Of a DNA stretch of 40,321 bases, positions 1 to 40,321 are shown piece by piece. The stretch comes from an uncultured Clostridium sp. (lineage in GTDB: Bacteria > Bacillota > Clostridia > TANB77 > CAG-508). The stretch spans positions 1 through 40,321 of the forward strand of contig CAMSMU010000009.1 of assembly GCA_947061115.1 (NCBI GenBank). The letters are read 5' to 3'. Under the pieces are notes generated by a model. The model saw nothing but the letters and a program-made list of their open reading frames with translations, was not told the origin of the DNA and ran no database searches. Position 1 is the first letter of the stretch. Every line of letters begins with the position of its first letter. The translations under genes and the position numbers were made by a program.

Positions 1-67
1 ATAGTACTATTATCGTTACAACTAATGCTATTAGTGTTATTCCTTTAGGCGACTAATAGTCGCCCAT
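1..67 (-). pseudogene. 5' end of a prepilin-like gene with in-frame TAG, cut by window edge
   Basis: Reading the minus strand from an ATG at 67-65 gives M-G-D-Y-stop-S-P-K-G, followed by I-T-L-I-A-L-V-V-T-I-I-V-L. This is the same N-terminal signal as in the two prepilin-like/lectin-fold genes at 15182-17596, where the position of the stop is Q (CAG) or K (AAA). Here it is TAG at 55-53. No ATG, GTG or TTG lies in frame between the stop and the window edge, and no Shine-Dalgarno sequence is seen before the ATG. The body of the gene lies outside the window, so whether it is dead, read through or started elsewhere cannot be settled. Confidence 0.55.
48..64. repeat. GGCGACTA/TAGTCGCC perfect dyad
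   Basis: An 8-bp perfect inverted repeat with a one-base centre (GGCGACTAATAGTCGCC on the plus strand). It overlaps the GDY-SP codons of the truncated prepilin-like gene. Closely related dyads occur at 15137-15155 (perfect), 16291-16308, 17535-17552 and 17754-17771 (imperfect). Confidence 0.7.
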
Positions 68-102
68 ACAACAATTTTGTGGCAAATGTATAATTTTCAC
101 AC

Positions 103-136
103 AAAAAAACTATGCCTTTTAGTTTAGCCTAAAAAG
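103..136 (-). terminator. weak terminator-like hairpin after the HD gene
   Basis: On the minus strand an 8-bp arm pair (115-122 with 129-136, one wobble) is followed after a short gap by seven T (103-109). The block resembles the stronger terminator at 17814-17855, including the shared CATAGTTTTTT end, but its left arm has degenerated. It lies downstream of the HD-domain gene and just upstream of the prepilin-like start. Confidence 0.4.
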
Positions 137-209
137 AATATATAGATAACTAATTTATTTTCAATAATATAGTAGTCCAGAAATTTGTCATATCTTTCTC
201 CATGTAATT

Positions 210-818
210 TTATAAATTTTCTTTTATTTCTGGAAACAAGTTATATAAATTATATCCTAATAGATCATCAAAGTATTCTTTTAATTTATATGTTTCTTTT
301 ATATGATATTGAGTATTCGAATAAGCCCCTCTCCTAATCATAATATCAATTAACCTTTTATCTATTGTAAATACTTTTCCACCTTGTGGACACATTAGAT
401 CACATAAATTTATTAGTTTTTCTTCTATTGTGTATTTATGCGTTTTTACCAGTTCTGCTATAAAAGGTTTATCTTGTGGATTTGGAACTCCTCCTGCTGT
501 GCAAATAATATCATTATTCAAATATGAATGTGTTATGCATATATTGCAATATTCTTCATCATACCCTTTATCTTTTAAATAATTATATCCTCTTATCTCA
601 TGTCCATGTGATTCTCCAGTATATTTTCCAATATCATGCAAATATCCAATTGTTATTGTTTTATCAATATCTACATTGCATCCTTTTTCAGTTAAAGCCT
701 TAGCAATTTTTCCTGCTGTATCTCCTACACAAATACAATGGTCTATCCATCTATCACTTTTTGTTTTTCCTCTATAATTTTCTACCATTTGGAATGCTAT
801 TTCTTTTGTCAATTTCAT
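210..818 (-). CDS. HD-domain (HDIG-type) phosphohydrolase
   Basis: A 202-residue soluble protein. The HD metal site can be read as H27 (WIDHC), H61-D62 (LHDIGK), H71/H73 and H97 (ITHSY), the arrangement of HD/HDIG metal-dependent phosphohydrolases; substrate unknown. I place the start at 818 rather than the ATG seven codons upstream because AAGGAGA lies about seven bases before 818 and nothing similar precedes the upstream ATG. It follows greA on the same strand but is separated from it by a long hairpin (891-952), so co-transcription is doubtful. Family call is good; the biological role is not known. Confidence 0.8.
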   Translation of the reverse strand: MKLTKEIAFQMVENYRGKTKSDRWIDHCICVGDTAGKIAKALTEKGCNVDIDKTITIGYLHDIGKYTGESHGHEIRGYNYLKDKGYDEEYCNICITHSYLNNDIICTAGGVPNPQDKPFIAELVKTHKYTIEEKLINLCDLMCPQGGKVFTIDKRLIDIMIRRGAYSNTQYHIKETYKLKEYFDDLLGYNLYNLFPEIKENL

Positions 819-890
819 ATATTTCTCCTTACATTTCATTTGTTTTATTTCGGAATTTTTTGTCTATTTATTTTTAGAAGCATCTTTTGG

Positions 891-952
891 CAATAAGGAT
901 GGAGATTTTTGACCTGCTTTTATTTTTGTGTCAAAATGCTCCATCCTTATTG
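891..952. repeat. long inverted repeat between greA and the HD gene
   Basis: Arms 891-904 and 939-952 are a perfect 14-bp match, extended inward by 907-913/930-936 (TTTTGAC/GTCAAAA), leaving a loop of 16 bases. The structure starts 9 bases after the greA stop. There is no T-run on the greA side, so it is either a factor-assisted 3' end or a miniature repeat rather than a classic terminator. Confidence 0.6.
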
Positions 953-961
953 GCAATTTAA

Positions 962-1438
962 TTATTTTTTTATTGATAGTACTTTGAATTTTAGAGTTCC
1001 TGCTGGTACTTCTGCTTCAACTATCTGACCTTTTTTTGAACCTATTAATGCTGATCCAATTGGTGATTCATTTGATATCCTATTTTGTTCTAAGTCAACT
1101 TCTGTTGATCCTACTATAGTATATGTTACATTTTCATCAAACTCCATATCTAGTACATCAACAGTATTACCTACTTGAACAGTTTTAGTATCTATCTCCG
1201 AAGAATCTATTATTTTTGCATGTCTTAATTTTATTTCTAATTCTGCTATTTTATTTTCATTAGCCTCTTGTGCGTTTTTTGCTTCATCATATTCTGAATT
1301 TTCAGATAAATCTCCATATCCTAATGCAACTTTAATTCTTTCAGTAATTTCTCTTCTTTCTGTTGTTTTTAGGTACTCTAATTCTTGTTCTAACTTGTCG
1401 TATCCTTCTTGTGTTAATAACACTTCTCCATTGTCCAT
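962..1438 (-). CDS. greA: transcription elongation factor GreA
   Basis: 158 residues, the normal GreA length. Residues 1-75 form the antiparallel coiled coil (LTQEGYDKLEQEL start; GDLSENSEYDEAK, whose acidic tip enters the polymerase secondary channel), and 80-158 the FKBP-like C-terminal domain ending in the typical LKFKVLSI. It stimulates transcript cleavage by backtracked RNA polymerase. AGGGAGGATAAGG precedes the ATG. Upstream, TTGACA (1497-1502), a 17-base spacer and TAATAT (1474-1479) form a separate promoter, so it does not depend on pheST. Confidence 0.95.
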   Translation of the reverse strand: MDNGEVLLTQEGYDKLEQELEYLKTTERREITERIKVALGYGDLSENSEYDEAKNAQEANENKIAELEIKLRHAKIIDSSEIDTKTVQVGNTVDVLDMEFDENVTYTIVGSTEVDLEQNRISNESPIGSALIGSKKGQIVEAEVPAGTLKFKVLSIKK

Positions 1439-1473
1439 ACCTTATCCTCCCTTGGTACTAAAATTACTTTATA

Positions 1474-1502
1474 ATATTAATACCATCTTATAATTTTGTC
1501 AA
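1474..1502 (-). promoter_or_regulatory. promoter of greA
   Basis: TTGACA at 1497-1502, 17-base spacer, TAATAT at 1474-1479, reading on the minus strand; 36 bases from the greA start codon. Confidence 0.6.
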
Positions 1503-1516
1503 TATATTTTTTGTTT

Positions 1517-1702
1517 TTATTTTATACTGTTATATATTTCTGCCATATTTCCATCATAACTTTCTGATATTGCTTCTGTTTCTTTTAATTGCGCCCTTCT
1601 TCTTGAACTTACATATACTAAATAACTTGATAATAGTATAACTATAAATAATACTGTTACTAAAACAACTAAAGTCACAGAACCATTTTCATTTTTTTTC
1701 AT
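1517..1702 (-). CDS. 61-residue prepilin-like single-helix membrane protein
   Basis: A short polar N-terminus (MKKNENG) is followed at once by a hydrophobic helix (SVTLVVLVTVLFIVILLSSY, residues 8-27), then a basic RRR and a short polar tail. G-x-x-T-L followed by a long helix is reminiscent of the type IV prepilin N-terminus, but the Glu at position +5 is absent. GGAGG lies eight bases before the ATG. It has its own promoter (1741-1768) between pheT and this gene. Function unknown; it could be a pseudopilin-like component or a plain small membrane protein. Confidence 0.65.
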   Translation of the reverse strand: MKKNENGSVTLVVLVTVLFIVILLSSYLVYVSSRRRAQLKETEAISESYDGNMAEIYNSIK

Positions 1703-1740
1703 CTGCTGACCTCCATCTTATATTATATCTCTTTTGCATT

Positions 1741-1768
1741 ATTTTATCATTCTTTATTATTTTGTCAA
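1741..1768 (-). promoter_or_regulatory. promoter of the small prepilin-like gene
   Basis: TTGACA at 1763-1768, 16-base spacer, TAAAAT at 1741-1746 on the minus strand, just after the pheT stop. Confidence 0.55.
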
Positions 1769-1771
1769 CAT

Positions 1772-4141
1772 TTAACTTCTTAATGTGGCATTGTACTTAT
1801 TTTGCAAGTTTTGTATGATTTTCTCCATAGACTTATTAATTTCTTCATCTGTTAAAGTTCTATCATCTGCTCCAAAAGTAATAGAAAAAGCTATACTCTT
1901 TTTACCTTCTGGTACACCTGTTCCTGTATATACATCAAATACTTTTGATTCTTGTAATAATTTCCCTCCACCATTTTTTATAGTTTTTAATAATTCTTGT
2001 GATTCTATACTATTTTCTACTAATATTGCTAAGTCCTTTTTTACAAATGGGTATTTAGATATTTCTTTATATTTCATCTTTCCTACTTTTTTTTCTAATA
2101 ATTTATCTAAATTTATTTCCATTACATATACTTCTTCTTTAGATATTTGTGGTGTAACTCTTCCTATTATACCTACTGTGTCATTATTTACAGAAATAAT
2201 TGCCGATTTACCTGGATGTAATTCTTCTGGTAGTTTTTGTTTATCTGCAATAAAACTATATCTTCCATTATATCCTAAGTAATCTAATAGTTCTTCACAA
2301 ACTCCTTTTATTATATAAAAATCTACATTTTTTTGTTCTAGACCTAAGTAATATTGCCCTGACATTAGGCAAGCAAGAGTTTTTTCTTCTTTGTAATTTT
2401 CATTATTCTTGTAAAAAACTTTTGCTATTTCAAATATACTTATATCTTTGTTATATCTAGAAATATTATATTCATAAGTTTTATATAAAGAAGTAATTAA
2501 GCTTTGTCTTAAGCTATTTCTTTCTTCTGTCAAAGGATCTAATATTTTAATATTTTCATTTTGTTTAGTAGTAAACATATTAGCTTCTTTCTCATTTACT
2601 AAACAATATGTTAATGTTTCGTTTAGTCCTAAATTAATCATTTTGTTTCTGATTTCTCTAGTAGTTACATCTTTTGATCCTTTTTTTATAGGCATTTCTT
2701 TAACTCTGCCTTGTATATTGTTTACTCCATATATACGCCCAACTTCTTCTATTAAATCTTCTTTAATTGATATATCTAATCTCCTTGTTGGAACTAATAC
2801 GTGTATTTTTTCATTTTGAACATTTGCTTCAAATCCTAATTTTTCAAATATATCTAATATTTCTTTTTCTGATATATTTGATCCTAATACATCATTTATA
2901 TTTTTGGCAGTTATATCTATTTCTTTGTTTTCTTTATTTGTTTTGTCATAAACTTCCATACCTGCAATTACTGTTGCTTCTGCATATTTTTCTAGCATAT
3001 GACAAGCTCTATTAATAGCCATATATGTTCTATTAGGATCTAATCCTTTTTCAAATCTATTGCTTGCTTCACTTCTTAAAATCTTATTTGATGTTCTTCT
3101 TACTTTAACACTTTCAAATATTGCTGATTCTATTATAATGTTCTTTGTATTTTCAGTAATTTCTGTGTCATATCCCCCCATTACTCCTGCTAAACCTATT
3201 GCTCTTTTTCCGTCTGATATAACTATATCTTCTGATGTTAAAATTCTTTCTTGTTTATCTAATGTTGTTAGTTTTTCTCTCTCATTTGCCATCCTAACTT
3301 CTATAATTTTGTTTAATTTATCTGCATCATAAAAGTGTAGTGGTTGGCCTGTTTCTAACATAACATAGTTACTAATATCTACAACATTATTTATTGGCCT
3401 AATTCCTGATGCCATTAATTTTTCTTTTATTTCTTTAGTGCTCTCTTTAATTTTTACATTTTCTACTTTTTTAGCTAAAAATAGTTTGCAATTTTCAGTA
3501 TTTATATCTAATTTAAAGTCTAATTTTCCTGTTTCTTTATATGATAAATCTATTGGTTTTACTTTTTTGTTATATATAGCACCTATTTCATATGCCATTC
3601 CTAATATACTTAATAAATCACCTCTATTTGCAGTTAGTTCAAAGTCTATTACTCCATCATCCAATCCCATATATTCTATTGGGTCTTCCCCTACTTTTGC
3701 GTCTTGTGGTAATTCATGTATTCCTGATTTATCTTCTTCTTTTAAAAATTTGCTTTCTAATCCTAATTCTGCAATAGAACATATCATTCCATTTGACTCT
3801 TGACCTCTAATTACACCTTTTTTTATTTCTCCACCAGGAAGTTTCGCACCATTTAGTGCCACTATTACTTTTAATCCTTTTCTTACATTTGGCGCTCCAC
3901 ACACTATTTGTAAAGTTTCTTTTCCAACATTTACTTTGCATACATGTAAATGATCTGAATCAGGATGCATATCACATTCTAATACTTCTCCTATTACTAA
4001 ATTTGTAGCATTTATAAGCTTGCCTTGCTCATCATACTCATTCCCAACATTAGTCATATCTTCTGCTAATTTATATATCTCTTCTGGATTATTTATATCT
4101 ATATCTAAGTAATCTTTAAGAAAATTTATACTTAATTTCAT
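1772..4141 (-). CDS. pheT: phenylalanine-tRNA ligase, beta subunit
   Basis: 789 residues, the usual bacterial length. Recognisable parts in order: EMAP/OB-fold tRNA-binding domain (about 40-150, with VIGEVLECDMHPDSDHLHVC), B3/B4 editing region (about 200-390, ending SEASNRFEKGLDPN), B5 domain (about 400-475), the catalytic-like core, and a C-terminal anticodon-binding FDX-ACB domain (about 697-789, starting KYPFVKKDLA). With PheS it forms the alpha2-beta2 enzyme that charges and proofreads tRNA-Phe. It starts 18 bases after pheS with AAAGGAG before the ATG, and should share the T-box control of pheS. Confidence 0.97.
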   Translation of the reverse strand: MKLSINFLKDYLDIDINNPEEIYKLAEDMTNVGNEYDEQGKLINATNLVIGEVLECDMHPDSDHLHVCKVNVGKETLQIVCGAPNVRKGLKVIVALNGAKLPGGEIKKGVIRGQESNGMICSIAELGLESKFLKEEDKSGIHELPQDAKVGEDPIEYMGLDDGVIDFELTANRGDLLSILGMAYEIGAIYNKKVKPIDLSYKETGKLDFKLDINTENCKLFLAKKVENVKIKESTKEIKEKLMASGIRPINNVVDISNYVMLETGQPLHFYDADKLNKIIEVRMANEREKLTTLDKQERILTSEDIVISDGKRAIGLAGVMGGYDTEITENTKNIIIESAIFESVKVRRTSNKILRSEASNRFEKGLDPNRTYMAINRACHMLEKYAEATVIAGMEVYDKTNKENKEIDITAKNINDVLGSNISEKEILDIFEKLGFEANVQNEKIHVLVPTRRLDISIKEDLIEEVGRIYGVNNIQGRVKEMPIKKGSKDVTTREIRNKMINLGLNETLTYCLVNEKEANMFTTKQNENIKILDPLTEERNSLRQSLITSLYKTYEYNISRYNKDISIFEIAKVFYKNNENYKEEKTLACLMSGQYYLGLEQKNVDFYIIKGVCEELLDYLGYNGRYSFIADKQKLPEELHPGKSAIISVNNDTVGIIGRVTPQISKEEVYVMEINLDKLLEKKVGKMKYKEISKYPFVKKDLAILVENSIESQELLKTIKNGGGKLLQESKVFDVYTGTGVPEGKKSIAFSITFGADDRTLTDEEINKSMEKIIQNLQNKYNATLRS

Positions 4142-4159
4142 TTTCTTTTTCTCCTTTCT

Positions 4160-5197
4160 TTAAATATCTTTTCTATCAAATTGATTTAAAAATCTTACAT
4201 CATTTGAATATAATAATCTCATATCTGTGATTCCATATTTAAACATTGCTAGTCTATCTAGTCCTGTTCCAAATGCAAATCCAGTATATTTTTCTGGATC
4301 ATATCCATTTACTTTTAATACATTAGGATGTACCATGCCAGATCCTAAAAGCTCTATCCATCCTGTTTTCTTACAAAGGTTGCAACCTTTTCCTGCGCAT
4401 TTAAAGCAACTTACGTCTACCTCATATGATGGTTCTGTAAATGGAAAATAACTAGGCCTAAACCTTAATTTTGTATCTTCTCCCAAAATATGTTTCATAA
4501 ATATTTCTAATGTTCCTTTTAAATCTGAAAATGCTATTCCTTTATCTATTACTAAACCTTCTACTTGATTAAATTGATGAGAATGTGTTGCGTCATCTTC
4601 TCTTCTATATGTTTTTCCTGGAACTATTATTCTAAGTGGCCCCTTTTCTTTATTTTCCATCATAGCTCTTGCTTGAACGGCTGATGTTTGTGTTCTAAGT
4701 AAATATTCTGTTGTTATATAAAAGCTATCTTGCATATCTCTTGCTGGATGTCCTTTAGGAAGATTTAATCTTTCGAAGCAGTATTCATCAGTTTCAAGTT
4801 CTGGTCCAGATACTACATCATATCCCATTGATACAAATAAATCTTCTACTTCTTCTATTATTCTATTTAGTGGATGTTTGCTTCCTCTTGTTACTTTGTT
4901 AGATGGCAATGTAACATCAATTGTTTCTCCTTCTAATTTCTTTGCAATTTCTTCTTTTTTTAAGATTTCTTCTTTAGAAGATATAATATTTTCTATCTCG
5001 TCTCTTACTTTATTAACTAATGATCCCATTATTGGTCTTTCCTCTTTTGATAATGTGCCCATCATTTTTAGTATTGAAGTTAGTTCTCCTTTTTTTCCTA
5101 AATATTTTACTCTTAATTCTTCTAAAGTTTTAAGATCCTTAACTTCTTCTAACTCGCTTAATGCTATTTTTTCAATTTGTTTTACTTTATCTTCCAT
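4160..5197 (-). CDS. pheS: phenylalanine-tRNA ligase, alpha subunit
   Basis: 345 residues. An N-terminal coiled coil (about 1-90) leads into the class II synthetase core. Motif 2 is seen in [20 protein letters not shown] and motif 3 in [18 protein letters not shown], with the DSFYIT and LRTQTSAVQ segments typical of PheS. It forms Phe-AMP and transfers Phe to tRNA-Phe. First gene of pheST, preceded by a T-box leader (5239-5475) and by AAGGAGGAATT directly before the ATG. Confidence 0.97.
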
Positions 5198-5238
5198 AAT
5201 TCCTCCTTATTAATATTTAGTAAACTAAAAATTAATAC

Positions 5239-5475
5239 AAAAAAAGCTACTGCCCATAGGACGAATAGCCGTTGTACCACCTAAATTTATTAATTTACTA
5301 AATTAACCTCTATAGTTATAACGTAACAACCGCTTTTCTTACTACTACTTCGGAAAAGAACCTCAAAAGTGAAATTTCAGTAAATACCATATAGTACATT
5401 TCAGCCACGCACCTCTCTTTAATATGTTTACTATTTACTTACTTTGCTTTTTCTCAGGTTACTTTGTAATTCTAT
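5239..5475 (-). promoter_or_regulatory. T-box riboswitch leader of pheST
   Basis: The conserved T-box AGGTGGTACAACGG is present at 5269-5282 on the minus strand. It is followed directly by a terminator hairpin (5246-5269, GCTATTCGTCC/GGGCAGTAGC) and seven T (5239-5245). The Stem I region lies upstream (about 5330-5460), with GAGAGGTGCG and the CCGAAGTAGTAG segment. Uncharged tRNA-Phe is expected to stabilise the antiterminator and allow pheS transcription. UUC triplets occur at 5360-5358 and 5373-5371; I could not decide which is the specifier codon. A TATAAT lies at 5481-5486. Confidence 0.92.
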
Positions 5476-5524
5476 CACATATTATACAAATTATCAATAT
5501 TTTTTAATAATTATTTATTATAAA

Positions 5525-5714
5525 TTAATCTTCATTTTTTATCTTCTCTAATTCCTCATCTGTTAGTCTTGTACAATTTTTTTATTAATTCAATGTCTAT
5601 ATTACTTTTTAACATTTCTTTAATTATTAACCTTTTTTCTCCTCTCATCTCTCCCTCTTTTAATGCTTCTCTTCTTTCTTTTCTCATTTCTCTTTTTAGT
5701 GTTTCTGCTAACAT
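5525..5714 (-). pseudogene. C-terminal remnant of an Rpn-family nuclease/transposase, frameshifted
   Basis: From an ATG at 5714 with GGAGGC upstream, 52 codons read MLAETLKREMRKERREALKE... then a TGA at 5558-5556. Shifting by one base at the seven-A run makes the frame continue to T-R-L-T-D-E-E-L-E-K-I-K-N-E-D and stop at 5525. This matches the tail of the second Rpn remnant (ITGLS/LTDEE-LEKIKN type ending). Rpn (TIGR01784-type PD-(D/E)XK) proteins have such charged tails after the nuclease domain; here the whole nuclease domain is missing. A promoter related to that of the other Rpn locus lies at 5948-5976. Confidence 0.65.
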
Positions 5715-5947
5715 ATTTTGCCTCCTTTATTATGTAATATCCATTATATTTCGTCAATGAGATATTTTAAGAATTTAAATTTTTTGAAATAATATTATCA
5801 AGTGATTAATAATCGACCCTATATTTCTATTATTGATTTGTTATAAATAAAATTGATGATTGTTTAAACTTTTATTTGTTAATTTGTTTTATATGGCGAT
5901 TGATATCCGCTACTACAATTTTTATTCTAATATTTACTATATATATT

Positions 5948-5995
5948 ATTATATTAGCAAAACCTACATAAGTCAACAAAAATCGTTCGTCAAAT
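5948..5995 (-). promoter_or_regulatory. promoter module shared with the other Rpn locus
   Basis: TTGACT at 5971-5976, 17-base spacer, TATAAT at 5948-5953, minus strand. The 21 bases 5975-5995 upstream of and overlapping the -35 are identical to 18541-18561, where a second promoter with a 17-base spacer sits ahead of the other Rpn remnant. Confidence 0.6.
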
Positions 5996-6077
5996 ATCTG
6001 CAAAATTCGACTAAAATTTCTATCTAAAACTAATTTACTTTTATATTATAGGGAGTCCTTATTCTTATTATAGGAAA

Positions 6078-6102
6078 CACCCTCTCTACAAATGAGAGGG
6101 TG
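6078..6102 (-). terminator. terminator hairpin after the small membrane gene
   Basis: CACCCTCTC (6078-6086) pairs perfectly with GAGAGGGTG (6094-6102), starting eight bases after the stop codon of the 69-residue gene; a short TTT follows on the minus strand. Confidence 0.6.
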
Positions 6103-6110
6103 CATAATTT

Positions 6111-6320
6111 TTAGAGAATGTGTCCGCTAAATATAGCAACACATACTCCTATGATGGCTATCATTGCCCATGCAGTAACCACAATAGTTGCCCATTTCTT
6201 TGTTTGCAGTTTTGTGGAGATCATTCTTCCTTTCTTTTCATCTATGACAGAAAAAATAATGCCAAATGCAAAAAGTGAGATAAAAGCAATCTCTCCTACT
6301 AACTCTATCCGATGTAGCAT
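6111..6320 (-). CDS. 69-residue membrane protein with two predicted helices
   Basis: Two hydrophobic segments (about 7-26, VGEIAFISLFAFGIIFSVI; and 44-66, ATIVVTAWAMIAIIGVCVAI) are separated by a charged loop (DEKKGRMISTKLQTKKW). A strong Shine-Dalgarno (AGGAAGGAGGGC) precedes the ATG and a terminator follows the stop, so this looks like a real monocistronic gene. Its codon usage is noticeably richer in G and C than that of its neighbours, which may point to separate origin. I do not recognise the family. A same-length reading frame on the opposite strand has no ribosome site and was discarded. Confidence 0.65.
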   Translation of the reverse strand: MLHRIELVGEIAFISLFAFGIIFSVIDEKKGRMISTKLQTKKWATIVVTAWAMIAIIGVCVAIFSGHIL

Positions 6321-6433
6321 GTGTAAGCCCTCCTTCCTAAAAATTATATATCTATATTAACATAATTCTGTATATAATTCAAGCTTACAAAATCTATATA
6401 ATTTAACCCTATTTTTTATTTACAATACAAATA

Positions 6434-6471
6434 CAAAGGTAATTGCTTAAAACAACTACCTTTGCATTTTT
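6434..6471. terminator. hairpin downstream of clpX
   Basis: CAAAGGTAATTG (6434-6445) and CAACTACCTTTG (6453-6464) pair with one wobble; seven T follow on the plus strand (6466 onward) and a weaker T-rich tail on the minus strand. It lies 36 bases beyond the clpX stop and probably ends clpPX transcripts. Confidence 0.5.
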
Positions 6472-6500
6472 TTATAAAATAAATTTTAAGATAAACAATT

Positions 6501-7799
6501 TTATGCTGTTTCTTTTTGCTCTGTCTTATGTCTTTGTACTTTTTTTGCTTTGCTTTTTTTATTTTCATCTATTACTATTTCTGGTTTTACATTTTGTTTT
6601 ACTGTTTCTTCTATTATAGTGCATTTTACTATCTTTGGATCAGATGGAATTTCATACATTATATCTCTCATAGTTTCTTCCATAATTGAACGAAGTCCTC
6701 TTGCTCCTGTTTTTCTTTCTATTGCTTTATCAACAATAGCTTCTAATGCACCTTCAGTAAATACTAATTCTACCCCATCAATATTTACTAATTTTTTGTA
6801 TTGTTTTACTAATGCATTTTTTGGTTTTGTCATAATATCTATTAGTGCATTTCTATCTAATTCTTTCAAAGTTGCTATTATTGGAAGTCTTCCTACAAAT
6901 TCTGGAATAAGACCGAATTTTAATAGGTCTTGTGGTAACATTTGTTCATATATTTCATATTTGTTTATTTCTTTATTACTTTGTATATTACTTCCAAATC
7001 CAATTATCTTTTTACCTGTTCTTTCTCCTATAATTTTGTCTAGTCCTTCAAAAGCTCCTCCACATATAAACAATATATTTGAAGTATTTATTTGTAAAAA
7101 TTCTTGATGAGGATGTTTTCTTCCTCCCTGAGGTGGTACAGATGATACAGTTCCTTCAATAATTTTTAATAATGCTTGTTGAACTCCCTCACCACTGACA
7201 TCTCTTGTAATTGATGGGTTTTCTGATTTTCTAGAAATTTTATCTATTTCATCAATATATATAATTCCTTTTTCTGCTTTTGCTATATCATAATCTGCTG
7301 CTTGAATAAGTTTTAATAATATGTTTTCAACATCTTCCCCAACATATCCTGCTTCTGTTAATGTTGTTGCATCTGCTATCGCAAAAGGAACTTTTAATAT
7401 CCTTGCTAAAGTTTGTGCTAAAAATGTTTTTCCACAGCCTGTTGGTCCTAATAATAGCACATTACTTTTTTGTATTTCTACATCATCTTTTTCTATTTCC
7501 TCATTATTTATACGTTTATAATGATTATATACTGCTACAGATAATGTCTTTTTAGCTTCTTCTTGTCCTATTACATATTCGTCTAATACTTTTCTTATTT
7601 CTTCTGGAGTAGGTAGTTTATTGTCTTCATTTAATGTGTATGTTTCATCTTCATTATATCCATCTGTTTCGATAATGCTATCGCATACTTTTATACATTC
7701 ATTACATATATATACCCCTGGACCTGCTACAATTCTACGAACAGATTCTTGTGATTTTCCACAAAACGAGCATCTTATGCCTTGAGTTTTTTTTGCCAT
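6501..7799 (-). CDS. clpX: ATP-dependent Clp protease, ATP-binding subunit ClpX
   Basis: 432 residues. N-terminal zinc-binding domain with C10/C13/C32/C35, AAA+ module with Walker A GPTGCGKT (118-125) and Walker B IIYIDEID (D183/E184), pore-loop GYVGEDVE (151-158), then the C-terminal small domain with sensor GARGLRS. The last 25 residues are lysine-rich. It unfolds substrates and feeds them to ClpP. It lies 27 bases downstream of clpP, in the order typical of Firmicutes. Confidence 0.97.
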
Positions 7800-7826
7800 T
7801 TTAACTTTCCTATCCTTTCTATTTAA

Positions 7827-8441
7827 TTATTTTCTTTTGTCCATAATTCCATCTATTAGTCCATATTTAAGTGCTTCTTCAGCTGTCATATAGTGATCTC
7901 TTTCTGTATCTCTTTCAATAACTTCTAATGGTTGCCCTGTTCTCTCACTTAATATTTTATTCAATTTTTCTCTTGTTTTAATCATTTGATCTGCATGTAT
8001 TTTTATTTCTGTTGCTTGACCAGAAATACCTCCATTTTGTCCCCCTATTAATGGTTGATGTATTAGTACTTCTGCATTTGGTGTTGCAAATCTTTTACCT
8101 TTTTCTCCACTTGCCAAAAGTACTGCTCCCATACTTGCTGCCATTCCTATACATATAGTTGTTACTGGACATTTTATATAATTTATTGTATCTACTATTC
8201 CTAATCCATCTGTTACTGATCCACCTGGTGAATTAATATATAAAGATATTTCTTTATCTGGATCTTCTGATTCTAAAAATAATAATTGTGCTATAACTAA
8301 ACTTGCTGATGTTTGGTTAACATCTTCACTTAAAAATATAATTCTATCTTTTAATAGTCTTGAGAATATATCATATGATCTTTCTCCTCTTGATGATTGC
8401 TCTATTACATAAGGTACTAAGCTATCATAAAAATCTTTCAT
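7827..8441 (-). CDS. clpP: ATP-dependent Clp protease, proteolytic subunit ClpP
   Basis: 204 residues. Catalytic triad S103 (GMAASMGA), H128 (LIHQPLIG) and D178 ([10 protein letters not shown]) are all present. It forms the tetradecameric serine-protease chamber served by ClpX, encoded next. The promoter is at 8510-8538; no heptad resembling a CtsR operator was seen there. Confidence 0.97.
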
Positions 8442-8509
8442 TATATCATTCCTTTCTTTTATAAGAATATTACCTAAGTTTGGTATTTTTATTCTTATTA
8501 TACTAGGAT

Positions 8510-8538
8510 ATTATATAATATTTTTTTATATAGATCAA
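8510..8538 (-). promoter_or_regulatory. promoter of clpPX
   Basis: TTGATC at 8533-8538, 17-base spacer, TATAAT at 8510-8515 on the minus strand, about 70 bases ahead of clpP. A second TATAAT-like hexamer lies about 13 bases closer to the gene. Confidence 0.55.
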
Positions 8539-8654
8539 CCTTTTTTTATTATTTTAATCTGTTTGTAATATATTTTTAAAAAATTATTTTTAGTTATTAA
8601 ATATTTTTTTTAGTTTTGGGCAAAATATAAATAAATTTTAAATTGGAGGTAATT

Positions 8655-9242
8655 ATGGATAAAGATAAAAATTCCAAAAATAATAAAGATAGTCAAGTAA
8701 GTACTAAACCTAATCCAAAGGAGAAAAAAGAAAAAATTAACTCAGAAATAAAACCAGTTGAGATTGAAAGTATTGAGCAAACTGAAGAATCTAATGACAT
8801 ATATTCTGATTCTTTTCAGCTTGATTTAGCTGTTTTAAATGAAGTTAGTAAAGTAGCTAAAATGGGTATGGACTCTATTTCTTATTTATCACCTAAAGTT
8901 ACAGATAGAGAATTAAGAAAAGAATTAGTTGCCATGTATTCACAATATGGTAATGTGCAAAGTCAAATTAATCAACATTTTGAAAAATATGGTGAAATTC
9001 CAGATTCTACACCTTTAAGAAATAAAATGATGAGTTTTGCTGGTGTTCAATTTAACACTTTAAAAGATAAGAGTAATTCACATATCGCTGAGATTATGAT
9101 ACAAGGAACTTTAATGGGGGTTATTGCATGTCAAAAAATACTAAATTGTAAATTAGATGTTCAAAAAAGTACTACTGAACTTATAAAAGATTTTAATAAA
9201 TTTCAAAGAGAAAATATAGACAAATTAAATGCATATCTTTAA
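8655..9242 (+). CDS. helical-bundle protein, possibly spore-coat/ferritin-like
   Basis: 195 residues from the ATG at 8655, chosen because GGAGGT ends five bases before it; a TTG four codons earlier would overlap that ribosome site. Residues 1-55 are lysine/glutamate-rich and disordered-looking. Residues 60-195 are predominantly helical without a membrane segment (FQLDLAVLNEVSKVAKMG; AEIMIQGTLMGVIACQKIL), reminiscent of four-helix CotF/ferritin-like proteins of sporulating Firmicutes. I see no certain metal ligands. Function is inferred only from the fold impression. Confidence 0.7.
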   Translation: MDKDKNSKNNKDSQVSTKPNPKEKKEKINSEIKPVEIESIEQTEESNDIYSDSFQLDLAVLNEVSKVAKMGMDSISYLSPKVTDRELRKELVAMYSQYGNVQSQINQHFEKYGEIPDSTPLRNKMMSFAGVQFNTLKDKSNSHIAEIMIQGTLMGVIACQKILNCKLDVQKSTTELIKDFNKFQRENIDKLNAYL

Positions 9243-9257
9243 TAGTAAATAAAAATT

Positions 9258-9282
9258 AAGAGGGTCTAAAATGGGCCCTCTT
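9258..9282. terminator. bidirectional terminator
   Basis: AAGAGGGTC (9258-9266) pairs with GGCCCTCTT (9274-9282), placed between two convergent genes whose stop codons are at 9242 and 9295. T-rich tails exist on both sides. Confidence 0.75.
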
Positions 9283-9294
9283 GCTTAATATTTC

Positions 9295-10266
9295 TTATTG
9301 ATTATTATTTTGATCAATATTTGGAACATCTTGTGCATTTACTACTTGTGGATTGCTATTATCAATTCCTTTTTCTTTTACTAAGTTTTCATAAAATGCT
9401 ATTGTTGCAAATGCTGTATATGGTGCTATTATTGCTGTACCAATGTTTGCAACAAGTGTTGAAATTATTCCTGCTCCAAATCCACCTACTAGACCACTTA
9501 CAAATCCTACTAAGAAATACCATCCAAAGAAAGATAGCATTAAGCAAAAATATCTTCCTCTATTTCCTTTCATTAATGTTGCACTTTCTATTACAGCATC
9601 TTTTGGATCTATTCCTTCTTTTATTACAGCTATATAGTATGCTAATACATATAGTAAAAGTTTTATTGCTAAGAATATTGCTAAAGCTATATAAACTATA
9701 GAGCAAATTACTGCTCCTACTATTGCTCCAACTGATGCACCTGCTAACACATTTGCTAATGCTTGTGTTTCTGCATCACGACTATAAAGTGAATCTAAAT
9801 CATCATAACTATAATCATATGTATAAGAATATGGTGTTTGATAATATCCTGAATAATATGTTTTTGAGCTTACACCTGCTGATCCCATTAAAGCGAATAT
9901 TGCTCCTCCTATTAATGCTATCATTATTACTAATGGTATTATAGCTAATAATATGCACCACCATACTTTTTTGATGATTTCCCATGCTATTTTCCAACTA
10001 AGTCCAAAATTTTTGAACCCTATTGTTAGAAAATCTACATAACCAACTTCATCTCCTTTTTTTAAATGATAGTAAGAATATGCTATACCATATGTTAATG
10101 CTGGTGTTATTAGAAATTCTACTATTGAAAATATTGATGATACTTTATCTACTAATAATGTTAATACAAATATAATTGCAGCATATATAATAGATATAAT
10201 TATGGCTTTTTGCCATTTACCTTGCAAATTTTGTTTTGCTTCTTGTCTTAGTTCTTTTGCATTCAT
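9295..10266 (-). CDS. DUF975-family integral membrane protein
   Basis: 323 residues. The opening MNAKELRQEAKQNLQGKWQK is the hallmark of DUF975 proteins, followed by about six membrane helices (about 22-42, 48-70, 102-132, 175-215, 243-270, 275-300). A tyrosine-rich extramembrane loop (about 135-160, YYSGYYQTPYSYTYDYSYDD) and an asparagine/glutamine-rich tail are specific to this protein. Function of the family is unknown. It follows fmt on the same strand after 75 bases and may have its own promoter. Confidence 0.85.
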   Translation of the reverse strand: MNAKELRQEAKQNLQGKWQKAIIISIIYAAIIFVLTLLVDKVSSIFSIVEFLITPALTYGIAYSYYHLKKGDEVGYVDFLTIGFKNFGLSWKIAWEIIKKVWWCILLAIIPLVIMIALIGGAIFALMGSAGVSSKTYYSGYYQTPYSYTYDYSYDDLDSLYSRDAETQALANVLAGASVGAIVGAVICSIVYIALAIFLAIKLLLYVLAYYIAVIKEGIDPKDAVIESATLMKGNRGRYFCLMLSFFGWYFLVGFVSGLVGGFGAGIISTLVANIGTAIIAPYTAFATIAFYENLVKEKGIDNSNPQVVNAQDVPNIDQNNNQ

Positions 10267-10342
10267 ATTTATTCCCCTTTCATTTTAAATTCTATTACAT
10301 TATATATTAAAAAATTCCTAATATCACTCATTAGTTTAATAT

Positions 10343-11362
10343 TTATTCAAAAATTTTTCCGGATTGTAAATTATTTCCATTTAAAAAACTTTTCCAGTCC
10401 ATTTTTTTAGCATTTTCTCCTTGTAATTCTAATATTTCTAAAACACCATCTATTGTTTTTACATATAAACCTTTTTTATTATCTGAAAATAATATAGTTC
10501 CATTTTCTAAACCATTTATTCTATATTCATATTCTTCTAATTCTGGAAATTTTTCTTTTATCTCATCAATTGTTCTAATTTTTACTTTCCATATTTTTAT
10601 TTTTTTATCATCTAAAATAGTATAGGCACCAATAATAGGATTTAAACCTCTTATTAAACTTTTTATTTCATATGATGATTTATTCCAATCTATTTTTGCC
10701 ATATCTTTATTAAGCATTGGTGCAAGTGTAAAATCTTCACCCTGTTTTTGAGCTCCTATCTCTTTTTTTATTTGTTCTAATGTTTTTCCTTCTTTATTAA
10801 CAATTTTATCTATTTTTTCTATTGTTTTTTGTAAAAGATTGGCTCCTATTTTACTTAGTCTATCCCAAAGTTCTCCCGTAGTTTCATCTTCTCCTATTGA
10901 AACTTCGTCTTTTAAGATCATATCTCCTGTGTCCATTCCTTCATCCATAAACATAGTAGTAACACCTGTTACTTTATCTCCATTTAAAACAGACCATTGT
11001 ATTGGTGCTGCACCTCTATATTTTGGTAGTAGTGAACCATGTACATTTATAGAACCATATTTAGGTATATCTAATAATTCTTTTGGCAATATTTTTCCAT
11101 ATGCTACTACACATAATAAATCTGGATTAAGTTCTCTTATTTCATTTATAAATTCTTCATTATTTCTTACTTTTAGTGGTTGATATATTTTTATATTATT
11201 TTCTAATGCAAATTCTTTTACAGGTGTATAAATCATTTTCATTCCTCTACCTTTTGGTTTATCTGGATTTGTTACAACTGCTAATATTTCATTACCACTA
11301 TTATATATTTTTTCTAATGAGTCCCTTGCAAAATCTGGTGTGCCCATAAATACAATTTTCAT
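10343..11362 (-). CDS. fmt: methionyl-tRNA formyltransferase
   Basis: 339 residues. Rossmann-type N-domain with N106 and H108 (SINVHGS), the formyl-donor loop SLLPKYRGAAPIQW and D144 (MDEGMDTGD), which together make the family's catalytic site; a C-terminal OB-like tRNA-binding domain follows from about residue 205. It formylates Met-tRNA for initiation using 10-formyl-THF, which FolD upstream helps to supply. It forms a run with def, priA and folD; the 98-base gap to def holds two nested inverted repeats. Confidence 0.96.
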   Translation of the reverse strand: MKIVFMGTPDFARDSLEKIYNSGNEILAVVTNPDKPKGRGMKMIYTPVKEFALENNIKIYQPLKVRNNEEFINEIRELNPDLLCVVAYGKILPKELLDIPKYGSINVHGSLLPKYRGAAPIQWSVLNGDKVTGVTTMFMDEGMDTGDMILKDEVSIGEDETTGELWDRLSKIGANLLQKTIEKIDKIVNKEGKTLEQIKKEIGAQKQGEDFTLAPMLNKDMAKIDWNKSSYEIKSLIRGLNPIIGAYTILDDKKIKIWKVKIRTIDEIKEKFPELEEYEYRINGLENGTILFSDNKKGLYVKTIDGVLEILELQGENAKKMDWKSFLNGNNLQSGKIFE

Positions 11363-11379
11363 ATAAACTCTCCTTTAAA

Positions 11380-11433
11380 CTGTTATAATAATTATAACAG
11401 AATGTAGTAAAATTTTTATTTTATTACATTCTG
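11380..11433. repeat. two overlapping inverted repeats between def and fmt
   Basis: CTGTTATAA/TTATAACAG (11380-11400) is a perfect 9-bp dyad. It shares its CAG with the arm of a larger one: 11398-11412 pairs with 11419-11433 (15 bp, one G-T wobble, six-base loop). In the minus-strand transcript the two stems are mutually exclusive at the shared bases. Confidence 0.6.
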
Positions 11434-11460
11434 TAATCTTATTGGTCTATTTATTAATAA

Positions 11461-11943
11461 TTACTTTTTTTCTTCTGGATCTAAATATTCCATAGTTCCT
11501 GGTTCCATTATATCTACAAATAATTTTCCATCTAAATGATCTATTTCATGTGCTAAAGCTTGTGCTAAAAGTTCTTTACCTTTTATTGTTATTTGTTCTC
11601 CATTTTCGTTTAGTGCTTTAACCGTAACTTCTTTTGGTCTAACTACTTTTGCAAATTGATTTGGAAAGCTCAAACACCCTTCTTCTACCTCTTGTTTTCC
11701 TTTTTGTTTCACAATAACTGGGTTTACTAATTTAATTGGTCCGCTTCCGTCTTGTATATCTATTACTACTAGCCTTTTTAGTATTCCCACTTGTACTGCA
11801 GATATTCCCACACCATTTGCAACTTGCATTGTTTCTAGCATATCTTGTAATAATTCTTTAACCTTTTCGTCTATAACTTCAACGTCTTTAGATTTTTTTC
11901 TTAATATATCGTCTCCATCTTTCCTTATTTGTCTAATTGCCAT
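11461..11943 (-). CDS. def: peptide deformylase
   Basis: 160 residues. The three family motifs are seen: G44-VGISAVQ, E88-GCLS with the metal-binding C90, and H132-EIDH with both histidines. It removes the formyl group from nascent proteins. It sits 20 bases downstream of priA. The first motif reads GVGISAVQ instead of the common GxGLAAxQ. Confidence 0.96.
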   Translation of the reverse strand: MAIRQIRKDGDDILRKKSKDVEVIDEKVKELLQDMLETMQVANGVGISAVQVGILKRLVVIDIQDGSGPIKLVNPVIVKQKGKQEVEEGCLSFPNQFAKVVRPKEVTVKALNENGEQITIKGKELLAQALAHEIDHLDGKLFVDIMEPGTMEYLDPEEKK

Positions 11944-11963
11944 GTTTCGATTTCCTTTCTATA

Positions 11964-14183
11964 TTATATCATATTATTTGGATTTAATATTATATTAACT
12001 CTTGCTGTATGTGTTTTCATATTTACAAATTCATTAAATGCATCTAATAATAACATATTAATTCTGTTATCATATTTGCATTTAATTATCATACGCCATC
12101 TATACCTATCTTTAATTTTATCTATTGGTGATGGAAGAGGACTATATAATAAAAGCCCAAACTTCTCTTGTATTACTCTTTGTTTTAAATATTGGTGTAA
12201 TTCTTTTGCTACATTCTTTAGTTCACTAATGTTTTTGGATGACATATCTATTAAAATTATATCGCAAAATGGTGGATATTTCAATTGTTTTCTTAATTCA
12301 ATTTCTGAATTATAAAATAAATTATAATCTTGCATTTTAGAATATTCAATAGCATAATTATCTGGATTGTATGTTTGTATAATTACTCTTCCCTCGCATT
12401 CTCCTCTTCCTGCTCTTCCTGCAACTTGTGTTAATGTTTGAAATGTTCTTTCTGCTGCCCTAAAATCTCCTAAATTTAAGCTACTATCTGCTGAAATAAC
12501 TCCAACTAATGTTACATTTGGAAAATGATGTCCTTTTACAACCATTTGAGTACCAATTAAAATATCTATATTTTCATTTTTGAACTTATCTAATATCTGC
12601 TCATGTGAATTCTTTTTGGAAACAGTATCTATATCCATTCTAATTGTAGACGCCTTAGGAAAAATATTTTTTATTTCATCTTCTAACTTTTGGGTACCTG
12701 CTCCAAAATATTTTATATTTTTACTATTACATTCTGGACATGTAGTTACTACTTTTTGCTCAAATCCACAATAATGACATTTCAATTTATTTACATTTTT
12801 GTGATATGTCATTGCTATATTACATCTTTTGCATTTTACTGTATATCCACAATCTCTACACATTATGAATGTAGAGAATCCTCTTCTATTTAGAAATAAT
12901 ATTGTTTGCTTTTTAGTTTCTAAATTTTTAGCTATCTCTTCTTCTAGTTTTCTACTTATCATTGATCTATTTCCATTAGCTAATTCGTTTCTTAAATCTA
13001 CTATTTCTACTACTGGAAGATTTGATTTATTTGCTCTTTTTGTAAGTGTTAATATCTGTATTTTTTCATTTCGTGCTTTGTAATATGTGTCCATATCTGG
13101 TGTTGCACTTCCTAATATTAACGGAATGCTTTTTTGATTTGCTATATATTCTGCAACTTCTTTTGCATTATATCTAGGAGTCATTTCTGATACATATGAT
13201 TCGTCATGTTCTTCATCAATTATAATCAAGCCTAAATTTACTGCTGGCGCAAATATAGCAGATCTTGCACCTATAATTATTTTTGCTTTTCCATCTTTTA
13301 TTTTATTCCATTGATCATATCTTTCACCTATTGATAGTTTACTATGAAGCACAGCAATTTGTTCCTGTCCAAATCTTGCTATAAATCTATCTACTGTTTG
13401 TGGAGTTAATGATATTTCTGGTACTAACATTATGCTACTTTTATTTTCTTTTAATTTTTTTTCTATAAGTCTTATATATATTTCTGTTTTTCCAGAACCA
13501 GTTACTCCAAATAAAAGATATGTTTTTGGTTCATTTATGCTGTTTATTGCTATTTGCTGCTCATCTGTTAGTTCTATATTAGATTCCTTTTTTTCTACTT
13601 TATGAATAAATGGATTTCTTTCTATTTGCGTTTTATCTATTTCTAAATATCCATTTTTTATAAGAGTGTTTACTACTGCTCTTGAAGCATCAGTAAATAA
13701 TTCTATATCTTGCATTGTGGCTGATTCATTTCTAATTAAAAATTCTAATACATTTTTTTGTTTTTCTGATTTTATTTTGTTTGACTCTATGTCTTCATTA
13801 ATTTCGTCTATTTCTTTTGCAAGAGTTATTAAATTTATTGTTCTTTCTTTTACTCTATTTTCTATATCTTTACCTGTAGTTCCTGGTGGTAACATCAGTT
13901 TTAGGCAATCAGATATATTACATATATATCTTTTTGCCATCCATTTTGCCATGTTTATATGTTCTTCTTTTACTTTAGAATCTTCTAATTTTAAAATTGG
14001 TTTTACTTTATATTCTGATTTTTCTTTAATTCCTACCACAATCCCATCTTCTGGTCTCTTCATATTCCCAAATGGTACCAAAACTCTGTTTCCTATTTCA
14101 ATGTTCATATCTTCAGGAATTTCATAATCAAATATTTTATTAAGTGTTTTTACTGATGTACTTATAATTACTTCTGCTACCAT
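11964..14183 (-). CDS. priA: primosomal replication-restart helicase PriA
   Basis: 739 residues. N-terminal DNA-binding part (1-200), Walker A GVTGSGKT (226-233), helicase box DEEHDESY, and two zinc-binding clusters visible as CRDCGYTVKCKRC and CHYCGF...CPEC, then the conserved GTQMVVKGHHFPNVTLVG and QVAGRAGRG helicase motifs. It reloads the replisome at stalled forks. It starts nine bases after folD with AGGAGA as ribosome site. Confidence 0.96.
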   Translation of the reverse strand: MVAEVIISTSVKTLNKIFDYEIPEDMNIEIGNRVLVPFGNMKRPEDGIVVGIKEKSEYKVKPILKLEDSKVKEEHINMAKWMAKRYICNISDCLKLMLPPGTTGKDIENRVKERTINLITLAKEIDEINEDIESNKIKSEKQKNVLEFLIRNESATMQDIELFTDASRAVVNTLIKNGYLEIDKTQIERNPFIHKVEKKESNIELTDEQQIAINSINEPKTYLLFGVTGSGKTEIYIRLIEKKLKENKSSIMLVPEISLTPQTVDRFIARFGQEQIAVLHSKLSIGERYDQWNKIKDGKAKIIIGARSAIFAPAVNLGLIIIDEEHDESYVSEMTPRYNAKEVAEYIANQKSIPLILGSATPDMDTYYKARNEKIQILTLTKRANKSNLPVVEIVDLRNELANGNRSMISRKLEEEIAKNLETKKQTILFLNRRGFSTFIMCRDCGYTVKCKRCNIAMTYHKNVNKLKCHYCGFEQKVVTTCPECNSKNIKYFGAGTQKLEDEIKNIFPKASTIRMDIDTVSKKNSHEQILDKFKNENIDILIGTQMVVKGHHFPNVTLVGVISADSSLNLGDFRAAERTFQTLTQVAGRAGRGECEGRVIIQTYNPDNYAIEYSKMQDYNLFYNSEIELRKQLKYPPFCDIILIDMSSKNISELKNVAKELHQYLKQRVIQEKFGLLLYSPLPSPIDKIKDRYRWRMIIKCKYDNRINMLLLDAFNEFVNMKTHTARVNIILNPNNMI

Positions 14184-14192
14184 TAATTTCTC

Positions 14193-15038
14193 CTAATTTT
14201 GCAATTTAGCTGCTTCTACTACATTCGACATTAGCATAGCTATTGTCATTGGACCTACTCCTCCTGGTACTGGTGTAATATATGAAGCTTTATCTTTGAT
14301 TTTTTCAAAATCTACATCTCCACATAATTTACCATCATCATCTCTGTTCATTCCAACATCTATTATTACAGCTCCTTCTTTTATAATATCTTCAGTTACA
14401 ATATTTCTCTTACCTGCTGCTGCAATTATTATATCTGCATCTTCTAATTCTTTTTTTAATTCCTTTGTTCTAGAATGGCATATTGTAACTGTTGCATTTT
14501 TAGATAACATACATTGTGCCATTGGCTTTCCTACTATATTACTTCTACCTATTATACATACTTTCTTTCCTTCTATTTCAATTTTATATTTTTCAAACAT
14601 TTTCATAATTCCTAATGGAGTGCAAGGAATAAAACCAGCTTGTCCTATGCACAAGTTTCCCACATTATATGGATTAAATCCATCTACATCTTTTTCTGGT
14701 AAAATTGTATCAAATGCCTCTTGTATATTTAGAGGTTTTGGAATTGGACTTTGAAGTAATATTCCATTTATTTTATCATCTTTATTTAAATCCTTTATTA
14801 AATCTAATAGACTTTTTTGAGAAATATCACTTTTAAGTAAGTATTCTTCATATTCTATGCCTATTTCCTCACAAGCTTTGCTTTTATTTCTAACATATAC
14901 CTTTGAAGCATCATTATCTCCAACCATTATTACAGCCAAATGTGGTATTATTCCTTTTTCTTTTAAAGTAGTCACTTCTTTTTTTAAACCTTCTCTAATT
15001 TCTTTTGCCAAAGCTTTTCCATCTATTATCTCTCCCAT
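14193..15038 (-). CDS. folD: methylene-THF dehydrogenase/cyclohydrolase FolD
   Basis: 281 residues. Active-site segment VYVRNKSKACEEIGI (Y and K residues), LQSPIPKPLN, the NADP site GRSNIVGKPMAQ with the following CHSRT, and the terminal PVPGGVGPMTIAML are all canonical. It converts 5,10-methylene-THF to 10-formyl-THF, the donor used by Fmt further down the same run. First gene of folD-priA-def-fmt. A TAGACT-17-TATTAT promoter overlaps the terminator of the preceding gene. Confidence 0.97.
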   Translation of the reverse strand: MGEIIDGKALAKEIREGLKKEVTTLKEKGIIPHLAVIMVGDNDASKVYVRNKSKACEEIGIEYEEYLLKSDISQKSLLDLIKDLNKDDKINGILLQSPIPKPLNIQEAFDTILPEKDVDGFNPYNVGNLCIGQAGFIPCTPLGIMKMFEKYKIEIEGKKVCIIGRSNIVGKPMAQCMLSKNATVTICHSRTKELKKELEDADIIIAAAGKRNIVTEDIIKEGAVIIDVGMNRDDDGKLCGDVDFEKIKDKASYITPVPGGVGPMTIAMLMSNVVEAAKLQN

Positions 15039-15083
15039 ATCATTCTCCTTTTAATTTTTTTCTATAATATCATAAAAAGAAAA

Positions 15084-15103
15084 AAAAGTCTATTATGACT
15101 TTT
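15084..15103 (-). terminator. terminator of the prepilin-like pair, overlapping the folD promoter
   Basis: AAAAGTC (15084-15090) and GACTTTT (15097-15103) form a 7-bp stem whose minus-strand exit is a run of eight T. The T-run also forms part of the spacer of a TAGACT-17-TATTAT promoter pointing at folD. Confidence 0.6.
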
Positions 15104-15136
15104 AAAATTTATAACAATTACATATATGAATATTTA

Positions 15137-15155
15137 AGGCGACTTATAGTCGCCT
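15137..15155. repeat. AGGCGACT/AGTCGCCT perfect dyad downstream of the prepilin-like gene
   Basis: Eight-bp perfect arms with a three-base loop (TAT), 26 bases beyond the stop codon of the 387-residue gene. On the minus strand it reads G-D-Y-K-S-P-stop, the same peptide signature as the N-terminus of the prepilin-like genes, so it may be a remnant of another copy's start. Confidence 0.7.
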
Positions 15156-15181
15156 AATGTATAATGATTTAAATACTAGAA

Positions 15182-16345
15182 TTACATATATAAAGTACAT
15201 CTGAAACCAACACCACTATTACAAAAACTCTCAAGTCGGTAGCTACGTACAGCTGCTGGATAATCTAAAGCTATATCACCATAATCACCCCCACGAAAAA
15301 CGCAAGGATGGCTACCATTAGTATATGTTGAAACCTCTGTTGTCCATTCTCTTACATTGCCTCCAATATCATATATATTTTTTTCTGCATGATAACCTGT
15401 ATTTTCTAGTTTATTGGTTCCGCAATTATCTCCTACACTATTTACAGCATATGTTCCAATTTCTCCATCAATAAACTTTAATGCTGTATCACATGAATAG
15501 CTACTACATAGTCTTGATTTTCCTGTATATATTTTCTCTGCCAAATTTTTTGCTTCATCTCTTGTTACCCAATTATATGCATTCAATCCTGACTGTATTT
15601 TTCCAATCTCTGATGTTGTTGTATGTGATGTTCTTGCTGTATCACACCCTACTTCATATCTTCCTATATAATATCCCCCATACTTCTGTATACTAATTCT
15701 TTCTTGCTCTGAGATTGCTTCATGAAAATAATATGATGTGTCATCTACTCTTTGTATTTTATGGCTTCCATCTTCATCTTTTTCATTTAATTTTATTTGT
15801 CTATAATTCCAATCATCTCTTGTAAATGCATATCTATCATATTTTAGTGTATTATTTGATCCATCTAAAGTACATGGTATCCATACAAATTGATTTCCAA
15901 CTGTATCACTATTATTTGCACTTACATCTTCTATTACTATTCCTTCATTTACTGTTTGATCAGGGTTTACTACTTTAAATCCCGCTGGAACAACTACTCT
16001 ATTTCCTTCTTTATCTGTTGTTTCGGTATTTTCTTTTTCTTCTCCTGTTATTTTATCTATTACTATTTTATTTCCATCTAATCCTAAATTCTTTAATGTT
16101 TCGTCATATACATCTTCAAAGTTTTTCATTTCACTTGCTTCATTTGCCTCTGCTTCTCTCCATGTATTTGCTGCATTTTTGGCTCTACTAAATAATCCAT
16201 TATTTCCTACTGTTAAACTTATGGCTATTCCTGCTAATATTAGCAAAACTATTATTGTTACAACCAGTGCTATTAGTGTTATTCCTGCGAGTGATTTATA
16301 ATCGCCCATACGATTATTTTTTGTTTCTTCTAATTTTTTTATCAT
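15182..16345 (-). CDS. prepilin-like protein with C-terminal FGE-sulfatase/lectin-fold domain (copy 1)
   Basis: 387 residues. Residues 15-45 hold a prepilin-type segment (GITLIALVVTIIVLLILAGI) with Ala where type IV prepilins have Glu at +5, then an alpha-helical spacer (50-100). The C-terminal 250 residues carry FGE-sulfatase (SUMF1-type, C-type lectin fold) marks: NQFVWIPC, GGYYIGRYEVG, NWVTRDEAKNLAE, NIYDIGGNVREWT, FRGGDYG and the closing GFRC. Probably an exported surface or pilus-tip-like protein rather than an enzyme. It has GGAGG before the ATG, follows copy 2 after a short gap without promoter, and ends at a terminator. The last 40 residues differ strongly from copy 2 while the centre is nearly identical. 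Confidence 0.85.
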   Translation of the reverse strand: MIKKLEETKNNRMGDYKSLAGITLIALVVTIIVLLILAGIAISLTVGNNGLFSRAKNAANTWREAEANEASEMKNFEDVYDETLKNLGLDGNKIVIDKITGEEKENTETTDKEGNRVVVPAGFKVVNPDQTVNEGIVIEDVSANNSDTVGNQFVWIPCTLDGSNNTLKYDRYAFTRDDWNYRQIKLNEKDEDGSHKIQRVDDTSYYFHEAISEQERISIQKYGGYYIGRYEVGCDTARTSHTTTSEIGKIQSGLNAYNWVTRDEAKNLAEKIYTGKSRLCSSYSCDTALKFIDGEIGTYAVNSVGDNCGTNKLENTGYHAEKNIYDIGGNVREWTTEVSTYTNGSHPCVFRGGDYGDIALDYPAAVRSYRLESFCNSGVGFRCTLYM

Positions 16346-16419
16346 TTTTCATCCTCCTTTGTTTTTATAATTATTGTTTATTTCTTTAATGTTGTTTATA
16401 TCATTGTTTTTTATTTATT

Positions 16420-17596
16420 CTACATATATAAAGTAACTCTAAAACCGAATATGACCATAGTAACTATTATTATTACTGAAACTGCGGTAACATGCTGGAA
16501 CATCTAAAGCAGTACTACCATAATCACCTCCGCGAAGAACGTAAGGACTTCCAGTATTATTATATGTTTCTGTTGTCCATTCACCTACATTTCCTCCCAT
16601 GTCATATATATTTTTCATTGCATGATATCCTGTATTTTCTAATTTAGTTGTACTTGAGGTTGTTTTATTGTTATCCCCTGTGCTTTCTACTGCATATGTT
16701 CCACCTATAAATTGTAATGCCGTATCCCATGCATAACTACTACATAGTCTTGATTTTCCTGTATATATTCTCTCTGCTAAATTTTTTGCTTCATCTCTTG
16801 TTACCCAATTATATGCATTTAAACCTGACTGTATTTTTCCAATCTCTGATGTTGTTGTATGTGATGTTCTTGCTGTATCACACCCTACTTCATATCTTCC
16901 TATATAATATCCCCCATACTTCTGTATACTAATTCTTTCTTGCTCTGAGATTGCTTCATGAAAATAATATGATGTATCATCTGCTCTTTGTATTTTATAG
17001 CTTCCATCTTCATCTTTTTCATTTAATTTTGTTTGTCTAAATTTCCAATCATCTCTTGCATAAGCATATCTATCATATTTTAATGTGTTATTTGATCCAT
17101 CTACCCCGCAAGGTACCCACACAAATTGATTTCCAACTGTATCATCATTATTTGCTGATGCATCTTCTATTACTATTCCTTCATTTACTGTTTGATCTGG
17201 ATTAATTACTTTAAATCCTGCTGGTATTACCACTCTATTTCCATTTTTATCTGTCGTTTCTGTATTTGTTTTTTCTTGTCCTGTTATTTTATCCATTATT
17301 ATTTTATTATCTTCTTCACTTTTATCTAATTCTAAATTATTTAATGTTGTATCATAAGTATTTGCAAAACTTTGCATCTCATCTAATTCATTGTATTCTG
17401 CTTTTCTCCATGTGTTTGCTGCATTTTTTGTTCTACTAAATAGCCCATTATTTCCTACTGTTAGATTTATTGCTATTCCTGCTAATATTAGCAAAACTAT
17501 TATTGTGACTACTAGTGCTATTAATGTTATTCCTTTAGGTGACTGATAGTCGCTCCTACGATCGTTTTCCATACTCTCGGATTTATTTATCACCAT
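16420..17596 (-). CDS. prepilin-like protein with FGE-sulfatase/lectin-fold domain (copy 2), C-terminal frameshift
   Basis: The open frame runs from ATG 17596 to a TAG at 16439, 385 residues ending YYGHIRF. Reading one base out of frame at the last codons restores G-F-R-V-T-L-Y-M and a TAG at 16422-16420, matching the end of copy 1 (GFRCTLYM), so a one-base insertion near 16446-16452 has removed the conserved final strand. Otherwise organised as copy 1: prepilin segment (SPKGITLIALVVTIIVLLIL), helical spacer, lectin-like domain with GGYYIGRYEVG, NIYDMGGNVGEWT and LRGGDYG. AAAGGAG precedes the ATG and a promoter lies at 17643-17671. It and copy 1 form a tandem duplication of about 1.25 kb. Confidence 0.8.
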
Positions 17597-17642
17597 ATTT
17601 TTATTCTCCTTTGTTTGAAATTATTGTTAATTGCTTTCATTA

Positions 17643-17671
17643 TTTATATCATATCATTTTTTATTTTGCAA
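17643..17671 (-). promoter_or_regulatory. promoter of the prepilin-like pair
   Basis: TTGCAA at 17666-17671, 17-base spacer, TATAAA at 17643-17648 on the minus strand, 47 bases ahead of copy 2. The gap before copy 1 is a diverged copy of this region that has kept the TATAAA but has no visible -35. Confidence 0.5.
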
Positions 17672-17813
17672 TTATTATTACTTTCTTTTTAGATTTGTTT
17701 TTATTATTATTTCTATTATTAAATTTATTATTCTTTTGGTAATATTATATTTTCATTTGGCGACCATTGATCAGCCATACAACCTTTTTTTGTAAAAAGG
17801 AACCGTCTCACGC

Positions 17814-17855
17814 AAAAAACTATGTCTTTTAGATTCTTCTAAAAAGACATAGTTT
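17814..17855 (-). terminator. strong intrinsic terminator
   Basis: Arms 17817-17833 and 17838-17855 pair over 17 bp with one bulged A, closing a four-base loop; six T follow on the minus strand. It ends transcripts of the Rpn remnant. Its T-run side and the GTGAGACGGTT next to it recur in part at 100-120 and 27508-27535. Confidence 0.85.
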
Positions 17856-17892
17856 GTTATGTTTACGTAACTTTATTTCATTAGACCTTACG

Positions 17893-17913
17893 ATATATAT
17901 ATATATATATATA
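17893..17913. repeat. AT dinucleotide tract
   Basis: About ten AT units in a row, between the terminator and the Rpn remnant. Likely prone to slippage; no further meaning visible. Confidence 0.8.
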
Positions 17914-17976
17914 CAGTATCAAGCATTTTCAAGTTTTTCATTTGTATTTTCCTTTTCATTATTTTTATTTATTATA

Positions 17977-18459
17977 TCATATGTTTTTTATTTTTTCTAT
18001 TTCTTCTATTGATAAATTTGTTACTTCAGATATAATATTAATATTTATATCTGCTTTAAGCATAGATTTTATTATTTTTATAATTGTTTCTTTTTTGCTT
18101 CTAATTATCTCTTCTTTTTTGTTTTTTTCTCCTATTTCTATTCCTTTATGTAGTCCTGTATCATATGATGATTTTTCATCCATTATTGCTTTTAGTCTTA
18201 AATCTTCTAGTCTTTGCATTCTTTCTTCTTTGCTCATTTTTCTTACTGTTACTACTGCTTCTTTTATTCCTCTATTTTCTTCCATTATGGTTTTTACCTT
18301 CTTCGATTCAGGATTATTCATAAACATCATCCATTGGGCTTTTTTATTATCTTTATTTTTATTATATTCTTTTTTAGCTTTCTTTAATTCTATTATATGT
18401 ATTTCTAACTTGTTTATTGATGTTTTTTCGTTTCTTCTTATTTCCCATTTTGTACTCAT
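17977..18459 (-). pseudogene. N-terminally truncated Rpn-family PD-(D/E)XK nuclease/transposase
   Basis: 160 residues from an ATG without a ribosome site. The content matches only the C-terminal half of Rpn (TIGR01784-type) proteins: LEIHIIELKKAKKEYNK, QWMMFMNNP, IKEAVVTVRKMSKEE, a charged linker, then MLKADININIISEVTNLS and IEEIEKIKNI. The open frame extends upstream from the ATG for about 17 codons (…IIDFELEITKDVDE) to a TGA, and the nuclease domain that should precede it is gone. A well-formed promoter (18514-18542) sits where the missing domain should be. Probably a decayed locus. Confidence 0.75.
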
Positions 18460-18513
18460 TTCATCTACATCTTTTGTTATTTCTAGTTCAAAATCTATTA
18501 TTGCTATTATATC

Positions 18514-18542
18514 ATTATACCTTCACAGACCTATTAAGTAAA
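18514..18542 (-). promoter_or_regulatory. promoter ahead of the Rpn remnant
   Basis: TTTACT at 18537-18542, 17-base spacer, TATAAT at 18514-18519, minus strand. It is directly attached to the terminator hairpin at 18544-18586; the junction block is shared with 5975-5995. Confidence 0.65.
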
Positions 18543-18543
18543 C

Positions 18544-18586
18544 AAAAATCGTTCGTCAAATTATCTCTTTTTTCGACAAACGATTT
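18544..18586 (-). terminator. terminator after the tcdA-like gene, fused to the Rpn promoter
   Basis: TTCGACAAACGATTT (18572-18586) and AAATCGTTCGTCAAA (18546-18560) form a 15-bp stem with two wobble positions; the minus-strand exit is T-rich. The right arm runs straight into the -35 of the next promoter. Confidence 0.65.
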
Positions 18587-18682
18587 CACTTTTATATATT
18601 AATAGTAATTTGTACAATTAATATTGAATCTGTAATTTTTATGATTTTTATTTGGGATAAATTCTTTGTCCCATGGTTCATT

Positions 18683-19384
18683 TTATATAATATTCTTTAT
18701 TACCTCTCCTGCTATAATCATTCCAGCTACTGATGGTACAAATGATATACTACCTATTACTTTGTTATTACAATTATCTATTTCATTACACACATTATTC
18801 TTAATTGTTTTTTCTTTTGAATAAACTACTTTAAGCTTTTTTATTCCTCTATTTTTTAATTCTTTTTTCATAACTTTTGCTAAAGGACATATGCTAGTTT
18901 CATAAATATCTGCAACTTCAAACATTGTTGGATCTAATTTGTTGCCTGTTCCCATACTAGATATAATTGGTATATTTAGTTTATCTGCCCTTAATACCAA
19001 TTCAATTTTCGCTGTTACTGTATCTACACAATCTACTATATAATTAACTGTGTTATCTAAAATTCCTTTAGTATTTGGCATAAATCTTTCTTTATATATT
19101 TCTACATTTGCATTTGGATTAATCTCTAATATTCTTTGTTTTGCTACTTCTACTTTATGCATTCCTATAGTTTTAATTGTTGCAATAATCTGTCTATTTA
19201 AGTTTGTTAAGTCTACTTTATCATCATCTATTAATATAAAATTTCCTATTCCTGCTCTTACTAATCCTTCTACTGCAAAAGAACCTACTCCTCCAATTCC
19301 AAATACTGCAACTTTAGAGTTTTTTAACTTTTCTATTCCATCTTTTCCTATTAACAACTCTGTTCTTGAAAACTGATTTAACAT
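18683..19384 (-). CDS. tcdA: ThiF/E1-type tRNA threonylcarbamoyladenosine dehydratase
   Basis: 233 residues from the ATG at 19384. I prefer it to the ATG six codons upstream because the family begins MLNQFSRTELLIG, and GAAAGG lies ten bases before it while the upstream ATG has no ribosome site. Nucleotide-binding loop FGIGGVGSFAVE, then DDDKVDLTNLNRQ, DCVDTVTAK and SSMGTGNKLDPT, the marks of the TcdA/CsdL branch of ThiF-like ATP-dependent enzymes. It cyclises t6A in tRNA to ct6A. It lies 23 bases downstream of mgtE. Confidence 0.87.
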   Translation of the reverse strand: MLNQFSRTELLIGKDGIEKLKNSKVAVFGIGGVGSFAVEGLVRAGIGNFILIDDDKVDLTNLNRQIIATIKTIGMHKVEVAKQRILEINPNANVEIYKERFMPNTKGILDNTVNYIVDCVDTVTAKIELVLRADKLNIPIISSMGTGNKLDPTMFEVADIYETSICPLAKVMKKELKNRGIKKLKVVYSKEKTIKNNVCNEIDNCNNKVIGSISFVPSVAGMIIAGEVIKNII

Positions 19385-19407
19385 TATAAAATTACCTTTC
19401 ATTTATT

Positions 19408-20724
19408 TTATATTAAATATGGTAAAAATACATTTGCTAAACTTAAAAATATAAAAAAGCCTAATACATCTGTAACTGCTGTTAGAAATATTGTAGATGA
19501 TAATGCTGGATCCAATTTGATTTTTTTAAGTACTAATGGTATTAATGTTCCGCATATACCCGAAATAATTAAGTTTGCAATCATTGCTAATATTACTATT
19601 ACACCTAAATATATATTTCCATATATTATTGATATAATCGTCCCTGTTATTAATCCAATACTTGCACCATTTACAAAATCTAAGAATATTTGCTTTTTTA
19701 GTAAATGTATTGAATCTTTTAGCTCTACTTTTCCTATGGCTATATTTCTAATTATTATAGAAACAGTTTGAGTTCCTGCATTTCCTCCCATACCTGTTAT
19801 TATAGACATTATAGAAGATAATGCAACTACTTGAGATATTGTACTTTCAAAGTTTTTTACTGTCATAGATGCTAGAAAAGCAGTAATTAAGTTTATAAAT
19901 AGCCATGGTAATCTTAATTTTATAGATTCTACTAATGTGCTATCTAGTGTTTCCTCTTTTGAAACACCAGCTATTTGCAAAGCATCTTCTGTATGTTCTT
20001 CAACTATTACATCTAAGATATCATCTATTGTTATAATTCCTAACATTCCCATATTTTTATTTACTACTGGTATTGCTGTTAGGTCATATTTTGATGCTAT
20101 AAGTGATACTTCCTCCTGATCTGTTTCAGGCTCAACATATATAAAATGTTCGTTTGTTATTTCTTCTAGCTTATGATTCTCTGGTGCTACTAATATATCT
20201 CTTAGTTTAGCTGTACCTATTAATTTCTTACTTTTCACTACGAATATTGTGTCTATTAGTTCTGTTTTAGGAGCAATTTGCTTTATTTTTGCAATAGCAT
20301 CTTTTATTAATAACTTACTGTCTAATTTAATATATTCAGTAGTCATTATTCCACCAGCACAGTCTTCTTTATATCCCATTAATTGCTCAATGGTCTTTTT
20401 GTCGCCTTCTTTCATAAGGTTAATTAATTCTTTTGCTTTTCCTGCATTAATTTCCCCTAAAATATCTACTATATCATCTTTTGACATGTAACTGAATAAT
20501 TTTAAAATTCTATTATTATTTAAAATTTTTACTATTTTGAGTTGTGTTTTCAATTCTGACTCCTCTAATATCATTGCTAATTTTTCATCTTCTAGCCTTT
20601 CACACAACTCTTTTATTTCTTCGTAATTATAATCTGAAAGTTTTAATGCTAAATCAACTGTTGAAAGCTCGTCCAAATTTTCTTCTAATTCTAAGTCAAT
20701 TTCTTTATTTTCATTACTATCCAT
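19408..20724 (-). CDS. mgtE: magnesium transporter MgtE
   Basis: 438 residues. Helical N-domain (about 1-130), a pair of CBS domains (about 135-255, with GTAKLRDIL and GIITIDDILDVIVEE), a plug helix, and five membrane helices (about 270-438) containing the GMGGNAGTQTVS pore segment. It is a Mg2+-gated Mg2+ channel. A leader with a 32-codon ORF and a terminator-like hairpin precedes it (20725-20949), which suggests transcript-level control. Confidence 0.95.
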   Translation of the reverse strand: MDSNENKEIDLELEENLDELSTVDLALKLSDYNYEEIKELCERLEDEKLAMILEESELKTQLKIVKILNNNRILKLFSYMSKDDIVDILGEINAGKAKELINLMKEGDKKTIEQLMGYKEDCAGGIMTTEYIKLDSKLLIKDAIAKIKQIAPKTELIDTIFVVKSKKLIGTAKLRDILVAPENHKLEEITNEHFIYVEPETDQEEVSLIASKYDLTAIPVVNKNMGMLGIITIDDILDVIVEEHTEDALQIAGVSKEETLDSTLVESIKLRLPWLFINLITAFLASMTVKNFESTISQVVALSSIMSIITGMGGNAGTQTVSIIIRNIAIGKVELKDSIHLLKKQIFLDFVNGASIGLITGTIISIIYGNIYLGVIVILAMIANLIISGICGTLIPLVLKKIKLDPALSSTIFLTAVTDVLGFFIFLSLANVFLPYLI

Positions 20725-20781
20725 ATTTTCCCCCTTTTATTATTACTAATTTTAGAAGAAAATATATATGTTAAAATTATA

Positions 20782-20880
20782 TTAATCACTATTTTTAGGA
20801 ATATATAAAAAATGAGTGATTTTTCTATAATTTACGTTTTTCATATACATTTTCGACAGATTACACGAATCATCACTCAT
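20782..20880 (-). CDS. 32-residue leader ORF ahead of mgtE
   Basis: ATG at 20880-20878 with AGAGGTGAT as ribosome site; 32 codons, stop at 20784-20782, 57 bases before mgtE. The peptide starts M-S-D-D-S-C and continues as a basic, aromatic sequence with one late proline. Its first codons form one arm of a 12-bp stem, and codons for I-T-H-F form the other. Known mgtA-type leaders encode short peptides whose translation senses Mg2+; whether this one does is inference. It is also possible that it is simply a small protein. Confidence 0.6.
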   Translation of the reverse strand: MSDDSCNLSKMYMKNVNYRKITHFLYIPKNSD

Positions 20881-20883
20881 TTT
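20807..20883 (-). promoter_or_regulatory. terminator-like hairpin spanning the mgtE leader ORF
   Basis: AAAATGAGTGAT (minus strand 20883-20872) pairs perfectly with ATCACTCATTTT (20820-20809), with a 51-base loop and a tail of T to 20807. The left arm includes the leader ORF start codon, so translation and hairpin formation exclude each other. Confidence 0.6.
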
Positions 20884-20921
20884 ATCACCTCTTTTTACAT
20901 TATTAACTTTTTAATTATACC

Positions 20922-20949
20922 ATTATATGAATTTTTTTACAATAGTCAA
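20922..20949 (-). promoter_or_regulatory. promoter of the mgtE leader
   Basis: TTGACT at 20944-20949, 16-base spacer, TATAAT at 20922-20927, minus strand; a second TATAAT at 20914-20919. Confidence 0.6.
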
Positions 20950-20964
20950 CATAAAATTTATTTA

Positions 20965-21303
20965 CTACATCAATTCATAAAAATTTTCAAACTTATATCC
21001 TTGTGATTTTAAATACTCAATCGAATCTTCCAATGCTAGTGAACTATTACTAACATCCTTTGTATCATGCATTAAAATCACCAAAGTATTTTTATTTTTT
21101 GATGTTCTTTTTAAATTTTCTATTAATTGATATTTTGTATATTTTTTCATAGAATCATTATTAAGACAATTCCAATCTATATATGTATACATTTGAAAAT
21201 TTTTCAATTTAAAATAAATTGCAAAAATTATAATTATTATAATACTGATTAATATAATACATACTTTTTTCTTTTTAAATACAAATACCTTTATTTTAAT
21301 CAC
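20965..21303 (-). pseudogene. internally deleted polysaccharide deacetylase (NodB-type) remnant
   Basis: 112 codons from a GTG. Residues 12-33 form a signal-anchor helix. The rest matches only the end of NodB-domain deacetylases: YTYIDWNC, the NTLVILMHDT motif and the closing ALEDSIEYLKSQGYKFENF. The TFDDGP metal-binding motif and the HxxxH motif that should lie between are missing. AAAGGTGATTAAAATA at the start looks like a ribosome site whose ATG has become ATA. It is probably a decayed gene. Confidence 0.65.
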
Positions 21304-21487
21304 CTTTATAAAAAATATGAATAATCATTATAATTTATTATAATTTTAATTTTTTCAAATATTACAATTATGTTAATTTTTTATTTATTTTGCCGTTTTT
21401 TGTTGTTTTTTTAATAATTATATAATATAATTAGACAAGTATTAATTTAAATTTTTTGTATAAAATATTAATGAAAGGAAGTATATT

Positions 21488-22903
21488 ATGAAAAAAGCAA
21501 TTAAAATTTTAAGTATTGTTATGGCAATTGCATTAATAATTAACTCAGTTTGTTTAGCAGCAACTATGGTTAATAAAGGTAATGCAAGTATGTCATTAGT
21601 TGAGGATAATGTTTGTAATATTACATTTGGTCAATATGGTGAATTTCAAAAGAAGCTAATTAAATGTGATACTGAAAATAAAACAGTAGATATTAGTTTA
21701 ACTGCTAAAAATAAAGCTGAAAAGCTTGAAGATAAAAAAGCTGATGTAGTATTATTAATAGATTCTTCAAGAAGTATGTCTACAAATCAAGTACAAATTA
21801 ATGGTAAAACAACTACAAGAAAACAAGCTGTTCTTGATTCAGCTACACAATTGATAGACAAATTATTTGCAGCAAATTCTAATATTCAAATAGGTGTTGT
21901 AGAATTTGCAACAAGTACAGAAACAAACGACGAGGGCTTTACTATTGAAGGTACTGATAAAGATGCTAATATCGTTACAGAAAAATTATCTAATGATAAA
22001 ACTGTAATTTCATCTGCGTTAGAGCAAGTAGCTGCCAGTAAAATGGGTGGAAGAACTAATGTTGAAGTTGGTTTAGATGCAGCAAATTCTTTACTAAATA
22101 CTGAGAAAGATCCTGAAGTAGAAAAATATATTCTTGTTTTAACTGATGCTATACCTAATACTTCAAGAGGAGTTACAATGGATACTTATTCAGATAAAAC
22201 TGCTGTACCTACTAAAAATAAATTAGTAGAACTTAAAAACAAAGGTGTTAATGTCATATCTATGTTAATTAATATGACTGATGATCCAATAAATATATCT
22301 CAAGAAACTCCAAAGCCTACTTATAAACAAGTTGCTGAGAAAATATTTGGAACAACTACAGCTCCTACTTCTGGAAAAGTATACTATGTAACTGATAATG
22401 AAGTAGAAAATACTGTTAGTAATGAAATTTATGCAGACCTAATTCAAGTAAGTTATGAATTAGATAATATAGTTATTAAAGATTATTTTCCAAAAAATAT
22501 TATAGATAACTTTGAATATGCTGAACTTACTAAAGCTAGTCTTGGAGAAATAACTGCTACTGTAGATAAAAAGGATAATTCTATTACTTGGAAAATATCT
22601 AAATTAGAAGCTGGACAAACAGCTACATTCTCTTATAGATTATCTTTAAAAAATGAATTTAGCAGTGAAATAGTTGGTATAAAATTACCTACTAACCAAA
22701 ATGTTAAAATTACTTACGAAGAAGAAGGGAAACCTGGTTCAGCTGAAAATGATAAATGTCCTATAGTTGCTTTAGATTTATTACCTACAAAAGATATACC
22801 TCAAACTGGTAATTATACTATAATATATGTTGCTGGTATAGCTTCTGTACTTGTTGCTTTAGGAACTATAAGTTATGTTTATATAAAAAGAAATAGATTT
22901 TAA
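21488..22903 (+). CDS. sortase-anchored von Willebrand factor A-domain surface protein
   Basis: 471 residues. Signal peptide 1-25 (MAIALIINSVCLAA). VWA domain from about 85 to 320 with the MIDAS triad D92-x-S94-x-S96 (LIDSSRSMS), T in GGRTNVEVG and LTDAIPN. After an Ig/DUF11-like stretch (about 325-420) comes the wall-anchor: IPQTG at 437-441, a hydrophobic helix and a basic tail KRNRF. Likely cell-wall-linked adhesin or pilus-type subunit. No sortase or other pilin gene is in the window. Strong AAAGGAAG before ATG; terminator at 22916-22956. Confidence 0.88.
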   Translation: MKKAIKILSIVMAIALIINSVCLAATMVNKGNASMSLVEDNVCNITFGQYGEFQKKLIKCDTENKTVDISLTAKNKAEKLEDKKADVVLLIDSSRSMSTNQVQINGKTTTRKQAVLDSATQLIDKLFAANSNIQIGVVEFATSTETNDEGFTIEGTDKDANIVTEKLSNDKTVISSALEQVAASKMGGRTNVEVGLDAANSLLNTEKDPEVEKYILVLTDAIPNTSRGVTMDTYSDKTAVPTKNKLVELKNKGVNVISMLINMTDDPINISQETPKPTYKQVAEKIFGTTTAPTSGKVYYVTDNEVENTVSNEIYADLIQVSYELDNIVIKDYFPKNIIDNFEYAELTKASLGEITATVDKKDNSITWKISKLEAGQTATFSYRLSLKNEFSSEIVGIKLPTNQNVKITYEEEGKPGSAENDKCPIVALDLLPTKDIPQTGNYTIIYVAGIASVLVALGTISYVYIKRNRF

Positions 22904-22915
22904 TATATAATAAGT

Positions 22916-22956
22916 AAAAAATAAATGGGGCTATAGAAATAGTCCTATTTATTTTT
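22916..22956 (+). terminator. terminator of the VWA gene
   Basis: Arms 22916-22933 and 22940-22956 pair over 17 bp with two wobbles, six-base loop, T-run inside and after the right arm. It starts 13 bases after the stop and lies between convergent genes. Confidence 0.8.
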
Positions 22957-22984
22957 ATATTATCAAAAATTGTCGACTTCATCT

Positions 22985-24160
22985 TTATATTTCATTTGCT
23001 CTTTTTATTGAATTATATCCATACTTATCTTTTATCTTGTCTACTGCATTATCAATTTTTTCTTGTTTTTCATTTTGTTTATTATCAAATAATGACATTT
23101 GTCTTACTTCTTCTATTAAATTGTCTACTCTTACTCCTAATAACCTAATTGATTGTCCTAAATATAATTCGTCTGTTAACCTTTTTACTTCTTTATATAT
23201 TATTTTTGTACTTGAAGTTGGCTCATCTAATTTCCTTTGGTGTGAGAATACTTTAAAATCTTTATCTTTCATTTGAACATTTACAACATTTGCAAGCATT
23301 TTTTCTTTTCTTAATCTATATGTTACTTGTTCTGTTAATTCTAATAAAATTTTATCAATTTTTTGTCTATTGTTACAATCTACTGGTAATGTCGTTGAGT
23401 TACCTATGCCTTTTGGTCTTTCTTTTTGAAAATTAACAGGTGTATTATCTATACCGTTTGCATATTCCCAAATCATTTTTCCGAATTTTCCGAAGGATTT
23501 ATATAACAATTGCTCATCATATTTAGCTAAATCTCCAATTGTTTTTATTCCCATCTTTTCTAATTTAGGTATACTCTTTTTTCCTACCATAAGTAATTCA
23601 CTTACTTTAAGAGTCCACATTTTAGAAGGTATTTCGTCTTTCCATAGAGTATGTATTTTATCTGGTTTTTCAAAATCTGATGCCATTTTAGCTAATAATT
23701 TATTATTTGCTATTCCTATATTTACTGTAAATTTAAGTTCTTGTTTTATTCTTGTAGATATTTCTTTTGCAATATTAATTATTTTTTCATTTTTACCAAT
23801 GAAATTGCTCATGTCTAAAAAGCATTCATCAATAGAAAACCTTTCTATTTTGTCAGTATATTCTTCAAATAATTTATATAGTCTATTTGAGTATTCTTTA
23901 TACATTTTATGATCAGATTCATATATTTTTATTTGTGGACATTTTTGTCTTGCAAAATATATTGGCTCTCCTGTTTTTATTCCAAACTGTTTTGCTAATT
24001 CGCTTTTAGCAAGTACTATACCATGCCTTTTACTTTCATCTCCACCTATAATTGCTGGTATTGTACGTATGTCTAAATTATATCCATTTTTAAGCATATC
24101 TACGGCAGTCCATGATAAAAAAGCATTATTAACATCTATATGCATAATTATACGTTCCAT
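22985..24160 (-). CDS. dinB: Y-family DNA polymerase IV
   Basis: 391 residues. Catalytic D9 (HIDVNNAF), D111 and E112 (SIDECFLDMS), the finger/palm pattern of Pol IV, then thumb helices (LMVGKKSIPKLEKMGIKTIGDL) and a little-finger domain (about 245-360). Translesion synthesis after DNA damage. GGTGAT lies five bases before the ATG. The promoter carries a LexA-like box, so SOS control is likely. Confidence 0.95.
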   Translation of the reverse strand: MERIIMHIDVNNAFLSWTAVDMLKNGYNLDIRTIPAIIGGDESKRHGIVLAKSELAKQFGIKTGEPIYFARQKCPQIKIYESDHKMYKEYSNRLYKLFEEYTDKIERFSIDECFLDMSNFIGKNEKIINIAKEISTRIKQELKFTVNIGIANNKLLAKMASDFEKPDKIHTLWKDEIPSKMWTLKVSELLMVGKKSIPKLEKMGIKTIGDLAKYDEQLLYKSFGKFGKMIWEYANGIDNTPVNFQKERPKGIGNSTTLPVDCNNRQKIDKILLELTEQVTYRLRKEKMLANVVNVQMKDKDFKVFSHQRKLDEPTSSTKIIYKEVKRLTDELYLGQSIRLLGVRVDNLIEEVRQMSLFDNKQNEKQEKIDNAVDKIKDKYGYNSIKRANEI

Positions 24161-24177
24161 AATATATCACCAGTATT

Positions 24178-24206
24178 ATTATAGAACATTTGTTTTTATT
24201 TGTCAA
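24178..24206 (-). promoter_or_regulatory. dinB promoter with LexA-like box
   Basis: TTGACA at 24201-24206, 17-base spacer and TATAAT at 24178-24183 (both perfect consensus). The spacer ends in AAACAAATGTTC (24184-24195), one base short of the GAAC-N4-GTTC core of the Gram-positive LexA box, abutting the -10. Confidence 0.7.
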
Positions 24207-24239
24207 TAATAATTTACGCTTAAATTTTATTTACTATAA

Positions 24240-24629
24240 TTAAAATATATTTTTTAAATTAAATGCTTGTTTTTCTTTTATGTGATTTATTATATATATT
24301 CCTTCTTCTATATCTGGTATAGAATCTTGAGGAGAGTCTGATTCTAAATAGCCTTTTACAAGTATAATTTGTGTATTTATTTTTTCTAATTCGTCATGTT
24401 CTAAATAATATGATAATAATTCATTTTCTTCTTCCCAATTTTCATAAATATTACTTACTTTTTCTATATAATAATTTATTTCTTCATCACTGTTTAATAT
24501 TTCTTCTTTTAAATTTGAAAGTTCATCTTCTACTTTTCCTAATTTTTCTTTAGTATGAGAATTGCTTATACATTCCCCTATTATTATAAATATTACAATA
24601 ATGATTGTAACTATAGATTCTTTTTTCAT
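24240..24629 (-). CDS. DUF4363-family membrane-anchored protein
   Basis: 129 residues from the ATG at 24629, which has AAAGGAA about eight bases upstream and overlaps the stop of the DUF421 gene (ATGA). A TTG ten codons earlier lies inside that gene and was rejected. One N-terminal helix (about 5-25, IVTIIIVIFIIIGE) then a helical, glutamate-rich outside domain (30-129, KVEDELSNLKEEI; NWEEENELLSYYLEHDELE). DUF4363 usually sits next to DUF421, as here. Function unknown, often in spore-formers. Confidence 0.85.
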   Translation of the reverse strand: MKKESIVTIIIVIFIIIGECISNSHTKEKLGKVEDELSNLKEEILNSDEEINYYIEKVSNIYENWEEENELLSYYLEHDELEKINTQIILVKGYLESDSPQDSIPDIEEGIYIINHIKEKQAFNLKNIF

Positions 24630-25309
24630 TTTTCTTTTCCTTTCTCTTTTTGTTGACAATAAAAATTACCTTTTCCATCTATAGTAGCAATAAATACATC
24701 TTCTGGTACTGTTTTGAATTTTTTAATTTCTTTAATTAGCCAATTTTTATCTCTACCTATTTTATTTAGATTTTCATACATGATTTTTCCATCGACTACT
24801 AAATCATAAGGTATTCCTTCATATTCTGGTTCTATATTAAAGTCTTCTGGTGTTGTAGTTCTTTTATTAGGTTTTAATATTATAGAAATTTCTCCATTTG
24901 TTTCTAATATTGCATATTCTACATCACCTAAATTGAACACATCTTTTACTCTTAATCTCTCTTGAAGCTCACTTACTGTAAATCTTTCTCTTTTTAGTGC
25001 TTCTTCATCTATTTTTCCTCTATGCATAAGTATTGTAGGCTTTCCACATGTTATTTTTCTTATGTTTACTGATTTTATATTTAATACTGTAATTACTAAA
25101 TGCATACAAAGCAATCCTAATATTGGTACTATTCCATTAAATATTGGAACACCTATATCTGCCATTGGTATAGATGCTAAGTCTGCTATCATTATTGATA
25201 TAACTAATTCAAATGGCTGAAGTTGTCCTATTTCCCTTTTCCCCATTAGTCTCATTACAATAAGCACTATTACATATATTATTATTGCCCTTATAAAATT
25301 AACTAGCAT
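24626..25309 (-). CDS. DUF421/YetF-family membrane protein
   Basis: 227 residues from the ATG at 25309, preferred because GGGGGTT lies just before it, whereas the ATG four codons upstream has no ribosome site. Three N-terminal helices (about 1-85) include the VMRLMGKREIGQLQPFELVI signature of the family, followed by the double cytoplasmic domain (about 90-225, with GKPTILMHRGKIDEEALKRE and NLGDVEYAILETNGEIS). Role unknown. It is translationally coupled to DUF4363. Confidence 0.88.
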   Translation of the reverse strand: MLVNFIRAIIIYVIVLIVMRLMGKREIGQLQPFELVISIMIADLASIPMADIGVPIFNGIVPILGLLCMHLVITVLNIKSVNIRKITCGKPTILMHRGKIDEEALKRERFTVSELQERLRVKDVFNLGDVEYAILETNGEISIILKPNKRTTTPEDFNIEPEYEGIPYDLVVDGKIMYENLNKIGRDKNWLIKEIKKFKTVPEDVFIATIDGKGNFYCQQKEKGKEK

Positions 25310-25429
25310 AAAAACCCCCATCTTTTATATTACTTAAACTTTTTTAAATATATTATTTCCAATTTTTTTATGAATATTTATTTTTTTTAAGGAAATAATT
25401 AGAATAAATATTTTTATTAGGAGGAGATT

Positions 25430-25792
25430 ATGAAAAAAAATAAGTTGATACAATTTATTGGAAGGTTAATAACTGCAATTATTGTATTAAGCATTACAGC
25501 CTTTTTTACACCTGGTTTTACCAATTCTAATATATGGATTATTATATCTGCAATTTTAATTCTTACTATATTAGATTTTTTAATTAGTAATCTTGTAAAA
25601 CTATTTGCCCATCCAATTATTAAAGGATTTATAGGATTTATTCTTTGTGCTATTACTTTATATATTATACAATATGTTATTATTGGTTATTCTGTATCTT
25701 TTGTTGCTTCATTATTAGGTGCTTTAGTTTATGCAATTGTTGATTACATGCTTCCTTCTGAAGAAGAGAAAATAGTTTTTCAAATTAGTTAA
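25430..25792 (+). CDS. phage-holin-family (four-helix) membrane protein
   Basis: 120 residues with four predicted helices (about 8-27, 34-52, 57-80, 83-107), matching the small membrane family named mycobacterial-type four-TMS holin superfamily IV (YvlD-like). Such proteins are widespread on chromosomes and need not be lytic. AGGAGGAGATT precedes the ATG. A terminator follows at 25829-25871. Confidence 0.8.
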   Translation: MKKNKLIQFIGRLITAIIVLSITAFFTPGFTNSNIWIIISAILILTILDFLISNLVKLFAHPIIKGFIGFILCAITLYIIQYVIIGYSVSFVASLLGALVYAIVDYMLPSEEEKIVFQIS

Positions 25793-25828
25793 AAACTTTA
25801 TTTTATATTCAGAGGTTATAAATATTAA

Positions 25829-25871
25829 AGTCCGCAAAGAAGTAATATATATACTACTCGTTTGCAGGACT
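25829..25871 (+). terminator. terminator between the holin-like and Rieske genes
   Basis: AGTCC/GGACT and the inner GCAAA/TTTGC and AGTA/TACT segments form a long stem with small bulges, followed by CTCTTTTT. It lies between convergent genes. Confidence 0.65.
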
Positions 25872-25875
25872 CTTT

Positions 25876-27372
25876 TTATACCAAAATATCCAAATCTTTT
25901 ATTGCTGGTCCATATATGTTTTTTCCATATCTATTAAATCTTGAACCATGGCATGGACAATCCCATGTTTTATCTGCATCATTCCATTCTAACAAACACC
26001 CCAAATGTGTACATATTGGTTTTACACAATAAATTTTGCCTTCCTCATTTTTATATATTCCTACTTTTTCTCCATTAAATTCTACTATTCCACCAGAATT
26101 ATTAGTTATATCTTTTATTTGTAAAGAATCTTCTTTTAGTTTATTTATTATTAAAGATTTTGTACTATCTACTATCATATTTTTCATTTCACCCTTATTT
26201 GTAATTGGTTTTAATCTTGTAGATTTAAAGACTTCTTCATAAGCATTAAATTTCCCTTCTATTTTATCTGCTATAATATTTGCTGCTACATTTGATGATG
26301 TCATTCCCCATTTATTAAATCCTGTTCCTATATACATATTGGGAAGTAAATTAGAGTATTCTCCTATATATGGTATTTTGTCTAATGTTATTGCATCTCT
26401 AGTTGACCATTTATATAATATTTTACAATCTGGATATATTTCTTTTGCTTTCTTTTCTAATATTCCATATGTTTTCTCATAATCTACTTTATCTCCTGTT
26501 TTATGATCTGCACCACCTAATAATAAAATTTCTTTTCCATTATTATTTGCTGTTCTAAAAGAATATGTTGGGCTTTCTACATTTAAATACATACCATTTG
26601 GTAATTTACTATTAGTTTCTAAAGCTATGACATATGATAATGATTGATACATTTTTGTAAAATATAAACCTGGTACTTTTAAAAATGGATATTGACTTGC
26701 TAGTACAACATATTTTGAATGTATTTTATATCCATTTGCATATGTTGTATATTCATCATTTTTTCTTTTAACATCAGTGCATAATGTTTTTGTATATATT
26801 TTTCCTCCATTTTTTAATATATAATTCACTAATACTTTAATATATTTTAATGGATTAAATTGTGCTTGATTTTTAAATTTTACAGCTTCTAATATATTAA
26901 ATGGTAAATCTGATTCATTTGTTTTTGTGCTATTTATATTAATACTTTTTAATGAATCCGCTTCCTGATTTATTTTTTCTACTTCTTTTTCATCACAAGT
27001 ATATATATAACTGTCTACTTCCTGAAAATCACAGTCTATACTATTTTCTTGTATTATATTTCTTATATTTTTTATTGCATCTTCATTAGCTTCAAAATAT
27101 TTTTTAGCAAATTTCACTCCATATTCTTTCTCTAAATAATGATAGATTAATCCATGTTGTGAGGTTATTTTTGCTGTTGTATGACCTGTTACTTTATTTG
27201 CTATTTCATCCTTATCAATCACTATAACTTTATATCCTCTTTTAATTAAATAATAAGCTGTTGTTATTCCACATATTCCAGCTCCTATAATACATACATC
27301 TGCATTTGCATCTTTTTCTAGAGTTCCACTATCTTGTATTTTTTTTATACTTTCTATCCAAAACGAATTCAT
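25876..27372 (-). CDS. FAD-dependent oxidoreductase with C-terminal Rieske [2Fe-2S] domain
   Basis: 498 residues. N-terminal dinucleotide loop GAGICG (30-35) of DAO-type flavoenzymes, with TGHTTAKITSQHGLIY and a later GTGFNKWGMTSSNVAA FAD segment. From about residue 410 a Rieske domain with ligands C454-T-H456 and C472-P-C-H475 plus the C459/C474 disulfide pair. The arrangement matches the YhfW-type proteins of Firmicutes, whose substrate is not known. Single gene. Confidence 0.9.
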   Translation of the reverse strand: MNSFWIESIKKIQDSGTLEKDANADVCIIGAGICGITTAYYLIKRGYKVIVIDKDEIANKVTGHTTAKITSQHGLIYHYLEKEYGVKFAKKYFEANEDAIKNIRNIIQENSIDCDFQEVDSYIYTCDEKEVEKINQEADSLKSININSTKTNESDLPFNILEAVKFKNQAQFNPLKYIKVLVNYILKNGGKIYTKTLCTDVKRKNDEYTTYANGYKIHSKYVVLASQYPFLKVPGLYFTKMYQSLSYVIALETNSKLPNGMYLNVESPTYSFRTANNNGKEILLLGGADHKTGDKVDYEKTYGILEKKAKEIYPDCKILYKWSTRDAITLDKIPYIGEYSNLLPNMYIGTGFNKWGMTSSNVAANIIADKIEGKFNAYEEVFKSTRLKPITNKGEMKNMIVDSTKSLIINKLKEDSLQIKDITNNSGGIVEFNGEKVGIYKNEEGKIYCVKPICTHLGCLLEWNDADKTWDCPCHGSRFNRYGKNIYGPAIKDLDILV

Positions 27373-27719
27373 ATTTATTATAATTCCTTTCTATAGGTTT
27401 AAGTTAAAGCTGGAAAAGAATTAAATTTTGTAATTATTTTTCAGCTTATTCGCCTCTCTTTATTATTCTTTTACTTTTTTTCATTTTTTATACAAACAAA
27501 GAACAAAGCGGACATATTTTTATGTGAGACGGTTAAAATTATTTTTAGGCACGCATAATTCCTCTGTATAACTTATCTGTAGCTCACTTCGTTTCACACA
27601 GCTAAGAAATGTTTGCGTGCTAAATTTTATTATATAAAATTTGTGCACATTGATTTATATTTAGGAAAGTTCTTCAAACTTTCCTATAATATAAACAAGA
27701 AGCTTTTTAAGCTTCTTGT
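27373..27719. other. gene-free stretch with stacked inverted repeats
   Basis: About 350 bases with no supported gene. It contains a partial copy (27508-27535) of the block next to the 17814-17855 terminator (GTGAGACGGTT), then a long stem from GGCACGCATAA to TTTGCGTGC (27548-27622), a perfect AAATTTTAT/ATAAAATTT dyad (27622-27642), and two hairpins after sigK (27662-27685 and 27689-27722). Confidence 0.6.
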
Positions 27720-27722
27720 TTA
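27662..27722 (-). terminator. double terminator hairpin after sigK
   Basis: AACAAGAAGCTT/AAGCTTCTTGTT overlaps the stop codon; about 20 bases further is AGGAAAGTT/AACTTTCCT. Both are perfect on the minus strand; T-rich spacer between them. Confidence 0.7.
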
Positions 27723-28418
27723 TTCTTTTATTTCTCTTGCCAATTTTCCAATTGCTCTTGTTTCTATTCTTGATACATAACTTCTTGATATTCCCATATC
27801 TTTTGCAATTTCTTTTTGAGTTTTGGGTTCATTTCCGTTCAGTCCAAATCTTAATTCTATTATTGTTCTCTCTCTATTTTTTAAAACTTTTTTTACTTTT
27901 TCATATAAGCTTCCTATTTTCATTTTTAAATCTACTACTTCTTCTATTGGTCTATCATCATTTTCTAACACTTCTTGAAGAGTTACTGTATTATCATCTT
28001 TGTCTTTTCCTATTGGGTCATCTAAATATACTTCTGAGCTTAATTTTTTATTTGACCTTAAGTACATAAGAATTTCATTATCTATACATTTTGATATATA
28101 TGTAGATAGTTTTATAGATTTTTTAGAATCATAACTGTTTATTCCTTTTATTAGTCCTATTGATCCTATTGATATTAAGTCATCTTGATCTATATTTGTA
28201 TTTGAATATTTTTTACACACATGTGCTACTAATCTTAAATTGTGTTCTATTAATATGTTTTTAGCATCTGTATCTCCATTATTCATTTTTTCTACATATA
28301 TTTTTTCTTCTTCTGGACTTAAACTTTCTGGAAAAAGACTGTTATTCGATATGTATCCTAATATAAATATTGCTGAACTTAAAAAAGTTATAAATCCAGA
28401 TATGGTAATTGATAACAT
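27720..28418 (-). CDS. sigK: sporulation sigma factor SigK (pro-sigma-K)
   Basis: 232 residues. A hydrophobic N-terminal pro-sequence (MLSITISGFITFLSSAIFIL, 1-20) like that removed by SpoIVFB in Bacillus, then SLSPEEEK, region 2 (LIEHNLRLVAHVCKKY, DLISIGSIGLIKGINSYD), region 3, and region 4 with the helix-turn-helix KTQKEIAKDMGISRSYVSRI. It directs late mother-cell transcription. The gene is uninterrupted: there is no skin-like insertion. GGAGGTG precedes the ATG. CATATAATA, with a poorly matched upstream element, at about -40 to -60 may be a sigma-E-type promoter. Confidence 0.92.
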   Translation of the reverse strand: MLSITISGFITFLSSAIFILGYISNNSLFPESLSPEEEKIYVEKMNNGDTDAKNILIEHNLRLVAHVCKKYSNTNIDQDDLISIGSIGLIKGINSYDSKKSIKLSTYISKCIDNEILMYLRSNKKLSSEVYLDDPIGKDKDDNTVTLQEVLENDDRPIEEVVDLKMKIGSLYEKVKKVLKNRERTIIELRFGLNGNEPKTQKEIAKDMGISRSYVSRIETRAIGKLAREIKE

Positions 28419-28494
28419 CTATGCACCTCCAACATTTTCTTTCTACATTTATTATATGTATTAAATTTGTTAAAGTGCATGACCTTATAATTTT

Positions 28495-29724
28495 TTATAT
28501 CTTTTTTCTTATTATCCAATCTTCCTCACATTTGATTGGTAAATGAATTAATACCTTTTGTCCTTCTTTTCCAGGATTCACATGATCTATCTCTTTTCCT
28601 GTTTCCTCATCCCATAACTTATTTATAGTAAATTCTTCTACATCTATTTTATTTGGAATTATTATTTCTAATTTATCTCCTACTTCTAGCCTATTTTTTA
28701 CAGCTAATATTGATTTATCTTCATTATAACTTATTACTTGTGCTCCATATTGATAATTAGGGTTATACTGCTTTCCTTCATATTCTTGAAAATCTTTGTT
28801 ATTTTTATCTTCAAAATAAAATGTAGTTAATCCTCTAGTTTTTGTTTTATCTAGTTCTTTTAAATATTTTTTGTAATCATAATTTTTAAGATCTCTTATA
28901 CACTCATCTATTGCTGTCCTATAACAGTTTACTACACTTGCAAGATAGTACTCTGTTTTAAGTCTACCTTCTATTTTTAAACTATCTATACCCATTTCTA
29001 TTATTTCTGGAATTTGTTTTATTAAACATAGATCTTTTGAAGATAATATATATGTACCATTATTATCTGTTTCTACTGACATTAAGTTGCCTGGATTTTG
29101 TTTTTCCTCCAAATACATATTGTATGCCCATCTACAACTTTGTGAGCAATCTCCTGCATTAGCATTTCTAGAAGATAAGAAATCGCTTAAATAACATCTA
29201 CCAGAATATGCCCAACATAATGCTCCATGGACAAATATTTCTGTTTCTAACCCTTGTGGTATGTTATCTATTAAATATTTAATATCATTTTTATTCATTT
29301 CTCTTGAAAGTATTACTCTTTTAGCACCATTTTTGTACCAAAAGTTTGCACTATTACTGCTTAAGGTATTTGCTTGTGTACTTATATGTATTGGTATATC
29401 TGGTGCTATAGTTTTTATAACTTCTATTACTCCACCATCTGATGCTATAATACCGTCAACTGCTAATTTATTTAGTATACTTACTTGATTTTTTATTTCT
29501 TCATACATAGAATCTTCTGCATATATATTAATTGCTGCATATACTTTCTTACCTATATTATGTGCATATTTTATAGTATTTACTAAATCATCATTGTTTA
29601 CTTGTGCTCTACTCCTCAAAGATAGTGCACCTGTTCCGCAATATACTGCATCTGCTCCATATTTGAACGCTATTTTTGCTTTTTCGTAAGATCCTGCTGG
29701 TGCCAATAATTCTGGTTTGTCCAT
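28495..29724 (-). CDS. peptidase U32 family protein
   Basis: 409 residues. Opens PELLAPAGSYEKAKIAFKYGADAVY, and carries the U32 signature EIFVHGALCWAYSGRCYLSD followed by GDCSQSCRWAY, all with conserved cysteines. Members are collagenase-like proteases or act in RNA hydroxylation (RlhA/TrhP); the pattern of four cysteines suggests an Fe-S-type role, but the exact branch is uncertain. AAGGAGAAATT precedes the ATG. Confidence 0.9.
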   Translation of the reverse strand: MDKPELLAPAGSYEKAKIAFKYGADAVYCGTGALSLRSRAQVNNDDLVNTIKYAHNIGKKVYAAINIYAEDSMYEEIKNQVSILNKLAVDGIIASDGGVIEVIKTIAPDIPIHISTQANTLSSNSANFWYKNGAKRVILSREMNKNDIKYLIDNIPQGLETEIFVHGALCWAYSGRCYLSDFLSSRNANAGDCSQSCRWAYNMYLEEKQNPGNLMSVETDNNGTYILSSKDLCLIKQIPEIIEMGIDSLKIEGRLKTEYYLASVVNCYRTAIDECIRDLKNYDYKKYLKELDKTKTRGLTTFYFEDKNNKDFQEYEGKQYNPNYQYGAQVISYNEDKSILAVKNRLEVGDKLEIIIPNKIDVEEFTINKLWDEETGKEIDHVNPGKEGQKVLIHLPIKCEEDWIIRKKI

Positions 29725-30097
29725 AATTTCTCCTTAACTCGTTTTTGTTTTATTGTAACAAAAATTTCAAATTTTTTCAACCATAGGGGACAGTCATTGT
29801 TTTGGTTGAATTTCAACCAAAGGGGACGTTCCTTTTTGGTTGAGTTTTTTACTATTTGACAAAATTGTTAAATCTGAGTTTTAGTTAGAGAATAGCTGGT
29901 CTTATGAATTTATCTATTTTTATTTTAACTAAAAAACGGCTGAAATACGTCTTATTTTCAACCAGTTTTGTCTGTCCCTCTTGGTTGGATTTTTCTATTT
30001 TTTTAATTTTATGTAAATAATTACTTATTTAACTTAACTATGTATAATATACATGAAACTGTAAAACTATACATTCTTTACAAATGGAGGGAATTTT
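29725..30097. other. divergent intergenic region with GGGGAC repeats
   Basis: About 370 bases between divergent genes. Three related units carry CAACC next to a G/C-box: AACCATAGGGGACAGTC (29781-29797), CAACCAAAGGGGACGTTCC (29815-29833, closing a hairpin with GGTTG and followed by six T), and a reversed one at 29960-29988 (GTCTGTCCC...GGTTGG). A TATAAT at about 30043-30048 probably serves the lipoprotein gene. No gene is supported. Confidence 0.6.
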
Positions 30098-30466
30098 ATG
30101 CGAAAGAAAATTATATTACTGATAGCAGCAATGCTAAGTATCATGTTGCTTACAACTGGTTGTGGTCCTAAAATAACATCTGAACAAATGAAAGATATAG
30201 CTCTTAATGTATCAAATTCAGAAGATTATAAGCTTCCAGATGGATATGATATATCTTTTTCAGACAAAAGCAGTACAAATCTCGTAGACATTACTAATTC
30301 ATATGGCAACTTTCCTTTGTCATATAAAATTATAACAACTTTTGATATATCAAATGCCCCTGTGTTGCTATCCTATACATTCAATATCAATTCTATAATT
30401 TGTTCCATAATTTCTTTTATTTTATGTATAATTCTTATTTCAGTATATTGTTATTTTAAAGGTTGA
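30098..30466 (+). CDS. small lipoprotein with C-terminal membrane helix
   Basis: 122 residues. Signal peptide with lipobox L-T-T-G-C22 (MLLTTGCGPK), a short polar domain (residues 25-90, KITSEQMKDIALNVSNSEDY), and a second hydrophobic segment near the C-terminus (about 94-118). A lipid anchor plus a C-terminal helix is an unusual combination. GGAGGG lies seven bases before the ATG. Function not recognised. A terminator (30478-30510) follows. Confidence 0.7.
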   Translation: MRKKIILLIAAMLSIMLLTTGCGPKITSEQMKDIALNVSNSEDYKLPDGYDISFSDKSSTNLVDITNSYGNFPLSYKIITTFDISNAPVLLSYTFNINSIICSIISFILCIILISVYCYFKG

Positions 30467-30477
30467 CCACAGTAATT

Positions 30478-30510
30478 GAGGCAGATATCTCTTTCAGAGT
30501 TATCTGCCTC
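30478..30510 (+). terminator. terminator of the lipoprotein gene
   Basis: GAGGCAGATATCTC pairs with GAGTTATCTGCCTC (14 bp, one mismatch, five-base loop); 11 bases after the stop codon. Confidence 0.7.
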
Positions 30511-30557
30511 TCCGCTTTATATAAAATAAATTCTTTATTTTTTACATCATAAAAATT

Positions 30558-31643
30558 TTATATCGATTCTAAGATTTTAGCTAAATATTTCATTGCTCCC
30601 ATACTTTCTTCTAATGTATTACCTGTTGCTCCTACTTCTATAATGCATGCTGCTTTTGATACGTGCTGATTATATTCTGAATTTCTTAATATTATTGGTT
30701 TAAATAGCCCTGGATACATTTCATTTGCTGTCTGCTGTACTTTAATTGCAAATTGCAAGTTTTCTTTCCAATTTGTATGCTCTGTGTTTGCTCCATCTGT
30801 TCCCATTACAAACATTAGTTGTGATACATATTCATCACCTATTTTCACTTTAGGTGCATATGTCCCATCTGCAATTGCATCTCTATGTAAATCTATTACT
30901 ATATCTGCATCTTCATTTGTATTTAATATATTTTGTGCTGTTACTAATGATCTTGAATATGAACCATTATATGCTGGATAATCATGATATGTTTTATCAT
31001 GTATTACATTACATCCATATGACATAAGTTGATTTGTAAGTTCATCTCCTACTTTTGCCACAGAATAATTAAGGTCAATTGTTCTAAATGATCCACTTTC
31101 TTCATAATTATTATTTTCAGTAGGACTATAACTTTCGCATGTATGTGTATGGTAAATTACTACCTTATTTTTATTTATATTTATATTCGGAGTTAATATA
31201 TCTTCTGTTAGTGCATAATCTGTACTATTATTTATTTTTACTCCCATAAATTCATCAGTAGAACGTGGATTTACTCCACTATTTTTAACTTCTGTTACAC
31301 TGGCATTTTCATCGATTTTATCTATTTCTACTTTTTCTTCTGTCTCTTCTTTTATATTTTTTTCTAATATATTTTCTTTTTTCGTAGAGCCTAATACCTC
31401 TAACTCAGATACAAGTGCATATTTAAGAGAATTTGGCATACTTATATTTTTGTTTTCTACATCGTTCTTTACTTTTATTTCTGGTAATATTTCATCTATG
31501 CAAAATTTCATTGATTTACTATTTATTTTGTTATCTTTTCGTTTTTGTGAAAAAATTTGCATCAAAAAAAATATTGTTATAAAAACAATTAATATTTTTA
31601 CTACATATTTAATTAAATCATTGATATTAAAAACTTTTATCAT
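30558..31643 (-). CDS. spoIIP: stage II sporulation protein P (amidase/endopeptidase)
   Basis: 361 residues. Signal-anchor helix about 13-31, a low-complexity acidic linker (80-130), then the amidase domain with H165/H167/E170 (VVIYHTHTCESYSP), DIVIDLHRDAI and the closing IIEVGATGNTLEESMGAMKYLA. It degrades peptidoglycan with SpoIID during engulfment. No clear Shine-Dalgarno sequence is visible. It is divergent from the ger operon; a 10-bp dyad lies between them. Confidence 0.93.
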   Translation of the reverse strand: MIKVFNINDLIKYVVKILIVFITIFFLMQIFSQKRKDNKINSKSMKFCIDEILPEIKVKNDVENKNISMPNSLKYALVSELEVLGSTKKENILEKNIKEETEEKVEIDKIDENASVTEVKNSGVNPRSTDEFMGVKINNSTDYALTEDILTPNININKNKVVIYHTHTCESYSPTENNNYEESGSFRTIDLNYSVAKVGDELTNQLMSYGCNVIHDKTYHDYPAYNGSYSRSLVTAQNILNTNEDADIVIDLHRDAIADGTYAPKVKIGDEYVSQLMFVMGTDGANTEHTNWKENLQFAIKVQQTANEMYPGLFKPIILRNSEYNQHVSKAACIIEVGATGNTLEESMGAMKYLAKILESI

Positions 31644-31661
31644 AATAAAAATATATTCTTT

Positions 31662-31684
31662 AAATATACATTTTATGTATATTT
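31662..31684. promoter_or_regulatory. perfect 10-bp dyad between spoIIP and gerA
   Basis: AAATATACAT, loop TTT, ATGTATATTT. It lies 18 bases before the spoIIP start codon and 42 bases before the ger operon, so it could be an operator for a divergent promoter pair or a hairpin in the spoIIP leader. Confidence 0.5.
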
Positions 31685-31726
31685 TTTCAAAATAAGGAAA
31701 TTCTAAATTACAAAGTTGGAGGATTT

Positions 31727-33406
31727 ATGGACTTATTTAAAAATATTAAAAATTTTTTTAATGATTTAATTATAGATGAAGAAAATTATGATTTCTCTTT
31801 ATCAAGTGAAATACCTTCTGAAACTCAGCCAGAAGATTTATTAAAAAATCAAAATATATATCCAAGTATTGATATAAATTTAGAATATATTAATTCTAGA
31901 TATAATTCTCTAATTAATTCTGATATTAAAATTAGAGAATTTATATTAAATGCTAAAGGAAAACAATTTAAAGCATTTTTATTATATATTGATGGTTTAG
32001 TAGATAACATTTCTATGAATGATTTTGTTTTAGAGCCACTTATGTTAAAAAATATGTCAAATCAATCTTCAAATCCTCAAATAATATCTGAAGCTGTTAC
32101 AAATAATATAACTGTTAGAAAAGTAAAAAAATTTAACATTGTAGACTATATATACGAATGTTTGTTACCACAAAATAGTGTTGAGAAATTATCTTCTTTT
32201 GATGATCTCGCAAAGTCTGTCAACTCTGGAAATTGTGCATTATTTGTTGACACAATAGATTTTGCTTTTGACATAGATATAAAAAAGTTCGCTCAAAGGA
32301 GTATATCTGAGCCTAAAAATGAGCCAAGTGTTAGAGGTTCTCAAGAAGCTTTCGTTGAAAACTTGCGTACAAACACTTCAATTATAAGAAGAACTATTAA
32401 CAATGAAAATTTAGTAATAGAAAATATTACTATTGGTAAATCTAATAAAAATAACTGTTCTATTTGTTATATTAAAGATGTAGCAAATTCTAGTTTAGTT
32501 GCTGAGACTAAATTTAGATTAAATAATCTTGATGTTGATTATATATTATCTAGTAGTGAACTAGAACAATTTATAAAGGACAATCCTGAAAGTTCACTTC
32601 CAGAATTACTTACAACAGAAAGAGCTGATAGAGCATGTAGTAATTTGTTACAAGGAAGAATTATTATTTTATATAATGGATCTCCTTATGCATTAATACT
32701 TCCTGTGACATTTTTTGACTTTTTAAACTCTCCTGATGATGTTAATTTTCATTATAAATTTACAAATTTACTTAAAATATTAAGAGTAATAGCCTTTTTT
32801 ATAACTCTACTTTTACCTGGTTTATATTTAGCTATTACTATCTACCATAGAGAATTAATACCTACGGAACTTTTATATTCAATAGTTGCATCACGTGCAA
32901 GTGTTCCTTTTCCAATAATTTTGGAAGTCCTTATGATGGAACTCTCTTTTGAATTAATTAGAGAGGCTGGACTTAGAGTTCCATCTCCATTAGGTTCTAC
33001 TGTTGGAATTGTGGGAGCATTAGTATTAGGTGAAGCCGCTGTTTCGGCTAGTATAGTATCTCCTATTCTAATTATAATAATTGCAATAACGGGAATTTCT
33101 TCTTTTGCTATACCTAATTTTTCTTTGAGTTTTCATATAAGAATTAGCAGATTTGCTTATATATTATTTGGTTCACTTTGTGGATTTTTAGGTATTGGAA
33201 TTGGAATGTTTATTCACCTATTGATTTTATGTTCTTTAAAATCATTTGGCGTACCTTATCTATCTCCATATGTTCCACTTTCTGATATTAGAAATCAGAC
33301 ATATCTATTAAAACCTGTTTGGAAAAGAGAGAATCGAGCTGACTTTTTAAATAGCAAAAAACCAATTGTTCAAAATAAAACAAGTATGAAATGGAGGGAA
33401 AAATAA
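31727..33406 (+). CDS. gerA: spore germination receptor A subunit (GerA family)
   Basis: 559 residues. Large N-terminal cytosolic domain (about 1-370) containing the NCALFVDTIDFAFDI and SISEPKNEPSVRGSQEAFVENLRTN segments typical of GerA/GerKA proteins (GRS.EP..E.VIRGP motif; here RS-SEP-NEPSVRGS), then four to five helices with a PFPIILEVLMMELSFE segment. It forms the germinant receptor core with the B and C subunits encoded downstream. Ribosome site TTGGAGG before the ATG at 31727. Confidence 0.93.
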   Translation: MDLFKNIKNFFNDLIIDEENYDFSLSSEIPSETQPEDLLKNQNIYPSIDINLEYINSRYNSLINSDIKIREFILNAKGKQFKAFLLYIDGLVDNISMNDFVLEPLMLKNMSNQSSNPQIISEAVTNNITVRKVKKFNIVDYIYECLLPQNSVEKLSSFDDLAKSVNSGNCALFVDTIDFAFDIDIKKFAQRSISEPKNEPSVRGSQEAFVENLRTNTSIIRRTINNENLVIENITIGKSNKNNCSICYIKDVANSSLVAETKFRLNNLDVDYILSSSELEQFIKDNPESSLPELLTTERADRACSNLLQGRIIILYNGSPYALILPVTFFDFLNSPDDVNFHYKFTNLLKILRVIAFFITLLLPGLYLAITIYHRELIPTELLYSIVASRASVPFPIILEVLMMELSFELIREAGLRVPSPLGSTVGIVGALVLGEAAVSASIVSPILIIIIAITGISSFAIPNFSLSFHIRISRFAYILFGSLCGFLGIGIGMFIHLLILCSLKSFGVPYLSPYVPLSDIRNQTYLLKPVWKRENRADFLNSKKPIVQNKTSMKWREK

Positions 33407-33411
33407 ATTAT

Positions 33412-34539
33412 ATGATTAAAGATAAAACTAATTTTATTGAATCTGTTTTTTTAATAATAATTGTTATGATTTGTCATACTATATTAGATCTTCCAAATAC
33501 AATAATAACTTCAGTATCATCATCTGCACCACTAAACGTCATATATATTACTATTTTAGCTTTAATATTTTTCCTTATTATAAATAAACTGTTTTCTCCT
33601 TTTGAAACTAAGGATATTATTGATATAGCTGAATATGTAGGTGGAAATATATTAAAAAAAATCATATCTATTGTATATACTTTGCATATAATATTTATTT
33701 CTGGAATTTTTATACTTAGCTTTGCAGATACTATAAAAACAATATATCTTCAAGATGTACCTGCATGGATCATTTGTTTAGTATTTATATTAGTAGCAGT
33801 TATTGCAAATTTATATGGGTTTAATAATATAAGTAGAGTAAATTATATATTAATGCCTTTTATATTATTATCAGTTCTTGTTATATTTTTAGCATTAGCT
33901 ACAGATTTTGTACCTCAAAGAATATTTCCAATTTTAGGATATGGCGCAGATAAAACATTTTTATCTGGTATTGGTAATATTTTTGCATTTGGAGAAATTA
34001 TCTTATTATTTTTAATAAAACCACAGTTAAAAGATCCTAAAAGTAGTAAAAAAATAGGTATAACTTCAATATTAATATCTGGATTATTTCTGTTTTTAAC
34101 TGTAACTACCCTTTTACTATTATATCCTTTCTCTACTGGTGGTAAAGGTGTTCTATCAATATATATTATGACTAGAAGTATTCAATTTGGAAAATTCTTT
34201 CAAAGGGCTGATGCATTATTTATTTTAGTATGGGTTTTAACATTCTTCTCATACCTTTCAGTTATTATTAACTATGTTCTAAGAATAACCCAAAAAAATA
34301 CAGGATCAAAAAAGAACGCATTATACATCTATATAATAGCAATTGCAATATTTATTGTAACTCTAATACCTAAAGACATAGTGCAAATTAGATTTGCTGA
34401 AAACGTTATTTATAAATATTCTACACTAATTGTAGTATTTGTATTGAGTTTTGTTGTCATACTTCTTGGATATCTAAAAAAAAGAAAGGAACGAGGAATT
34501 GTTCAAATTTCGGAAAGGAATATATCAAATGAAAGCTAG
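33412..34539 (+). CDS. gerB: spore germination receptor B subunit (GerB, endospore transporter family)
   Basis: 375 residues from the ATG at 33412; the GGAGGG of the overlapping end of gerA lies 13 bases upstream, a longer spacing than usual, and the other ATG at 33391 has no ribosome site. Ten predicted helices spread from residue 5 to 350, as in the APC-like amino-acid-permease fold of GerB proteins. It overlaps gerC by 11 bases at the end, supporting one operon. Confidence 0.9.
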   Translation: MIKDKTNFIESVFLIIIVMICHTILDLPNTIITSVSSSAPLNVIYITILALIFFLIINKLFSPFETKDIIDIAEYVGGNILKKIISIVYTLHIIFISGIFILSFADTIKTIYLQDVPAWIICLVFILVAVIANLYGFNNISRVNYILMPFILLSVLVIFLALATDFVPQRIFPILGYGADKTFLSGIGNIFAFGEIILLFLIKPQLKDPKSSKKIGITSILISGLFLFLTVTTLLLLYPFSTGGKGVLSIYIMTRSIQFGKFFQRADALFILVWVLTFFSYLSVIINYVLRITQKNTGSKKNALYIYIIAIAIFIVTLIPKDIVQIRFAENVIYKYSTLIVVFVLSFVVILLGYLKKRKERGIVQISERNISNES

Positions 34540-35752
34540 AAAAATAATTTCAGCATTATTAATTGTAGTCTTACTATGTTTAACATCTTTTGGAGTCAAT
34601 TCAATACACACAATAGACAATTTGGCATATGTCATATCTGTTGGATTTGATATAACAGAGCGTGGAAAATTAGAACTTAGTTTTCAAATATCTGTACCTT
34701 CTGAAGAAAGTAATAGCAGTAGTTCATCTTCTGGATCCTCACAATCTTCTAGTTCAATAGTTACCAGTGTTGAATGTAATACTTTTGAATCTGGAATTAA
34801 CTTAGTTAATTCGTATTTAAGTAAAAAAGTCAACCTATCTCATTGTAGAGCTGTTATATTTTCAGAGGAAATCTCTGCTAAAGGTATTGGAGAATACTTG
34901 TATACATTAATAAATAACGTTGAGGTTAGACCAACTTGTAATATTATAGTTAGTAAATGTAATGCAAAATATTTTTTAGAAAATTCTAAACCATTGTTAG
35001 AACAATTATCTTCTAAATACTATGATATCTCATCAAGTTCAGAAAAAAGTACTGGATACACTTCAAATATTACATTACAAGATTTTTACTCAAATTTTAG
35101 TGATACATTTTCTGAATCCTATGCAATACTTGGCGGAATAAATACTGGTGGATCAGAGTCTGGATCTAATGATAGTGATGATTCTTATGTGGCTTCTGAA
35201 ACTCCTATTAATGAAGATACTAATATTGAAACTTTAGGTCTTGCAGCCTTTAAGGGAGATAAATTAGTTGGTGAATTAAATGGTATAGAAAGTGTTGCAC
35301 ATCTTACTTTAACTAACAAATTAAGAAATGCTACTATAACAGTGCCTTCTCCTTTCGAAAGTACCAATTATATAGACTTATTTATTGTAAGAAGCAAATG
35401 TAATACAAGTGCTAGTATTTTAAATGGTACTCCTTTTATAAAACCTAAAGTAAAAATCGAAGCTAGAATAACAAGTATGTCCGATGATTATCAGTATTTA
35501 GATGAACAAAATATTGATTTAATTGAAAATTATGCATCTTTATATATTAAATCATATATGAATGACTATTTATATAAAACTTCTAAAACTCTTAAAGCAG
35601 ATACTGTAGGATTTGGTAAATATGTTGTTTCTAACTTTGCAACATATGATGATTGGAATAAATATAATTGGCTTGATAATTACAAAAATTCTTTTTTTAA
35701 CTTAGATGTTGATGTAAATATTAAATCTAGATATCTTTTAATAGATACTTAA
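34529..35752 (+). CDS. gerC: spore germination receptor C subunit (GerC-like) without a normal lipobox
   Basis: 407 residues from the ATG at 34529, chosen for its GGAAAGGAA nine bases before; upstream ATG lies inside gerB. Signal-like helix (about 6-20) followed by FGVNSIHTIDNLAYVISVGFD, which aligns with the mature start of GerC proteins, where a Cys normally opens the lipobox. Here the equivalent position is not Cys. The only nearby Cys is C17 in VVLLCLTS, whose -1 residue is a bulky Leu. C-terminal GerAC domain about 220-405 (LGLAAFKGDKLVGEL). Serine-rich linkers at 60-80 and glycine/serine at 205-220. Confidence 0.88.
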   Translation: MKARKIISALLIVVLLCLTSFGVNSIHTIDNLAYVISVGFDITERGKLELSFQISVPSEESNSSSSSSGSSQSSSSIVTSVECNTFESGINLVNSYLSKKVNLSHCRAVIFSEEISAKGIGEYLYTLINNVEVRPTCNIIVSKCNAKYFLENSKPLLEQLSSKYYDISSSSEKSTGYTSNITLQDFYSNFSDTFSESYAILGGINTGGSESGSNDSDDSYVASETPINEDTNIETLGLAAFKGDKLVGELNGIESVAHLTLTNKLRNATITVPSPFESTNYIDLFIVRSKCNTSASILNGTPFIKPKVKIEARITSMSDDYQYLDEQNIDLIENYASLYIKSYMNDYLYKTSKTLKADTVGFGKYVVSNFATYDDWNKYNWLDNYKNSFFNLDVDVNIKSRYLLIDT

Positions 35753-35778
35753 AAAGATGGGATGTTCCCATCTTTTTT
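35752..35778 (+). terminator. terminator of the ger operon
   Basis: AAAAGATGGGA, loop TGT, TCCCATCTTTT, continuing as T. It starts at the gerC stop. Confidence 0.9.
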
Positions 35779-35806
35779 ACATAATTATAAATGTTTTGCC
35801 TTCTTT

Positions 35807-37294
35807 TTATATAAATCTTTTTCCTCGTTTTTTAGTGTCTTCTTCGTTATCTATCTCTGCATTCTCTTCAATATTGTTTTCCAAACTTTTTTCCCATTTA
35901 AGTTTTGGTAATTCTATATCATCTACTGAATCTATTTTTTCATTATTATTACTTTCAATATTAATTTCTTCATTATTAGCATCTGTATCATTTCCTAAGT
36001 CATTTTCAAAATTATATCCAAAAGCATTTTCATTATCTTTTTTCTTTTTCTTATGTCTTATAATTAATATTACTACTACAATTAATAATATCAGTATAAC
36101 TACTGCTCCTGCAATCATAGCTATTTGTTCTTTTGTAATTCCTTGTGCCTCAACTACTCCTGCCTCTCTTTTTACATTAAGAACATATGTTGTTTTAATT
36201 TCTTTATCACTTGGAGAAGTTAAAACTATTTCTATTTTGTTATCGCCTTCTTCTAAATTATCACTACCTATTTTTTCTACTATTATGTCCTCATTTTCAG
36301 TAGTTGGATTTATTGAAAGTGCTGTTATTTCATTTGGTACTATCAAATCATATTCAAATACCTCAGCTTCTAATCCTAAGTCTATGGCTTTATATTCTCC
36401 ATTTTTGTTTATTCCATTGATTATCAATGATTTTAACCTTAACTCTGATTGTTCAACATTCTGTGGCTTATTTACTTTTATAGTATAGCTTCTTTCTGAA
36501 CCATTCTCTGCTGTAACAATAATTGTTATGGTGTTTTCTCCAGGTTCTAATTTAGCAGTACCTGTGCCATTAACTGTTGCTCTATCGTCTTCTGCTTTAG
36601 CTTCTAATTGAATTTCAGTTAAGTCATATAAATTAACTGTATCTTCATATTCTACTGTATATTCATAAGTTTCACGATAAAACTCTGGTGATAGTGATCC
36701 CATTCCAACAATAGAAATTGATGATAAGTAATTATTGCTTGACTTTGGTGTTTCATTATTATTGTTGTTGTTATTGTTGCTATTTCCTGTTCCAGTTTCT
36801 GATGGTATTGTAGGTCGTTGTGTTGTTGATCCTCCTGAATTACCAGAATTATTGTTACTGTTGTTATTATTGTTATTATTATTACCACTGTTATTATTGT
36901 TATCACTATTATTAGATTTTTCTTTAACAGTTACAGTAGTTGATTTAGATACATTTTCGTTTTTATCTGTATCAAAATCTGTAACTTCTCCAGTTAAAGT
37001 AAAAGTATATGTTCCTGGCGCTTGTGGAGTAAATGATGCTTCAACGGTTACTGTTTTATTACCTATAACATCTGTCTGACCAACTAACTGCTTGCTAACT
37101 CCATTTCCATTAATTGATACATTCCATGCTCCAGCAGTTACTGTCCCTATTATATTTACAGGAGTTCCAACAGTAACTTCTGATTGTGATGCTCTTATTG
37201 AAGTTGAAGATGCCTCAACCTTTGTCATTTTTAAACTAGTTATTAGTATAAATATTGTTAAAACTATTGCAGTTATTTTTTTAAATAATTTCAT
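35807..37294 (-). CDS. exported cadherin-like beta-sandwich protein with membrane anchor
   Basis: 495 residues. Signal peptide 1-29 (ends VEASS); an Ig-like domain (30-125, SQSEVTVGTPVNIIGTVT); a long Asn/Ser/Gly linker (130-190); two cadherin-like beta-sandwich repeats of the PF12733 type (about 190-278 and 285-377), each starting LSSISI/LKSLIING and ending YTIKVNK/YVLNVKR; a helix at about 389-410; and an acidic cytoplasmic tail rich in Asn/Asp/Glu. Likely a cell-surface binding protein. It starts 11 bases after the glucosaminidase gene, so the two should be co-transcribed. Confidence 0.82.
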   Translation of the reverse strand: MKLFKKITAIVLTIFILITSLKMTKVEASSTSIRASQSEVTVGTPVNIIGTVTAGAWNVSINGNGVSKQLVGQTDVIGNKTVTVEASFTPQAPGTYTFTLTGEVTDFDTDKNENVSKSTTVTVKEKSNNSDNNNNSGNNNNNNNNSNNNSGNSGGSTTQRPTIPSETGTGNSNNNNNNNNETPKSSNNYLSSISIVGMGSLSPEFYRETYEYTVEYEDTVNLYDLTEIQLEAKAEDDRATVNGTGTAKLEPGENTITIIVTAENGSERSYTIKVNKPQNVEQSELRLKSLIINGINKNGEYKAIDLGLEAEVFEYDLIVPNEITALSINPTTENEDIIVEKIGSDNLEEGDNKIEIVLTSPSDKEIKTTYVLNVKREAGVVEAQGITKEQIAMIAGAVVILILLIVVVILIIRHKKKKKDNENAFGYNFENDLGNDTDANNEEINIESNNNEKIDSVDDIELPKLKWEKSLENNIEENAEIDNEEDTKKRGKRFI

Positions 37295-37305
37295 TTATTT
37301 CTCCT

Positions 37306-39423
37306 TTATTTTATCTCAAGGTTTCCTACACCTAAAAGATATTTTTGTATTTTTAGTAAATCTGATGAATTTATATTTCCATCTAAATTTGTATCTGATG
37401 CAGTATAATATGCTGAGTCTTTTTCTAGCTTTTTAATATTTAATAGATGTTTTTGAATTCTTAGTAAATCTGCTGAATTTATTATACCATCTCCTTGCGT
37501 ATCTCCAATTTTTGCTAAAACATATTTAGCTGAACCTATATAAAATATATCTCCTGTTTTTGCAATGTTTGATTCTAAAAATTTTCCATCTGCTCTTGTT
37601 ATATATGCATCTCCTAACTGTGCTTTTATATCATCAATGCTTGTTGCTGGAGTTACATTTATCTTTTTATTTTTATCATCTTTTTTCACTTCTATTTTTC
37701 CATATGATCCAGGAATTTTACCATTTACATCTCTTAAATAATCTCTTGCAACATAACCTTTTGAACCATCAGCAGTTATAACATAATCCCAATAATAACC
37801 TTCTACTTTTGTTTCTACCCCATTTACTGTATATGTTCCTATTCTAGTTACTTTACCACCATTTGCTAATAATCTGATTCTATCTTGTTCTGCTAAAGAT
37901 GGTTTACTCTTTAGGAATAGTCCCCCTTCTGCTTGTATTGTATATGTTTCACTTGCATCTAAGTTTTTAAGATATTTTCTTTCGACAAAGCCTTGTCTTC
38001 CATCTGCTAAAATTATTCTATCCCATGTTGTACCTCCAAAAGTATATCTTCCAGTACTATCTATTCTAGTTACAGCTTGACCATATGATAGCTTTGTAAG
38101 TAATGTTTGTGCTGAACCTGGTCCTACATAAAATGGTACATTATCTGAATTAATTACTTTAGTTTCATAGCAGTTTGTTACATCATCTATTTCTTCTAAA
38201 TAACTACTATTAAATTTTATATATCCATACCTTCCATCAGTAAGAACTACTTTGTGCCATCCATTACTTAGTCTTTCAACAGATAATAAAACTACACTTG
38301 AATTTGGTATTGTATACACTATTGAACTTGATGTATTAGGCTGAGATCTAAGTATTATATCTGTATGTCCCTCTTTTACTCTTATATTTTTTGGTGCTAC
38401 TTCTCCTACACCTGATGGAGATTGCGATGATGCACTTGGCATATTTGTAAACACTGGTATTACAAAATTCAATTTCTGATCTAATAATCCTGCATTTCTC
38501 ATACATGAGTACATTTTGCTTGCCTCATTTTTAGGAGCTTCTATATTTTGCATATATTGCATAGTATATGTACCACCATATGGCTCAACATCAAATTTAT
38601 TTAAATATTGCGAATTTTGTTTATTTCTTATATATCTTGATAATGTACTTACTCCACCTTGAATACTAGCTTTTACACTTGTCCATCCATTAGATTTTGC
38701 TGTATTTAGTGCATTTGTAAGTATTTCTTGAGGAGTATTTCCACTTGCACCTATATTAAACAAATTATAATATGTTGTATCTCCATCTTGCATTCTCCAT
38801 GATCCTCTGCCATCTGCACCTTGTTCTTGTATTATTCTTGCTATAACGTAATATGGATTTATATTTAATTCTCTACAAGCTGAGTTTATTTGTTTTGCAT
38901 ATTCTGTATTATGTAAAAATGTATTTGCTAATGCATTATATATCGCTGTATCAGATGAATCTATGTAATCTGTTTGTAAGAATTGAAATAAATATTCATT
39001 ATCTGCTAACCAATTTCTTGGATCCATGTAATATCTTATTGCCATTTCTGATGCACATTTCCATGAACCATTGTCATAACTGTGGTCACCACAAATTGAA
39101 CACACCCATGATCCAGATTTACCTTGTATTAAATTCATTGGACTTCCCCAATGACCAGAATATTCTGCTTTTATTACTTGTTCCCAATCTAATGTTGTTT
39201 CCATAATTGTAAAACTCCAATTAGGATGGTTTTTCTTAAGTATATCTATTTTTTCCTTAAAACCTGGATATTGATTTGTATTTATATTACTTCCATTATA
39301 TGCATATCTATATGATTCTGCTGCTTTTACTTCTGTTGTTTTTATTAATGTGATAGATAAAACTAATAATACTATTAAAAATATTGATATCATTACTTTA
39401 ATTACATTTAATACTTTTTTCAT
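37306..39423 (-). CDS. exported glucosaminidase with SH3 domains and a C-terminal dockerin
   Basis: 705 residues. Signal peptide 1-34; N-terminal autolysin-type endo-glucosaminidase region (about 45-310, with HPNWSFTIMETTLDWEQVI, YYMDPRNWL and RIIQEQGADG; a CSIC...C insertion at about 110-128). Then three bacterial SH3-like repeats (about 350-580: LRSQPNTSSSI, VPFYVGPGSAQ, LFLKSKPSLAEQDR). The last 60 residues are a type I dockerin with two Ca2+-binding repeats (GDTQGDGIINSADLLRIQKH and DTNLDGNINSSDLLKIQKYL). A peptidoglycan hydrolase that may attach to a cohesin. Good promoter at 39460-39488. Confidence 0.88.
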   Translation of the reverse strand: MKKVLNVIKVMISIFLIVLLVLSITLIKTTEVKAAESYRYAYNGSNINTNQYPGFKEKIDILKKNHPNWSFTIMETTLDWEQVIKAEYSGHWGSPMNLIQGKSGSWVCSICGDHSYDNGSWKCASEMAIRYYMDPRNWLADNEYLFQFLQTDYIDSSDTAIYNALANTFLHNTEYAKQINSACRELNINPYYVIARIIQEQGADGRGSWRMQDGDTTYYNLFNIGASGNTPQEILTNALNTAKSNGWTSVKASIQGGVSTLSRYIRNKQNSQYLNKFDVEPYGGTYTMQYMQNIEAPKNEASKMYSCMRNAGLLDQKLNFVIPVFTNMPSASSQSPSGVGEVAPKNIRVKEGHTDIILRSQPNTSSSIVYTIPNSSVVLLSVERLSNGWHKVVLTDGRYGYIKFNSSYLEEIDDVTNCYETKVINSDNVPFYVGPGSAQTLLTKLSYGQAVTRIDSTGRYTFGGTTWDRIILADGRQGFVERKYLKNLDASETYTIQAEGGLFLKSKPSLAEQDRIRLLANGGKVTRIGTYTVNGVETKVEGYYWDYVITADGSKGYVARDYLRDVNGKIPGSYGKIEVKKDDKNKKINVTPATSIDDIKAQLGDAYITRADGKFLESNIAKTGDIFYIGSAKYVLAKIGDTQGDGIINSADLLRIQKHLLNIKKLEKDSAYYTASDTNLDGNINSSDLLKIQKYLLGVGNLEIK

Positions 39424-39459
39424 CTTATCCTCCGATTTTTTGACATTTTTCTCAACTGT

Positions 39460-39488
39460 ATTTTATCATTATGAATTTTATTAGTCAA
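39460..39488 (-). promoter_or_regulatory. promoter of the glucosaminidase operon
   Basis: TTGACT at 39483-39488, 17-base spacer, TAAAAT at 39460-39465. A perfect AATGTCA/TGACATT dyad lies upstream (39528-39545) and half of it (TGACATT) recurs at 39440-39448. Confidence 0.65.
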
Positions 39489-39563
39489 CAACTAATTAAG
39501 TAATTTTTAATGGAAAATAGATGCAAAAAATGTCATATTTGACATTCTTTCTATATATTCATT

Positions 39564-39597
39564 AAAGGAAGGGCTGCAAACGCAGTTCCCTTCCTTT
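39564..39597. terminator. strong hairpin bounding the GC-richer patch
   Basis: AAAGGAAGGG (39564-39573) pairs with CCCTTCCTTT (39588-39597), with CTGC/GCAG extending the stem inside the loop. It lies between the wall operon promoter and the small ORF region and could end transcripts from 40017. Confidence 0.75.
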
Positions 39598-39819
39598 AAC
39601 TGTTCTGTTCAATTACTTACATGCTTTACGATAATACCTGATATGGCTCCATTCAGTATGGTTTACCTTGTTAGCCTTCGTATCAATAAACTCACGAGTT
39701 TTGGCGCTGCCAGGTCGTTGAAGCCCTGATCATATTTCCACTCATGATATCTTCTCATATCCATTTTTGCATTATGAACTTTTTTCCTCCTGCATTAACA
39801 GGATATATTAATGCAGGAT

Positions 39820-40017
39820 TCAAGCATTTGATAAGAGAATATGCTTGTGGAGTTTGCACTCAAGAAGATCGCAAGAGGCTGATAGGAAAATATTTATTAC
39901 ATGTTCTTTCGGATAGATAACAGCGCATACATTCTCATTTCCTAAGGTTTTAATTTCTCCATAACTATGAATGGTATCACATTCCTTATACAGCCGTTTT
40001 AAAACATAATTAAACAT
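39820..40017 (-). CDS. 65-residue unknown protein
   Basis: ATG at 40017 with AGGGAGGTATTTT directly before, a strong ribosome site; stop at 39822-39820, followed by a perfect hairpin (39789-39817). No signal peptide or membrane helix; three cysteines (SASCDLLECKLHKHIL). I do not recognise it. It shares the GC-richer patch with the decayed fragment downstream, so it may be a remnant of acquired DNA. Confidence 0.45.
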   Translation of the reverse strand: MFNYVLKRLYKECDTIHSYGEIKTLGNENVCAVIYPKEHVINIFLSASCDLLECKLHKHILLSNA

Positions 40018-40126
40018 AAAATACCTCCCTAAATTTTTTAAAGTAATATTGTTGATAGTAACGAGGTTACAAATATAGATGCTCTGCCTATGTTTTTAGT
40101 ATATCATATTTACATAAAACTGTTAA

Positions 40127-40161
40127 AATAAGAGGGCTTATAACATGGTTTCCCTCTTATT
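40127..40161 (-). terminator. hairpin between tRNA and the small ORF
   Basis: AATAAGAGGG (40127-40136) and CCCTCTTATT (40152-40161) form a 10-bp perfect stem; the minus-strand exit is TTATTTTAAC. Confidence 0.55.
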
Positions 40162-40219
40162 GAACAAAGTGACGAACTTTTTGCTCATCACAAAAATAAT
40201 TAGAATAAAAATCAAAAAT

Positions 40220-40249
40220 GTTCTTATAGACGATAAATCCTATAAGAAC
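40220..40249 (-). terminator. terminator after tRNA-Leu
   Basis: GTTCTTATAG (40220-40229) pairs with CTATAAGAAC (40240-40249); ATTTTTGATTTTT follows on the minus strand, nine bases beyond the tRNA 3' end. Confidence 0.85.
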
Positions 40250-40257
40250 CTTCATAC

Positions 40258-40321
40258 TGGTGCGGATGAAGGGACTCGAACCCCCACGTCGTTGACACTG
40301 GTTCCTAAGACCAGCGCGTCT
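40258..40321 (-). tRNA. tRNA-Leu(UAG), 5' part beyond the window
   Basis: On the minus strand the anticodon stem-loop CTGGTCTTAGGAACCAG gives anticodon TAG, reading CUA. The long variable arm (TGTCAACGACGTG) marks a class II tRNA such as Leu. The T-arm GGGTTCGAGTCCC and the 3' end with encoded CCA (40258-40260) are intact. The 5' acceptor and most of the D-arm are cut off by the window end. Confidence 0.9.

Follow-up and report, generated by a model that had tools for sequence, protein, structure and literature searches.

The 5' leader of the Mg2+ transporter gene mgtE in a gut Clostridia genome carries a short open reading frame (ORF), and this leader is probably a leader-peptide translational attenuator of mgtE, with acidic/proline codons at the start of the ORF serving as the sensor. 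It lies in a stretch of 40,321 nucleotides, referred to here as the window. The ORF family, its N-terminal motif, its specificity for mgtE, the helices of the leader and the mutual exclusivity of those helices were computed here.

Mg2+ sensing by leader peptides through ribosome instability has been described in enteric bacteria, in connection with P-type Mg2+ pumps (PMC8092293, PMC11282234). Since the MgtE channel is unrelated to P-type pumps, the same sensing across Clostridia would, if true, make it a recurrent principle, and it would show by what means Clostridia lacking an M-box could control Mg2+ uptake.

The mgtE leader and its close relatives

A sequence-only reading of the window had placed a promoter, a ribosome site and a 32-codon ORF starting M-S-D-D before mgtE, and all three were found (Table 1), the promoter being the joint best in the 3.1 kb scanned. 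The peptide begins MSDDS, with two acidic residues within the first five codons, as in mgtQ-type leaders, and without early proline (relatives start MSDDP, MGDDP or MEPHPEP). The window leader has no match to the M-box (RF00380) or any other Rfam family, and a terminator scan called no intrinsic terminator in it. Elsewhere in the window, a T-box leader was identified at 5254-5464 on the minus strand (RF00230, 107.6 bits), and the divergent neighbour of mgtE (21488-22903) encodes a surface protein containing a von Willebrand A domain, which carries a sortase-like motif (IPQTG) at its C-terminus and also shows a weak pilin-tip-like domain.

Table 1. Features of the mgtE leader in the window (positions are those of the window)
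Feature	Position	Strand	Remarks
mgtE, Mg2+ transporter gene	19408..20724	-	Pfam MgtE_N, CBS and MgtE domains
Sigma-70-like promoter, TTGACT-16-TATAAT	20922..20949	-	11/12 consensus matches
Leader ORF Shine-Dalgarno, AGAGGTG	20886..20892	-	Retained in relatives
Leader ORF, 32 codons, MSDDSCNLSKMYMKNVNYRKITHFLYIPKNSD (MSDDS...)	20782..20880	-	Homologous leader ORFs in relatives
Codons 2-5, S-D-D-S, site of the class-wide acidic/proline motif	20866..20877	-	
Segment 1, AAAATGAGTGAT, leader start region, partner of segment 3 (OFF)	20872..20883	-	
Segment 2, GAAAATGTATATG, leader ORF +27 to +39 (codons 9-13), partner of segment 4 (ON)	20842..20854	-	
Segment 3, ATCACTCATTTT, ORF codons 21-24, partner of segment 1	20809..20820	-	
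Segment 3', TAAAAATAGTGATTA, other partner of segment 3 (ON)	20783..20797	-	p = 0.010, and folding
Segment 4, CATATATATTTTCTTCT, anti-ribosome-site strand, partner of segment 5 (OFF) or 2 (ON)	20754..20770	-	
Segment 5, AGGGGGAAAATATG, mgtE ribosome site and start codon, masked by segment 4	20722..20735	-	

Homologues were collected by searching for MgtE proteins at the level of genus, family, order and class, and their leaders were then read. A homologous leader precedes mgtE in seven other genomes of the family (L098/L007, L099, L101, L102, L103, L105 and L003; peptides MGDDPSNQLKIYINK, MSDGPSEHLKIHINK, MSEEPQSNNKKINII, MSEDSQSNHKKINMI, MSDDPLSNTKKINKI, MDDSLANGVKIYKIQ and MSDNSGYGPKKIYSN), Pro being usual where the window peptide has Ser, and two genomes from another family of the same order have leaders beginning MVDDST/MVEDAP. 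Five close mgtE homologues (L002, L097, L104, L124 and L125) are without such a leader. At L097 a region with an inverted repeat (CTAAACGAATAAAAAG...CTTTTTATTCGTTTAG) takes its place and may be an insertion.

What is conserved in these leaders is the start region, the codons and the simple helices. A covariance model built on six leaders recovers the two unseen and most divergent members of the clade (E 1e-6 and 3e-4) and matches a single site in the window's own genome. A genus scan with the conserved 16-mer TATATTTTCTTCTRAA was discarded, as it gave mostly chance matches, the relevant ones being mgtE leaders only.

Alternative helices and the position of the ribosome

Segment 1 can pair with segment 3 in the window at 12 of 12 positions (helix 1:3), with a start-region pairing energy that beats dinucleotide shuffles (p = 0.015); the whole leader fold reaches z = -2.2 against shuffles. 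The sequence-only reading had drawn this 12-bp stem from the start codon to the end of the ORF; the pairing at the start region stands, but the 3' arm occupies codons 21-24, and 24 nt separate it from the stop codon. Two further helices, which that reading overlooked, involve the mgtE ribosome site: segment 2 can pair with segment 4, the strand just upstream of that site (helix 2:4), and segment 4 can pair with the mgtE Shine-Dalgarno and start codon (helix 4:5). As helix 1:3 crosses helix 2:4, and helices 4:5 and 2:4 share segment 4, the leader has two alternative helix sets, and in silico the start-region helix is exclusive with the helix that frees the mgtE ribosome site.

In a six-sequence alignment, 92% of the cells of helices 1:3 and 2:4 are paired, against 40-56% when the helices are slid, and changes on both sides are found (for example CG/UA and AU/UA/CG, with AU/UA/CG compensation at 2:4); RNAalifold, given no structure as input, draws 1:3 and 4:5. 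The leader is thus conserved in related genomes with compensatory changes, a check that the sequence-only reading had set for itself and that its proposal survives. Helix 2:4 is significant in the window (p = 0.010) and in seven of the eight members of the window clade (p<=0.01), with a mean z of -3.6 in the clade and -0.26 in controls; six of these seven use a partner within the leader whose first nucleotide is +26 or +27. The local fold of helix 4:5 in the window has an energy of -10.4 kcal/mol against -2.9 kcal/mol for shuffled sequences (z = -4.1). Only some members of the window clade show significant pairing of the mgtE ribosome site with distant leader sequence. Segment 3' is seen in the window genome only, other local partners of segment 3 being present in relatives.

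The effect of a ribosome on these helices was modelled by blocking a 30-nt footprint and refolding the leader, a thermodynamic calculation in which kinetics are ignored. The openness of the window mgtE site is 0.17 in the ribosome-free leader (fold 1:3 + 4:5) and rises to 0.59 when the P-site occupies codon 4 (fold 2:4 with a local hairpin, 3:3'); for P-sites at codons 11 and 22 the values are 0.15 and 0.24. In this folding model of the window, the mgtE site is opened solely by a ribosome on the first codons, and the claim that such a ribosome would open the start-region helix is likewise supported by it. Across the clade (n=8), a ribosome at codons 2-5 opens the site more than one at codons 9-14 (p=0.004), with no significant gain over the ribosome-free fold (p=0.125), and in four of the eight members the mask leaves the site no more open than in the ribosome-free fold. 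The mask effect is larger in 51 leaders than in 83 controls (p=0.0015), as is the difference between first and later codons (p=1.2e-5); outside the window clade the effect is modest.

These folds suggest the following switch. With the leader free of ribosomes, or with the ribosome past the first codons, helices 1:3 and 4:5 would form, and segment 4 would mask the mgtE Shine-Dalgarno and start codon, so that mgtE would not be translated (OFF). The usual toeprint distance puts the front edge of an early-codon ribosome near +26, just before segment 2. A ribosome held at acidic/proline codons 2-5, or repeatedly initiating and dropping off there, would therefore cover segment 1 up to about +26 and block helix 1:3, and segment 2 (from +27) would be left to pair with segment 4, releasing the mgtE ribosome site (ON). 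We infer that the leader ORF is translated, that ribosomes are unstable at these codons in Clostridia too and that Mg2+ is the signal; as to sign, since acidic/proline N-termini destabilise ribosomes at low Mg2+, as is known for MgtL, low Mg2+ would switch MgtE synthesis on.

The leader ORF could instead govern an intrinsic terminator before mgtE, the output being transcription, and this was the role that the sequence-only reading gave to the start-codon helix. A TTTTTT run does directly follow helix 1:3 in the window, but the helix encloses a 51-nt loop, the scan makes no terminator call there, and neither the run nor a terminator is kept in relatives. Terminator-like hairpins lie over segment 3 in L102 (GCUCAUUAUUUGAGC-UUUUUUU), L103, L105 and L052, and L126 and L127 have a separate terminator before mgtE; against this, a terminator-like hairpin occurs in only 20 of 60 leaders, over segment 3 in 13. 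What is conserved downstream is the masking of the mgtE ribosome site, and with the T-run and terminator unconserved, control of mgtE is most likely translational; transcription attenuation as the general mode seems unlikely, and the start-codon helix is not upheld as an attenuating terminator. An added transcriptional effect may occur in relatives with terminator-like hairpins over the segment 3 arm. The separate intrinsic terminator of L126 and L127 (CUAUACAAGUUCCUUGUAUAGUUUUUUU) has an arm that could base-pair with CUUGUAUAA, a stretch of the leader ORF; these two loci may therefore be under transcriptional control as well.

Acidic/proline leader ORFs across Clostridia

The motif rule was fixed on a first set of loci, in which the motif occurs in 24/71 upstream ORFs with a Shine-Dalgarno versus 21/616 controls (p 3e-14), before 144 mgtE loci, a few of them already encountered, were surveyed via Pfam PF01769. 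In this survey it occurs in 35/136 upstream ORFs versus 11/374 controls, an approximately 11-fold enrichment (p 2e-13, with start and Shine-Dalgarno sites called by simple rules and with p values, here as above, overstating independence because the loci are phylogenetically related), and 34 of the 144 loci are carriers. The leader consensus is M-D-[SA]-[GD]-P-[LS]-P (M-D-S-G-P-L-P type). As all four proline codons are used, it is the amino acid, not the RNA letters, that seems to be kept. A DNA pattern for MDSGPLP matched 11 times in 391 genomes, every time directly before mgtE (11/11), and the reversed pattern gave no match. These results bear out the proposal of a leader ORF that is specific to mgtE, begins with acidic/proline codons and is here independent of the M-box; those loci of the window's family that were tested for an M-box have none.

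The rule overlooks related leaders such as MDAGSSSG. ORFs of this kind upstream of mgtE (MDAGSSSG, MDTGGSSA, MDGGSNGVGRR; L189, L196, L211, L215, L231, L244, L248, L264 and L280) have Asp at position 2, Gly/Ser runs and no early proline, and are possibly a second type of leader peptide.

Of the 34 survey carriers, 85% have a significant start-region helix (mean z -3.6), as against 7% of controls, and many Watson-Crick pair types are found at equivalent helix positions across the leaders. Helix 2:4 is unsupported outside the window clade in the survey set; there it is segment 3, not segment 2, that pairs with segment 4 (at about -32 to -16 of mgtE) in 52-59% of leaders at p<0.05. In most other Clostridia, then, segment 3 would be the strand that draws segment 4 away. 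The mgtE-site hairpin outside the clade is weakly stronger in energy than in controls, and the Shine-Dalgarno paired fraction in the local-hairpin test does not separate cases from controls, for which reason we claim no general 4:5 hairpin outside the clade.

The same switch could answer another signal, namely prolyl-tRNA supply, EF-P activity or general ribosome stress. Of 60 leaders, 47 have proline as residue 5, and it is frequent at residue 7 too; Salmonella mgtP has been read as a sensor of charged tRNA-Pro (PMC8092293). However, proline is missing from position 5 in the window member and in several relatives, which keep acidic residues, and the gene associated with the leader was always mgtE in the pattern test, which together leave such a signal improbable. 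A shade less probable again is coupling or occlusion, whereby a fully translated leader ORF would feed or block the mgtE site and the start helix would only throttle initiation on the leader. About 20 of 60 leaders do have their stop codon 12-19 nt before the mgtE start, within its Shine-Dalgarno region, and at several loci the distance is 12-17 nt; in the window, however, 57 nt separate the leader stop codon from the mgtE start, and helices 2:4 and 4:5 would lack a role. Although mgtE is the usual target of the M-box, and an M-box lies upstream in some relatives, a ligand-binding riboswitch (an M-box variant or a new Mg2+ aptamer) with an incidental ORF is very improbable, given the lack of an Rfam fit and of any conserved unpaired aptamer core in the leader alignment.

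Returning to the Mg2+-sensing leader peptide, we rate at about even the broader proposal that leaders of the M-D-S-G-P-L-P family sense low Mg2+ class-wide in Clostridia and free mgtE, arose separately from MgtL/MgtQ, and are in some lineages stacked behind an M-box. An M-box was found upstream of an acidic/proline leader ORF at L133-L135, L146, L147, L197, L201, L202 and L214, and in the same order at L218, L246, L247, L273 and L274. These mgtE leaders are candidates for two tandem Mg2+ sensors and, if true, would combine two kinds, an aptamer and a leader peptide, on one mRNA.

Comparison with known leaders

Among openly licensed papers, none was found that describes a leader peptide upstream of mgtE in Clostridia; an earlier description elsewhere is possible. 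Two described elements came into consideration and were set aside: the Breaker-lab 'mgtE motif' is restricted to Thioalkalivibrio and differs in structure (PMC11109978), and uORF2 of the Mycobacterium tuberculosis M-box has a conserved proline but is read as specific to mycobacteria (PMC12810186). The M-box itself (RF00380) controls mgtE genes in Firmicutes and lies just upstream of the leader ORF in some Clostridia, but it is an aptamer with a terminator and is absent from the window.

In erm leaders, a ribosome held on the leader ORF frees the downstream site from an anti-ribosome-site strand. The Clostridia leader shares with attenuators of this type the leader ORF, the anti-ribosome-site strand and the release by a held ribosome (PMC11264731); erm leaders, however, answer macrolides, whereas the Clostridia leader has acidic/proline codons and serves Mg2+ uptake.

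Closer parallels come from enteric bacteria. Ribosomes on MgtL, the leader of mgtA in E. coli and Salmonella, fall off at EPDP in low Mg2+, raising expression of the Mg2+ importer (PMC11282234). An acidic/proline N-terminal motif like that of MgtL is seen in relatives (L052 starts MEPHPEP), the window peptide being acidic and free of early proline, but MgtL acts on mgtA via a Rho-dependent terminator (PMC11282234), whereas the output here is the mgtE ribosome site, and both the transporter family and the bacterial class differ. Salmonella mgtQ is an 8-codon ORF before mgtB, whose acidic codons raise mgtB translation via alternative helices (PMC8092293). In its proposed workings the window leader is like mgtQ, although by position and gene it is neither mgtQ nor MgtL. 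Each is a short ORF that precedes the gene of a Mg2+ transporter and has acidic codons near its start, in both the start region pairs downstream and alternative helices mask or free the transporter ribosome site, and translational control has been reported for mgtQ; the mgtQ topology (1:2 + 3:4 versus 2:3) also equals that of most Clostridia loci (1:3 + 4:5 versus 3:4). The differences are that the transporter is MgtE here and the P-type ATPase MgtB there, that the ORF lies here in a 5' leader with its own promoter and there in an intergenic region, that it is about four times longer here, and that the anti-anti-ribosome-site strand of the window clade lies inside the ORF (codons 9-13). Taken with these likenesses and differences, the Clostridia leader appears to be an as yet unreported equivalent of the leader peptides that sense magnesium in Salmonella and E. 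coli.
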